From Deltaproteobacteria bacterium (GTDB lineage Bacteria > Desulfobacterota > BSN033 > UBA1163): 51,263 nt of DNA. Position numbers and translations under genes: made by a program. Positions within the stretch are counted from its first letter, which is position 1. Each line of letters opens with the position of its first letter. Shown piece after piece: positions 1 through 51,263 of this stretch. The notes beneath the pieces were generated by a model that was given only the letters and a program-made list of their open reading frames with translations, had not been told where the DNA came from and ran no database searches. Where the stretch lies: NCBI GenBank assembly GCA_018333535.1, contig JAGXTA010000121.1:1-51263 (forward strand), written 5' to 3'.

Positions 1-35
1 ATCTGCCATTAAACTTTAAGAATAATTTTTAGGGG

Positions 36-203
36 CAGTGCAAATATAATATAGCACTGTAAGATAATTTTTGCATCTAAATTTTGTATCTCCCTTTCGT
101 ATTTTATTGAAAATCATCTTTATTTTCAATGACCATTGTATTGTTTTATTATGGCACAGTTATTGCTTTTTAAGTATTCAATCTTTTAAGATTTTCTTAA
201 AAG
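36..203 (+). promoter_or_regulatory. dsrA upstream region with three dyads
   Basis: This AT-rich leader precedes the dsr array and holds three inverted repeats. They are CAGTGC/GCACTG at 36-41 and 54-59 with a 12-nt spacer, ATTGAAAAT/ATTTTCAAT at 106-114 and 122-130, and CTTTTAAGA/TCTTAAAAG at 183-191 and 195-203. The first has the layout of a regulator operator. The last two could be operators or RNA hairpins in the leader. I could not choose a promoter among the many AT-rich hexamers. A strong ribosome binding site, AAGGAGGT, lies at 227-234, 8 nt before the dsrA ATG. Confidence 0.4.
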
Positions 204-242
204 GGTTAGAAATATATAAAGAAGGGAAGGAGGTAATGAAGG

Positions 243-1406
243 ATGAAAGAAGAGACCCCATTGGTAGATGAACTGGAAAAAGGACCCTGGCCAAGTTATG
301 TAAAAGAGATAAAGCGGGCAGCCAAAAAAAGTAAGGCAGCGGAGGACTTACTTGGAGTTCAGGAACTTTCTTTTAATGACAAAGTAACCCATTGGAAACA
401 CGGCGGCATCGTTGGCGTTACCGGATATGGCGGAGGCGTCATTGGTAGGTACTCGGATGTGCCGGATAAATTCCCGAATGTTGAATCCTTCCATACACTG
501 CGTGTGAATCATCCTGCAGGTTGGTTCTATAACACGAAGGCTTTAAGAAAGATCTGTGATGTCTGGGAAAAACATGGGAGCGGTTTAACCAATATGCATG
601 GTTCCACGGGAGACATTATTCTTCTTGGAACGACAACTGCCCATCTCCAGCCATGTTTTAACGATTTGACGGAGGCTGGGTTTGATCTCGGGGGATCAGG
701 GTCAGCATTAAGAACGCCCACTGCCTGTGTCGGACCCGCTCGATGTGAGTGGACGAACATCAATACCCTCGATATGGTTCAAGATCTGACCATGGAGTTT
801 CAGGATGAGATCCATCGGCCCCGCTGGCCTTATAAGTCCAAGATCAAGATTTCAGGGTGCCCAAACGATTGCGTGGCTGCCATCGCAAGGGCCGATTTAA
901 CGATTATTGGGACCTGGAGGGATAGCCTGAAGATCGATCAGAATGGGGTCAAAGAATATGCGAAGAATGGATTTGATATCAAGACCTTGGTTGTCGATAA
1001 ATGTCCGACCAATGCCCTCGAGTGGGATGAAAAATCAAAGAACCTTAAACTCAAACCTGAGGATTGCGTCAGATGTATGCATTGCATCAATAAAATGACC
1101 AAGGCTATCCGGCCCGGAGACGATAAAGGGGCCACGATTATGATTGGGGGGAAAGCGCCCATCGTGAAAGGGGCCATGCTCTCCTTCGTCCTGGTTCCTT
1201 TTATGAAAGCAGAACCTCCCTATACCGAGATCAAAGAGCTTATACGAAAGATATGGGATTGGTGGGACGAGAATGGGAGGGTCAGAGAGAGAGTGGGTGA
1301 ATTGATAGAAAGGGTGGGGATGAGAAACTTCCTGAAGGCCGTTGATTTGAAGCCGGTGCCACAGATGATCAAGGCACCGAGGACGAACCCTTACGTGTTC
1401 TTTTAA
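243..1406 (+). CDS. dsrA: dissimilatory sulfite reductase subunit alpha
   Basis: This is the alpha subunit of the cytoplasmic DsrAB enzyme, which reduces sulfite with siroheme-[4Fe-4S] centres and hands sulfur to DsrC. The 387-aa length is near, slightly below, the family norm. The siroheme/FeS cysteines are visible as CVGPARC around residues 160-166 and SGCPNDC around 203-209. A ferredoxin domain follows at about residues 254-290 with CVRCMHC. The ATG has AAGGAGGT 8 nt upstream. It is the first gene of the array, followed by dsrB after a 112-bp spacer that contains repeat-like sequence. The accompanying dsrD points to the reductive rather than the oxidative type. Identification is firm. Confidence 0.98.
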
Positions 1407-1412
1407 TATAAA

Positions 1413-1497
1413 GAAGGATTCAAGGGGCCAAGGGTCCCAGGGGTCAAGGGAAATGCAGAACTTGAACCCGTGAACCCTCGAATCCTTGAACCCTGAA
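1413..1497. repeat. repeat-like spacer between dsrA and dsrB
   Basis: The spacer between dsrA and dsrB is built of variations on AAGGGTTCAAGG in both orientations. For example AAGGATTC at 1414-1421 faces GAATCCTT at 1479-1486. The arms can pair over 8 bp, and CAAGGG-type words recur between them. It looks like an inserted interspersed repeat rather than a terminator, since no T-run follows. dsrA and dsrB are normally closer together and co-transcribed. Confidence 0.55.
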
Positions 1498-1518
1498 AGA
1501 AATTGAGAGGAGGATGTT

Positions 1519-2583
1519 ATGGGAAAGGCAGATATCGGACCCCCGAATTTTCGAGAGATGATTCCGGAGGTGGTCAAAAAGAATTATGGAGATTGGAAAT
1601 ATCATGAGATCCTCAAGCCAGGGGTGCTCCGGCATGTCGCTGAAAGCGGAGATGAATTATATACGGTAAGGGCGGGGTCCCCGAGGCTCGTCAGTGTCGA
1701 TTTCATCCGGGACATTTGCGATGTCGCTGACAAGTATTGTGACGGTCACCTCAGGTTCACCAGCCGATACAACATTGAATTTTTAACCCCTGATAAAGAA
1801 AAGGTGGAGCCGATCATTGAGGCCGCGAAGAAGCTCGGGCTGCCGGTGGGGGGCACAGGCGATGGTATTTCCAATATTGTTCATACCCAGGGGTGGGTAC
1901 ACTGCCATAGTGCGGCTACGGATAGTTCGCCCATTGTTAAAGCATTGATGGACGAACTCTACGACTATTTCATCAGCATGAAACTGCCGGCCAAATTGAG
2001 GGTTTCCTTGGCCTGCTGTATCAACATGTGCGGCGCCGTTCACTGTTCGGATTTAGCCATTGTCGGAGTCCATACAAAGATACCAAAAATAGACCATGAA
2101 AAGTTGGGAGCGATTTGTGAAATTCCAACAACAATAGCCTCCTGTCCCACAGGGGCAATTCGACGGCATCCGGATAAAGAGATCAAGAGCGTCGTAGTTC
2201 GTGAGGACCTGTGCATGTACTGCGGGAATTGCTTTACCGTTTGCCCTGCGATGCCTCTTGCCGACTCCGAAGGGGATGGTATAGCGATATATGCCGGAGG
2301 TAAGGTCTCCAACGCCAGAAAACCCCCCATGTTTTCCCGTTTAATTGTTCCCTTTCTCCCGAATAATCCCCCACGCTGGCCTGAAGTGGTAGAGATCATT
2401 AAGAAGATCGTCAATGTCTATGCTAAGAATGCCCGAAGATACGAGAGGATGGGCGAGTGGATAGAGAGGGTCGGTTGGGAAACCTTCTTCCGTCTCACCG
2501 AGATACCTTTTACCGAACAACACATTGATGATTTTACCTATGCAAGAGAAACCTGGCGAACCACAACTCAGTTTAAATGGTAA
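1519..2583 (+). CDS. dsrB: dissimilatory sulfite reductase subunit beta
   Basis: The beta subunit of DsrAB carries the catalytic siroheme-[4Fe-4S] site. The 354-aa product shows the cysteine set [10 protein letters not shown] near residue 133 and [13 protein letters not shown] near residues 165-178. A ferredoxin domain follows with [18 protein letters not shown] near residues 231-248. GAGAGGAGG lies just upstream of the ATG. The gene is 16 bp from dsrD. The pair dsrA-dsrB is paralogous, and the cysteine pattern here (LACC, not the SGCPNDC of DsrA) identifies this copy as beta. Confidence 0.98.
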
Positions 2584-2599
2584 GAAAAAAGGTAAAAAA

Positions 2600-2803
2600 A
2601 TGAGCGAAGAGTTGAAAGAAAACATCCTCAAACATTTAGCAACGGTTAGCCAGACAAAGAACCGGGATGTCGCGAGGGCTATTGGAGTAGAAAAGGCATT
2701 GGTGGACAAAGCCATTGCGGAGCTAGCGAAAGAAGACAAAATTGAGTATCGAAGCTTTGGCGGTATCACCTATATTGCCATCAAAGGGAAGAGTGGGTCT
2801 TGA
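2600..2803 (+). CDS. dsrD: DsrD, winged-helix activator of DsrAB
   Basis: This 67-aa protein begins MSEELKENILKHL and ends YIAIKGKSGS, matching the small winged-helix DsrD found in sulfite-reducing organisms but usually absent from sulfur oxidizers. DsrD is known to stimulate DsrAB activity rather than act as a DNA-binding regulator. The same frame is open back to 2525, inside dsrB, but the ATG at 2600 gives the family's normal N-terminus. The TGA overlaps the beginning of the next open frame, so dsrN is probably translationally coupled. Its presence is the main reason for calling the whole array reductive. Confidence 0.93.
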   Translation: MSEELKENILKHLATVSQTKNRDVARAIGVEKALVDKAIAELAKEDKIEYRSFGGITYIAIKGKSGS

Positions 2804-2808
2804 TCTTA

Positions 2809-4272
2809 ATGGTTATCAATGGTCATCTTGACGCCAAGGATCCACGTATCGGTTGCCTTCTGATCTCCTCGCCCCAGGGCCGTTTGGGCAAAACGACCAT
2901 AAGCTTAGGGCTCTGTGCTGCTTTTAAAAGGCGAGGTCTTTCTGTCCAGCCGTTCAAGAAAGGTCCTGATTATATTGATCCATCGTGGCTTACTGCAGTC
3001 GCAGGAAGAGAGTGTCGTAATTTAGACCTTTTCTTAATACCCGAAAAAAAAATTTTGATCTCTTTTTATCGGGCCTGCCAAGGGGCGGACATAGCTATTA
3101 TTGAAGGGGCTATGGGACTCTATGACGGTTTAGACTCCCCGGAGTATGGAACGACAGCTGAGATTGCACGGCTTCTAAACATCCCAGTGATTCTTGTCGT
3201 CAATACAACAAGGATGACAGGCAGTATAGCGGCCATGGTTAGTGGATACCAGAATTTCCAGTCGGATATTAATATTGCCGGAGTCATTCTCAATAATGTT
3301 TCGGGAAGTCGGCATGAGGATAAGTTAAAAAATTCAGTAGAGCGATATTGCAGGATACCCGTTGTTGGGAGCATCCCCCGGGACTCGGAACTTAATATAT
3401 CCGAACGTCACCTGGGTCTCATCCCTTTTCCGGAAAGTAAAGAATCAGAGGCTGCTTTAGAACGTATCTGTCTGAAGCTTGAGTCCCACCTCGATTTGAA
3501 TAGTATTTTGGCGATGGCGCGCACCTTTAAAGCCCCTCACCCCCTCCCTCTCCCTAACAGGGAGAAGGAGACAGTTGAATTTCCTCTCCCACCAGAGAGG
3601 GGAAGCAAAGCAGGGAAAGTTAGGATTGGGATCCTGCGTGATCGGGTATTTAACTTCTATTATCCAGAAAACCTCGAGGCATTGAGGGAAGCTGGCGCTG
3701 AATTAATCTTTATCAACTCTCTGAAAGATCGATTGCCAGATATTGATGGACTTTACATTGGGGGTGGTTTTCCAGAGTTTTTTCTTGAGGAATTGGAGGG
3801 AAACAGCAGGTTACGACAGGATATCTGTGAGGCAGTTGAGGCAAGCCTACCGGTATACGCTGAGTGTGCGGGTCTTATGTATTTATGCCGGACTATCTCC
3901 TGGAAGGATCATTGGTATGAAATGGTGGGCATTATCCCCGCCAAAGTAGAAATAGGTGAGCGTCCTCAGGGCCATGGTTATGTGGTTGCTGAAGTGGTGA
4001 GAGAAAATCCCTTCTTACCCGTTGGTTTAACTGTTCGAGGCCACGAATTCCACCATTCCAGCATCTCCAGCCTTGATAGCCTTCAGTTTGCCTATCGGAT
4101 GAAGCGCGGCCATGGAATTGATGGGAAATGGGATGGTATTGTTTATAAAAATCTCTTTGCTGCTTATACCCACATCCATGCCTTAGGTACGCCTCAATGG
4201 GCTGAAGCTTTCGTATCTCTGACCTTACAGGGGCGGAAGTTTTGGCCTCTCTTTTCAGAGTCGAATGCTTAA
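2809..4272 (+). CDS. dsrN: siroheme amidase, cobyrinate a,c-diamide synthase family
   Basis: This CbiA/CobB-family glutamine-dependent amidotransferase sits in a dsr operon, where such proteins (DsrN) amidate siroheme to the siroheme-amide used by DsrAB. The N-terminal ATP-binding domain shows SSPQGRLGKTT near residue 22. The C-terminal class-I-like amidotransferase domain has the nucleophile in YAECAGLMYLC (near residue 350) and a histidine motif in GHEFHHSS. Two starts are possible, TTG at 2800 overlapping dsrD and ATG at 2809. I use the ATG. A proline-rich linker at about residues 243-266 is encoded by a palindromic repeat that appears to have been inserted in frame between the two domains. 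Confidence 0.88.
   Translation: MVINGHLDAKDPRIGCLLISSPQGRLGKTTISLGLCAAFKRRGLSVQPFKKGPDYIDPSWLTAVAGRECRNLDLFLIPEKKILISFYRACQGADIAIIEGAMGLYDGLDSPEYGTTAEIARLLNIPVILVVNTTRMTGSIAAMVSGYQNFQSDINIAGVILNNVSGSRHEDKLKNSVERYCRIPVVGSIPRDSELNISERHLGLIPFPESKESEAALERICLKLESHLDLNSILAMARTFKAPHPLPLPNREKETVEFPLPPERGSKAGKVRIGILRDRVFNFYYPENLEALREAGAELIFINSLKDRLPDIDGLYIGGGFPEFFLEELEGNSRLRQDICEAVEASLPVYAECAGLMYLCRTISWKDHWYEMVGIIPAKVEIGERPQGHGYVVAEVVRENPFLPVGLTVRGHEFHHSSISSLDSLQFAYRMKRGHGIDGKWDGIVYKNLFAAYTHIHALGTPQWAEAFVSLTLQGRKFWPLFSESNA
3535..3606. repeat. palindromic repeat inside dsrN
   Basis: A C/T-rich then G/A-rich stretch forms two successive hairpins, TCTCCCT/AGGGAGA and CCTCTC/GAGAGG. It is translated as PHPLPLPNREK followed by FPLPPERGSK. 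The sequence type (CCCTCACCCCCTCCC...) is familiar as an intergenic repeat in environmental genomes, and it differs sharply from the flanking coding sequence. It keeps the reading frame and falls in the linker between the ATPase and amidotransferase domains. Confidence 0.65.
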
Positions 4273-4288
4273 GAGGAGGTGAGAAAAG

Positions 4289-4486
4289 ATGACCGAAGAA
4301 AAAATGGAGGTTAAATGTCCCGTTTGTGGAAGGGAGATGGAGGTAAGCAAAGTGGGTGTTCTCTACGGAGCTGTGGCAGGGAAGCCGAGAGCGACCAGTA
4401 CTTATAAAGACAAGATTTATTACTTCGATAGAAAAGCTTGCAAGAAGGAGTTCGATGAATCACCAGAAAAATTTATTAAAGGGTAA
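4289..4486 (+). CDS. small YHS-domain protein
   Basis: This 65-aa protein carries CPVCGREM near the N-terminus and YYFDRKACKKEFDESPEKF near the C-terminus, the pattern of a YHS/TRASH-type metal-binding domain. The CxxC and the later Cys could bind a metal ion. AAGAGGAGGTG precedes the ATG with good spacing. The gene lies 11 bp before dsrC in the same direction, so it is part of the dsr operon. Its role there is unknown. A metal-handling or redox accessory role for sulfite reductase is only a guess. Confidence 0.75.
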   Translation: MTEEKMEVKCPVCGREMEVSKVGVLYGAVAGKPRATSTYKDKIYYFDRKACKKEFDESPEKFIKG

Positions 4487-4497
4487 GGAGGTTCAAG

Positions 4498-4815
4498 ATG
4501 GCTAAGGCAATGCTTGGCGGAATTGAAATTGAGATTGATGAAGATGGTTTCATCCAGGAACCAGATAAGTGGAATAAGGAGGTAGCAGAAGATCTGGCCA
4601 AGACCGAAAATGCCTATCCCATGAGCGAAGACCACTGGAAGCTGGTCAATTATTTGAGGGTGTACTTCCTGAAATATGAAATCGCTCCGGCCATCCGTAT
4701 GTTGTGTAAACAAACGGGGTATGATCTTAAAACGATCTATAAAATGTTTCCGGGTGGTCCGGCCAAAGGGGCCTGCAAGGTGGCAGGTTTGCCCAAGCCA
4801 ACCGGATGCGTATAG
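4498..4815 (+). CDS. dsrC: DsrC, sulfur-carrier substrate of DsrAB
   Basis: DsrC carries sulfur from the DsrAB active site as a trisulfide between its two C-terminal cysteines. That trisulfide is then reduced by DsrMK or related heterodisulfide reductases. The 105-aa product has the conserved DDL-like DsrC/TusE fold sequence and the diagnostic tail GACKVAGLPKPTGCV, with the two cysteines ten residues apart and the last one penultimate. TAAGGAGGT lies 7 nt before the ATG. Having the full C-x10-C arm separates a true DsrC from TusE, which has only the last Cys. Confidence 0.97.
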   Translation: MAKAMLGGIEIEIDEDGFIQEPDKWNKEVAEDLAKTENAYPMSEDHWKLVNYLRVYFLKYEIAPAIRMLCKQTGYDLKTIYKMFPGGPAKGACKVAGLPKPTGCV

Positions 4816-4914
4816 AATGAGTTCATTTTTAATGTTAACTTCAGATGGACCGCAAGGAGGCTCGAGGCCATCCTACAGTTCATCTCTTTTTATTCTCTGA
4901 TTCCGGAGATTGTT

Positions 4915-7900
4915 TTGAAATCCACATCGAACGAAACAGGATCTGTGCTCGTGGTCGGCGGCGGCATCGCAGGCATCCAGGCCAGCCTTGATCTGGCGGA
5001 GTCAGGATACAAAGTTTATTTAGTTGAGAAGTCTCCTGCTATTGGTGGGACCATGCCCCAGCTCGACAAAACCTTCCCTACGAACGACTGCTCCATGTGT
5101 ATCTTATCCCCAAAGCTTGTGGAATGCGGGAGGCATCTCAACATCGAGGTCATCACGAATGCAGAGGTATTAGATATTAAGGGGCAACCGGGGAATTTTG
5201 TCGTTTCCGTTAAGAAACGAGCGAGGTATGTGGACGAAACCCTCTGTACCGGGTGCGGCATCTGTCAGGAGAAATGCCCTTCCAAAACAGGAAGTGAATT
5301 TAATCGCGGTCTGAGTCAAAGGAAAGCGATCTACATTCCCTATGCCCAGGCCGTGCCCAATGTGCCGGCCATCGACCGGGAAATCTGTATCTACTTTGAG
5401 AAAGGTAAATGCCGAGTCTGCGAGAAACTCTGTGAGTCAAAGGCAATCGACTTCACGCAGACCGATCAACTGCTGGAGATCGAGGCGGGCTCGGTTATCC
5501 TCTGCCCTGGTTTTCAAGAGTTTGATACCAGCATTTTTACTCATTATGGTCACAGGGTCTTTCCGAATGTGGTCACGAGCATTGAGTTTGAAAGGATGTT
5601 GAGTCCCTCAGGCCCATTACAAGGCCATCTCATCAGACCCTCCGATCAGAAAGTCCCGGAACGTATCGCATGGATTCAATGCGTGGGTTCACGGGACATC
5701 CACCTTGCCAAGAATGCCTACTGTTCATCGGTTTGCTGCACATACGCCATTAAAGAAGCGGTCGTTGCCAAAGAACATTGCCTGACACCTCTTGAGACGA
5801 CGATTTTTCTTATCGATCTCAGGACCTTTGGAAAAGGGTTTGAAAGGTACTATGAGAGAGCCAAGAAAGACCATGGGGTCCGATTCGTTCGAGCCAGAGT
5901 CACTACCCTCTATCAGGAAAGCGATGGGGACCTGACCCTCAGATACTTCGATGAGGATCGGATCAAAGAGGAGAGATTCAGCATGGTTGTTCTCTCCGTG
6001 GGACTTCGGCAACCCGAGGAGACGAAAGCCCTGGCAGGGAGACTCGGGTTGAAACTCAATGACTATGGGTTCTGTGAGACCGGAGATTTTTCGACAGTGG
6101 CCGCTTCAAAGCCTGGGATTTTCACAGCCGGGGCCTTTAGTGGTCCAAAGGATATTCCTGAGACCGTGATGGAGGCAAGCGCCGCTGCAAGCGAAGCCTC
6201 TTCCCTCATCTCGGCGTCAAGGCACAGTCTCACCACTGAAAAACAATATCCGCCTGAAAGGGAGGTGACCGGAGAGCAACCAAGGATCGGGGTCTTTGTT
6301 TGCCATTGTGGCATCAATATCGGTGGAGTGTTGAATGTCCCCAGCCTTAAGGAGTATGCCCGGTCTCTGCCCGACGTGGTCTTTGCTGATGAGACCCTCT
6401 TTGCTTGTTCGCAGGATAATCAGCAGAGGATCAAAGAAGTTATTAGAGAACATCGCCTGAACCGGCTGCTTGTTGCCGCCTGCACTCCACGAACCCATGA
6501 GCCTCTGTTTCGGGAGACGCTCAGGGAGGCCGGGCTCAATAGATACATCTTCGAAATGGCCAATATTCGCGAGCATTGCTCCTGGGTCCACATGAATGAA
6601 CCGGAGAAGGCGACAGAGAAAGCCAGGGACCTGATAAGAATGGCGGTTGCCAAGGCGATGCTGATCGAACCTTTGAGCCAGATGTCCCTTGAAGTCAATC
6701 ATACTGCCCTTGTCGTTGGAGGCGGAATCTCTGGGATGGCGGGCGCCCTTCAGCTTGCGAAGCAGGGGTTTGAGGTCCATCTCATAGAGCGGACTTCGGA
6801 GTTAGGCGGCATCGCCAGAAGGCACCATCATACCCTTGAGGGTAAGGATGTTCAAGCTTATTTGAATAAACTGATCGCTGAAGTGTCTCGAGAGCCGCTC
6901 ATCCATATCCACAGGGAGACCGAAATTCAGGGGGTCAGCGGGCATATCGGGAACTTTAAGACGGCATTGAGGGATCAGTCAAAAGGGGAAGTCAAGGAGA
7001 TTGAACACGGAATCACGATCCTTGCAACAGGCGGGGATGTTTATAAACCGAATGAATACCTTTACGGGGAAGACCCAAGAGTCTTCACCGTGCTCGATCT
7101 AAATGACGAAATTGCAAAAGGGAATCCTTCTGTCGTGGGAAGCAAGAACTTAGTGATGATCCAATGTGTGGGGTCTCGAGAGCCGGAAAGGCTCTACTGC
7201 AGTCGGGTTTGTTGCGGTGGATCGATCAAGACGGCCCTCAAATTGAAAGAAATCAACCCGGAAATGAATATCTATATCCTCTATCGGGACATCCGCACCT
7301 ATGGATTCAAGGAGCCCTATTATCAGGAGGCAAGAGACAAAGGGGTTACCTTTATCCGTTATGACATAGAGGATAAGCCTTTCGTGGAAGCGGTCAAAGA
7401 AGGCGATAAGGATGTCCTCAAGGTTAGCCTTAAAGATCCTATCCTGGGCGAGCCGGTCTTTATTGATGCAGATATCATAGGCCTGGCCGCTGCCATTGTT
7501 CCTGCATCCGGAAGGGATTCGCTTGCTCAGTTCTTCAAGGTCCCCTTGAACGAAGATGGTTTCTTTCTCGAGGCCCATATCAAGCTTCGTCCTGTGGAGT
7601 TTCCAACAGAAGGGGTCTTCGTCTGCGGGCTGGCCCATTATCCAAAAACGATCGAGGAAAGCATCGTTCAGGCCCAGGCCGCATCTGCCAAAGCTGCCAC
7701 GATCCTTTCAAGGGAGAGCATCGAACTGGAAGGGAATATCTCTCAAGTGGTGGATGAGAATTGCGACGGGTGTGCCTACTGCGTTGATCCCTGTCCTTAC
7801 AAGGCGATCATCCTGCTCGAATATATGAGGGAGGGGGCCGTCAAGAAAACGGTTGAAGTCAATGAAGCGGCCTGCAAGGGTTGCGGCTGCTGTCAGGCCA

Positions 7901-7986
7901 CCTGTCCGAAGAAGGGGATCTTCGTGAGGGGGTTTAAGCTGGAGCAGATTGGAGCGCAAGTGGATGCCGCTCTGGGGGTGACGTAA
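4915..7986 (+). CDS. hdrA: HdrA-like iron-sulfur flavoprotein (two-module)
   Basis: The product is a 1023-aa, double-length HdrA. Residues 1-440 form a first FAD module (VLVVGGGIAGIQASLDLA) with an inserted ferredoxin (CTGCGICQEKC near 111-121). Residues from about 460 form a classic HdrA with VGVFVCHCGINIGG, a second dinucleotide fold (ALVVGGGISGMAGALQLA) and a C-terminal 2[4Fe-4S] ferredoxin (CDGCAYCVDPCPYKAI near 951, then CKGCGCCQATCPKKG). HdrA is the FAD subunit that splits electrons in Hdr complexes. The start is TTG with a GGAG about 9 nt upstream; no better ATG fits. The codon at 6307-6309 is TGT (Cys), where the paralogue at 18143 has UGA. It is followed by hdrC and hdrB, so a full soluble HdrABC sits inside the dsr array. 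Confidence 0.92.
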   Translation: MKSTSNETGSVLVVGGGIAGIQASLDLAESGYKVYLVEKSPAIGGTMPQLDKTFPTNDCSMCILSPKLVECGRHLNIEVITNAEVLDIKGQPGNFVVSVKKRARYVDETLCTGCGICQEKCPSKTGSEFNRGLSQRKAIYIPYAQAVPNVPAIDREICIYFEKGKCRVCEKLCESKAIDFTQTDQLLEIEAGSVILCPGFQEFDTSIFTHYGHRVFPNVVTSIEFERMLSPSGPLQGHLIRPSDQKVPERIAWIQCVGSRDIHLAKNAYCSSVCCTYAIKEAVVAKEHCLTPLETTIFLIDLRTFGKGFERYYERAKKDHGVRFVRARVTTLYQESDGDLTLRYFDEDRIKEERFSMVVLSVGLRQPEETKALAGRLGLKLNDYGFCETGDFSTVAASKPGIFTAGAFSGPKDIPETVMEASAAASEASSLISASRHSLTTEKQYPPEREVTGEQPRIGVFVCHCGINIGGVLNVPSLKEYARSLPDVVFADETLFACSQDNQQRIKEVIREHRLNRLLVAACTPRTHEPLFRETLREAGLNRYIFEMANIREHCSWVHMNEPEKATEKARDLIRMAVAKAMLIEPLSQMSLEVNHTALVVGGGISGMAGALQLAKQGFEVHLIERTSELGGIARRHHHTLEGKDVQAYLNKLIAEVSREPLIHIHRETEIQGVSGHIGNFKTALRDQSKGEVKEIEHGITILATGGDVYKPNEYLYGEDPRVFTVLDLNDEIAKGNPSVVGSKNLVMIQCVGSREPERLYCSRVCCGGSIKTALKLKEINPEMNIYILYRDIRTYGFKEPYYQEARDKGVTFIRYDIEDKPFVEAVKEGDKDVLKVSLKDPILGEPVFIDADIIGLAAAIVPASGRDSLAQFFKVPLNEDGFFLEAHIKLRPVEFPTEGVFVCGLAHYPKTIEESIVQAQAASAKAATILSRESIELEGNISQVVDENCDGCAYCVDPCPYKAIILLEYMREGAVKKTVEVNEAACKGCGCCQATCPKKGIFVRGFKLEQIGAQVDAALGVT

Positions 7987-8006
7987 TGGACGAGAAATTT
8001 GAACCG
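7628..8006 (+). repeat. hdrA 3' tract, copy 1 (with mvhD ghost)
   Basis: This stretch is about 94% identical (I count about 23 differences) to 22272-22650, far more than the rest of the two hdrA genes. It covers the C-terminal ferredoxin coding region, the stop codon, and the first 21 bases of mvhD (7986-8006). Here mvhD does not continue: identity stops abruptly and hdrC follows. It marks either a segmental duplication followed by replacement of mvhD, or gene conversion. Confidence 0.85.
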
Positions 8007-8049
8007 TCACGTCTTTGCGGTAAGGGGGCGCTTGGGGAGATTAAGAAAT

Positions 8050-8562
8050 ATGATTGATCTGACGAAGGCTAACCACCATTTATGGAAAGAAATCATGGAG
8101 GAGGATGCCGGAGATATCAGGCGCTGTTTCAACTGCGGGACCTGTGTGTCCGGCTGTCCTGCGGCGGAAGCGGAAACTCCGCTCATGATCAGAAGGCTTG
8201 TCCGAATGGTCCTTCTTGGACTGGAAGAAAAGCTTCTTGAAGACGGGACTCCCTGGATGTGCGTCACCTGCACAGCCTGTGAGGAGATGTGTCCCATGGG
8301 AGTGAAGCCCTTTGAGGTTGGCCTGGCGATCCGGAGATGGCAGACGAGGAAAGACGAAACTTACATTCCTCTTTCGACAACAGAGGTTTTCCAGACCGGC
8401 CACACCCAGCCTGTCGAAAAGGTGGGAGAATTAAGAAGATCACTGGGTCTCCCTGAGATCCCTCCCACTATTGCGAAATTTACGGAACTGTTAAAAAAAT
8501 TTCAGGCAATGCTCAGGGAGACAGAGATTGTAAAAAATAACGATTATATGTTTAAGGAATGA
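8050..8562 (+). CDS. hdrC: HdrC-like 2[4Fe-4S] ferredoxin subunit
   Basis: The 170-aa product has the two HdrC cluster motifs CFNCGTCVSGCPA (residues about 23-35) and CVTCTACEEMCPMG (about 72-85). HdrC relays electrons between HdrA and HdrB. The frame is open upstream to a TTG at 7999, but that start lies in the leftover mvhD sequence. The ATG at 8050 follows a GGGGAGA and gives a normal N-terminus (MIDLTKANHHLWKE). It lies 4 bp before hdrB. The gene order A-C-B supports a soluble HdrABC complex acting near DsrC. Confidence 0.93.
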   Translation: MIDLTKANHHLWKEIMEEDAGDIRRCFNCGTCVSGCPAAEAETPLMIRRLVRMVLLGLEEKLLEDGTPWMCVTCTACEEMCPMGVKPFEVGLAIRRWQTRKDETYIPLSTTEVFQTGHTQPVEKVGELRRSLGLPEIPPTIAKFTELLKKFQAMLRETEIVKNNDYMFKE

Positions 8563-8566
8563 TCCG

Positions 8567-9457
8567 ATGAGATACGGTCTCTACCTCGGTTGCAATATGC
8601 CGGCCATCAGACCCGACGTGGAAAGGGCCATGAGGCTCGCCCTTCCGATATTGGGGATAGAGCTGGTCGATCTTGAGGGATACGCCTGCTGTCCGGCCTT
8701 CGGAACATTCCCGTCCGCTGATGAAATAGCAAGCCTTGCGATCAGTAGCTGGAATCTGTCGATCGCGGAGGAGAAGGGAGTTGACGTTGTCGTCCAGTGC
8801 GGCTCCTGCTACAGCTCCTTGAGGATGGCGAGGGCCAAACTTCTGAAAGATGAGGAAAAGAGGGAGAGAGTGAATGAGCTCCTGGGAATTGCAGGGAAAA
8901 AGTTTGAGGGAAAACCCTGCACCCGTCATCTGATCGATGTCCTTTACAATGAGGTGGGAACAGAGAAGATCAGCCAGGTGATCAAAAAGAATTTGAAAGG
9001 CCTAAAGGCGGTTGTCCAGTACCCTTGCCATACTCGATTTCCAAGCGAAGTTCTCGGTTTTGATAATCCAGGAAGACCCCGTATGCTAAAGGAGATCGTT
9101 GAGGCTTTGGGCGCAGAGGTTCAACATTACAGCAGGGAACTTCAGTGTTGTGGCGGATCCGGCGGGTTTGCCCGTCAGGCCTACCAGGATGCGGTCAAGT
9201 TCACAAAGAAGAAATATGATGCCATGAAGAATGAGACCCAACCGGACATGATCGTGGTGAATTGCATCACCTGTCTCATGTACATGGATAAAATTCAGAA
9301 AGATCTAAGTAAAGAGGGAGAAGAGTTTTCCATCCCGGTCTTCGATTATGCCCAGATTTTGGCCCTCTGTATGGGTTTTGATCCGAAAGAAGTGGCCAGT
9401 ATTTCCGTCATCCCAAGAGACAAGATTATCGAAAAAATCACAGGAGCGATGTCCTGA
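8567..9457 (+). CDS. hdrB: HdrB-like catalytic subunit, CCG domains
   Basis: HdrB is the disulfide-reducing subunit of heterodisulfide reductase and binds two non-cubane [4Fe-4S] clusters through two CCG motifs. Both are visible in this 296-aa product. The first runs from YLGCNMPAIRP through YACCPAFG to CGSCYSSL (residues about 7-87). The second runs from YPCHTRF through LQCCGGSGG to CITCLMYMD (about 155-240). With complete cluster ligands the protein is likely active. The substrate is unknown. Position between dsrC and dsrM suggests DsrC trisulfide or another thiol carrier, which is inference. Confidence 0.92.
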   Translation: MRYGLYLGCNMPAIRPDVERAMRLALPILGIELVDLEGYACCPAFGTFPSADEIASLAISSWNLSIAEEKGVDVVVQCGSCYSSLRMARAKLLKDEEKRERVNELLGIAGKKFEGKPCTRHLIDVLYNEVGTEKISQVIKKNLKGLKAVVQYPCHTRFPSEVLGFDNPGRPRMLKEIVEALGAEVQHYSRELQCCGGSGGFARQAYQDAVKFTKKKYDAMKNETQPDMIVVNCITCLMYMDKIQKDLSKEGEEFSIPVFDYAQILALCMGFDPKEVASISVIPRDKIIEKITGAMS

Positions 9458-9798
9458 TGAAAGAGAAGCGCAAAGTCTTTTTACTGGGGTCTGAAAGTAT
9501 CGGTCGTGGCGATGATAATATTGGCTATCAAATCCTGGTAACGATGTTAGATTCGTTGGCGAAACGGGAGGATGGACCTATCGCGATGATCTTCTGGAAT
9601 ACGGCGGTGAGACTATTAGCTGACGATTCTCCGCTTGTATCTTCCTTTAAGCGCCTTGAGGAGAGAGGCGTAAATATTCTATTAGGAAAGTCGTGCGTGG
9701 GGGAGTGTGAGCTAACAGGAAGGATTGGAGTGGGCAGACAGGCCACAATGGAAGAGATTTTAGATTTACTATTACATTATGAAGTGGTCAATCTATGA
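9457..9798 (+). CDS. DsrE-family protein resembling the YedF C-terminal domain
   Basis: This 113-aa DsrE-fold protein starts KVFLLGSESIGRGDDNIGYQIL and contains FWNTAVRLLADDSP, LEERGVNILLGKSC and GRQATMEEILDLLLH. The pattern (strand-GRGDD, FLNSGVKL-like, LEEKGV, CGTC-like Cys) is that of the C-terminal DsrE domain of the selenium-metabolism protein YedF. The N-terminal TusA domain of YedF is absent. The Cys in GKSCVGEC could be the reactive one. The ATG overlaps the hdrB stop (TGATG), so it is coupled to hdrB. Roles in sulfur relay to DsrC or in selenium handling are both plausible. The window does contain two likely selenoproteins. Confidence 0.7.
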   Translation: MKEKRKVFLLGSESIGRGDDNIGYQILVTMLDSLAKREDGPIAMIFWNTAVRLLADDSPLVSSFKRLEERGVNILLGKSCVGECELTGRIGVGRQATMEEILDLLLHYEVVNL

Positions 9799-10337
9799 GA
9801 CCAGAAGGTAGAACCCCTGTTATCTTGAAGGATCTACTTGTTAAAAATAGAGATGCCATTTTAGAAAGATGGTTACACCTGATCCTGGAAACATATCCCG
9901 CTGATACCTCCACATTGCTAAAGCAGAGCAAGGATAGGTTCTTGAACCCGGTTGGATATACAATCTTCAAGGAGATAGAGGCCCTTTTTGATGAACTTCT
10001 TGAGGCAATGAATTTTGAACGACTCTCTTCCTCACTCAATAATATCCTCAAAATCAGATCAGTTCAAGACTTCTCTCCCTCACAGGCCATAGGGTTTACC
10101 CTTCTTCTAAAGAAAGCCGTAGAGGAAGTTTTTGGAAGGGAGACACAGAAAGAGCAAACCTTAGAGGAATGGTTGAGATTTTATTCGAGAATAGATCAAA
10201 TGGCTATCAAAGCCTTCGATATCTATATGGATTGTCGGGAAAAAATCTGCGAGATAAGAGTGAATCAGGCAAGAGCCGAGCGAGAGATGGCGTTTAAAAT
10301 GATGGAAAGGATGAATGTGTTAAAAGAAAAAACATAG
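9795..10337 (+). CDS. RsbRD N-terminal domain protein
   Basis: This soluble, largely helical 180-aa protein resembles the RsbRD N-terminal (non-haem globin-like sensor) domain. It contains LLVKNRDAILERWLHLILETYP near the N-terminus and a long C-terminal helix. It has no STAS domain. Its ATG overlaps the stop of the preceding gene (ATGA), and dsrM follows after 6 bp. Similar small proteins occur next to dsrM in several sulfate reducers, so it probably belongs functionally to the Dsr membrane complex, perhaps in sensing or assembly. No catalytic residues can be identified. Confidence 0.72.
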   Translation: MRPEGRTPVILKDLLVKNRDAILERWLHLILETYPADTSTLLKQSKDRFLNPVGYTIFKEIEALFDELLEAMNFERLSSSLNNILKIRSVQDFSPSQAIGFTLLLKKAVEEVFGRETQKEQTLEEWLRFYSRIDQMAIKAFDIYMDCREKICEIRVNQARAEREMAFKMMERMNVLKEKT

Positions 10338-10343
10338 GGAAGG

Positions 10344-11348
10344 ATGTGGATTGATAAAATGGGTGTCTCATATTCTCTCCTAACGGTCGTTGTTCTTCTT
10401 TTCATTTCCATCGGCGTATGGGGGATCGGCTGGTATTCTTTGCTCGGGGTGGCGATCCCCTATATGGCGATGATCTTCTTCGTCGCAGGATTTCTTTATC
10501 GAGTTCTCCGATGGGCCGGCTCGCCTGTTCCATTCCATATCCCTACAGTCTGCGGTCAGCAAAAGTCTTTACCTTGGATAAAATCCAATCCTATTGACAG
10601 CCCTTATACAACAAAAGGAGTGGTTACGAGATTGGCCCTTGAAATTCTCTTTTTTCGTTCCCTTCTCAAAAATGAAAAGGTGGAACTGAGAGAGGCTTAC
10701 AAGCTTCTCTATAAGCCAAACACCTATTTATGGTTAGGAGCGATGGCCTTCCATTGGTCTCTTCTTATCATTCTTTTCAGGCATTTAAGGTTTTTTCTCG
10801 AACCCGTGCCCGGGGTGGTGATTTCTATCCAGTGGCTCGACTCCATCTTCCAGGGACTCATTCCGGCGCTCTACATCACCGATATCCTCATCTTGATCTC
10901 TCTGGCCTTCCTTTTTTTTAGAAGAGTGATCTCATCACAGATTCGCTACCTATCCCTTCCATCAGACTACTTTGTGATTCTACTTCTTGCGGGGATTGCC
11001 ATTTCCGGCGTTTTGATGCAGCTCTTTTTCCGGGCCGATCTTGTGCAGGTTAAGACATGGGTGATGGGGATGATAAGATTTCATCCCACTCTCCCACAAG
11101 GGGTCGGGTTGGTCTTCTATATCCATCTCTTTTTTGTTTCTCTACTGATCGCCTATTTCCCGATAAGTAAACTCATGCATATGCCAGGAATCTTTCTCAG
11201 TCCCACGAGGAACTTAACGAATACCAGTCGCAACCACAGGCATATCAATCCCTGGGATGCTCCCGTTAAAGTTCATACCTATGAAGAATGGGAGGAAGAA
11301 TTCAGGGAGGCTATAAAAGAGGTTGGATTGCCCTTAGACAAGGAGTAA
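10344..11348 (+). CDS. dsrM: DsrM, membrane cytochrome b subunit of DsrMKJOP
   Basis: DsrM is the haem-b membrane subunit that exchanges electrons between menaquinol and DsrK. The 334-aa product has several hydrophobic spans (for example SLLTVVVLLFISIGVWGIG, FVAGFLYRVL, TDILILISLAFLFF, YFVILLLAGIAISG) and conserved histidines in AFHWSLLIILFRHL and FYIHLFFVSLL. The cytosolic tail ends in HINPWDAPV...EEWEEEF, as in DsrM. Starts at 10344 and 10359 are both possible. AGGGAAGG touches the first ATG and lies about 15 nt before the second. Two strong hairpins separate it from dsrK, which is unusual for partners made in equal amounts. Confidence 0.95.
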   Translation: MWIDKMGVSYSLLTVVVLLFISIGVWGIGWYSLLGVAIPYMAMIFFVAGFLYRVLRWAGSPVPFHIPTVCGQQKSLPWIKSNPIDSPYTTKGVVTRLALEILFFRSLLKNEKVELREAYKLLYKPNTYLWLGAMAFHWSLLIILFRHLRFFLEPVPGVVISIQWLDSIFQGLIPALYITDILILISLAFLFFRRVISSQIRYLSLPSDYFVILLLAGIAISGVLMQLFFRADLVQVKTWVMGMIRFHPTLPQGVGLVFYIHLFFVSLLIAYFPISKLMHMPGIFLSPTRNLTNTSRNHRHINPWDAPVKVHTYEEWEEEFREAIKEVGLPLDKE

Positions 11349-11351
11349 ACC

Positions 11352-11395
11352 CCTTATAGAAAGGATGGGGCTTTTACCCCGTCCTTTCTATAAGG
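11352..11395 (+). terminator. 19-bp hairpin between dsrM and dsrK
   Basis: The arms CCTTATAGAAAGGATGGGG (11352-11370) and CCCCGTCCTTTCTATAAGG (11377-11395) pair over 19 bp with one G-U and a 6-nt loop. Only a short A/T-rich tail follows, so termination would be partial. An mRNA-processing or stabilising hairpin is equally possible. Confidence 0.6.
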
Positions 11396-11417
11396 ATAAA
11401 AATATTACCCATAACAT

Positions 11418-11437
11418 CCCCGCCTTAAATGGCGGGG
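11418..11437 (+). terminator. second hairpin, just before dsrK
   Basis: CCCCGCC (11418-11424) and GGCGGGG (11431-11437) form a perfect 7-bp GC stem with loop TTAAAT, followed by CTTTC. It resembles a weak intrinsic terminator and lies 18 nt upstream of the dsrK start, close to its ribosome binding site, so it may also affect initiation. Confidence 0.55.
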
Positions 11438-11455
11438 CTTTCTAACGAGGTAAAG

Positions 11456-13051
11456 ATGCCGGAAGAACAAATAAGCATTGATCTCACCCCCCCGGCCAAA
11501 AGCTGGATGGAACCTGCTGTCCAATTTCGCAAGGGAACTTACTGTTACTCTGCCGTTCCCAAGCATCAGAAATATCTCGATCTTCCCTACCCGAGGGAAT
11601 GGAACCCTGCCGAAAAGGATTGGAAACTTCCGGAACACTGGAAAGAGATCATCCTCAAGGGGATGAAAGATCTTCTGGGCCAGTACCGATCGTTGAAGCT
11701 CTTTCTCGATATCTGTGTGAGATGCGGCGCCTGCGCTGACAAATGCCACTTCTTCATTGGTTCAGGGGATCCGAAGAATATGCCCGTCATCAGGGCGGAG
11801 CTTTTAAGGTCCGTTTATAGAAGATACTTTACATTATCCGGAAAGATTCTAAGAAGACTTGCCGGAGCCCGGGAGCTCACAGAAGAGGTTCTCAAGGAAT
11901 GGTTCTACTACTTTTTCCAGTGCACAGAGTGCCGCCGATGCTCTGTCTTTTGTCCTTATGGAATAGATACCTGTGAAATCACCATGATGGGAAGGGAACT
12001 ACTCAACCTGGTGGGCTGCAATATCAATTGGATTGTGGAGCCTGCATCGAACTGTTACAGGACGGGAAATCATCTCGGCGTTCCCCCCCATGCCTTCAAG
12101 TCGACATTAGAGTTTGCCCTCGAGGAGGTCAAGGAGATCACCGGAATCAAAGTGGAGGCGCCCATCAACCGTAAGGGTGCGGAGGTACTCTTTATCACCC
12201 CTTCTGCCGATTACTTCGGCAACCCCCACTGGTTTACATTTTTAGGATACCTCATGCTATTTCACGAAATAGGGCTCGACTATACCTGGAGCGCCTATGC
12301 CTCTGAGGGTGGGAATTTCGGGCTCTTCCACTCTTCGGAATTGGCTAAGAGGCTTAATGCAAAGATTTATGCTGAAGCAAAAAGGCTTGGCGTGAAGTGG
12401 ATTCTCGGAGGAGAATGCGGTCATATGTGGAGGGTCATCCATCAGTATATGGATACCTATAATGGCCCGGCAGATTTCCTGGAAGAGCCCGTCTCCCCGA
12501 TTACAGGAACCCATTTCGACAATGCCAAATCTACCAAGATGGTCCACATCTGCGAGTTCACGGCCGATCTGATCCAGAACAATAAGTTGAAACTCGATCC
12601 AAGCCGCAATGATAAATGGAAAGTGACCTATCATGATTCCTGCAATCCTTCTCGGGGAATAGGACTTTTTGAGGAACCCCGTTATATCCTTCATCATGTA
12701 GGTAACCATTTCTACGATATGCCGGAAAATACGATCAAAGAGAGGACTTTCTGTTGCGGAAGCGGGGCTGGATTAGGGGCGGATGAAAACATGGAGATGA
12801 GATTGAGGGGAGGCTTTCCAAGGGCAAATGCGGTAAAATATGTCCACGAAAAATTCGGAGTGAACCTGCTCACCTGCATCTGCGCCATTGATAAGGCTAC
12901 CCTCCCCCCCCTTCTTGAATACTGGGTTCCCGGAGTTGAGGTTGCGGGCATTCATGAGCTGGTTGGGAATGCCCTGGTGATGAAAGGAGAAAAAGAGAGA
13001 ACCACCAATCTTCGAGGTGAACCCCTAACAAAGTTTCAAGTTACAAGTTAA
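11456..13051 (+). CDS. dsrK: DsrK, HdrD-like catalytic subunit of DsrMKJOP
   Basis: DsrK is the cytoplasm-facing HdrD-like subunit that reduces the DsrC trisulfide. The 531-aa product has two ferredoxin motifs, CVRCGACADKCHF (near residue 85) and CTECRRCSVFCPYG (near 155). Its C-terminal CCG motif runs from HDSCNPSRG to TFCCGSGAGLG and LTCICAID, binding the special catalytic [4Fe-4S] cluster. The frame is open to an ATG at 11429, but that codon lies inside a hairpin. The ATG at 11456 has GAGG upstream and fits the family. The last residues (FQVTS) run into low-complexity sequence that continues into the spacer before dsrJ. Confidence 0.95.
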   Translation: MPEEQISIDLTPPAKSWMEPAVQFRKGTYCYSAVPKHQKYLDLPYPREWNPAEKDWKLPEHWKEIILKGMKDLLGQYRSLKLFLDICVRCGACADKCHFFIGSGDPKNMPVIRAELLRSVYRRYFTLSGKILRRLAGARELTEEVLKEWFYYFFQCTECRRCSVFCPYGIDTCEITMMGRELLNLVGCNINWIVEPASNCYRTGNHLGVPPHAFKSTLEFALEEVKEITGIKVEAPINRKGAEVLFITPSADYFGNPHWFTFLGYLMLFHEIGLDYTWSAYASEGGNFGLFHSSELAKRLNAKIYAEAKRLGVKWILGGECGHMWRVIHQYMDTYNGPADFLEEPVSPITGTHFDNAKSTKMVHICEFTADLIQNNKLKLDPSRNDKWKVTYHDSCNPSRGIGLFEEPRYILHHVGNHFYDMPENTIKERTFCCGSGAGLGADENMEMRLRGGFPRANAVKYVHEKFGVNLLTCICAIDKATLPPLLEYWVPGVEVAGIHELVGNALVMKGEKERTTNLRGEPLTKFQVTS

Positions 13052-13131
13052 AAGTTTAAAGTTGCAAATTAAGAATTGCCAATTGACCACTGATGATTGA
13101 TCATTAAAGTTTCTCTTAATCGGAGATTGTT

Positions 13132-13527
13132 ATGTATGATGGAAAAAAGATCATTCCAGGCCTGATCCTCTTTCTCGGAATCGTCACCTATCCGATATGG
13201 CACAATACCGTGAGCGGGAAGATCGATTATGTCCCTAAACCAAAGATCCCCGCTGATAAAAAGGAATGCGTGGAGCCGAAGGCCTTGATCCGGGTGAATC
13301 ATAAAGATCTGCTTGATGATTGGAAGATGTCGGTCGTAAGAAGTGGAATCCGGACCTACCAGGCAAGCAACAAAAAAATATATACGATGAGCCTGACCCG
13401 CACCTGTATGAACTGTCATCAGGACAGGAAGGAATTTTGCGACCAATGCCACAACTATATGGGTGTAAAAAATAAGTGCTGGGATTGCCATATGTATCCA
13501 AAGGAATTGAAGGCAGAGGTGAAGTAG
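13132..13527 (+). CDS. dsrJ: DsrJ, periplasmic triheme cytochrome c
   Basis: DsrJ is the three-haem periplasmic cytochrome of the DsrMKJOP complex. The 131-aa product has one N-terminal hydrophobic anchor (GLILFLGIVTYPIW) and exactly three haem c motifs, CMNCH, CDQCH and CWDCH, in the C-terminal half. The upstream ECVEPKALIRVNH contains the Cys and His expected to serve as unusual axial ligands. CGGAG lies before the ATG. The stop is directly followed by the dsrO ATG. Confidence 0.94.
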   Translation: MYDGKKIIPGLILFLGIVTYPIWHNTVSGKIDYVPKPKIPADKKECVEPKALIRVNHKDLLDDWKMSVVRSGIRTYQASNKKIYTMSLTRTCMNCHQDRKEFCDQCHNYMGVKNKCWDCHMYPKELKAEVK

Positions 13528-14307
13528 ATGGAACTGAGCAGAAGAGGGTTTTTAAAGATTGCTGGGCTTACATTGCTTGGCCTCGCTGCAAAGCCAGGAT
13601 GGGAGGTTGTCTCCCAGATCAAACCCATTGAGCCATCCCCTGCCCCAAACTATTTTTCCGGAAAAAAGTGGGGAATGGTGATCGATCTGAAGAAGTGCTG
13701 GGAGGCAAAAGAGGAGGATATAATAGAATCCATCAATGCCTGCCACCGTATCCACAATGTGCCCTCCATTCAATCTATTAAGGAAGAGATCAAATGGATC
13801 TGGACCATAGAGTATGAGAAGACCTTTCCAGAACATATCCATGATTTCAACGAGGAGGAGTATAAAGGGAGATCCGTGATCGTCTTCTGCAATCAATGTG
13901 ACGATCCGCCCTGCACCAAATATTGTCCAACAAGAGCGACCTGGAAAAGAGAAGATGGAATTGTCATGATGGATTTTCACCGTTGTATTGGATGCCGGTA
14001 CTGTATGGCCGGATGCCCGTATGGGTCCCGAAGCTTCAACTGGAGAGACCCTCGCCCCTTTATTAAAAAGGTGAATCTCGAATTTCCTACAAGAACCAAA
14101 GGAGTGGTAGAGAAGTGCAACTTCTGCGAAGAGAGACTGAGTCAAGGGCTTCTGCCCGCCTGTGTAGAAGCGCGCAAGGACAAGGCCCTCATCTTCGGAG
14201 ATCTCAATGATCCCCACTCGGAGGTCAGAAAGGCTTTCCATGGACGTCATGTCCTGCAACGTCAACCCGAACTGGGCACGAAACCTAAGGTTTTTTACAT
14301 CGTATAA
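13528..14307 (+). CDS. dsrO: DsrO, periplasmic ferredoxin-like subunit
   Basis: DsrO is the Tat-exported iron-sulfur subunit linking DsrJ to the membrane. The 259-aa product starts MELSRRGFLKIAGLTLLGLAA, a clear twin-arginine signal. Cluster motifs include CNQCDDPPCTKYCP, CIGCRYCMAGCPYG and CNFCEERL...CVEA. The first cluster region is sparse: only the Cys of DLKKCWEAK and the Cys of INACHRIHNVPS are present, so one cluster may be missing or modified. It starts one base after the dsrJ stop. The expected next gene dsrP is not here. A 65-aa gene and a hydrogenase module follow instead. Confidence 0.92.
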   Translation: MELSRRGFLKIAGLTLLGLAAKPGWEVVSQIKPIEPSPAPNYFSGKKWGMVIDLKKCWEAKEEDIIESINACHRIHNVPSIQSIKEEIKWIWTIEYEKTFPEHIHDFNEEEYKGRSVIVFCNQCDDPPCTKYCPTRATWKREDGIVMMDFHRCIGCRYCMAGCPYGSRSFNWRDPRPFIKKVNLEFPTRTKGVVEKCNFCEERLSQGLLPACVEARKDKALIFGDLNDPHSEVRKAFHGRHVLQRQPELGTKPKVFYIV

Positions 14308-14331
14308 TGCATTGCTTCTTCAGGAGGGAAT

Positions 14332-14529
14332 ATGCCAAGCCTCTTCATATTGGTCAGCGGGAAAAAATTCATGTGGGACGGTGTCGAGTATCCGATCAAA
14401 GAGCAGGCCTTGGAGAATATGGAGAAATATAAGAACGATGGCTTTGAAGTTGAACTACTTGAAGAAGGGGGAAAATCATATCTTTACACCCGAAGGGTTG
14501 TAAAAGAGGTTGTGATAGAAAACCCCTAA
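14332..14529 (+). CDS. small unknown protein downstream of dsrO
   Basis: This 65-aa soluble protein of unknown function begins MPSLFILVSGKKFMWDGVEY and contains ALENMEKYKNDGFEVELLEEGGKSYLYTRR. It has no cysteines and no membrane segment. CAGGAGGG lies 3-11 nt before the ATG, an excellent ribosome binding site, and codon use looks normal, so it is probably a real gene. It ends the dsrMKJO run. The 114-bp gap that follows could hold a separate promoter for the hydrogenase genes. Confidence 0.65.
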   Translation: MPSLFILVSGKKFMWDGVEYPIKEQALENMEKYKNDGFEVELLEEGGKSYLYTRRVVKEVVIENP

Positions 14530-14643
14530 TCCCTTGCAGGTGTTCGCTTGAAGACTGAATGTTTTCAATAATTCGGCGCTTTGTGATCTGTGAGAAATAT
14601 ATGCTTTTTATGTGCGATTACGAACCGAAAGGAGGTTTGAGGC

Positions 14644-15567
14644 ATGGTAAGGGTGGCTGAAGAGTGGTTAAACGTCTGTGGGGGGTGTGAAGTGACTATT
14701 TTAAATATCGGCGAGCCGCTGTTAGACTTGCTCCCCAGTCTGCAGTTCGTCCATATGCCGCTGCTTATGGATCACAAATATTTCGGGCAGGTTGGGGAAA
14801 AGACAGAGCTTGAAATACCTGATGCCGAGGTGGGAATCGTTTCGGGAGGGATAAGGAACGAAAAGGAGAGGCATGTGGCTGAGGAGATGAGAAAGAAGTG
14901 TAAGACTCTTATCGCCCTTGGTTCTTGCGCATGCTATGGGGGCATCCCCGGACTTGCCAACCAATCCCCCCTTCCGGACCTTTTTGAAAAGGTTTATCGA
15001 CAATCAAAGACCACGGAGCCTGCCGGTGATCCTTCAGAAGGTCTTCCCAAACTGACCGACAGGGTTTATGCCCTTGATGAAGTGGTGAAAGTCGATGTTT
15101 ATATCCCAGGCTGCCCAACCGCTCCGGAGTTGGTAACCCAAACATTGACCTCTCTACTGGAAGGAAAGTCATTTGCTTTGCCCGAACGAAGCGTGTGCGA
15201 CGACTGCCCGACCAAGCGAGAGAAAAAGGCGGTCACCTCCGTGAAGCGACCCCTCGAATCTCCGGTTCCCTTAACCCAGAAACTTGAGGAATCGAGATGT
15301 TTCATGGAACTCGGCTACCTCTGCGTAGGGCCGGTGACGAAATCGGGTTGTGGGGGTTCGGAAAAGGTTCCCCGGTGCATCAAAGGCTACATGACTTGCC
15401 GGGGCTGTTTCGGCCCGATTCGGAAGGGTGTCAACCCCATGGTCGATATGATGAGCGCCCTTTCAAGCATTGGATTGGATATGAAGCTCATCCCGGATCG
15501 GCCGGCGACGCTCCAGAGATACATTGGCGCTCAGGGAAGATTAAAACCACTCCCGCAGAAAAGATAA
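14644..15567 (+). CDS. mvhG: NiFe hydrogenase small subunit, MvhG type
   Basis: This is the small subunit of a cytoplasmic group-3c-like (F420-non-reducing, Mvh) NiFe hydrogenase, relaying electrons from the active site to MvhD/HdrA. The 307-aa product shows the proximal cluster CGGCEVTI (residues about 12-19), GSCACYGG (about 98-105) and PGCP (about 158). C-terminal cluster cysteines include CDDCP, CVGPV...SGCGGS and CRGCFGP. There is no Tat signal, so the enzyme is soluble. AAAGGAGGT lies just before the ATG. It is followed 10 bp later by mvhA. Confidence 0.93.
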   Translation: MVRVAEEWLNVCGGCEVTILNIGEPLLDLLPSLQFVHMPLLMDHKYFGQVGEKTELEIPDAEVGIVSGGIRNEKERHVAEEMRKKCKTLIALGSCACYGGIPGLANQSPLPDLFEKVYRQSKTTEPAGDPSEGLPKLTDRVYALDEVVKVDVYIPGCPTAPELVTQTLTSLLEGKSFALPERSVCDDCPTKREKKAVTSVKRPLESPVPLTQKLEESRCFMELGYLCVGPVTKSGCGGSEKVPRCIKGYMTCRGCFGPIRKGVNPMVDMMSALSSIGLDMKLIPDRPATLQRYIGAQGRLKPLPQKR

Positions 15568-15577
15568 GGAGGGCGCT

Positions 15578-16945
15578 ATGGGTAAGGAAATTGTCGTTCA
15601 ACCTGTGACGAGAATAGAAGGCCACGCAAAAGTTACCATTCAGTTGGATGATGCCGGTAATGTGAGTGATGCAAAGGTCCAAGCAGTAGAATTGAGAGGT
15701 TTTGAAAAATTCTGCATTGGACGACCCGTCGAGGAACTGCCGAGGATCGTGACGAGCATCTGCGGTTTATGCCAATGGTCCCATCACCTGGCCAGTGCGA
15801 AGGCCTGCGATGCAGTCTTCGGTGTTGAGATCCCTCCTGCGGCCAAGAAGCTGAGAGAACTTGCCAACTCCATTGCGTTCACGGAAGAGCATATCCTCCA
15901 TTTCTATTTCTTGGCTGGAGCGGACTTCATGATGGGGCCGGACGCAGATTACTCGTTCCGTAACGTGATCGGTATTGCCGGGAAAGTTCCCGACCTCGCG
16001 AAGAAAGTTGTAAGATGCAGGCACCTCGGCGCACGGATGCTTGAAATCCTCAGCGGAAAGTCCATCCATCCTGTCGCTGCCGTGCCGGGGGGATTCAGCA
16101 AACCCCTTCGCCCCCAAGAGAGGGATGAGATAAAGTCCATGGCCAACGAGGTCCTGGAGTTTGCAAAGTTCTCTATTGACTTCGCAAAGAAGGAGGTCTT
16201 TCCAAAATATCTCGACGCATTCGACACTCTCGCCGTGATCAAGACCGGGTTTTTAGGGACGGTGAAGGAAGATGGCGCCCTGGATCTTTATGACGGGATC
16301 CTGAGGATGATGTCGCCCGATGGGGTTTTTGAGGACTTCAGGTATGATCAGTACACCGACTACATTGCGGAGCATATCGAACCATGGACCTATCTCAAGT
16401 TCCCCTACATGAAGAAGGCAGGTGGATTCTCCATGGACTTGAATGATCCGAAGGGGGTCTATCGAACGAATACGCTCGCCCGGTTAAATGTCTGTGATGG
16501 GTTAGCAACCCCCCTCGCCCAGAAGGAGTTTGAGGAATTCAGGAAAACCTTCGGCAGACCGGTCCAGAATACCCTTCTCTATCACTGGGCGCGGCTGATT
16601 GAACTTTTATATAATGCCGAGAATGTGGTTCGTCTCCTCGACGATCCTGAAATCATGTCCACCGAGATCTGGAAGAAAGTGGAACCGAGGGCTGGCCGGG
16701 GGGTCGGCTGCGTTGAAGCGCCCCGGGGGACGCTCATCCATGATTATGAGACGGATGCGAACGGGATGGTCACCAACGTGAACCTGATTGCGGGAACAAC
16801 CCACAACAATGCGGCGATTAACATGTCGGTGAAGAGGGCCGCCATCGACAACATCAAAGAGGGCAAGTACGATCAGGGGATCCTCAACAAGGTGGAGATG
16901 GCCATTCGGGCCTATGACCCGTGTATGTCCTGTGCCACTCATTGA
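15578..16945 (+). CDS. mvhA: NiFe hydrogenase large subunit, MvhA type
   Basis: This is the catalytic subunit of the Mvh-type hydrogenase. The 455-aa product starts with the typical VQPVTRIEGHAKVTIQLD. NiFe ligands are visible in the N-terminal SICGLCQWSHH motif and the C-terminal DPCMSCATH motif. All four ligands are Cys; none is selenocysteine. The protein ends exactly at the His of the C-terminal motif, so no peptide remains for a maturation protease to remove. It sits between mvhG and the QmoC-like gene, consistent with H2 oxidation feeding the HdrA encoded downstream. Confidence 0.93.
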   Translation: MGKEIVVQPVTRIEGHAKVTIQLDDAGNVSDAKVQAVELRGFEKFCIGRPVEELPRIVTSICGLCQWSHHLASAKACDAVFGVEIPPAAKKLRELANSIAFTEEHILHFYFLAGADFMMGPDADYSFRNVIGIAGKVPDLAKKVVRCRHLGARMLEILSGKSIHPVAAVPGGFSKPLRPQERDEIKSMANEVLEFAKFSIDFAKKEVFPKYLDAFDTLAVIKTGFLGTVKEDGALDLYDGILRMMSPDGVFEDFRYDQYTDYIAEHIEPWTYLKFPYMKKAGGFSMDLNDPKGVYRTNTLARLNVCDGLATPLAQKEFEEFRKTFGRPVQNTLLYHWARLIELLYNAENVVRLLDDPEIMSTEIWKKVEPRAGRGVGCVEAPRGTLIHDYETDANGMVTNVNLIAGTTHNNAAINMSVKRAAIDNIKEGKYDQGILNKVEMAIRAYDPCMSCATH

Positions 16946-16995
16946 GAGACATTCCAAAAGTAGTTTGGAAGTGATTTTCATACGGAGACGCTGTG

Positions 16996-18156
16996 ATGAC
17001 TAACGTTTGCGATCCCACACTGCTCGCTGAGGTTCGGAAGTATGGATCATTCGATGTGTCGGGATGTTTCAACTGCGGAAGCTGCACACTGGGCTGTGTC
17101 TTGTCCACGGATCATGCTTCTTTTCCCCGGAGACAGACCCGGCAGGTGCTCATGGGCTTGAAACAGATGGTGCTTTCAAGTCTCGAACCGTGGATGTGCC
17201 ATGACTGCGGGGATTGTTCCACCGTCTGTCCACGGGAGACGAAACCCCGCGATGGCATGGCGACCTTGCGGCGTTACATTGCATCCCATTATGACTGGAC
17301 AGGGATCACAGCCAAAATCAATAGCTCAAAAATCCGGTACATCGGCTCTCTTTCCTTCGTAGCTGTGCTGGTCCTCTTCCTGGCGGTGGCCTACCATGTT
17401 TATATGGTTAAGATGCCTCTTTCTGATTTCGCCTCAACCCCCATGCCTCTCAAGCACATGTTCCCCATGATGACCCACTTTACCCTGGCGGTCGTCTTGC
17501 TTCCCTTGTTTTTCCTCCTCTCCTTCGCCGTACGCATGTACCGGTTCACAATGCGTGGAACCGAGAAGATGACCATGGCTCCCAACCTCTATTTCACGGA
17601 AGCGAAGACCTTCCTGTACCATCTGACCACCCATAAAAAAATGGGAGAATGCCATGAGAAGAGCCGTTGGCCGAAGCACCTCGTTCTGGCCTGGGGAGTC
17701 ATGATCAAGCTCTCTCTTCTGGTCTTTGCCCTGTCATGGTTCCAGACCGACAAGCTCTATCAGATCTCTCATCCCCAGCGGTGGATCGGTTACCTCATCA
17801 CCGCCTTTATCATCTATGGTGCCGCAGATATCCTGGTGAGCCGTTTGAGAAAGAAAAAAGAGGTCTACAAGTCTTCTGACATGTGGGATTGGACCTTTCC
17901 GATCCTGCTTCTTGCCGCAGCTATCAGCGGCATCGTCGTCCATATCGTCCGGTATGCTGGGTTTGAGCTTGCGACCCACTATGCCTATGCCGTTCATATC
18001 ATGATCTCTGTTCCCCTACTGGTAATTGAGATGCCGTTCGGGAAATGGACCCATATGATTTATCGTCCCATGGCTCTTTACTTTCAATCGATAAAAGAAA
18101 AGGCGCTGCAGAAACAATGGTCCGTGCAGGGAGTTCCCAGCCATGTTGCCTCATGA
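16996..18156 (+). CDS. QmoC-like HdrC/cytochrome b fusion subunit
   Basis: The 386-aa product joins an HdrC-like ferredoxin (CFNCGSCTLGCVL near residue 24, CHDCGDCSTVCPRE near 69) to a membrane cytochrome-b-like domain. Hydrophobic spans include VAVLVLFLAVAYHVYM, LAVVLLPLFFLLSFAV and LLLAAAISGIVVHIVRYAG. This is the architecture and length of QmoC, the quinone-interacting subunit partnered with HdrA-like QmoA and QmoB. A GTG at 16993 is one codon upstream, but the ATG at 16996 with CGGAG before it is preferred. It overlaps the giant hdrA by 14 bp, so the two are probably partners. It may link that HdrA to menaquinone. Confidence 0.87.
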   Translation: MTNVCDPTLLAEVRKYGSFDVSGCFNCGSCTLGCVLSTDHASFPRRQTRQVLMGLKQMVLSSLEPWMCHDCGDCSTVCPRETKPRDGMATLRRYIASHYDWTGITAKINSSKIRYIGSLSFVAVLVLFLAVAYHVYMVKMPLSDFASTPMPLKHMFPMMTHFTLAVVLLPLFFLLSFAVRMYRFTMRGTEKMTMAPNLYFTEAKTFLYHLTTHKKMGECHEKSRWPKHLVLAWGVMIKLSLLVFALSWFQTDKLYQISHPQRWIGYLITAFIIYGAADILVSRLRKKKEVYKSSDMWDWTFPILLLAAAISGIVVHIVRYAGFELATHYAYAVHIMISVPLLVIEMPFGKWTHMIYRPMALYFQSIKEKALQKQWSVQGVPSHVAS

Positions 18157-21100
18157 CACGCAAGGTAAAAAAGTTGGCGCCGTACTGATCGTCGGCGGTG
18201 GAATTGGAGGGATGCAAGCGGCCCTGGATCTAGCCGCATGCGGCATCAAGGTCTATCTTGTAGATAACAAGCCCTCCATCGGCGGAGTGATGGCTCAACT
18301 GGATAAGACCTTCCCCACGAATGATTGCGCCATGTGCACCCAGGCGCCGAGGCTTGTTGAAATCGGCAGGCACAAGGATATCGAACTCATCACGATGAGT
18401 GAAGTGGAACGCGTGGAGGGCGAGCCGGGGAACTTCCGTATCACCCTCAAGAAAAGACCGCGGTATGTGGATATCAACAAATGCACCGGGTGTGGTCTCT
18501 GTTTTCCCTCTTGTCCGGTGGTCATGAAGAACGAGTATGATCTCGGGCTTTCCGACCGGAAGGCCATCTCCATCCTCTTTCCGCAGGCCGTGCCGAACAA
18601 AGCCGCCATCGATAGGAGGGAGGAGCGGCCGTGCAAAGCTGCCTGTATGGACGCCTGCCCGATCCACACCAACGCGCTCGGCTATGTCAAGCTCATCGCC
18701 GAGGGAAAATTTAGGGAGGCGTATCAGCTGAATCGGGATGTCAATCCCCTTCCCTCTATCTGTGGCAAGGTGTGCTTTGCGCCCTGTGAGGAGGCATGCA
18801 ATCGGGGAGAGATGGACGAACCCATCGCGATCCGGCAACTGAAGATGTTCGTCTCCGATCTCGTGAATATCGACGAACTTCCTATCCCGCAAATCACAAA
18901 AACGGGTAAAAAGGTGGCCATTATCGGCGCCGGACCCGCGGGACTGGCCGCAGCCAATGATCTTTCTTTAGCAGGACATGAGGCGACTATCTTCGAAGCA
19001 AAACCCGAACCGGGCGGGATGCTTCGCTATGCGATCCCTGACTATCGTCTCCCTAAGGATGTCTTGCAGAAGGAGGTTAACTACATCCAACGCCTGGGGG
19101 TCGAGATCAAGACCGGGGTTGAGGTTGGCAAAGATATCTCCCTCGCCGAGATCCGGAAGAACCACGACGCTGTCTTCATCGGGGTTGGCGCACAGGGCGG
19201 CATGAAGCTGGAAATCGAAGGAGAAAGGCTGCCTGGAGTGACGGACGGAATTCGGTTTCTCCGAGATTTGGCTATGGGACAGAAGGTCCGGGTTGGAAAG
19301 AGGGTTGCCGTCATCGGGGGGGGGAATACGGCGATGGACTGTGCTCGGACAGCCAAACGTCTGGGCGGAGAGGACGTGAAGATCTTCTACCGCCGATCCC
19401 GCGCCGAAATGCCCGCTTCTGCGGAAGAAGTGGAGGCCCTTGAGAAAGAAGGGGTCCATATCGACTTCCTGACCACACCCCAACGGTTCCTTTCAGAGCG
19501 CGGAACCCTAACGAGAATGGAGTGTATTCGAATGAAACTCGGTGAGCCCGATGCTGGCTGCCGACGCCGTCCTGTTCCAATTCCTGGCTCAAATTTCACC
19601 GTGGTCGTCGATACAGCCATCGCTGCCCTTGGACAACACTTGGAGACCGATTTCGTAAAGGAACTGGGCCTTCCCCTCGGCAAGAACGGAACCATCGTAG
19701 CCGATCCAAAGACTGGGGGGACGAACATTGAGGGGATCTTTGCAGGTGGCGACGTGGTCACGGGAGCGGCCTTTGTAATTGATGCGATTGCGTTGGGAAA
19801 GAAGGCGGCTCGCTCCATCAATCGGTACCTTAAGAGCGAACCTATCGAAGTTCAGGAAGAGGAGAAGAAACCTCAAAAACTCACCCTGGACGAAGTCGCC
19901 CTCTTGAAAAGGCGCTTCCCAACGCTAAAGCGGATGGTCATGCGAGAAGAACCTGCGAAAAAGCGAATCACCGACTTCCGTGAGGTGGCCATTGGATTCA
20001 GTGGTGAGGAAGCCGTTAAAGAGGCCTTACGTTGCCTCGCAGGCCAGATCGAGGGATGTATTCTCTGCGGGGAGTGCGAAAGGCGCTGCGATGCAAAGGC
20101 CATCGATTACGTACAGAAAGAAGAAACGGTAGAATTGAATGTGGGCGCCATCGTTCTATCCCCTGGGTATGAGTCTTTTGATGCAAAAGGAAAACAGGAA
20201 CTGGGCTATGGCCGTTATGCGAATATCGTTAGCGCCCTTGAATTCGAAAGAATCCTTTCCGCCTCCGGCCCGTACTCCGGAAAAGTGCTGCGGCCTTCCG
20301 ATCAGAAGGCGCCGAAACGGATTGCCTTCATGCAGTGTGTCGGTTCCCGGGATGTGGAACGGGATTATTGCTCCTCCATCTGCTGTATGTACGCCACCAA
20401 GGAAGCCATCATCGCAAAGGAACATGTAGGAGAGGACCTCGATTGCGACATCTTCTTCATGGACATGCGAGCCTTCGGTAAAGGATTCGAGGCTTACTAC
20501 GAAAGGGCAAAGGAACTCGGTGTCAATTATATCCGTTGCCGTCCCGCCTCTGTGGAGGAGATTCCTGAAAGCAAGAACCTCTTGATTAAGTACCTCGTGG
20601 AGGATGAAAAGAAGGTCTCCCGTGAATACGACATGGTCGTCCTCTCTACGGGTGTCGCCCCCCCCCATTCTGCGATCAAGATTGGAAAAACCTTCGGGAT
20701 TGCCTTGAATAGGTTTAATTTCTGCCAGACCTCGATTTTTAAACCGGCAGAATCAATCCGCGAAGGGGTCTACGTGGCTGGGCCCTTTACAGAGCCCAAG
20801 GACATTCCAGAAACGGTGATGCAAGCATCGGCCGCTGCCTCAAAGGCGCTCTCCCTGTTGAAGGAAACAAGGGGCAGTCTCATCGTCCAGAAAGAATATC
20901 CTCCCGAGCGGGAAATCGCTGGCGAAGAACCCCGGGTAGGCGTATTCGTCTGCCACTGAGGGTCGAACATTGCGGGCTTCGTGAAAGTCCCTGACGTCGT
21001 TGGGTATGCGAAAACCCTCCCCAATGTCGTTTACGCCGAGAACAATCTTTACACCTGCTCGAACGATACTCAGGAAAGGATCAAGGAGAAGATCAAGGAA

Positions 21101-22630
21101 CATCAATTGAACCGTGTCGTCGTGGCTTCCTGCACACCCAGAACCCATGAACCCCTCTTCCGAAATACCATCCGGGAGGCGGGTTTGAACCCCTATCTTT
21201 TTGAGATGGCGAATATCAGAGACCAGTGCTCCTGGGTGCACATGCATGAATTTGAAAAGGCGACGATCAAGTCAAGGGACCTCGTCCGAATGGCGGTGGC
21301 CAAGGCTCGATTGCTCGAGCCTCTTCAAAGACAGTCTGTTCCAATCGTGAAGTCGGCTCTTGTCATCGGCGGCGGCCTTTCCGGGATGACCTCCGCCCTC
21401 GAAATCGCCAATCAAGGCTTCGATGTCTACCTGGTGGAACGGGAAAAGGAGATCGGCGGCAACCTCAGGCGCATCCATTACCTGCTGAACGGAGAAAAAC
21501 CCCAGCAGGAACTCAAGACCCTGATAACAAAGGTGAAAGAGAACGACAGAATCCATCTTTTCACGGAAGCGAAGATTGAAACGATTGAGGGCTCCATCGG
21601 AAACTTCAAAACAAAGATCGCCATCAACGGAGATTCGAGGGAAATCGAGCACGGGTCAGTCATCGTCGCCACCGGCGCGAAGGAATACAACCCCACCGAG
21701 TATCTCTACGGGCAGCATGAACGGGTTCTCACCCAACTCGAATTGGAGCAGCGGTTGGCGGCAGGGGATGGGTTATTGAAGTCCATTGGCGGAAATCCCA
21801 GGACAGTGGTCATGATTCAGTGCGTGGGCTCCCGTGATGATGAGAGGCCCTACTGCTCGAGACTGTGCTGTACTCATGCGGTGAAGAATGCCTTAAAGTT
21901 GAAGGAGCTTTCCCCCACAACAAATGTCTATGTGCTCTACCGGGACATCCGGACGTACGGGTTCAAAGAGAGCTATTACACGGAAGCGAGACAGAAAGGC
22001 GTGGTCTTCATCCGATATGACAAGGACCAGAAGCCCGGGGTCTCTAAGAACCACGATGGGTTGAGGGTGGATGTCTACGATCAAACGCTGGGGATTCCCG
22101 TGGAGATCGCAACCGATCTTGTCGTTCTCTCGACAGGGGTCGTTCCTCATGAGGATAATAAGACGATTGCACAGCTCTTGAAAGTCCCCATCAACAGCGA
22201 GGGGTTCTTCCTCGAGGCCCATATGAAACTGCGGCCGGTCGATTTTGCCACCGACGGGGTCTTCTTGGCGGGGCTGGCCCATTATCCAAAAACGATTGAG
22301 GAAAGCATCATTCAGGCCCAAGCTGCATCTGCCAAAGCTGCTACGATCCTTTCAAGGGAGAGCATCGAACTGGAAGGGAATATCTCCCAAGTAGCGGATG
22401 AGAATTGCGACGGGTGTGCATACTGCGTCGATCCCTGTCCTTACAAGGCGATCACCCTGCTCGAATATATGAGGGAGGGGGCCATCAAGAAAACGGTTGA
22501 GGTCAACGAAACGGTCTGCAAGGGTTGCGGCTGCTGTCAGGCCACCTGTCCGAAGAAAGGGATCTTCGTGAGAGGATTTAAGCTGGAACAGATTGGAGCG
22601 CAAGTCGATGCTGCTTTGGGGGTGACGTAA
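18143..22630 (+). CDS. hdrA: giant HdrA with GltD-like insertion and selenocysteine
   Basis: This is one 1495-aa protein if the in-frame TGA at 20957-20959 (codon 939) is read as selenocysteine; the frame is open on both sides and domain homology continues across it. Residues 1-155 are an HdrA FAD segment with a ferredoxin (CTGCGLCFPSCP near 114). Residues about 158-590 are a GltD/NfnB-like domain: Fe-S ligands in CKAACMDACPIH and CGKVCFAPCEEAC, FAD site VAIIGAGPAGLAAA, NAD(P) site VAVIGGGNTAMDCARTA. The FAD segment resumes near 637 (CILCGECERRC). A second HdrA module starts near 930 with VGVFVCHUGSN, and the protein ends with CDGCAYC and CKGCGCC ferredoxins. The upstream paralogue has Cys at the UGA position. 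It overlaps the QmoC-like gene and is coupled to mvhD (TAATG). Confidence 0.88.
20957..20990 (+). promoter_or_regulatory. UGA(Sec) codon with SECIS-like hairpin
   Basis: The UGA at 20957-20959 is followed by a hairpin: GGGCTT (20974-20979), loop CGTGA, AAGTCC (20985-20990), 6 bp with one G-U. The loop contains GU and starts 20 nt after the UGA, within the distance seen for bacterial SECIS elements, which lie in the coding sequence right after the UGA. It supports recoding rather than termination. Confidence 0.7.
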
Positions 22631-22650
22631 TGGACGAGAAATTTGAACCG
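22272..22650 (+). repeat. hdrA 3' tract, copy 2 (reaching into mvhD)
   Basis: This is the partner of 7628-8006. It encodes the HdrA C-terminal ferredoxin, the stop, and the start of mvhD. Here mvhD continues intact, so this copy is the better candidate for the original arrangement. Confidence 0.85.
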
Positions 22651-23046
22651 TTGATCATCGGATTCTGTTGCAACTGGTGCTCTTATGCCGGAGCTGACTT
22701 GGCAGGCGTATCCAGGATCCAGTATCCGACCAGCCTAAGAATCATCCGGGTGATGTGCTCGGGCATGATCCATCCAAATCTGGTCGTCGATGCCCTGACA
22801 AAGGGGGGCGACGGTGTTTTAATCTGCGGATGTCACCCTGGAGACTGCCACTATCAAGACGGAAATCTGAAAGCAGAGAAGAGGGCCGAAGCCATCACAC
22901 TCATGCTGGAGGATTTTGGCATTGAGCCTGAACGATTTCGATTGGAATGGGTCTCCGCCGCTGAAGGCGCCAGGTTTGCTCAGGTGGTTAAAGAGTTTAC
23001 GGAACAGATTATAAACCTCGGTGCAAATCCAAACAGAAGTGGATAA
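22630..23046 (+). CDS. mvhD: MvhD, [2Fe-2S] adaptor between hydrogenase and HdrA
   Basis: MvhD passes electrons from the MvhAG hydrogenase to HdrA. The 138-aa product has the family cysteines in GFCCNWCSYAGAD, MCSGMI and CGCHPGDCHYQDGN. Its ATG overlaps the stop of the giant hdrA (TAATG), so expression is coupled. Completing the MvhA-G-D set, it shows that the hydrogenase is meant to dock on an HdrA. Because a ghost of its first codons follows the other hdrA too, both hdrA genes may once have had an mvhD partner. Confidence 0.94.
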   Translation: MDEKFEPLIIGFCCNWCSYAGADLAGVSRIQYPTSLRIIRVMCSGMIHPNLVVDALTKGGDGVLICGCHPGDCHYQDGNLKAEKRAEAITLMLEDFGIEPERFRLEWVSAAEGARFAQVVKEFTEQIINLGANPNRSG

Positions 23047-23143
23047 TCCTCGGGCAAGGGTGCCATGGGTCTGAAAAGATGCCTATTTCGCGGGAATGAC
23101 GCATGTAGTTTCGATTTATGATGCTGCGTATAAAGGAATGGAT

Positions 23144-24481
23144 ATGATGAATAAAGAACATGTATTGGTAGATAGAGAAATTGCTCTTCTTGAGCACGTT
23201 AGGAGGTCGGGTAAGGGATTTTACATCACCGTTTCCATTCTTACCGCCCTTGTTCTATGGGGAATCTATGCCTATCTTACCCAATACCAAACAGGCCTTG
23301 GCGTAACCGGGCTTTCAAGACAGATCTTCTGGGGGGTCTACATCACAAATTTTGTCTTCTTCATCGGGATCAGCCATGCCGGCACCTTTATCTCAGCTGT
23401 GCTTCGGGTTGTGAAGGCGGAATGGAGAAGACCGATAAGCCGGCTCTCGGAGCTTACAACCGTCTTTATCCTATTTTTCGGCGTGGGAAGCGTATTAATT
23501 GATCTGGGAAGGCCTGACCGGATGCTCTATGCTATTCGATATGCCCATTTCCGGTCTCCTCTGCTCTGGGATGTCTGTAGCATTGCCACCTATCTGACGG
23601 TGAGCTCCATCTGCCTTTACCTTGCGTTGATTCCGGATATCGCCCTTATGAGAGACCTTGGCTGGAAGAAAAGGCAATGGTTCTATGAGATTCTCTCTCT
23701 CGGATTCACAGGAACAGAAAAACAATGGCATCGCCTGGAAAAGGCGATTACCATTATGTCCATTATTGTCATTCCGGTGATGATCACCGTCCACACCGTC
23801 GTCTCCTATGTCTTTGCTATGACGATTCAACCCATGTGGCATAGCGCCATCTTCGGCCCTTACTTTGTTGCTGGGGCTCTCTTCTCAGGAATTGCCACCG
23901 TCATCACCATCATGGCTGTTATTCGCAAAGCATACCATCTGGAAAATTATCTTAAGCCTGTCCACTTCTATAATCTCGGAACCCTTCTTCTGGCCATGAC
24001 CCTTCTCTGGGTTTACTTCACCCTTGGAGAATACGTAACCACCTTTTACGGGAATGAGCCGGTTCATATGGAAATCTTCTGGTCGAAGCTGACCGGAAAA
24101 TTTGCACCTCTCTTCTGGCTCCATATCGTGCTCTGTTTTGTTATCCCCTTTCCTATTCTTGCCAACCCGAAGACTCGAACCATTAAGGGAACGGTGATCG
24201 CTTCGATCTCTGTCAATATCGGGATGTGGCTGGAGCGATTTATCATTATTGTTCCTACCCTGACGAGGCAGAGAATTTCTGTGGAGCAGGCCCTCTACAT
24301 ACCTACCTGGGTGGAGTGGTCAATCTTCTTGGGTTGCCTCTCCTTTTTTTCTCTTCTCTATGTCCTTTTTACCAAATTTTTTCCCATCATTCCGATATGG
24401 GAAATGCAAGAAGGAAGGGAGAAAGCGGTCACTAAAGTGGAGGATAGGATTAAATCCTACCTGCCCGAGACTGGCGCCTAA
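23144..24481 (+). CDS. NrfD/PsrC-family membrane subunit, possibly DsrP
   Basis: This 445-aa integral membrane protein of the NrfD family has about ten hydrophobic spans (for example FYITVSILTALVLWGIYAYL and WGVYITNFVFFIGISHAGTF). The segment GISHAGTFISAVLRVVKAEWRRPI is typical of quinone-interacting NrfD subunits (DsrP, ActC, QrcD). It is the only candidate for the DsrP missing after dsrO, and it follows the hydrogenase module in the same direction. ActC-like similarity at the C-terminus (FPIIPIWEMQEG) leaves the exact subfamily open. The frame is open to 23096, but AAAGGA at 23132-23137 favours the ATG at 23144 (or 23147). Confidence 0.82.
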   Translation: MMNKEHVLVDREIALLEHVRRSGKGFYITVSILTALVLWGIYAYLTQYQTGLGVTGLSRQIFWGVYITNFVFFIGISHAGTFISAVLRVVKAEWRRPISRLSELTTVFILFFGVGSVLIDLGRPDRMLYAIRYAHFRSPLLWDVCSIATYLTVSSICLYLALIPDIALMRDLGWKKRQWFYEILSLGFTGTEKQWHRLEKAITIMSIIVIPVMITVHTVVSYVFAMTIQPMWHSAIFGPYFVAGALFSGIATVITIMAVIRKAYHLENYLKPVHFYNLGTLLLAMTLLWVYFTLGEYVTTFYGNEPVHMEIFWSKLTGKFAPLFWLHIVLCFVIPFPILANPKTRTIKGTVIASISVNIGMWLERFIIIVPTLTRQRISVEQALYIPTWVEWSIFLGCLSFFSLLYVLFTKFFPIIPIWEMQEGREKAVTKVEDRIKSYLPETGA

Positions 24482-24515
24482 CATCATTAAGAAACTTATT
24501 GGAGATTTAAATTAT

Positions 24516-24661
24516 GATGGTCTCGTAAAAAGTCTGAAAAGGCTATTTTCTGTCATTCCTGCGCAAGTCCCGCTCTTAGCGGGATATTTTCATGTAGTTA
24601 GAATTTTCTGGATTCCCGTTCCTGCCGCAGGACGGGAATGACGACTTTTTACGATTCCATC
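24516..24661. repeat. MITE-like element with 19-bp terminal inverted repeats
   Basis: The ends GATGGTCTCGTAAAAAGTC (24516-24534) and GACTTTTTACGATTCCATC (24643-24661) are inverted repeats with two mismatches. Inside are hairpins built on CCCGTTCCTGC/GCAGGACGGG and on tCCCGCtcttaGCGGGa. Sequence of the kind CGTCATTCCCG...CGGGAATGACG is a widespread non-coding repeat. It reaches to within 22 bp of the cobA start and contains a misleading in-frame ATG at 24638. Confidence 0.8.
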
Positions 24662-24682
24662 AATTATGGAGGCAAGAAAGGG

Positions 24683-25435
24683 TTGAGAAAGGGCAAAGTT
24701 TACCTTGTTGGTGCAGGCCCTGGTGATCCCAGTTTAATTACAGTAAAGGGATTGGAATGCCTTCGAAAGGCCAATGTCTTGATCTATGACCGTCTTGTGG
24801 ATGACAGTCTTCTGAATGAAGCTTCTCCCGATGCTGAAAAAATATTTGTAGGTAAGGCCGCTCACTTCCATACCTTGGAACAGGAAGCTATAAACAAACT
24901 GCTTTTGACGAAAGCCCGTGAGGGCAAGGTAGTCGTGAGACTCAAAGGGGGTGACCCTTTTGTTTTGGGTCGAGGAGGCGAAGAAGCGGATTTTTTGGCC
25001 ACAAACCGTATTCCTTTTGAGGTGGTGCCAGGGGTATCCTCAGCCTATGCCGTACCTGCTTATGCTGGAATTCCAGTTACATATCGGGGCATTGCTTCAT
25101 CCTTTGCCGTAGTCACTGGACATAAAGCGATGGATAAGCCCGAGCCATCCATTCCGTGGAACAAGATATCTACCGGTGCAGATACGTTAGTGATCCTTAT
25201 GGGATTGTCAAATTTGAAGAATATCGTGGAACAACTATTAAAAAACAAAAAGCCTCCATCGACCCCTGTCGCCGTGATCACCCAGGGGACTACTTCTCAT
25301 CAACGATGCGTGACGGGAACACTCCAGGATATTGTTGAAAAAGTTAAATCAAAGAATCTCAGTCCCCCGTCTGTCATTGTAGTGGGCGAGGTTGTTCGTC
25401 TTCGAACACGTCTGCATTGGTTTGATAAGGAATAA
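24683..25435 (+). CDS. cobA: uroporphyrinogen-III C-methyltransferase (SUMT)
   Basis: SUMT makes precorrin-2 from uroporphyrinogen III, the first committed step to siroheme. The 250-aa product has the family motifs VYLVGAGPGDPSLITVKG, VVVRLKGGDPFVLGRGGEE and VPGVSSAYAVPAYAGIPVTYRG. The frame opens at an ATG at 24638, but that ATG is inside the MITE-like repeat and would add 15 odd residues. The TTG at 24683 has GGAGG 10 nt upstream and gives the normal N-terminus MRKGKVYLVGAG, so I place the start there. With the following gene it supplies siroheme for DsrAB. Confidence 0.92.
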   Translation: MRKGKVYLVGAGPGDPSLITVKGLECLRKANVLIYDRLVDDSLLNEASPDAEKIFVGKAAHFHTLEQEAINKLLLTKAREGKVVVRLKGGDPFVLGRGGEEADFLATNRIPFEVVPGVSSAYAVPAYAGIPVTYRGIASSFAVVTGHKAMDKPEPSIPWNKISTGADTLVILMGLSNLKNIVEQLLKNKKPPSTPVAVITQGTTSHQRCVTGTLQDIVEKVKSKNLSPPSVIVVGEVVRLRTRLHWFDKE

Positions 25436-25448
25436 CCCCTGGAATGGC

Positions 25449-26132
25449 ATGAAGCCCAAAAAGAAAAAACCCATCACCTATCTGCCTGCCTTTCTCGATC
25501 TTCATGAAAAAAAATGCATTGTCGTTGGAGGAGGAGAGGTCGCTCTCCGGAAGGTAAAGATGCTTCTGGGCTGTGGAGTAGATGTGAGCGTGATTAGTCC
25601 GAACCTTCATCCGGATCTGGCCCGGCTTGTTAAGAAAAAGGCCCTGCGTAGGATTTCCCGTCAATATCAGCCAGGAGACCTCGAAGGTGCAGTCATTGTC
25701 ATTGCCGCAACAAATGTGAAAGAGGTCAATGACAGAGTGACTCAGGAGGCAAAGAGATCAGGAGCCCTCGTTAATGTGGTCGATGATCCGGAGCCTTCGG
25801 ATTTTATCATCCCTTCCTTTTTCCGGCGTAAGGACTTGACCATCGCCGTCTCCACTGCTGGCAAAAGCCCTGCCCTGGCGAGGAAAATCAGAACGATCCT
25901 TGAAGAAAAATATGGGGAAGAATACGCTTCATTGCTATCTCTGATTGGAGCTGTCCGCTCCGACCTAAAAAGGCAAGGAATCGTTGTGAGTTCAGAGGTC
26001 TGGCACAGAGCCTTAGATTTAGATTTACTATCTGGGTTCCTGCGATCAGGGGAGTGGGAGAAGGCCAAAACTGTCTTATTAAGCAAACTAAAAGTTACTA
26101 AGGGGGAAAAGTATCATAAAAAAAGATGCTAA
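25449..26132 (+). CDS. precorrin-2 dehydrogenase / sirohydrochlorin ferrochelatase-like
   Basis: The 227-aa product resembles Met8p, SirC and the N-terminal half of CysG. It has an NAD-binding start (CIVVGGGEVALRKVKMLLGCG), VIVIAATNVKEVNDRV, and VNVVDDPEPSDFIIPSFFRRKDLTIAVST with the conserved Asp of the dual active site. It oxidises precorrin-2 to sirohydrochlorin and may insert iron. The ATG at 25449 lies 14 bp after cobA. Position at the end of a dsr array and next to SUMT argues for siroheme supply. Whether it also chelates iron cannot be read from the sequence. Confidence 0.9.
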   Translation: MKPKKKKPITYLPAFLDLHEKKCIVVGGGEVALRKVKMLLGCGVDVSVISPNLHPDLARLVKKKALRRISRQYQPGDLEGAVIVIAATNVKEVNDRVTQEAKRSGALVNVVDDPEPSDFIIPSFFRRKDLTIAVSTAGKSPALARKIRTILEEKYGEEYASLLSLIGAVRSDLKRQGIVVSSEVWHRALDLDLLSGFLRSGEWEKAKTVLLSKLKVTKGEKYHKKRC

Positions 26133-26311
26133 AGCCGTGGTAGAGGGTTCCTCCTTTAGTAATGGTTACCGAACCTCGGACAATCTAAATAAGAAATCCA
26201 TATCCCCCTCCCCTTCCCTCGAAAGATATTCAATGATTGCAGAGTAAATCTTAATTTGCACTTAGAATTTCTTTTCAGAGCTTCTCAGGGCTCTCATTTT
26301 TAACATTTTAG

Positions 26312-26339
26312 TTGACAATAGGACGGGAATCAGTAAAAT
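26312..26339 (+). promoter_or_regulatory. sigma-70-type promoter for tRNA-Met
   Basis: TTGACA at 26312-26317 and TAAAAT at 26334-26339 are separated by 16 bp, a near-consensus pair. The expected transcription start is a few bases before the tRNA at 26351. The rest of 26133-26311 shows no gene. Confidence 0.8.
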
Positions 26340-26350
26340 TTATTGGGTCT

Positions 26351-26427
26351 GGCGGTGTAGCTCAGTCGGTCAGAGCATGCGGCTCATATCCGCAGTGTCC
26401 GGGGTTCAAATCCCTGCACCGCCACCA
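26351..26427 (+). tRNA. tRNA-Met (CAU)
   Basis: The cloverleaf is complete. The acceptor arm GGCGGTG pairs with CACCGCC, the D arm is GCTC/GAGC, and the anticodon arm TGCGG/CCGCA holds loop CTCATAT with anticodon CAU at 26385-26387. The T arm contains GGTTCAAAT. The 3' CCA is encoded. The anticodon arm and acceptor look like elongator tRNA-Met; tRNA-Ile2, in which C34 becomes lysidine, is the alternative for a CAU anticodon. Confidence 0.93.
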
Positions 26428-26609
26428 AAATTGAAAAGATTAAGGTTCTGATGCCTAAAAAAGAACCGATTCGATATTTTAAATAAAATCTTCCATAACA
26501 CCTCTTTTCAAAATTTAATTAAGACAGGGTCAAGGATGAGATATCCTTGTGTTTCTTCTTTAAGTCAAAATTGAGAGTATAAGGTACCTCAGACCATTTA
26601 GAAGCGATC

Positions 26610-26643
26610 AAGGCAGGGAGAATTTTTCTCCCTGCCTTCTTTC
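26610..26643 (+). terminator. intrinsic terminator before fabH
   Basis: AAGGCAGGGAGAA (26610-26622) and TTCTCCCTGCCTT (26626-26638) form a 13-bp stem with a 3-nt loop, followed by a T-rich tail (CTTTCCT). It probably ends the tRNA transcript. It lies only 17-22 bp upstream of fabH, so fabH's own promoter position is unclear. Confidence 0.75.
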
Positions 26644-26659
26644 CTATAAGGGGTTTTTT

Positions 26660-27658
26660 ATGCATCATGCCAGCATTATTGGTACGGGATCCTATGTCCC
26701 TGAGCGGATTCTCACGAACCACCACCTGAGAGAAATGGTGGATACCAGTGACAAATGGATCGTAGAAAGAACAGGCATCCGGGAGAGAAGGATTGCAAGC
26801 GGGGAAGAGACCAATGTGACCATGGGTAGGATAGCGCTCGAACGTGCCATCGAAAATTCAGGAATCCGATGTGAGGAGATTGAATTTCTGGTGGTGGGCA
26901 CAAACACAACAGAACCCGTATGGCCCTCCGCCTCAGGCCATATTGCCAATCTACTGGGTCTTCGTAAAGACCTTCCCTTCCTCGATGTGCAGGCGGGTTG
27001 CACCGGATTCAACTACGCCCTTTCGGTTGCAGAGATGTCCATTAAGGCTGGACAATACAGGACGGTGGCGGTGATCGGAACGGACAAACTTTCAGCCATC
27101 ACAGACTATCAGGACCGCAACACCTGTGTTCTTTTCGGGGATGGCGCCGGTGCCCTCATATTGAAGCGGTCCACGAGCGAAGGAATCATCCGTTCCCATC
27201 TCGGAGGAAATGCCAAGGCCCGTGACCTACTCATTCTTTCCAAAAAGGACAGCGCCGGAAATGGATATATCTGGATGGAAGGGAGAAAGGTCTATACCTT
27301 TGCCAAAAGGGCGATGGTTGAAAGCTGTTTTCGTGTTCTTGATCCTTCCGGGACAGCCGGAAAAAACGAACTCCGCGCCCTGTTTGAACAGGTGACCAGA
27401 ATCATTCCCCATCAGGCGAATGCAAGGATCATTATGGGAGCTGCGGAGGAACTCGAATCGCGGCTGGAGCTCCCTGCCGGTGAGGCAAAAAATAAAATGA
27501 TTATGACGATTGAACAGTACGGGAATAACTCTTGCGCTTCCATTCCGCTCGCACTGGATATATCCCTCCGAACCGGAAAGCTCAGAAAAGGGGACCTTGT
27601 CATCTTTGTAGGCTTCGGGGCGGGCCTGACCTATGCTGCAAACCTCGTCAGGTTATAA
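26660..27658 (+). CDS. fabH: 3-oxoacyl-ACP synthase III (KAS III)
   Basis: FabH condenses acetyl-CoA or a related acyl-CoA with malonyl-ACP to start fatty acid synthesis. The 332-aa product has the catalytic triad: Cys in DVQAGCTGFNY (near 113), His in IIPHQANAR (near 254) and Asn in YGNNSCASIP (near 286). The FabH N-terminus GTGSYVPERILTN is present. AAGGGG lies about 6 nt before the ATG. It stands alone between the tRNA terminator and a molybdoenzyme gene rather than in a fab operon. Confidence 0.95.
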   Translation: MHHASIIGTGSYVPERILTNHHLREMVDTSDKWIVERTGIRERRIASGEETNVTMGRIALERAIENSGIRCEEIEFLVVGTNTTEPVWPSASGHIANLLGLRKDLPFLDVQAGCTGFNYALSVAEMSIKAGQYRTVAVIGTDKLSAITDYQDRNTCVLFGDGAGALILKRSTSEGIIRSHLGGNAKARDLLILSKKDSAGNGYIWMEGRKVYTFAKRAMVESCFRVLDPSGTAGKNELRALFEQVTRIIPHQANARIIMGAAEELESRLELPAGEAKNKMIMTIEQYGNNSCASIPLALDISLRTGKLRKGDLVIFVGFGAGLTYAANLVRL

Positions 27659-27687
27659 AGACATCCTATAAAGAGTAATGAGTCATA

Positions 27688-27771
27688 ACGGGTTACGGCT
27701 ACGAAGCCCGTTTCGTTATTCGGCAACGGTTACGTTTAAAAGAATTAAACACGAAAGACGTAGCCTTTTTT
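27688..27771 (+). promoter_or_regulatory. structured spacer upstream of the molybdoenzyme gene
   Basis: GGCTACG (27697-27703) can pair with CGTAGCC (27759-27765), which is followed by six Ts, giving a terminator shape with an inner TTTCGT/ACGAAA stem. A competing hairpin AACGGG/CCCGTT (27688-27693, 27707-27712) would trap the left arm. A further hairpin GACGAT/ATCGTC follows at about 27777-27794. It may simply be the fabH terminator, or an attenuator in the next gene's leader. Confidence 0.4.
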
Positions 27772-27849
27772 GTATAGACGATACGGGCATCGTCACCCTG
27801 ACCTTTAAACGTTGCCTCTATTACTTTTGGATTATACCAGGAGGGTTTT

Positions 27850-29871
27850 TTGACCAGAAAGATTACGAGGTCTGTCTGTCCTTATGATTGCCCGGATGCC
27901 TGCGGCCTTCTGATAGAGGTGGTTGACGGAAAAGCGATCAAGGTCACTGGCGACCCGGACCATCCATTTACAAGGGGTACCCTCTGTCCTAAAATGAATC
28001 GGTACCAGGACACGGTCCACTCCCCGCTCCGCCTTACCCGCCCTCTCCTCCGGACAGGAGAAAAAGGCTCGGCCCAATTTCATCCCATCTCATGGGAAGA
28101 AGCGATTGACCGGATTGCCAACCACTGGCAGGGTATCATCAACCGCTCTGGAGCAGAAGCCATTCTCCCCTACTCCTATGCCGGAACCATGGGCCTGATT
28201 CAGAGGAATGCCGGACACCCTTTCTTTTACCGAATGGGTGCCTCCCGCCTCGAACGCACGATATGTTCTCCTGCCAAGGAAGCAGGCTGGCAAGCGGTGA
28301 TGGGAAACACCCCTGCCCCTCACCCTGATGAGGTGGCAGAGAGCGATCTTGTCATTTTATGGGGAATCAATGCTGTCGCAACGAATATTCACTTCCTCCA
28401 CGGCGTGAAAATAGCTCGAAGAAAAGGAGCCAAAGTCTGGCTGATCGATACATACAAAACCCTTACCTCTTCTGTGGTGGATCAAACCTATATCGTCCGG
28501 CCGGGAAGTGATGGAGCACTCGCCCTGGGCTTGATGCATCTTCTGGTTCGAGATGGCCTCATCGACAATGATTTCTTGGCCGCCCATGTGCAAGGCTTTG
28601 ATGAGTTGAAAGAAAAAGTCCTTCCAGACTATCCGCCCGAAAAAGTAAGCCGCCTTACGGGACTCTCTCCTGAAACTCTCGAATCTATGGCTAAAGCCTA
28701 TGGCAGAGCAAAAACTCCATTGATCCGGCTGGGAAGCGGCCTTTCCCGGTACGGAAATGGGGCGATGATCATTCGTACGATTGTCTGTCTGCCTGCCCTT
28801 GTCGGAGCTTATGAAAAGAGAGGGGCCGGATGTTTTACCGGTACCAGTACTGCAGAAGCCTTTGCCATGGGCAAGGTCTTTCAAGAAGATTTTATGAAAG
28901 GGAAGACCCGGATCGTCAACATGAACCGGATCGGCTGGGCTTTAAATGAGATTCAGGACCCACCTATTCAAAGTCTTTATGTCTATAGCTCCAACCCTGC
29001 AGCAGTTGCTCCGGATCAGAATCAGGTCTTAAAGGGTCTGGCAAGGGAAGACCTCTTCACCGTGGTTCACGAGAGGTTTCTCACCGATACGGCCCGTTAT
29101 GCGGATATGGTGCTTCCTGCCACCTCTTCTCTGGAACAGAGTGACCTCTATCGGTCCTACGGCACATACTGCATCCAGCGTGCAAAAGCGATCATCCCTC
29201 CTGTAGGGGAGAGCAAGTCAAACTGGGATGTCTTCTGCCTTCTTGCCAGAGCAATGGGATTTGATGAACCTTTTTTCCGGCAAACTGCCGATGACCTCAT
29301 CGACGATCTGCTTTCCATCCCAACACCGATGAGAGAAGGGATTGACCAGAAATCCTTTGCAGCCGGGAAGGCGGTTGAAATTCCTCTTCCATCGGATGCA
29401 CGGAAAACATTCAGGACTCCTTCCGGAAAAGTTGAACTCCTCAACCCAAAACAGTCTCATCCCCTTCCTCTCTACATTCCTCCCTATGGCGGTGATGAGC
29501 CCTTCTATTTGATGGCAGCCCCCAGTTTCTATGGTTTAAACTCCTCCTTTCGCGAACGGGGAGACCTCCGGAGAAAAGAGAGAGGCATGCTCCTTAAGAT
29601 GAACCCCGCTGATGCAGAAGCAAAAGGCCTCAAGGAGGGAGAGCCTGTGATCGCCTTCAATTCGTTGGGTGAGGTCTCTTTTGTTCTACGGGTTACCGAT
29701 GAGGTTCCTCAGGGTGTGGTGGTGGCAGAAGGGATCTGGTGGCTTGAACATTCTCCTGGCCCCCGTTCCGTCAATGCCCTCACCTCCCAGCGATTAACAG
29801 ACCAGGCCCAGGGAAGCACCTTCTACGACAATACCGTGGACGTGAAACCCGCCCCTTCCCATTCCCGGTAA
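27850..29871 (+). CDS. molybdopterin oxidoreductase, FdhA/BisC-type
   Basis: This 673-aa member of the molybdopterin-guanine-dinucleotide oxidoreductase superfamily has an N-terminal [4Fe-4S] domain (SVCPYDCPDACGL, then GTLCPKMN). Later segments include VILWGINAVATNIHFLHG and the C-terminal molybdopterin-binding domain with FYLMAAPSFYGLNSSF and ADAEAKGLKEGEPVIAF. There is no Tat signal, so it is cytoplasmic. The start is TTG with CAGGAGG about 8 nt upstream. The residue binding molybdenum or tungsten may lie in RTICSPAKEAGW but I cannot fix it. The substrate is unknown; no electron-transfer subunit is adjacent. Confidence 0.88.
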   Translation: MTRKITRSVCPYDCPDACGLLIEVVDGKAIKVTGDPDHPFTRGTLCPKMNRYQDTVHSPLRLTRPLLRTGEKGSAQFHPISWEEAIDRIANHWQGIINRSGAEAILPYSYAGTMGLIQRNAGHPFFYRMGASRLERTICSPAKEAGWQAVMGNTPAPHPDEVAESDLVILWGINAVATNIHFLHGVKIARRKGAKVWLIDTYKTLTSSVVDQTYIVRPGSDGALALGLMHLLVRDGLIDNDFLAAHVQGFDELKEKVLPDYPPEKVSRLTGLSPETLESMAKAYGRAKTPLIRLGSGLSRYGNGAMIIRTIVCLPALVGAYEKRGAGCFTGTSTAEAFAMGKVFQEDFMKGKTRIVNMNRIGWALNEIQDPPIQSLYVYSSNPAAVAPDQNQVLKGLAREDLFTVVHERFLTDTARYADMVLPATSSLEQSDLYRSYGTYCIQRAKAIIPPVGESKSNWDVFCLLARAMGFDEPFFRQTADDLIDDLLSIPTPMREGIDQKSFAAGKAVEIPLPSDARKTFRTPSGKVELLNPKQSHPLPLYIPPYGGDEPFYLMAAPSFYGLNSSFRERGDLRRKERGMLLKMNPADAEAKGLKEGEPVIAFNSLGEVSFVLRVTDEVPQGVVVAEGIWWLEHSPGPRSVNALTSQRLTDQAQGSTFYDNTVDVKPAPSHSR

Positions 29872-29906
29872 ACGAAAAGATAATGATAACCACCAGAGAG
29901 AGATAA

Positions 29907-29940
29907 ATCTGAAGGCCAATCCGAACCTGACGGTCTTCCA
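29907..29940. repeat. interspersed repeat, copy shared with 37146-37178
   Basis: A stretch of about 32 nt around CAATCCGAA and CGGTCTTCCA matches 37146-37178 with five or six differences. Both copies lie outside genes. It is a fragment of an interspersed repeat. No gene is present between 29872 and 30220. Confidence 0.6.
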
Positions 29941-29991
29941 CAAAATCACCCCTTTTATGCTTACCCGTGACGGACGTCACTACACCTTAAC

Positions 29992-30190
29992 GTTGCAGAA
30001 GATTTAGTCATACGGACATGGGTGAACCGGTCGTAAAGGCTTCGGGGCGAACCTTTAAGGCGATCAGCACATACATTTCCAACCCTTGCTGGAGTTCACC
30101 TTAGGTGAAGTCCGCCGATTCCCCTAACATGTCAAATCAATCGCCGTTCGAAGCCTTGAAGAGCGGTTTACCCATGGCCGTTTATGCAAC
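29992..30190. other. 199-nt imperfect palindrome, copy A of a structured element
   Basis: The element is bounded by GTTGCA (29992-29997) and TGCAAC (30185-30190). The arms CATGGGTGAACCG and CGGTTTACCCATG pair, and AAGGCTTCG pairs with CGAAGCCTT. The interior contains CCTTTAA, a TTTC word, the hairpin TCACC-TT-AGGTGA and TTCCCCTAA. The copy at 40414-40612 has the same total length, the same end boxes and the same internal order. It lies between convergent genes, so either strand could be transcribed. Confidence 0.6.
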
Positions 30191-30220
30191 TGCGAGGTAC
30201 ATTCTGGAAAATAATCAAGG

Positions 30221-30751
30221 CTATAGATAATCACGAATGACCTTGATGAGCGTCTGGATCTCTTCCGCGGTGAGCTTGCCGTCTTTTCTGAAGATCAATG
30301 TTCCGTTTTTATCAAAGGCGAGAATATTACTGCTGTCGTCGGCAATCTTCCAGGCATTCACCAGCGTTTTTTTATAATCCCGCACATAAGTGGTTTTGGG
30401 ATAACGCTTCTGTTTATCTTTAATGGATGAAGAAATAGCAAAATTGGGCATCCACGTGGCTGCCATGTTAATGACCCCAACCGATTGAAATTTGTCGCCG
30501 GGAAATTTCTCTCGATTCAGAGCATCGCTGGCCTCATTGTTCGTATCTTTTTCATCAGGATCGACGTAAAAAACGACATGGACCTTCCCCTGTAACTCTT
30601 CACTGCTCCAGGGTGTTCCATCCAACCGTCCTCCCAGTTTTTCTCTTAATTCCACCTTTGGAGGAATCTCGCCGAGTTCAATCGCCTCTGCAGTTTGGTG
30701 GATCATAAAGAAGGCCAAAAAAAAGATGAACCCTGTCAAGAGATGCTTCAT
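30221..30751 (-). CDS. YtfJ-family periplasmic protein
   Basis: This 176-aa protein has an N-terminal signal peptide (KHLLTGFIFFLAFFMIHQTAEA). Downstream are the YtfJ-like segments WSSEELQGKVHVVFYVDPDEKD, NMAATWMPNFAISSSIKDKQKRYP and VNAWKIADDSSNILAFDKNG. The fold is thioredoxin-like but there is no CxxC, so it is not a classical redoxin. The start at 30751 follows GAGGAGGT by 6 nt; the frame is open five codons further but without a site. Function in the family is poorly known. Confidence 0.8.
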   Translation of the reverse strand: MKHLLTGFIFFLAFFMIHQTAEAIELGEIPPKVELREKLGGRLDGTPWSSEELQGKVHVVFYVDPDEKDTNNEASDALNREKFPGDKFQSVGVINMAATWMPNFAISSSIKDKQKRYPKTTYVRDYKKTLVNAWKIADDSSNILAFDKNGTLIFRKDGKLTAEEIQTLIKVIRDYL

Positions 30752-30816
30752 CCTACACCTCCTCAACTTTTGATAGCGACGTGTTTCTGGATCCGATGGT
30801 CATGCGGCTCCATCTC

Positions 30817-31740
30817 TCATTTTTTCAAGCCTGAACCCGGAATCTGATTCTTTATATTTAGAAGGGAAATCGGATCAACCCGTGCCCCATTCATTCTAAT
30901 TCCCCAATGAAGGTGAGGTCCTGTGGATCTTCCGGTGGATCCGACCCGACCCAGTATGGCTCCCTTGTCGACTCTATCCTCCTCCTTGACCAGCACTTCT
31001 GAAAGATGGAAATACATCGAGTAGAAACCCCATCCATGATCGAGAATGACCGATTTTCCAGAGAAGAAGAGTTCCCCAACCAAGACAACCATACCGCTAT
31101 TACAGGCCCATATGGGGGTTCCCTCTTCTGCCCGAAAATCAACGCCTGTATGGGGGGTTTGACGTTTCCCATTAATAATACGCCTCAATCCAAATGCCGC
31201 AGAAAGTTCCCCCTCTACCGGGCGTATAAAAGCACCTGTCCATAGTCTTTCATCCCGAAAGACCCGAAACAAGGATTTTAGCTGTCCTGCCTCTTTATTG
31301 ACTCGTTCCAATGTTTTCCTATCCAAATCCACCATGGCGGATGGGAGCGAAAGTTTCTGGATCCCGAAGTCGACCTCCTCCACCTTCAATGAAAAGTTAC
31401 TCAAATGAATACCGCTCCCACTATCTGTCGTAACAATCTTCATCTCGTATGTGGCAGGTCGAGTGTCCATATCAATCCCAATGAGGCCCTCGTAGGTGCC
31501 ATTCTGCTCGCTGAAGGCTAAGGGAAATTTTGCTCCTTGAAACTCCACGTAGATGGACTTAAGTGATGGCGGTCCTAATATGCTGATGAGGCATACTTCC
31601 CCCTGCTTGACCCCTCTCGGAATAGATTCGACCCGGAAATGATTTTCAGCAGAAACAGGCTTACCCGTCAATAACAGGAGAACCGATATACAAATAAGAA
31701 ACTTTAAAAACGGTTGAAAGCGAATGGATATAAAATTCAC
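30817..31740 (-). CDS. M23-family metallopeptidase, secreted
   Basis: This 307-aa exported protein has a signal peptide (FLKFLICISVLLLLTGKPVSA), a beta-rich N-terminal region and a C-terminal LytM/M23 domain. Zinc ligands are visible in TPHTGVDF (HxxxD), and in HLHWGIRM; FHLSEVLV and GRVGSTGRSTGPH also match the family. It probably cuts peptidoglycan cross-links in the periplasm or regulates amidases. The start is GTG with AGGGGGA upstream. It is 66 bp upstream of the YtfJ-like gene on the same strand and may be co-transcribed with it. Confidence 0.9.
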   Translation of the reverse strand: MNFISIRFQPFLKFLICISVLLLLTGKPVSAENHFRVESIPRGVKQGEVCLISILGPPSLKSIYVEFQGAKFPLAFSEQNGTYEGLIGIDMDTRPATYEMKIVTTDSGSGIHLSNFSLKVEEVDFGIQKLSLPSAMVDLDRKTLERVNKEAGQLKSLFRVFRDERLWTGAFIRPVEGELSAAFGLRRIINGKRQTPHTGVDFRAEEGTPIWACNSGMVVLVGELFFSGKSVILDHGWGFYSMYFHLSEVLVKEEDRVDKGAILGRVGSTGRSTGPHLHWGIRMNGARVDPISLLNIKNQIPGSGLKK

Positions 31741-31830
31741 GTAGTTTTATCCCCCTGAATTCAGCAGCCTCTTTTTCCCATATAAACGAAGAAGTAGGTT
31801 CAAATGCAACTTCTTCCCTTCCTGAGCGAA

Positions 31831-31867
31831 CTGGTCACCCTTCGAGAGCCTCAGGGCGAACGGTTTT
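31831..31867. repeat. CGTTCGCCCTGAG repeat, reverse fragment
   Basis: This 37-bp fragment is the reverse complement of the repeat at 34073-34167 (CCCTTCGAGAGCCTCAGGG then CGAACGG). The surrounding spacer 31741-32014 contains further short inverted words (CTCGCCCTGCCC, GCGAAGGGCAAGC) but no gene. Confidence 0.6.
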
Positions 31868-32014
31868 TCCCGAATGTCCGGAGCTAAGGCTAAGGAGGGA
31901 ATCAGCATGACTGGAAAAATGACATGATTTCAACATATCCCCGCTCGCCCTGCCCGTCCTCCGAAGCCCTGGCGAAGGAGGGAGACTGGCGAAGGGCAAG
32001 CTGATAAATTCCTT

Positions 32015-32638
32015 TCAATGGTTACGTTTTTTAGCGCCGAAATTTATTAGGAATTGTTCCAGATCTTCATAAGGTTGAAATCCAACGGCTGTACGGTGAT
32101 TGACCAAAAAGGTTGGGACTCCTGTGATTCCAAGGGCGCGTGAACGAGACCAGTCGGAATCCACTGCCTCCTTAAAGGTTCTCAATTCAAGAACAGATCG
32201 TGCCTCCTTGTCTGAAAGGCCTATCGATTTTGCCAAATCGACTATTTCGTTAACCTTGCCAATATTCTTACCCTCCACAAAATAGCCTCGAAAAACAGCT
32301 TCGTGGAATTCGTCTCCCCTTCCCTTCGATTCTGCCCACTTTGCCAATTCCTGAGCAAGACGGCTATTGTAAGTCTTTTTTCGCTCACCCATAGGCAAAC
32401 CTAATTCACCCGCCACTTGCTTCAACCGGGTCATGATCTTCTTAATGTCTTTGAGTTGTCCGGCAAAAAGTTCTTCAAGAGTGAGTCCCTCCACAGGCGT
32501 CTCGGGATGAAGAGGAAAAGCCGCCCAACGAACTTCGATGTCATAATTCTTTCGCAATTGCTCAATACGCACGGTACTGAAATAACACCAGGGTCAAACA
32601 TAATCGGAGAATATCTCCAGAATCACCGGCTCATTCAT
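32015..32638 (-). CDS. FrnE/DsbA-type oxidoreductase with UPWC active site
   Basis: The frame that continues as MRIEQLRKNYD can be extended through a TGA at 32596-32594. The full product is 207 aa and starts MNEPVILEIFSDYVUPWCYF. FrnE-type DsbA-family proteins have DxxCPWCY at exactly this place, so the UGA replaces the first active-site Cys with selenocysteine. AAAAGGAGA lies 6-7 nt before the ATG at 32638, which supports the upstream start. The cis-proline motif GITGVPTFLVN is near the C-terminus. There is no signal peptide, so it acts in the cytoplasm, probably in thiol-disulfide exchange. I see no convincing SECIS hairpin by eye. Confidence 0.85.
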
Positions 32639-32781
32639 ATGTTTCTCCTTTTCGGCTCCACTCAACAGGGCCAACTTTTTTTAGGGAGGATACCTCCCTT
32701 CCAGTTAACCCCCTGTTTAAGAAGCTGACTGAATAATGAAAGCACCCAAGATACTTGTACTTCCCGGAGAGGTTCACCCCG

Positions 32782-32847
32782 TTAGAAATTCGAGTCCCGC
32801 TATAGCGGGACTCGAAACCGAGCGGGGGAGCGGGGCACTATTTCTAA
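32782..32847. repeat. nested palindrome repeat
   Basis: TCGAGTCCCGC (32790-32800) and GCGGGACTCGA (32805-32815) are perfect inverted repeats around TATA. Outer arms TTAGAAAT (32782-32789) and ATTTCTAA (32840-32847) add a second level. There is no coding sequence. A nearby word CCAACTTTTTTTAGGGAGGATA at about 32672-32692 recurs at the window's right end, so this spacer carries at least two repeat types. Confidence 0.6.
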
Positions 32848-32862
32848 AGTGGAAAACGTCCC

Positions 32863-33162
32863 TCATTTCTCACTAAAGATGATTTCCTCTTTCTTGGCCC
32901 GAGGCATCGCTTTTATCTGCGCTTCTCGAACAAGAGCTTCGGAATGTGTCAAGCCTTCTCGTTGATATAACAGCTCGACAGGCAGGCGAGTCCGGGTGTA
33001 GGATGCCCCCCGACCCTCACTATGTTGCTTGACCCGAGCCCGCACATCTTTTGCTATCCCCGTATAGAGCGACCCATCCCCGCAGCGGAGGATATAGACT
33101 GTCCAATCCTTTCGTCCCCTTCTCTTCATCCCTTGGATCATTCTTAGGTATTTAATCTCCAC
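32863..33162 (-). CDS. GIY-YIG domain protein, YhbQ-like
   Basis: This 99-aa single-domain GIY-YIG protein contains WTVYILRCGDGSLYTGIAKDV, which holds the VYIL and LYTGI signature words, and then VKQHSEGRGASYTRTRLPVELLY and EALVREAQIKAMPR with the catalytic Glu region. Such small proteins are common in bacteria and are predicted nucleases, possibly in repair. The GTG start at 33162 has GGAGAG about 10 nt upstream. An ATG at 33129 is an alternative that would still keep the whole domain. Confidence 0.88.
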   Translation of the reverse strand: MEIKYLRMIQGMKRRGRKDWTVYILRCGDGSLYTGIAKDVRARVKQHSEGRGASYTRTRLPVELLYQREGLTHSEALVREAQIKAMPRAKKEEIIFSEK

Positions 33163-33219
33163 GTTCTTTCTCTCCAGATGAGGCTTCTGAAAAAGTCAAT
33201 ATTACGATTGCCTGCCCCC

Positions 33220-33924
33220 CTATGGCTGGATATTGTCAATCAGCTTATTAAAATAATCTGGCACTTGGGTTTCAAAAGTCATCTGCTCGCCGCTGGTGGG
33301 GTGTTTGAAGGAAATCGATTTGGAATGAAGCGCTAAACGCCTGTACCCATCCTTGGTTTTACCATATTTACGATCGCCTACGATCGGATGACCTTTATCA
33401 GCCATATGGACACGTATCTGATTCTTCCTGCCGGTCAAAAGATTAATCTCCAGCAGACTAAACTGCTTGGTCTCTTTAAGCACCTTATAAGCAGTATGCG
33501 CCAGTTTGCCTTTTGTGACATCCGTTGTGGAATACACGACATAAGCCTTGTTCTCAGACAGGTATGAGGTAATCATTCCCTCTTTTGGGACTAACTGACC
33601 ATAAACCACTGCAATATATTTCTTTTCCGTGTCTTTCCACTGAGTTTGCAAACGGTACTTAACTTCTTCGCTTTTTGCGAATATCAGCACGCCGGATGTC
33701 CACTGGTCCAGCCTATGAACAATGAAAATTCGGTTTCGCGACTTTAGACAGCCTTTGCGTACATAATCGGTTAGAATGTAGTAAGCCGTCTTGAATTTAT
33801 TAGTCTCCGTCCCCACCGTCAATAGCCCCGCAGGCTTATCTACCGCCAAGATATCTCTATCTTCGTAGAGTATTTCTAACCCTCTTGGCAGATGTTTGCT
33901 GGTCGAATGTTTTTTCTTAAGCAT
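33220..33924 (-). CDS. RluA-family pseudouridine synthase
   Basis: This 234-aa enzyme of the RluA family isomerises uridines in rRNA or tRNA. The N-terminal ILYEDRDILAVDKPAGLLTV and the catalytic HRLDQWTSGVLIFAKS (catalytic Asp in HRLD, near residue 82) are clear. NQIRVHMADKGHPIVGDRKYG follows. There is no S4 domain, so it is the short form. The target uridine cannot be predicted. The gene stands alone between repeat-rich spacers. Confidence 0.92.
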   Translation of the reverse strand: MLKKKHSTSKHLPRGLEILYEDRDILAVDKPAGLLTVGTETNKFKTAYYILTDYVRKGCLKSRNRIFIVHRLDQWTSGVLIFAKSEEVKYRLQTQWKDTEKKYIAVVYGQLVPKEGMITSYLSENKAYVVYSTTDVTKGKLAHTAYKVLKETKQFSLLEINLLTGRKNQIRVHMADKGHPIVGDRKYGKTKDGYRRLALHSKSISFKHPTSGEQMTFETQVPDYFNKLIDNIQP

Positions 33925-34072
33925 ACGGAGGTCTCTTCTATCTTGTGCAGTTTATAGCTTATTGCCAAATTGCTATCGAGTCACAAAGTATGAGGAGTAA
34001 TAAAGCGGACAGTTCTATTGATTTTGATTCTTTTGTAATATTGCAAGACCCCAAGTACTGACCCCAAGTACT

Positions 34073-34167
34073 CCGTTCGCCCTGAGGCTCTCGAAGGGTG
34101 AACGGTTCGCTCAGCCTCCGGCTCAGAGAGCCTCTGGCTCGGAGAGGACAGGCTTGTCGAAGCATGA
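34073..34167. repeat. CGTTCGCCCTGAG interspersed repeat
   Basis: This copy runs from CCGTTCGCCCTGAGGCTCTC through GGTTCGCTCAGCCTCCGG and GCCTCTGGCTCGGAGAGG. It is highly similar to 47419-47511. Internal inverted words (CTCAG/CTGAG, CTCTC/GAGAG) make it foldable. The rest of 33925-34213 shows no gene. Confidence 0.75.
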
Positions 34168-34213
34168 AATCGATTTGGGCAACAGCCCGTAAAGACGTGG
34201 CCCCATCCCACGG

Positions 34214-34543
34214 TTAACTTACGCCGCATTTTAACGTGATCTTGTCGGGATTGGACTCCCAGGGCCAAAGAGCCGCGTATATCACCTTATTACCATCTTG
34301 CCTGTAGAAAAATGTTTGCTCCTTTCTCAAACCACCCAAAATATCAACCATTTTCTGTATATCTTCGGGCAGGTTTGCTTCTTTCCCGGATTCCTTGGCT
34401 GCCGGGCCTAAATCTTTTTTCAATAAAGAAAGAAGCGATTCAAGGTCCTTCTGGTTAATGACCGCCTCCAGATATTCGGCCCCCTGTGAGTTCGGTCTAA
34501 CTTCCATGTTCAACGTTTCCTTTATCTCTTCAATCAGGTTCAT
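34214..34543 (-). CDS. hypothetical 109-aa protein
   Basis: This short soluble protein is not recognised. It begins MNLIEEIKETLNMEVRPNSQ and has a helical middle (LESLLSLLKKDLGPAAKES) and the tail ITLKCGVS. No motif or membrane segment is visible. It has its own near-consensus promoter (34651-34678) and a good ribosome binding site, AAAAGGA, so it is probably expressed. A 10-bp hairpin sits in its leader. A family role cannot be given. Confidence 0.65.
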   Translation of the reverse strand: MNLIEEIKETLNMEVRPNSQGAEYLEAVINQKDLESLLSLLKKDLGPAAKESGKEANLPEDIQKMVDILGGLRKEQTFFYRQDGNKVIYAALWPWESNPDKITLKCGVS

Positions 34544-34561
34544 CGCTTTCGTCCTTTTAGG

Positions 34562-34601
34562 AATGCCTCACTCTCCCTTCCCCGCGCTTCAGTGAGGCAT
34601 T
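34562..34601 (-). other. 10-bp hairpin in the leader of the 109-aa gene
   Basis: AATGCCTCAC (34562-34571) and GTGAGGCATT (34592-34601) are perfect inverted repeats around 20 nt. On the minus strand the hairpin lies about 18 nt upstream of the start codon and close to the ribosome binding site, with no T-run after it. A role in translation control or mRNA stability is possible. Confidence 0.5.
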
Positions 34602-34650
34602 ACTCCTTTCAAGAAATTGGGATTCGTTCCTAAGGGTTGACACTGTTCAG

Positions 34651-34678
34651 GTTATACATAGATTCATCTGATTGTCAA
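34651..34678 (-). promoter_or_regulatory. near-consensus promoter on the minus strand
   Basis: Read on the minus strand, TTGACA (34678-34673) and TATAAC (34656-34651) are 16 bp apart. Transcription would start near 34644 and run through the hairpin into the 109-aa gene. GGTTGACA at 34635-34642 and TGTCAACC at 34673-34680 form an inverted repeat that brackets the promoter. Confidence 0.7.
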
Positions 34679-34755
34679 CCGGATCGATTAAGAAGTCTGA
34701 ATAAAACCAGAAAGCCCCAAGGTTTCTTCCCTTCCAACAGGGTTCAATCGAGATG

Positions 34756-37044
34756 CTAACGGTCTTTTAACGCATCTGCAAAGGGGTTATTGAAAAGCTG
34801 TTTCTGAGCCATTCCCTTACGAACGGGTTCTCTTCTTTCCCCCTTTTTTTCTCTTGTCACACCCGCACTTGCTTCGTGCGTTTGAACGGTCTGCGAAGGA
34901 CCGCTTCGCATCGAAAGGGAAATCCGCTTTCGCTCAATCTCCACATTGAGCACCGTCACCATCACCCTCTGATGGACCTTCACCACCTCGCTTGGATTCT
35001 TAACAAAGCGGTTAGAAAGCTCGCTCACATGAATCAGGCCGTCTTGATGAACGCCGATATCGACAAACGCGCCGAAAGCCGTGATGTTTGTGACAATCCC
35101 CGGAAGCCTCATCCCCGGTTTAAGGTCCTCCATCTTGTCAACCCCTTCGGTAAAGGCAAAGGTCTCAAAGGACTCTCTGGGATCGCGTCCGGGCTTGGCA
35201 AGCTCATTCAAAATATCATTGAGTGTCGGCAGGCCCACTGACTCGGTTAGATAATTCTTTGAGTCAATCTTTTTCCGAAGATCCTCATCCTTGATCAGGT
35301 CGCTTACCGAGCAACTCAGATCCCGTGCCATGGCCTCAACAATGAAATAGCTCTCGGGGTGGACAGCGCTTCCGTCCAATGGGTTTTTTGCACCCCTTAT
35401 CCTGAGAAACCCGGCGGCCTGTTCGAATGCCTTTGGACCCAGGCGGGGAACCTTTTTCAATTCTTCCCTTGAGCCGAAGGGCCCATGTTCATTACGATAT
35501 TTAATCATCGCTTTGGCAAGTTGTGGCCCCAATCCAGAAACATAAGTGAGGAGTTCTTTGCTCGCCGTATTGACCTCCACTCCAACGGCGTTCACGCAGC
35601 TCATCACCACATCATCAAGGCCCCTCTTCAGCGCAGGCTGGTCGACATCGTGCTGATATTGGCCGACTCCGATTGACTTCGGATCGATCTTGACGAGCTC
35701 TGCAAGAGGATCCATTAGTCGCCTTCCGATAGAGACCGATCCCCTCACGGTGACATCGTGGTCCGGAAACTCCTCCCGCGCCACATCGGATGCAGAATAG
35801 ACGGATGCCCCGCTCTCATTAACCATCATGACGGAAATGTGCATGGGAAGGCCGAGCCTTTTCACAAAGGTCTCCGTTTCCCTTCCCGCGGTTCCATTCC
35901 CAACGGCAATGGCTTCAACCTCAAACCGGTCGCATCGCTCCATGACCGTTTTCGCTGCCTCATCAGCCTCTTTTTCAGATTGGTGCGGGAAGATCGTATC
36001 CGTATGAAGGAGTTTTCCCTGCCGATCAAGACAGACGACTTTACATCCTGTTCGGAAGCCGGGGTCAATGGCAAGCACGTTTTTCTGGCCCAGCGGTGGC
36101 GCCAGTATGAGTTGACGGAGGTTTTCTGCAAAAACACGGATGGCCTCTTCATCGGCCCGCTTCTTTGTATGGACCCGGATCTCTGTCTCCATCGAAGGGA
36201 GAAGAAGGCGTTGATAACCATCCTCAAGGGCTTGCCGCACCTGATCGGAGGCCGGGCCACTGCCTTTGATAAAAATAGATTCCAATATCGCAATCGCTTC
36301 TTGCTCGGGCGGAAGAACGCGAAGCGTCAGGACTTCCTCCTTCTCTCCGCGTCTCATGGCAAGAATACGATGGGAGGGCGCTGTATGAACGGGTTCTTCC
36401 CATTCAAAGTAGTCCCTGTACTTGATCCCTTCCTTCTCTTTCCCTGCGATGACCTTTGATCTGAACCGGGCCTTCCGGAGGAGAAAATCCCTCATGTTGC
36501 CCCGCGCGGTTGCATCTTCACTGATCCATTCCGCAATGATGTCCCTTGCCCCTGAAAGCGCTTCTTCCACAGAGTCGACTCCTTTTTCCCCATCAACGAA
36601 AGCCAGGGCTTCGCCGAAAGGATCCTGGTTCACAGGGTCAATGCCGTCCTGCGCAAAAAGACGCTGTGCCAATGGCTCAAGCCCCTTTTCCCTTGCGATG
36701 GTGGCGCGCGTTCTGCGCTTGGGCCGGAAGGGGAGGTAAATGTCTTCCAGGACAGTCATCGTCTCCGCTCCATCGATCTTTGCTTTAAGCTCCTCGGTCA
36801 ATAACCCTCTCTCTTCGAGAGATCGGAAAATGGCCTCCCTGCGGCTGTCCAGATCAGACAGCTTTTCAAGCCGGTCCCGGATGGCGGTGATGGCCACTTC
36901 ATCCAGTGACTGCGTTGCCTCCTTTCGATAACGGGCGATAAAAGGAATGGTGGCTCCCTCTTCAAGAAGTCGGGCAACCGCGCTCACCTGCTCCGGCCCG
37001 ATAGAAAGCTCGACGGCAATCCGTCCGACATGCATCTCGTTCAT
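34756..37044 (-). CDS. tex: Tex-family RNA-binding protein
   Basis: Tex is a conserved cytoplasmic RNA-binding factor related to Spt6 that affects transcription. The 762-aa product has the Tex N-terminus (ISVEL-like EQVSAVARLLEEGATIPFIARYRKE), a YqgF-like domain (VLAIDPGFRTGCKVVCLDRQG), a helix-hairpin-helix (LLTYVSGLGPQLAKAMIKYR) and a C-terminal S1 domain (GMRLPGIVTNITAFGAFVDI). AGGA lies about 6 nt before the ATG. Length and domain order are standard. After the S1 domain a basic tail (VTREKKGERREPVRKG) is likely disordered. Confidence 0.96.
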   Translation of the reverse strand: MNEMHVGRIAVELSIGPEQVSAVARLLEEGATIPFIARYRKEATQSLDEVAITAIRDRLEKLSDLDSRREAIFRSLEERGLLTEELKAKIDGAETMTVLEDIYLPFRPKRRTRATIAREKGLEPLAQRLFAQDGIDPVNQDPFGEALAFVDGEKGVDSVEEALSGARDIIAEWISEDATARGNMRDFLLRKARFRSKVIAGKEKEGIKYRDYFEWEEPVHTAPSHRILAMRRGEKEEVLTLRVLPPEQEAIAILESIFIKGSGPASDQVRQALEDGYQRLLLPSMETEIRVHTKKRADEEAIRVFAENLRQLILAPPLGQKNVLAIDPGFRTGCKVVCLDRQGKLLHTDTIFPHQSEKEADEAAKTVMERCDRFEVEAIAVGNGTAGRETETFVKRLGLPMHISVMMVNESGASVYSASDVAREEFPDHDVTVRGSVSIGRRLMDPLAELVKIDPKSIGVGQYQHDVDQPALKRGLDDVVMSCVNAVGVEVNTASKELLTYVSGLGPQLAKAMIKYRNEHGPFGSREELKKVPRLGPKAFEQAAGFLRIRGAKNPLDGSAVHPESYFIVEAMARDLSCSVSDLIKDEDLRKKIDSKNYLTESVGLPTLNDILNELAKPGRDPRESFETFAFTEGVDKMEDLKPGMRLPGIVTNITAFGAFVDIGVHQDGLIHVSELSNRFVKNPSEVVKVHQRVMVTVLNVEIERKRISLSMRSGPSQTVQTHEASAGVTREKKGERREPVRKGMAQKQLFNNPFADALKDR

Positions 37045-37145
37045 GACTTCCTCATGAGATCAAAGTAGTTTTCCTAAGGTAAAACATTCAAGGAGAGATT
37101 TAAAGGTTTAAGCAGTAAAAAACGAAATGGGGTTGGAAAGGAAAA

Positions 37146-37178
37146 CCTGAATGGCAATCCGAATCGGCCGGTCTTCCA
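37146..37178. repeat. interspersed repeat, copy shared with 29907-29940
   Basis: This is the second copy of the repeat around GGCAATCCGAA and CGGTCTTCCA, in the spacer between tex and the acyl-CoA dehydrogenase. No gene is present in 37045-37213. Confidence 0.6.
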
Positions 37179-37213
37179 TCCCACAAATCCTTTGCCTGTC
37201 TCTATTTCCCGGT

Positions 37214-38911
37214 TTATGGATTTATGGTGTATTGACCTTTTAAAGAATAGACATGGTTTTCCCAGATGCGCCTGAACCTCTCTTCGTCTGGGACAGGACT
37301 CTTCATCATCCTTCTGCACAGGTCCTTCTGCCTCGGCGTGCTGCTCGGTTTACAAAATACCTGAAGTCCATATTTGGAAAAATCTCTCACCATAAAGTCG
37401 AATATTGCATCGATGAGATCATCTTCGACATCGAAAAAATCCCTGCTTTCAAGGATTAATTGCCCGTAGGCCACCAGGGTAAAGATCTCGCCCAGGGTCA
37501 GGAGATAGTCAATGTCCTTGCTCTGGTTTTGATCCGGCGTTGCCTGGATAAGAAATTCAGTGAAGGTGGCAATTTGGTCCTTGAAAACCTCCACGTTGGG
37601 CAAATTCACACCCTGGTAGGCGATCTTGTAGTCGTGAAACTGGACCTTTGCCAATCCTTTCGTCGGTCCCTGATGAAAAAGGCCATCGTCATTGGACGCA
37701 TCGTCTCGCCGGGGGACTTTTGCAAATCCTTTGGGATGAAAGAAATAATTCTGCATAAACTTGACCACCAGCGCCATATTGACATGAACCGTCCCTTCCA
37801 GCTTGGGTAGCATCCGGATTTCATGCGTTGCGATTTCAAAAAAGGGCTCCTTTTCAAAACCCTTGGCCGCAATCACCTCCCACAACAGGTTGATCACCTC
37901 TTCCCCCTGTGTGGTCACCTTCATCTTCACCATGGGGTTATACAGGAGATATCTCCGGTCCTCCTGTGAGGCCATGCGCATATAATCGCTCGCCCTTTCG
38001 GAAAAGAGTTTCATGGCAACAAGGCGGCAGTACGCATCCGTAAAAAGCCTCTTCACATGTGGGAAATCGGTCACCCATTGACCATAGACATATCGGCTGG
38101 CCGCATGGTCAATGGCCTCATAGAAAGCATGGGTGCACAATCCGATCGAACCCCATCCTAAGTTGAACTTGCAGATGTTGATGGTATTGAGCATATCATC
38201 CCACGCCCTCTGACCTTTGCTCAGGATATCCAACTCCGTGATCGGATAGTCGTGGAGCGCATATTCGGCGACATAATTTGATTCGTTCACGACATTTTGA
38301 ACACACTCGAATTTCTCGTGCTTGGAGTCGACCACAAACCAGACATAATCACCGGTATCCGACATCTTCGCAAAGGTTGAAACCATGGCGGCTTCATTTC
38401 CATTTCCGATATAATATTTGTCACCCTTTGCCACATAGGTACCGTCTCCCTTGGGGGTTAGCATCATATCCGTCGAATAGATATCCGCACCATGCTCCTT
38501 TTCTGAAAGTCCGAACCCAAAGACCCTGCCCTCTTCCAATTGTTTAGCCGCCCGATGCTTCACGGTCTCGTTCTCCCCCAAAAAGATCGGCCCCAGACCC
38601 AGCATGGTGACCTGCAAGGTGTACCAGTACGTCAGCCCGTAGAAAGAGGTGATCTCTGCAAACTCGCAATTGCGATAGGTATCCCAGCGCGAATCCTCGG
38701 CTCCATAGCCCTTGGGAGTCATCAGGGTGGCAAAAATCTTTTCCTTTTTTAAGAATTCGACAAAATCATAATTCCAGACCTTTTCATGGTAGTCCTTTTT
38801 GATCTTCTTCAAACCCTTGTTTTCCAGAAACGCGATCGTTTTCAGCATGATCTCGCGAGATCTTTCATCAGGATACGGCCGTTTGTGCTTTTTAGGATTG
38901 AATAAAATCAT
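37214..38911 (-). CDS. acyl-CoA dehydrogenase family protein
   Basis: This 565-aa member of the acyl-CoA dehydrogenase superfamily is longer than the usual 380-aa enzymes. FAD/substrate segments include VFGFGLSEKEHGADIYSTDM, AKGDKYYIGNGNEAAMVS and a region AFYEAIDHAASRYVYGQWVTDF. The catalytic-base region is LPKLEGTVHVNMALV, with EGT matching the family. It would oxidise an acyl-CoA to the enoyl-CoA and pass electrons to ETF; the chain length is unknown. AAGGAGGGCGC lies just before the ATG. No ETF or other beta-oxidation gene is adjacent. Confidence 0.85.
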   Translation of the reverse strand: MILFNPKKHKRPYPDERSREIMLKTIAFLENKGLKKIKKDYHEKVWNYDFVEFLKKEKIFATLMTPKGYGAEDSRWDTYRNCEFAEITSFYGLTYWYTLQVTMLGLGPIFLGENETVKHRAAKQLEEGRVFGFGLSEKEHGADIYSTDMMLTPKGDGTYVAKGDKYYIGNGNEAAMVSTFAKMSDTGDYVWFVVDSKHEKFECVQNVVNESNYVAEYALHDYPITELDILSKGQRAWDDMLNTINICKFNLGWGSIGLCTHAFYEAIDHAASRYVYGQWVTDFPHVKRLFTDAYCRLVAMKLFSERASDYMRMASQEDRRYLLYNPMVKMKVTTQGEEVINLLWEVIAAKGFEKEPFFEIATHEIRMLPKLEGTVHVNMALVVKFMQNYFFHPKGFAKVPRRDDASNDDGLFHQGPTKGLAKVQFHDYKIAYQGVNLPNVEVFKDQIATFTEFLIQATPDQNQSKDIDYLLTLGEIFTLVAYGQLILESRDFFDVEDDLIDAIFDFMVRDFSKYGLQVFCKPSSTPRQKDLCRRMMKSPVPDEERFRRIWENHVYSLKGQYTINP

Positions 38912-38984
38912 GCGCCCTCCTTCTCATAGAGTTTCGTAAAACAGGATCATTCATCTCACCTGAAAGGCTTGGACGGAATCAACT

Positions 38985-39464
38985 TCATGGGGTCTGATAA
39001 TGAAGATCTACCATAATATGCCCTATTCGCGGGAGATTTCCTCTGTCGAACGGAGCAGGCAGTGGGTATTCATCTTGACCTTTCACCCCGGATTCGAAGG
39101 TAAACGGAAAGACCGCTTCGTCGCTCTCATTTTTGGCTTTGTCAAAAATCGAAACCTTCACCATGATCCGGGTCCACTCCGGCAAAAACGAAGCTTTTAA
39201 ACTAAAGGTATTCCATTGAAGGAATCCGATCAAATGATTCCGATATTGGGGCTTCAGGATGATCCAATCCGTTGGGTAAGAACCGTAGCCCAACTGGTTG
39301 ACGACGATAGCGATCTTATCCATATCTCCATCCGGGTCTTCCGCCTCGATATAAATCTTCCAGATAGACCCATAGGGGCCCTTCTCCACGGCAAAAGCAT
39401 GAGTAATGATGGGCGCTTTTGTTTCAGTCCCATTAGGATTTTTTGTTTTCTTCATCTCATTCAT
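38985..39464 (-). CDS. hypothetical protein coupled to the TS-like gene
   Basis: This 159-aa protein is not recognised. It begins MNEMKKTKNPNGTETKAPII, then shows a beta-rich region (GSIWKIYIEAEDPDGDMDKIAIVV, MVKVSIFDKAKNESDEAVFPF) resembling an extracellular beta-sandwich or fibronectin-like fold, but it has no signal peptide. It overlaps the preceding thymidylate-synthase-like gene by 8 bp, so they are translationally coupled and probably work together. An in-frame start eight codons upstream exists, but this ATG fits the overlap best. Confidence 0.6.
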   Translation of the reverse strand: MNEMKKTKNPNGTETKAPIITHAFAVEKGPYGSIWKIYIEAEDPDGDMDKIAIVVNQLGYGSYPTDWIILKPQYRNHLIGFLQWNTFSLKASFLPEWTRIMVKVSIFDKAKNESDEAVFPFTFESGVKGQDEYPLPAPFDRGNLPRIGHIMVDLHYQTP

Positions 39465-40353
39465 CGTCTCTCTTGGTTCCTTTGGCATACCAGTCCGGAT
39501 CTCTGGCTAAATTCGCACGCGCCTCCTGGGTCATCATCTCAAAAGCGGGGTGAGTGCTTTCCCAGGCTCGATTTCTGTAAAAACCGTCACGCATCTTTTC
39601 AACCTCTATTTTGACCTCTTCAAAATATCTGCCGTAAAGATGCAGCGAATCGCTGATATCCACATACCGCCCCACGCTGACCGGCTTGCCTATTCTTTTC
39701 GATATCCGTTCGGCAATCACCCGCTGCAGATCCGTCAGCGCATAAACGTTCATAAACCATGCCTTGTACAAATCTCTGCTGCGCCAATGTGTGTTCATGT
39801 TCAGCGCCAATTTACCCGCTTCATCGGCCACCAGCCTGCACCATATCCGTTGCAGACAGGGAGGGTCTTCCGTATAAATATCTGCCGTCGGCATCCATGT
39901 GATGGCTTGCGCCCGCCGGGTGTACTCCACCTTTGACAGCGAATCGATGATGTATTCAACCTGATCCACTGGCGCAAAGGGCTTCTTGGCGCCTTCTGGA
40001 TCCCGCAGTCCGTAAACCGGACAATAGGCAAAAAGCCTCTCATGATAGGTATAGGTCCACTTTCCTGCCGCCGGGTCGATCCAGTGGTCATGGATCCCAT
40101 CCACCACCTCCTGTCGATAGACCTCCAGCTCAACAGGGCCCCCTGGATAATTCTTGTGAATCCGAGGTTCGGCAAAGGGGTGATAAACGGTAACGATGAC
40201 GGTGGCATCTTTGCTTGGCGCATCCTCCGCCTTGTCATACTGCGTTTTGATATCCAATCCATCATCCCAGACGGCTAAGACAGCCTTCTCCCATGCCTCC
40301 GGCAGACACTCTGCATTGATGGACAATGTGGGAATATTTCCTGATGCTTTCAT
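39457..40353 (-). CDS. divergent thymidylate-synthase-fold protein
   Basis: The 298-aa product resembles ThyA around the catalytic Cys and the nucleotide site: MPTADIYTEDPPCLQRIWCRL corresponds to LPPC, MNTHWRSRDLYKAWFMNVY to the RS-D-FLG-PFN region, and YVDISDSLHLYG to GDAHIY. Arg and Cys key residues seem present, but the rest is too divergent for a standard ThyA. It might methylate or hydroxymethylate a pyrimidine nucleotide other than dUMP. GAGGAG lies 7 nt before the ATG. It is the first gene of a two-gene unit with the hypothetical protein downstream. Confidence 0.7.
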   Translation of the reverse strand: MKASGNIPTLSINAECLPEAWEKAVLAVWDDGLDIKTQYDKAEDAPSKDATVIVTVYHPFAEPRIHKNYPGGPVELEVYRQEVVDGIHDHWIDPAAGKWTYTYHERLFAYCPVYGLRDPEGAKKPFAPVDQVEYIIDSLSKVEYTRRAQAITWMPTADIYTEDPPCLQRIWCRLVADEAGKLALNMNTHWRSRDLYKAWFMNVYALTDLQRVIAERISKRIGKPVSVGRYVDISDSLHLYGRYFEEVKIEVEKMRDGFYRNRAWESTHPAFEMMTQEARANLARDPDWYAKGTKRDDE

Positions 40354-40413
40354 CTCAAACTCCTCATATCAAAATTTGCCGCAGAGGGTCACATCTTCAG
40401 ATGTCATTCTACG

Positions 40414-40612
40414 GTTGCATAAAAATTACACGAAAAGGGAGGTGGGTGTGCTGGAAATCCTTTACAGCGGCACCTTTAAATGGTTGGCTACTCAGGTTTC
40501 AAGCATACCTCAAAGGTCACCGCAGGTGACATCGAATGTTCCCCATAAAGCATAGAAACGATCCGCAATTGTAAAGGGTTGGAAGCATGCCCACCTCCCT
40601 TTTCTTTGCAAC
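40414..40612. other. 199-nt imperfect palindrome, copy B of a structured element
   Basis: The element is bounded by GTTGCA (40414-40419) and TGCAAC (40607-40612). The arms AAAAGGGAGGTGGG (40433-40446) and CCCACCTCCCTTTT pair perfectly, and CCTTTACA pairs with TGTAAAGG. The interior contains CCTTTAA, a TTTC word, the hairpin GTCACC-GC-AGGTGAC and TTCCCCATAA, in the same order and spacing as copy A. The stem sequences differ from copy A although each is self-complementary. It lies between the TS-like gene and addA; no gene is seen in 40354-40645. Confidence 0.6.
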
Positions 40613-40645
40613 GTTAGGGGTCATTATTTTCCCCTGCCTTTCATT

Positions 40646-43600
40646 TTACCTCATTATTGAAATGGGTTCCATCAGGTGGAGAAAGAAGAGGATGACCTCT
40701 TTGGGAGGGCCGCCAAAGATGGCCCGAATGGCATCGGCATAAACTCCCACCTGGGGCCTGTAATGTTCAATTCTTGGATTCAAATCCTTTTTATCCACCA
40801 GGTCGGTCTTAAAATCGAGAACGACCAGTCCGTCTTCTTCCTTAAAAACCACATCCATCACACCCTCGATAAGGATTCCGTCCTTCTGATAGGTGAAGGG
40901 GACCTCTTTTTGGTAGTCACTTGATTGAATGACACGCTGGAGGATCGGAAAATGGATCGCCTGCCGGACCAACTCCCCTGCCCTTTTGATCATGGGTTCT
41001 GTTGCCCCAAACCCTTTCCCTTCAATGACCGCCATCTCTTCCAGAAGATCGGCCTTACTCCAATTCACCTTCTCAAAAAGACGGTGAACGAGTTTCCCAA
41101 AGATGGCTCCTTCGCCGCCGGTCACCGGAGAAATCACCCATTCATCATCCTTCTCAACCTCCTCAACCTTTTCCATGGCAGTGGCAATGAGACGCCCCGT
41201 CCCAGCCCGCCTCTTTAATTCCTCCTGAGTCTTTTTCCAATGCTCGAATCGAGAGAGGGATAATCTAATATCTTCTCCCCGTTTCCTTTCAAGGTTTAAT
41301 GGACCCCTGAACGCATTATCCTCTCCGGGCTTGAGTTCAAGCGTGTTGGTATCGTAGAACATCATCTCTTGATCCCATTTTCCAAACGGAACGTTATCCG
41401 GCTCGCTTAAATACGGCTGTAGGTATTTTAAGAAACTGCCTCCCGGAATATCCTTTTTCCCGTCCTTCTTTTCCTTCACCCAGAAGACAGGCAGAACTAA
41501 AAAGTCTCTCGCCCGCGTCATCCCCACATAGAGAAGCCGCCTCTCTTCAGCTTCCCCCCGCTTCTCCTCCCACTGGCTTAACGCTTCATAATTGCGCGTC
41601 CAGAAACGATCATCTTGACTGCCTATTTTTGCGGCGATCCGCCCTCCACTGCGGTCGATGATAAAATCCTCACCTTTGTTGCCCTTATGGGCAAGGTCCG
41701 TCAGGATAACCATTGGGAATTCTAATCCCTTGGCTTTGTGGATCGTCAGGAGCCTGACAAAATTGTCCCCCCGTTCAAGTGTGGGAGGTTCTTCCTCTTC
41801 AGCCTCTTCCTCCTGCCGTTCAGAAAGCCATCGCACAAAACCTCTGAAACTCAACATTCCCCTTTCATCCAGCGCGCGCGCCACATCGCCGATCTTGAGA
41901 AGATTCGCAACCCTCTGCTCGCCTTGAGGCTTCAAAAGAAAGAGGACTAAGCCGCGCGTTGCCTCATAGAGCCTCTTTAAAAGGGCTGAGACGCTTGCCT
42001 GATTTCGCATCTCGTGGAGCTCTCGAAGAAGACGAAAAGGCTGTTCCAAATCGGTTCTTTGAGCCTCCTGCAAGCAATTTAAACTTCCTCCATTGGCATG
42101 AAAAAGGAAGAGTTCCTCATCCGAGGTTCCAAAGAAAGGCGAGCGGAGCGCTGCGATCAAAGAGACCTTGTCATTCGGGTTGTCAACTGCCTGAAGAACA
42201 GCCAGGAGCTGCTGAATCTCCTGACGCTTATAAAAATGTCTCCCGCCGATCACCCGGTAGTCCACCTCGTAAGATCTTAAGGCCTCCTCTAAAGGATTGA
42301 GGGGTGTATAGGTCCGCATCAGGATGGCAATGTCCTTGAACAGGATGGGTCGGAAGGATTGATCCGCCTCATCCCACACCTGCCACTTCTCTTCGCTCAC
42401 AAGCTTCTGTATAAAGGAGGCGACGCATCGGGACTCCCACCGGCGGCATTCTTCCATGCTGGTCATCACGATCTCTTTTTTCCCGGGCGGGTATAAGAGC
42501 ATGGTGCCTTGCTCCGGGGGGACGGTCTCTTTCGCTCGGCCAAAATGGAGAGGCACATATCCTGGCTGATAGTGGCCATCCTCCGGGGGCTTGATGAGAT
42601 CTTCAAAGATTCTATTGACGACTTTGACGAGAGAGGGCGCGCATCGAAAATTCTGAGAGATGGTGAGAAGGTGGTCTTGACCCATCCGGGTCTTGGCGTC
42701 CTCGTACATCTCAATGTCCGCCCGGCGGAACCGGTAAATGGACTGCTTTGGATCGCCCACGATAAAGACCCGTTTGGAGGCAACCCGGACCTCTTTCCAT
42801 TCGGATGCCTCTGTTTTTTCATCCTCCGAAAGGAAGAAGACAATCTCGGCCTGGAGGGGGTCCGTATCCTGAAACTCGTCCACTAATAAAAACCTGTACT
42901 GGCTGCGGAAATACCTTCGAACCTCAGGATGTTCCTTGAGCATACGGCTGGTGAACATAAGTAGGTCATGGAAGTCAAGAAGGTTCCGTTCCTGCTTGGC
43001 CTGTTTATAAACGTCGATATATCCGGTCAAACGGTTTGCAAGTCCTGTCATGACCGAATCGGCGATGGCTTCCCAGGTTTCATTGAGATTTTCGGAGATG
43101 GAGCTAAAATGCTCTCTCGCCCTATCAAGTTGATGATCAGGCTTCCAGTTCTTCTTGGCTCCTTTGTTCGGGGACCCCATTGAGATTTCTTTAAAAATGA
43201 ACCGCTCCCTTTCTTCTCGATCCGAAATCGACTCAAGCTTTTTCAGCTTTACGTTTAGCTCTTCGATGATCAGGATGGCCTTATCCTCTGCATCCCTGCA
43301 ATAGGGCTTTAATTGGTTCAAGGACTCTACGTCCTCCTTAAATGCCCTGACGAATCGCCCGATGATTTTCTCCAGATCCTCAGGGGATTGAGAAGAAGGG
43401 AGGTACTCCAACACATCCCGGTTTTCGAGTATGGAGCCGCTCATGTTGCGTATCTGATCCGGTTTTATTCCGATGAGCACGGCCCGACGCAATGCCGGGT
43501 CATCCGCATCCATCTCTTTTTCAAACCAATCCTCCCAGACCTCCGTCTGTAAAAGCCTGGCCATCAGGCCGTCGGCCACTTCAAAATTTGGATCGAGCCC

Positions 43601-43969
43601 TGCCTCCACAGGGCGCTCCCGCAGCAAAGAACCGCAGAAGGAGTGAATGGTTGTGACCTGCATCCGTTCCAGGTCAGAAATGGCTTCTGAAATTCGCTGA
43701 TATTCTTCGGAAGCCAACTCACCTGCAAGGCCTTTTTCCAGTTCCTGACGCAACTTCACCTTTAACTCGGCAGCGGCCTTCTCCGTAAAGGTGATGGCAA
43801 CCACCTCTTCCAGTCCTGCCTCCCCTTCCCTGATGAGTTTGATGATCCGACTAACCAAGACCGTCGTCTTCCCCGTTCCAGCGGCCGCCTCAACGATGTA
43901 ACTCTGGGAGAGGTCTCCGGCAGCCAAGTCGCGCTGTTGCTGGTCCATGAGCTTCGTTTCGGATTTCAT
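40646..43969 (-). CDS. addA: UvrD/Rep-family helicase-nuclease, AddA-like
   Basis: This 1107-aa superfamily-1 helicase forms a double-strand-break resection enzyme with AddB. Helicase motifs are clear: VEAAAGTGKTTVLVSRI (Walker A), ITFTEKAAAELK, LLVDEFQDTDPLQ (Walker B), VGDPKQSIYRFRRAD, VRLLTIHKAKGLEFP and LLYVGMTRARDF. The C-terminal RecB-type nuclease domain has HRLFEKVNW, GVMDVVF and LVVLDFKTD. The ATG overlaps the addB stop (ATGA), so the order is addB-addA and they are coupled. All key residues look intact. Confidence 0.95.
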   Translation of the reverse strand: MKSETKLMDQQQRDLAAGDLSQSYIVEAAAGTGKTTVLVSRIIKLIREGEAGLEEVVAITFTEKAAAELKVKLRQELEKGLAGELASEEYQRISEAISDLERMQVTTIHSFCGSLLRERPVEAGLDPNFEVADGLMARLLQTEVWEDWFEKEMDADDPALRRAVLIGIKPDQIRNMSGSILENRDVLEYLPSSQSPEDLEKIIGRFVRAFKEDVESLNQLKPYCRDAEDKAILIIEELNVKLKKLESISDREERERFIFKEISMGSPNKGAKKNWKPDHQLDRAREHFSSISENLNETWEAIADSVMTGLANRLTGYIDVYKQAKQERNLLDFHDLLMFTSRMLKEHPEVRRYFRSQYRFLLVDEFQDTDPLQAEIVFFLSEDEKTEASEWKEVRVASKRVFIVGDPKQSIYRFRRADIEMYEDAKTRMGQDHLLTISQNFRCAPSLVKVVNRIFEDLIKPPEDGHYQPGYVPLHFGRAKETVPPEQGTMLLYPPGKKEIVMTSMEECRRWESRCVASFIQKLVSEEKWQVWDEADQSFRPILFKDIAILMRTYTPLNPLEEALRSYEVDYRVIGGRHFYKRQEIQQLLAVLQAVDNPNDKVSLIAALRSPFFGTSDEELFLFHANGGSLNCLQEAQRTDLEQPFRLLRELHEMRNQASVSALLKRLYEATRGLVLFLLKPQGEQRVANLLKIGDVARALDERGMLSFRGFVRWLSERQEEEAEEEEPPTLERGDNFVRLLTIHKAKGLEFPMVILTDLAHKGNKGEDFIIDRSGGRIAAKIGSQDDRFWTRNYEALSQWEEKRGEAEERRLLYVGMTRARDFLVLPVFWVKEKKDGKKDIPGGSFLKYLQPYLSEPDNVPFGKWDQEMMFYDTNTLELKPGEDNAFRGPLNLERKRGEDIRLSLSRFEHWKKTQEELKRRAGTGRLIATAMEKVEEVEKDDEWVISPVTGGEGAIFGKLVHRLFEKVNWSKADLLEEMAVIEGKGFGATEPMIKRAGELVRQAIHFPILQRVIQSSDYQKEVPFTYQKDGILIEGVMDVVFKEEDGLVVLDFKTDLVDKKDLNPRIEHYRPQVGVYADAIRAIFGGPPKEVILFFLHLMEPISIMR

Positions 43970-46900
43970 TCCTCACCTTTTTGGGACCCTTTTCGGGTCA
44001 CCTCCAAATATCTCTTCACCTTCGGGTCATTGGACTTGCGATTAAAGAGAAGTTGAGCCCAGGAGCCACAGATTGTCCTGAAATCGCAATATCTATATTT
44101 ACAATCCTGGTTGTCCGGGACTGGGATAAAAATCCCTTCTTCGATTCCATTGGCGAGGGTCTTGAGAATCTCCTGTAGTTCGCCTTCCTTCTCATCCAGT
44201 TGAGCCCCTTTAAAAGGAATGGGTTTGCCATCTTTGAGAAAATAATATTCGGCAGATTCAATCTCAATTCCCTTGTGGAGGGGAGCGAGCAACTGTCTGG
44301 CCGCATGGAGATAGAGGGGAAGCTGTAAAGTCCTTCCACCCTGGAATTCGTTTGCTTTGGCCGATACCTTGCCGGTTTTATAATCCCTCACTCGCCCTTT
44401 TTTTCCGTCCTTTGTCAGATCAATACGGTCAATCCTTCCCTTCAAATTCACCGTTTTTTCCCCTATGTTGAGGAGAACCGGCTCTTCGGTTGAGATTTCA
44501 CTTTCCTTAAAATCGAACGGCTTCATCCCATACCGAATCTCAAAATAGGTCGGGACAAACTCCGTTTCATCAAGCTCCTCGTTAAAGAAGTCCCTCAGGG
44601 AGTCCAGCATACTCTTTTTTTCAACCTCCCACATCATGGGAAAACCTGTGATTCCCGTCTGCTCAAATTCGATAAATTTCTTGCGGGCTGCCTCTAACAG
44701 TCTCTGCACGTCTTCTTGCCTTAATTGAAACGAAGAACCTCTCTCCTTTTTAAGATCCGTAAAAAACTCATAGAGGATGTCATGAATGAGTTTTCCCTTG
44801 TCCAGAGGGCTGATGGTTGCCTCCTTTTCAGGTTCGGTCATGGCTTCGACCCCCATGATCACGTTTAAGAGGTACTGGTAGGGACAGGCGGCATAGGCTT
44901 CGAGCCGTGTCGGCGAGATGCTCTTTTTAAATATCGAATAGCGCTCACGTAAAATCTGGAGGGCTTCCTCCGAAGCAAAAATGCCTTCATAGCCCGTAAA
45001 ATTCCTCTTTCCCCAGCGGGAGGACTCGAGTTGAAGGCCCCTTCCAAAAAATGGGGAGACTTCCCGCAAATAAAGCATGGCTTCAGGTTTCTTTTCCGCC
45101 AACTTCTCCTGGCCGATAGAGAGGTCATATTCCACTTCGTCAAGCGCCTCTTCCGGGGTTTTCACGGCAATCTCGGACAGGGGAATCCGCACAAACCCCG
45201 GAAACTTCTCAATCTGATTGAAGTCAACACTCCTTCCGGTGAGCGCCTTGATCGAGGCAAGGAGAAAAGATGACGGCAGCCGTTCCTTCCCTGTGCCGAT
45301 TTCAATCCGGGGATAACTCAGGATCAACCTCTTTGTTGCGGCGCCGACGGTCAGGCGAAAGAGGAGCCGTTCTTCATCGAGCCTTGCCCCGGCTTTCAAT
45401 GGCAGGGGCTCGCCCTTCTTCCCGCTCAGAGATCGGTTGAGGACCTTTCTTTCTTGATCCAGCAGGATTGCATCCTGACGGATGAGGGGCGGAAACGATT
45501 TTTCGACCATGCCGGGAATGATGACCATTTTAAAGGGAACGCCGCGGACCGCCATCAGATTGACAATGCTTGGCCCGTTTCGCTGAAACCTTCCATGCGG
45601 GATCACCTCTTCCTGCAGCGCCTCATCCGTCAGACGCGCAAAATCTCCCGGGGATGGCGAAATCCCGGAAACATCCAGCTCAGAAAGTCTCCTCACCGCC
45701 TGCTTAACAAGAAGGCCCTCTTCGTCCTGCTCCACAAGTTCATCAAAACCAGTGAGCAGGGCTGCCACTTTCTCGCTCCATGTGTTCGCCCCTGTCAATC
45801 GGCGTATCGAGGAAAAGAGCATCCGGGTGAATTGAATCAACTGGTCAAGGGCAATGACATCTTCTTTGTGGAAGCGTCTCTTTCCTTCCTCCTCCTCTTC
45901 CGTTTCCATCATTTTCGACCAGCTCTCCCGGAGTCTCCGGAGCCTCTCCTCCCATTCCTTCTCTCCTTCCACAATGGACGCCTGAATGGAGATCGCATCC
46001 CATCGGGGCAGGTTGAGGCTAAAACCCTCCTCAGAAGAAAATCGGTCCGTCCGCAATTTTGCAAAGGTGGTAAACTCCATCACGGACTGTCTTGAAAAAT
46101 TTCGGTTCATGATTTTTAAGAGCAACAACAGAGTCCGGCCTGCCCTTGTCTCATTGAAAGGCATTCCTTCCCGAAGATAAGGTTCAATCCCAAGGGAGTT
46201 AAAAGCCTCTCTAAGGAGCCGCGAATATTCTTCCGGAGCCCTCAGTAAAATCCCTATCTCATGAAAGGGGATCCCCTCTCTCTCCGACGTTTGAAGAGCC
46301 ATCCTGATCACTTCCCGGACTTCTCTGGGCTCTCCCGGGGCCGAGATGATTCGAATCTCCTCCGGTTCATTTTCAGGAGGTTTCTTGCCATTGAAGAGGT
46401 TAAGGCATAGGTGTTCAAGAGACAGCGACCGGACAGAGGGCGCTGATGGGCCTGGATCAATCTCCTTAAATCCTATATCCCTAAGCCAATCCAGGGCCGG
46501 TTTTACAAATTTGAAAGCAGGGTTGGGTTCATAGGGAAGAAAGGCCGTGGCCTCTTTCTTATCAAAACAGGCCTGAAGCATTCGTTTCTGTGCCGCATTA
46601 AAGTCATAAAAACCATAAATCAGCATCCCGGGCGTCTGCTGCAAATAGACCGAGTCCCCCGCCCATTGAGCCGCAGAGACCATCAGGTCCGACTCGTCGT
46701 AGCACTTGATCTCCTCGAGCCGTTCCTGATACCCCTTCCAGAGTTTGAGTAAATCCCTCAATTTGGAAAGATGAACTTGCCTAGATAGTTTGGCGTCACG
46801 AAGGAACCGCTCGACATCCTCAGGCAGGAGGCAACTATCCTTGAGGTCTTTGATGGTGGAAAGAATGGCCTGATGAAATCCCGGACGGTCCGCAATGTCA

Positions 46901-47250
46901 TGAAAATAAAACCCCTTTGTTTTCCCGGCCAGGGACTTTGCAATGTCCCCGATGATGAGCTCATCGGCGCGGCGAGGAAGCTCTCTCTTCCCCTGGGCAA
47001 AAAGATGAGGAGAGCTTATCTCTCTTGCAAACTCTTCCAATGTCCAGAATCGAAGATTAAAATGGGGAGCGCCATTTTCTGCAAGGAGGCGGCGAAGGTG
47101 AAGTCCCAGGAGTTTCGAAGAGACAAGGATCAGAAGGGGCTTAAAGGACTCACGCTCCCTGATGGCCTTAACCTTGTTGACAAAGGACGACTCCAGAACA
47201 GGATAATCACCGACCACCAAAAATCGCCCCTTGCTCTTAACATTGCCCAT
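43966..47250 (-). CDS. addB: AddB-like nuclease subunit
   Basis: This 1094-aa partner of AddA has a helicase-like body and a C-terminal PD-(D/E)XK nuclease (GRIDRIDLTKDGKKGRVRDY, then KTGK). The iron-sulfur cysteines bracket the nuclease: ACPYQYLL near residue 800, and CKYRYCDFRTIC near the end. The N-terminus lacks a canonical GxxGxGKT (it reads VVGDYPVLESSF), so this subunit probably does not hydrolyse ATP. It is the first gene of the pair. The ribosome binding site is weak. Confidence 0.92.
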   Translation of the reverse strand: MGNVKSKGRFLVVGDYPVLESSFVNKVKAIRERESFKPLLILVSSKLLGLHLRRLLAENGAPHFNLRFWTLEEFAREISSPHLFAQGKRELPRRADELIIGDIAKSLAGKTKGFYFHDIADRPGFHQAILSTIKDLKDSCLLPEDVERFLRDAKLSRQVHLSKLRDLLKLWKGYQERLEEIKCYDESDLMVSAAQWAGDSVYLQQTPGMLIYGFYDFNAAQKRMLQACFDKKEATAFLPYEPNPAFKFVKPALDWLRDIGFKEIDPGPSAPSVRSLSLEHLCLNLFNGKKPPENEPEEIRIISAPGEPREVREVIRMALQTSEREGIPFHEIGILLRAPEEYSRLLREAFNSLGIEPYLREGMPFNETRAGRTLLLLLKIMNRNFSRQSVMEFTTFAKLRTDRFSSEEGFSLNLPRWDAISIQASIVEGEKEWEERLRRLRESWSKMMETEEEEEGKRRFHKEDVIALDQLIQFTRMLFSSIRRLTGANTWSEKVAALLTGFDELVEQDEEGLLVKQAVRRLSELDVSGISPSPGDFARLTDEALQEEVIPHGRFQRNGPSIVNLMAVRGVPFKMVIIPGMVEKSFPPLIRQDAILLDQERKVLNRSLSGKKGEPLPLKAGARLDEERLLFRLTVGAATKRLILSYPRIEIGTGKERLPSSFLLASIKALTGRSVDFNQIEKFPGFVRIPLSEIAVKTPEEALDEVEYDLSIGQEKLAEKKPEAMLYLREVSPFFGRGLQLESSRWGKRNFTGYEGIFASEEALQILRERYSIFKKSISPTRLEAYAACPYQYLLNVIMGVEAMTEPEKEATISPLDKGKLIHDILYEFFTDLKKERGSSFQLRQEDVQRLLEAARKKFIEFEQTGITGFPMMWEVEKKSMLDSLRDFFNEELDETEFVPTYFEIRYGMKPFDFKESEISTEEPVLLNIGEKTVNLKGRIDRIDLTKDGKKGRVRDYKTGKVSAKANEFQGGRTLQLPLYLHAARQLLAPLHKGIEIESAEYYFLKDGKPIPFKGAQLDEKEGELQEILKTLANGIEEGIFIPVPDNQDCKYRYCDFRTICGSWAQLLFNRKSNDPKVKRYLEVTRKGSQKGEE

Positions 47251-47287
47251 GACCTACCTATCTACTTTCTTCGAGGCTGTTCGTAAG

Positions 47288-47511
47288 GGGCCGTTCGCCC
47301 TGAGTCGTGAGCTTGTCGAACGGTCGAAGGATGAACGGCTAACTGATTGATTTTTAACATTCCGTATTCCGTTCGTGGTGAGCCCTTCCTTCGACTTTGC
47401 TCAGGACATTCGGAAAAACCGTTCGTCCTGAGGTTCTCGAAGGATGAACGGTTCGCTCAGCCTCCGGCTCAGAGAGCCTCTGGCTCGGAGAGGAAAGGCT
47501 TCTCTAACCAT
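47288..47511. repeat. clustered copies of the CGTTCGCCCTGAG repeat
   Basis: At least two fragments lie here: 47288-47340 (CCGTTCGCCCTGAG, then CTTGTCGAACGG and AGGATGAACGG) and 47419-47511, which closely matches 34073-34167. They fill the first part of the 767-bp spacer between addB and the AbiE genes. Confidence 0.75.
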
Positions 47512-48017
47512 GAACGGAATTACGACACAACCTCTTCATCTGGAAACTCCTGTTCTCCTCCAGGAATAAATTGTCCTCTATTTTATTCATTGTGCCGAAA
47601 GGATTCAATACTTTCTTTTCCTCATTATTTTCCCATCACCACACTCCACCATCCACCTTCTACACTCTAAACCATGACCTCCCCCAAGAAGTGTCCTATG
47701 TTGATCTATTTGGAATTGAATGGGAATTTAGTGGTATTTTAGCAGATTTTAAAGATAATTAGGGCTTCGGTTTTGAATTACTGTTGCTTGGCACCGAGGC
47801 TTTTTCGGAATGACCATTGAGAAAAAAAAGCGTTTTCTTCATTATAATTGGCATGTGTTTATAAGATGTTGACTGAAAACGACGGAAGGGGAAGAAGATA
47901 TTCCTCTTACGGTAGGAATACTTTTTCTCTTGACAGGTGCCTTTTAATGTTCGATCCCGCCCCCCCCTGTAAACTTTCTACTTGACTTTGGTTTAAAATT
48001 ATGGTTATTTAAGTACC
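47512..48017. other. non-coding spacer with two terminator-like hairpins
   Basis: No convincing gene is present. Translated residues just before 47762 (VDLFGIEWEFSGILADFKDN) look protein-like and could be the tail of a lost gene. Right after that stop, GCTTCGGT (47764-47771) and ACCGAGGC (47793-47800) pair and are followed by TTTTT. A second hairpin, TATTCCT/AGGAATA (47899-47905, 47914-47920), is followed by CTTTTTCTCTT. TTGACT at 47982-47987 and TATTTA at 48006-48011 form a weak promoter for abiEi. Confidence 0.45.
47764..47805 (+). terminator. intrinsic terminator in the addB-abiE spacer
   Basis: An 8-bp stem GCTTCGGT/ACCGAGGC with one G-U and a long loop is followed by five Ts. It faces the plus strand although no intact plus-strand gene precedes it, which fits the idea of a degraded gene upstream. 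Confidence 0.5.
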
Positions 48018-48797
48018 ATGGGTAATGAAAAAGCATCGAAAATAAACCAGCTCATAAGTAAATGGCCACGGGGAACCATTGCAACGGCTTCATACCTGAA
48101 GCGGCAAGGGTTCACTTACGACCTGCTGACGAAATACCGCCGTAGCGGCTGGATTAGATCTTTCGGGCAAGGGGCTTATATTCTCCCTGAAGATCGGGTC
48201 GAGTGGCCAGGAGCCTTGTACGCAGTTCAATCCCAGCTTGAGCTTGACGTTCACGCAGGGGGGAAGACCGCCCTCGAACTCAAGGGTTACGGTCACTACG
48301 TTCCTGAGGAGACAAAAACTCTCTTTCTTTACGCTCAGCCCAAGGTGATCCTGCCCGCCTGGTTTTCAGGAGAACGATTGGGTCTTAGCCTTGTAGTGAC
48401 CCGGACGAGTCTTTTCCCCGGTAACAGCCGTGAAGGATTTTCCGAATGGAAGGAGAGGGAGTTCTTCATTCGGATATCCTCACCAGAGCGGGCAGCCCTG
48501 GAGATGGTCTTCCTCGTCCCGGAGAAGGTAAGCTTCGAGGAGGCGCTTCTCATCATGGAGAGTCTTGTTACGCTCAGGCCTGAGGTCGTTCAAAAGCTTC
48601 TCGAAATCTGCCGGTTTGTCAAAGTCAAAAGGCTTTTCATGTACATGGCCGAAAAGCATAAGCATCCCTGGGTGGAAAAGCTTGATCTATCACGTATAGA
48701 TTTCGGCAAAGGGAAGCGGAGGATCGTATCCGGGGGAGAACTCAATCCCAAGTACCAAATCACGGTCCCCAGAGAACAGAGAGAAGGAACCGTTTGA
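48018..48797 (+). CDS. abiEi: AbiEi-family antitoxin
   Basis: This 259-aa antitoxin belongs to the AbiE type IV toxin-antitoxin system. An N-terminal winged helix (LISKWPRGTIATASYLKRQGFTYDLLTKY) is followed by the AbiEi C-terminal region (GGKTALELKGYGHYVPEETKTLFLY and SSPERAALEMVF). In the family, AbiEi represses its own promoter and counters AbiEii. The ATG at 48018 has no Shine-Dalgarno sequence and the candidate promoter is very close, so the mRNA may be nearly leaderless. The stop overlaps the next gene's start. Confidence 0.88.
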   Translation: MGNEKASKINQLISKWPRGTIATASYLKRQGFTYDLLTKYRRSGWIRSFGQGAYILPEDRVEWPGALYAVQSQLELDVHAGGKTALELKGYGHYVPEETKTLFLYAQPKVILPAWFSGERLGLSLVVTRTSLFPGNSREGFSEWKEREFFIRISSPERAALEMVFLVPEKVSFEEALLIMESLVTLRPEVVQKLLEICRFVKVKRLFMYMAEKHKHPWVEKLDLSRIDFGKGKRRIVSGGELNPKYQITVPREQREGTV

Positions 48798-49714
48798 AAA
48801 GAGACACGGTCTTTTTCAGGCAGGCAGAATTGCTCCTTCGAGTTTTGCCAGTTGTAAACGAGGAGGAAATCTTTGCCTTGAAGGGAGGGACCGCAATCAA
48901 CTTCTTCTTAAGGGACCTTCCGCGTCTTTCCGTCGATATTGATCTGACCTACCTTCCGGTCAATGACCGCACGACTGCTTTAACTGAGATCAACAAAGCT
49001 CTTCTTCGAATCTCGGAAAGAGTTGAGAAAACAATTCCCGGTGTTCGGTTATTTCCCAAAAGGGACCACGAGTTCAATCTTGTAGCCGGTTTACTCATCC
49101 GCCGCGGTGACGCAACAATCAAAGTTGAACCCAACTCTGTTCTAAGAGGAACGGTATTTCCAACAGAAACGAGAGCCCTCTGTCAGAAGGCACAGGATCT
49201 CTTTGAGCTTTCAATCGAAGCCCGCACACTTTCTTTCGAAAATCTTTACGGAGGAAAGGCCTGTGCAGCTCTGGACCGGCAGCATCCGAGGGACCTATTC
49301 GACATCAATTTGCTGTTCAAGAATGAGGGACTCACGGAGAAAGTGCGCAAGGCCTTTATTGTCTATCTTGCCAGTCATTCCCGACCGATGGTTGAAATCC
49401 TCAATCCGCAATGGGGTGACCTGCGCCCGGTTTTTGAAAGAGAATTTCAAGACATGGTGGTCGAACCGGTCACAGCCGAGGAATTAAGGATTGCAGGCGG
49501 ACAATTGGTGTCAAGACTTCACGAAGAAATGACCCAGGAGGAAAGAGAGTTTCTCATTTCCATTAAAGAGGGAAAACCCCAGTGGGATTTGTTGGGGGTG
49601 CCAGGAATCGAAAATCTCCCTGCTGTTAAATGGAAGCTTCAAAACATACGCCGAATGGCTCCAATGAAACACCGGAAGGCGCTACAAAAACTCCGAGACT
49701 ACCTCGGCGTTTAA
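48794..49714 (+). CDS. abiEii: AbiEii-family nucleotidyltransferase toxin
   Basis: AbiEii is a GTP-binding nucleotidyltransferase whose activity halts growth, classically as phage abortive infection. The 306-aa product has the catalytic motif LKGGTAINFFLRDLPRLSVD with the following IDLTY (GG...S-D-ID), and HPRDLFDINLLF near residue 165. The start is TTG, overlapping the abiEi stop, with AAGGA about 6 nt upstream; no ATG lies before the catalytic motif. All motif residues look intact. Confidence 0.9.
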   Translation: MKRDTVFFRQAELLLRVLPVVNEEEIFALKGGTAINFFLRDLPRLSVDIDLTYLPVNDRTTALTEINKALLRISERVEKTIPGVRLFPKRDHEFNLVAGLLIRRGDATIKVEPNSVLRGTVFPTETRALCQKAQDLFELSIEARTLSFENLYGGKACAALDRQHPRDLFDINLLFKNEGLTEKVRKAFIVYLASHSRPMVEILNPQWGDLRPVFEREFQDMVVEPVTAEELRIAGGQLVSRLHEEMTQEEREFLISIKEGKPQWDLLGVPGIENLPAVKWKLQNIRRMAPMKHRKALQKLRDYLGV

Positions 49715-49797
49715 GCGTCTGTTCAATGCCTCCAGTTCTACCCCATGACAAATGGCGGGACATTCGCAAGTTGTTTTGGAACCTACACCCTTGATCG

Positions 49798-50220
49798 TTA
49801 AATCTCCGTAGTAAGTTCAGGGCGATGAGCGCGGAGCCATTGCTCGACATCATCGCGAAGTTGTTTCGCTAACGCTATCATCTCTTCGGCTTCCTGTTCG
49901 GTGACGAGTCCGGCTCTTTCGTAGTCGCTGATATTGCGTTTCTTACGGAATTTGTCCAATTGCTTAATGATGGCGGGTTCGGTATTGATGGTAAAAGCCA
50001 GGGACTGGATAAGAAGGTAATGTTGCCCTTCTTTTCGGGCGCGATAGCCAACCGCCGCCAGCGCAGCCTTAGCGGTCTGAACCACTGCATTATGGCGATG
50101 CTTAATCGCCAATCCGGGCCGAGTTCGACTATTTTTATTTTTTACAGATCGCGGTCACAGATATGCAACAGGCTGGCAATTTCACGCGCCGAAGTCCGGT
50201 GTTTCTCAATCTTTTATCAT
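49798..50220 (-). pseudogene. HEPN-domain toxin, inactivated
   Basis: Reading the minus strand from an ATG that overlaps the MNT stop (ATGA at 50220-50217), the frames piece together a HEPN protein: EKHRTSAREIASLLHICDRDL, then VELGPDWRLSIA, then NAVVQTAKAALAAVGYRARK and RKKRNISDYERAGL. Three lesions break it: one extra base near 50208, an in-frame TAA at 50144-50142, and a missing base near 50094 (IAYNAV expected). The 3' part is open as a 104-codon frame from 50112. The catalytic-type RNxSDY word survives. It is the usual partner of the MNT gene upstream. Confidence 0.78.
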
Positions 50221-50828
50221 TTAGCCAATCTTCTAAGCTCTTCTTCATCGCCTATCAGAAATATTTTTTCGTCCTCAAGCGCCGTTTTTACAAAGTGATG
50301 GTCTTCTTTCACTTTCTTCTTGAATTCGGCGACAGGATAAACAACAGCATTTACCTCGCGCCCCAATTTTTCTTCCGCAGGAGATAGAAGCGAAACCACA
50401 TCTCCAAAGGAGATTCTCCCCACCACGATCAGGTCAATGTCACTTCTTCGGTCATCAGCGCTCCTTGCAACGGAGCCGAAGATGAAAGCTAACTGCACAA
50501 TGTCTGCCTTGGGCGCCAGACATTGCCGGAGGACATCAGCCACGCCGAAGGTTTTTCTTACAATGCTTTTAAGCTCGTTGAAAATAGGGCACTTCTCGTT
50601 CGCGCGGTAGTAGACCTGTCTCCCCTGCACTTCACGGATGATGATGCCGGTATCCGTCAGGTTTTTCAGTTCACGCTGTACCGTTCCCCGGCCGGTTTTA
50701 ATGGCGTCCAGGATTTGTTTGGTGTAAAAAGAGGTATCCGCCCGGCTGTAGAGAAGCGCAAGCACCGCCTGCCGTGTTTTTCCGAATAGTCCGCTACATA
50801 ACAAGTTCTCATTCATATTCTTACCCAT
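50217..50828 (-). CDS. winged-helix MNT nucleotidyltransferase, antitoxin-type
   Basis: The 203-aa product has an N-terminal helix-turn-helix (FGKTRQAVLALLYSRADTSF through RGTVQRELKNLTDTGIIIRE) and a minimal nucleotidyltransferase domain with AFIFGSVARSADDRRSDIDL. Such proteins are antitoxins of HEPN toxins. The gene looks intact although its HEPN partner is broken. The start may be ATG at 50828, which lies inside operator 1, or ATG at 50816 (MNENLLCSGLFG). Paired palindromes at the promoter suggest that the winged helix represses its own gene. Confidence 0.88.
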   Translation of the reverse strand: MGKNMNENLLCSGLFGKTRQAVLALLYSRADTSFYTKQILDAIKTGRGTVQRELKNLTDTGIIIREVQGRQVYYRANEKCPIFNELKSIVRKTFGVADVLRQCLAPKADIVQLAFIFGSVARSADDRRSDIDLIVVGRISFGDVVSLLSPAEEKLGREVNAVVYPVAEFKKKVKEDHHFVKTALEDEKIFLIGDEEELRRLAK

Positions 50829-50858
50829 TTAGGGTATTATCTTACCCATATTGGGTAA
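50821..50858 (-). promoter_or_regulatory. paired operators of the MNT gene
   Basis: Two palindromes of one type lie at the start of the gene: TTACCCATTTAGGGTA (50821-50836) and the perfect TTACCCATATTGGGTAA (50842-50858). Their centres are about 21.5 bp apart, two helical turns. On the minus strand a GATAAT-like -10 box lies between them, so a dimer on both sites would block transcription. Confidence 0.75.
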
Positions 50859-50868
50859 CAAAATCAAG

Positions 50869-51263
50869 CCCTAAACAAAACCGGCTTTCTTGAAAAGAAC
50901 ATGTGGGGTGGATCAAGCGACCCGCTGCGCCAGCGGGAGCGCGGCGAGAGCGGATCCACCAATAGCAGACCCACCCTATCTATTACAGATCCATCGAAAC
51001 GTTTCTGGGTTCCTCTGCTCCCCATCCTAAAGCATACTGTGTGCTCGACAGCGCACCTTGCCGGCCAGTCAGAAGGTTTGGAGTTCTTGACTTCAAAATG
51101 AAGTCAGCTACTACGTAACGACTCAACTATTTAACCAACAACTCATCCATTTGTTTTGTATTAATTCCGCAATCCAGAATTCTTTTGTCTCCCTATCTCC
51201 CCATCCCCTCATCTCCCCATCTCTTCGTCTTAATAGAATACGCCAACTTTTTTAGGGATGATA
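50869..51263. other. repeat-rich non-coding right end
   Basis: No gene is supported here. GGTGGATC (50907-50914) and GATCCACC (50953-50960) form the outer arms, and CCCGCTG/CAGCGGG (50921-50927, 50931-50937) the inner arms, of a repeat. Near 51241-51263 the word CCAACTTTTTTAGGG recurs from about 32672, so the window ends inside another repeat. The rest is C/T-rich low-complexity sequence. Confidence 0.6.

Follow-up and report, generated by a model that had tools for sequence, protein, structure and literature searches.

The window, that is, the whole stretch of 51,263 nucleotides analysed here, contains on its minus strand a gene for a FrnE/DsbA-type protein (positions 32015..32638), assigned from its translation, a match to Pfam PF01323 (DSBA; 1.7e-36) and structural homology to FrnE. 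Around the start, the minus strand reads GAAAAGGAGAAACAT ATG AAT GAG CCG GTG ATT CTG GAG ATA TTC TCC GAT TAT GTT TGA CCC TGG TGT TAT TTC. The ATG (32638-32636), preceded by AAAAGGAGAAACAT, opens a run of 14 codons that ends at a TGA (32596-32594), and CCC TGG TGT follows. When this TGA is read as selenocysteine (Sec), the frame continues from ATG 32638 to the TGA stop codon at 32015-32017 (minus strand) and gives a protein of 207 residues with one Sec (U15), beginning MNEPVILEIFSDYVUPWCYFS. The in-frame UGA (32594..32596, minus strand) takes position 1 of a UPWC active site, as judged from the aligned TGA or Cys codons of homologues, and direct reading revealed a Shine-Dalgarno sequence, GGAG, at 32645..32648 on the same strand, 6 nt before the ATG. 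A preliminary description of this DNA had placed the TGA at the first Cys of a CPWC motif and had proposed that reading through it restores a full N-terminus. The reading frame and the homologue alignment confirmed this.

Without read-through, the mechanical list of open reading frames (ORFs) has an ORF of 185 residues that opens at GTG 32572, 3' of the active site. This ORF speaks for the TGA being a true stop, the gene then being either a pseudogene or one that starts at the GTG and encodes a product without the active site. However, the same TGA occurs in about 130 homologues, and a product begun at the GTG would be without strand 1 as well as the active-site motif. Of 62 Sec homologues, 40 have a Gly codon where this gene has GTG 32572; therefore, this start is not conserved, and we rejected it. 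No purine-rich ribosome-binding site was seen upstream of it when the sequence was read directly, so the start after the TGA with a good ribosome-binding site, which the preliminary description had named as a ground for abandoning the Sec reading, was not found. Moreover, upstream of the TGA the amino acids are conserved but not the codons: Phe at -5 was present in 50 of 50 genes, encoded by TTT in 29 and by TTC in 21. This pattern of protein constraint on the codons 5' of the TGA indicates that the upstream segment is translated, and we consider a true stop very improbable.

The TGA is widely conserved among homologues. Within the order to which the window belongs, the gene was present in 7 of 17 genomes, with exactly one internal TGA in all seven copies. 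Across 395 genomes of the phylum, each of the 46 best-scoring matches contained one TGA, and the first match without it appeared at 42% identity. From the phylum sample, 72 loci were fetched, of which 71 could be aligned at this codon (L080 has unread bases there); TGA stood exactly at the first Cys of CP[WFY]C in 62 of them and a Cys codon in 9. A second set comprised 80 loci with named records from many bacterial phyla (Deltaproteobacteria, Alpha-, Beta- and Gammaproteobacteria, Acidobacteria, Rokubacteria, Planctomycetes, SAR324, Nitrospirae and others); TGA was found in 73 of 79 and Cys in 6, the remaining locus (L114, also U by eye) having missed the motif pattern. Some records of the second set are genomes of the first, and recognised duplicates were excluded from pooled counts. 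Because the TGA is kept from 93% to about 30% protein identity, chance is excluded. An alignment with CPWC FrnE homologues, proposed earlier as a check, placed the TGA on the first Cys of CP[WF]C throughout. The fragmentation of the source assembly (192 contigs) would be the argument for a sequencing or assembly error that turned TGC or TGT into TGA. Yet TGA is found at this codon in independent genomes from many assemblies, which already refutes such an error, and a conserved hairpin (described below) accompanies the TGA and is missing from Cys forms; we regard this explanation as vanishingly improbable.

The machinery for decoding Sec is encoded in the genome. One tRNA-Sec scored above the Rfam cut-off (contig C36, 76.5 bits) and was confirmed by ARAGORN with anticodon TCA (tRNA-Sec(UCA)), and selA (contig C12, 627 bits), selB (contig C14, 368 bits) and selD (contig C69, 391 bits) were detected as well. 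All four of selA, selB, selC and selD, whose joint presence marks a genome with bacterial selenoproteins, were thus found, and the case that the preliminary description had named as overturning its reading, a genome without selB or selC, does not apply. The selD gene (L084, C69:3542-4468) has one in-frame TGA of its own, in AAG GCG GGT TGA GCC TCA, and the selenophosphate synthetase of this genome is probably itself a selenoprotein. Among 25 genomes checked, selB was above cut-off in 24 and tRNA-Sec in 23. The genome with neither above cut-off (G049) has a homologue with CPFC (L063). In another (G007), the Sec form and selB were present but the draft assembly, 93% complete, yielded no tRNA-Sec; we took this as an assembly gap. 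UGA is a sense codon in some bacterial lineages, and here too it might stand for an amino acid other than Sec, in the way that it encodes Trp or Gly elsewhere. However, the TGA aligns with Cys rather than with Trp or Gly, TGA terminates genes in this genome, including this one, and tRNA-Sec, SelA, SelB and SelD are all encoded; a reading other than Sec is exceedingly improbable.

Downstream of the UGA lies the apical hairpin of a bacterial SECIS element, CAGUAC-CGUGC-GUAUUG (32563..32579, minus strand; loop 32569-32573), at nt 15-31 after the UGA. Its 6-bp stem is formed by nt 15-20 and 26-31, and its 5-nt loop (nt 21-25) has G at position 2. The published model of the bacterial SECIS describes a stem of 4-16 bp and a small apical loop in which one of the first two bases is G, at a distance of 16-37 nt from the UGA (PMC13188914). 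With a 6-bp stem, a 5-nt loop, G at position 2 and a UGA-loop distance of 20 nt, the hairpin agrees with each of these constraints. Folding of the 63 nt around this UGA as a single sequence was no better than shuffles (z +0.72) and hence uninformative; therefore, a comparative test was used instead. In 50 UPWC genes, 93.7% of the core pairs were formed, as against 46% in 9 Cys homologues. When the pairing partner was moved by 1-6 nt, 13-51% of pairs formed, and synonymous recoding with each gene's own codon usage gave an expectation of 55.0 +/- 2.0%. Permutation of synonymous codons within columns reached at most 90.0%, and the observed value was attained in 0 of 1000 trials; this control tests covariation as such, and sequence relatedness inflates its result.

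Pooling of the two sets gave 127 Sec genes, of which 94 formed all six pairs, 32 formed five and one formed three, while none of the 15 Cys genes formed more than four. G was at loop position 1 or 2 in 126 of the 127 Sec genes. L040 appears to be the exception; judged visually, a stem moved over by a single base (GCACC/GGUGC, loop AGGCG) fits there. Two-sided compensatory changes were present in 31 of the 127 Sec genes at pair 16-30, in 30 at pair 18-28 and in 12 at pair 20-26. The preliminary description had seen no clear SECIS hairpin by eye and had suggested a search downstream of the UGA. That statement is corrected here: comparison across homologues makes a conserved hairpin clear, all but one of the 127 Sec genes forming at least five of its six pairs. 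The UP[FY]C genes (L061-L079) make up a second, deeper FrnE-like clade in which Sec and Cys forms are mixed; their SECIS position is that of the UPWC genes, and their loop is mostly different (GGGxx). The permutation control was not exceeded in this group (268 of 1000 trials), because it is small and uniform.

A second in-frame UGA of the window (20957..20959, plus strand) lies in a separate, HdrA-like gene (18143-22630) within the motif VFVCHUGSN, and supports the reading of the first. A paralogue at 4915-7986 has Cys instead of Sec (VFVCHCGIN). The HdrA hairpin, GGGCUU-CGUGA-AAGUCC, is spaced from its UGA exactly like that of the FrnE gene, and its loop, CGUGA, is near-identical. The HdrA-like Sec gene is of a known selenoprotein type (NF040770), with a fold and function unrelated to those of the FrnE-type protein. 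The earlier argument that two UGAs at redox cysteines in one window support each other holds, as the UGA of the HdrA gene is likewise located at a redox Cys, with a hairpin that matches in geometry. An MvhD-like protein is encoded nearby (22630-23046, plus strand) with FCCNWC, which is a Cys form; in other organisms, proteins of this family contain Sec (CxxU).

The closest solved structures by sequence were those of Deinococcus radiodurans FrnE (E 1.5e-24) and also SCO1869 of Streptomyces. An AlphaFold model, built from a 13-sequence alignment with Cys substituted for Sec, had a mean pLDDT of 94.4 and placed residue 15 just before helix 16-31. It is at this position that thioredoxin folds typically carry the attacking thiol. 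The top fold matches were again D. radiodurans FrnE (DR_0659; PDB 5CNW, 5CO3, 5COH, 5CP1, 5XWH; TM 0.88/0.75, the former by query length; 30% identity) and SCO1869, followed by YjbH, DsbM, HCCA isomerases and kappa GST. The assignment to the FrnE/DsbA type made in the preliminary description thus agrees with both comparisons. D. radiodurans FrnE also has CP[WF]C at the equal place and is likewise predicted to be cytosolic. In contrast, the protein described here has Sec for the first Cys, lacks a C-terminal CXXXXC and is about 50 residues shorter. The active-site motif and Pro175 are invariant, in keeping with the FrnE subfamily of DsbA (cd03024, COG2761), which is recognised by a DsbA-like domain, a CP(W/F)C active site that may have Sec at its first Cys, and the Pro of the cis-Pro loop. 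No signal peptide was visible by reading at the N-terminus MNEPVILEIFSDYV, which runs straight into strand 1, consistent with the cytosolic location of that subfamily. The translation has no Cys after residue 18; CXXXXC is present in many FrnE members, though not all, and does not define the family, and FrnE of D. maricopensis and S. roseofulvus are also without it (PMC8945050). The sole NCBIfam family to appear was the DsbG-like (Rcas_1661) selenolipoprotein NF041057, which was rejected, as it matched only the C-terminal part with 39 bits against a curated cut-off of 190 bits.

Taken together, the gene very probably encodes a cytosolic FrnE-type oxidoreductase of thioredoxin fold in which UGA codon 15 is decoded as Sec through a SECIS, and which likely acts as a disulfide reductase. 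Comparative genomics indicates that SelB and tRNA-Sec would decode the codon, guided by the SECIS within the coding sequence that starts 15 nt 3' of it. From the model and conservation, Sec15 at the N-terminus of the first helix would be the attacking residue, Cys18 would resolve the selenenylsulfide, and Pro175 of the GVP loop is expected beside the active site. For D. radiodurans FrnE, a role as cytosolic disulfide reductase has been proposed, with the C-terminal CXXXXC regenerating the active site (PMC8945050). From this proposal and the presence of Cys18 as the only Cys, we infer that the enzyme is a disulfide reductase passing through a selenenylsulfide intermediate, and that it most likely would reduce or exchange disulfides in the cytosol of an anaerobe. 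Because the protein has neither another Cys nor the C-terminal CXXXXC, an external donor, presumably thioredoxin- or glutathione-like, would have to reduce the enzyme. Gene neighbourhood gave no indication of partners, as it is not conserved: the genes flanking this one in the window reappear in three loci at most, a cluster of short-chain dehydrogenase-like ORFs was found in 20 loci, and a further cluster, also of 20, corresponds to the opposite strand of the gene itself.

The Sec reading would stand equally if the enzyme were an oxidase, an isomerase or a metal-handling protein rather than a disulfide reductase. D. radiodurans FrnE has been tied to cadmium tolerance and is also described as an isomerase and chaperone (PMC8945050), and the fold is common to HCCA isomerase and kappa-class GST. 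However, the UxxC pair and the cytosolic location would favour reduction. A low reduction potential is expected of a selenenylsulfide, which would point the same way, and we think a function other than reduction unlikely, though by no means negligible.

In a tree built from 145 homologues after masking of the U/C column, the Sec/Cys label changed at least six times on well-supported branches, and eight times by parsimony; the direction of these changes depends on the root, which was placed by midpoint only. Cys forms inside the Sec clade were L106, the group of L120, L138, L148 and L163, the pair L057 and L060, and L121. The last, from a Desulfobacterales record, is nested among Sec forms and has a degraded stem (CATAAT/GCATTG), and looks like a replacement of Sec by Cys with a decayed hairpin. 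It is conceivable, at a little short of an even chance, that Sec is ancestral and dominant in the FrnE clade across many phyla and that Cys forms arose by repeated replacement with decay of the SECIS. If so, selenium chemistry would be the default of the family, pointing to a reaction for which Cys is poorly suited.

COG2761 is the FrnE group. A 'DsbA-like protein' of COG2761 with UXXC and bacterial SECIS elements was reported in the Sargasso Sea selenoproteome in 2005 (PMC1088965), which agrees with the earlier remark that UxxC DsbA-like selenoproteins are known. DsbA-like selenoproteins have since been reported in deltaproteobacteria and Desulfotomaculum (PMC1794560), DsbA 1 has been listed in marine metagenomes (PMC2398784), and a 2026 review includes 'DsbA-like protein form 1, PF01323, UxxC' (PMC13188914), for which NIP15863.1 is the published representative. 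The protein described here shares with form 1 the PF01323 domain, Sec as the first residue of UxxC, a bacterial SECIS whose small apical loop contains G, and an occurrence in deltaproteobacteria and marine bacteria; nothing distinguishing was found in this comparison with the family's published description. In the literature collection searched, no paper joined the name FrnE with selenoproteins and DsbA-like proteins, and applying this name here is therefore a clarification rather than a discovery. On the sequence evidence, the gene is an ordinary addition to a selenoprotein family whose first prediction dates from 2005, and its Sec reading is very well supported.

This reading corrects a likely misannotation, since a standard ORF call begins 3' of the active site and drops the catalytic residue. 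That Sec forms have the hairpin and Cys forms have lost it also makes this set a clean case in which comparison reveals a SECIS where the single sequence folds poorly. For the organism, deltaproteobacterium-like and anaerobic, it adds one enzyme to the selenoproteome, in a cytosol whose disulfide chemistry has been little studied.
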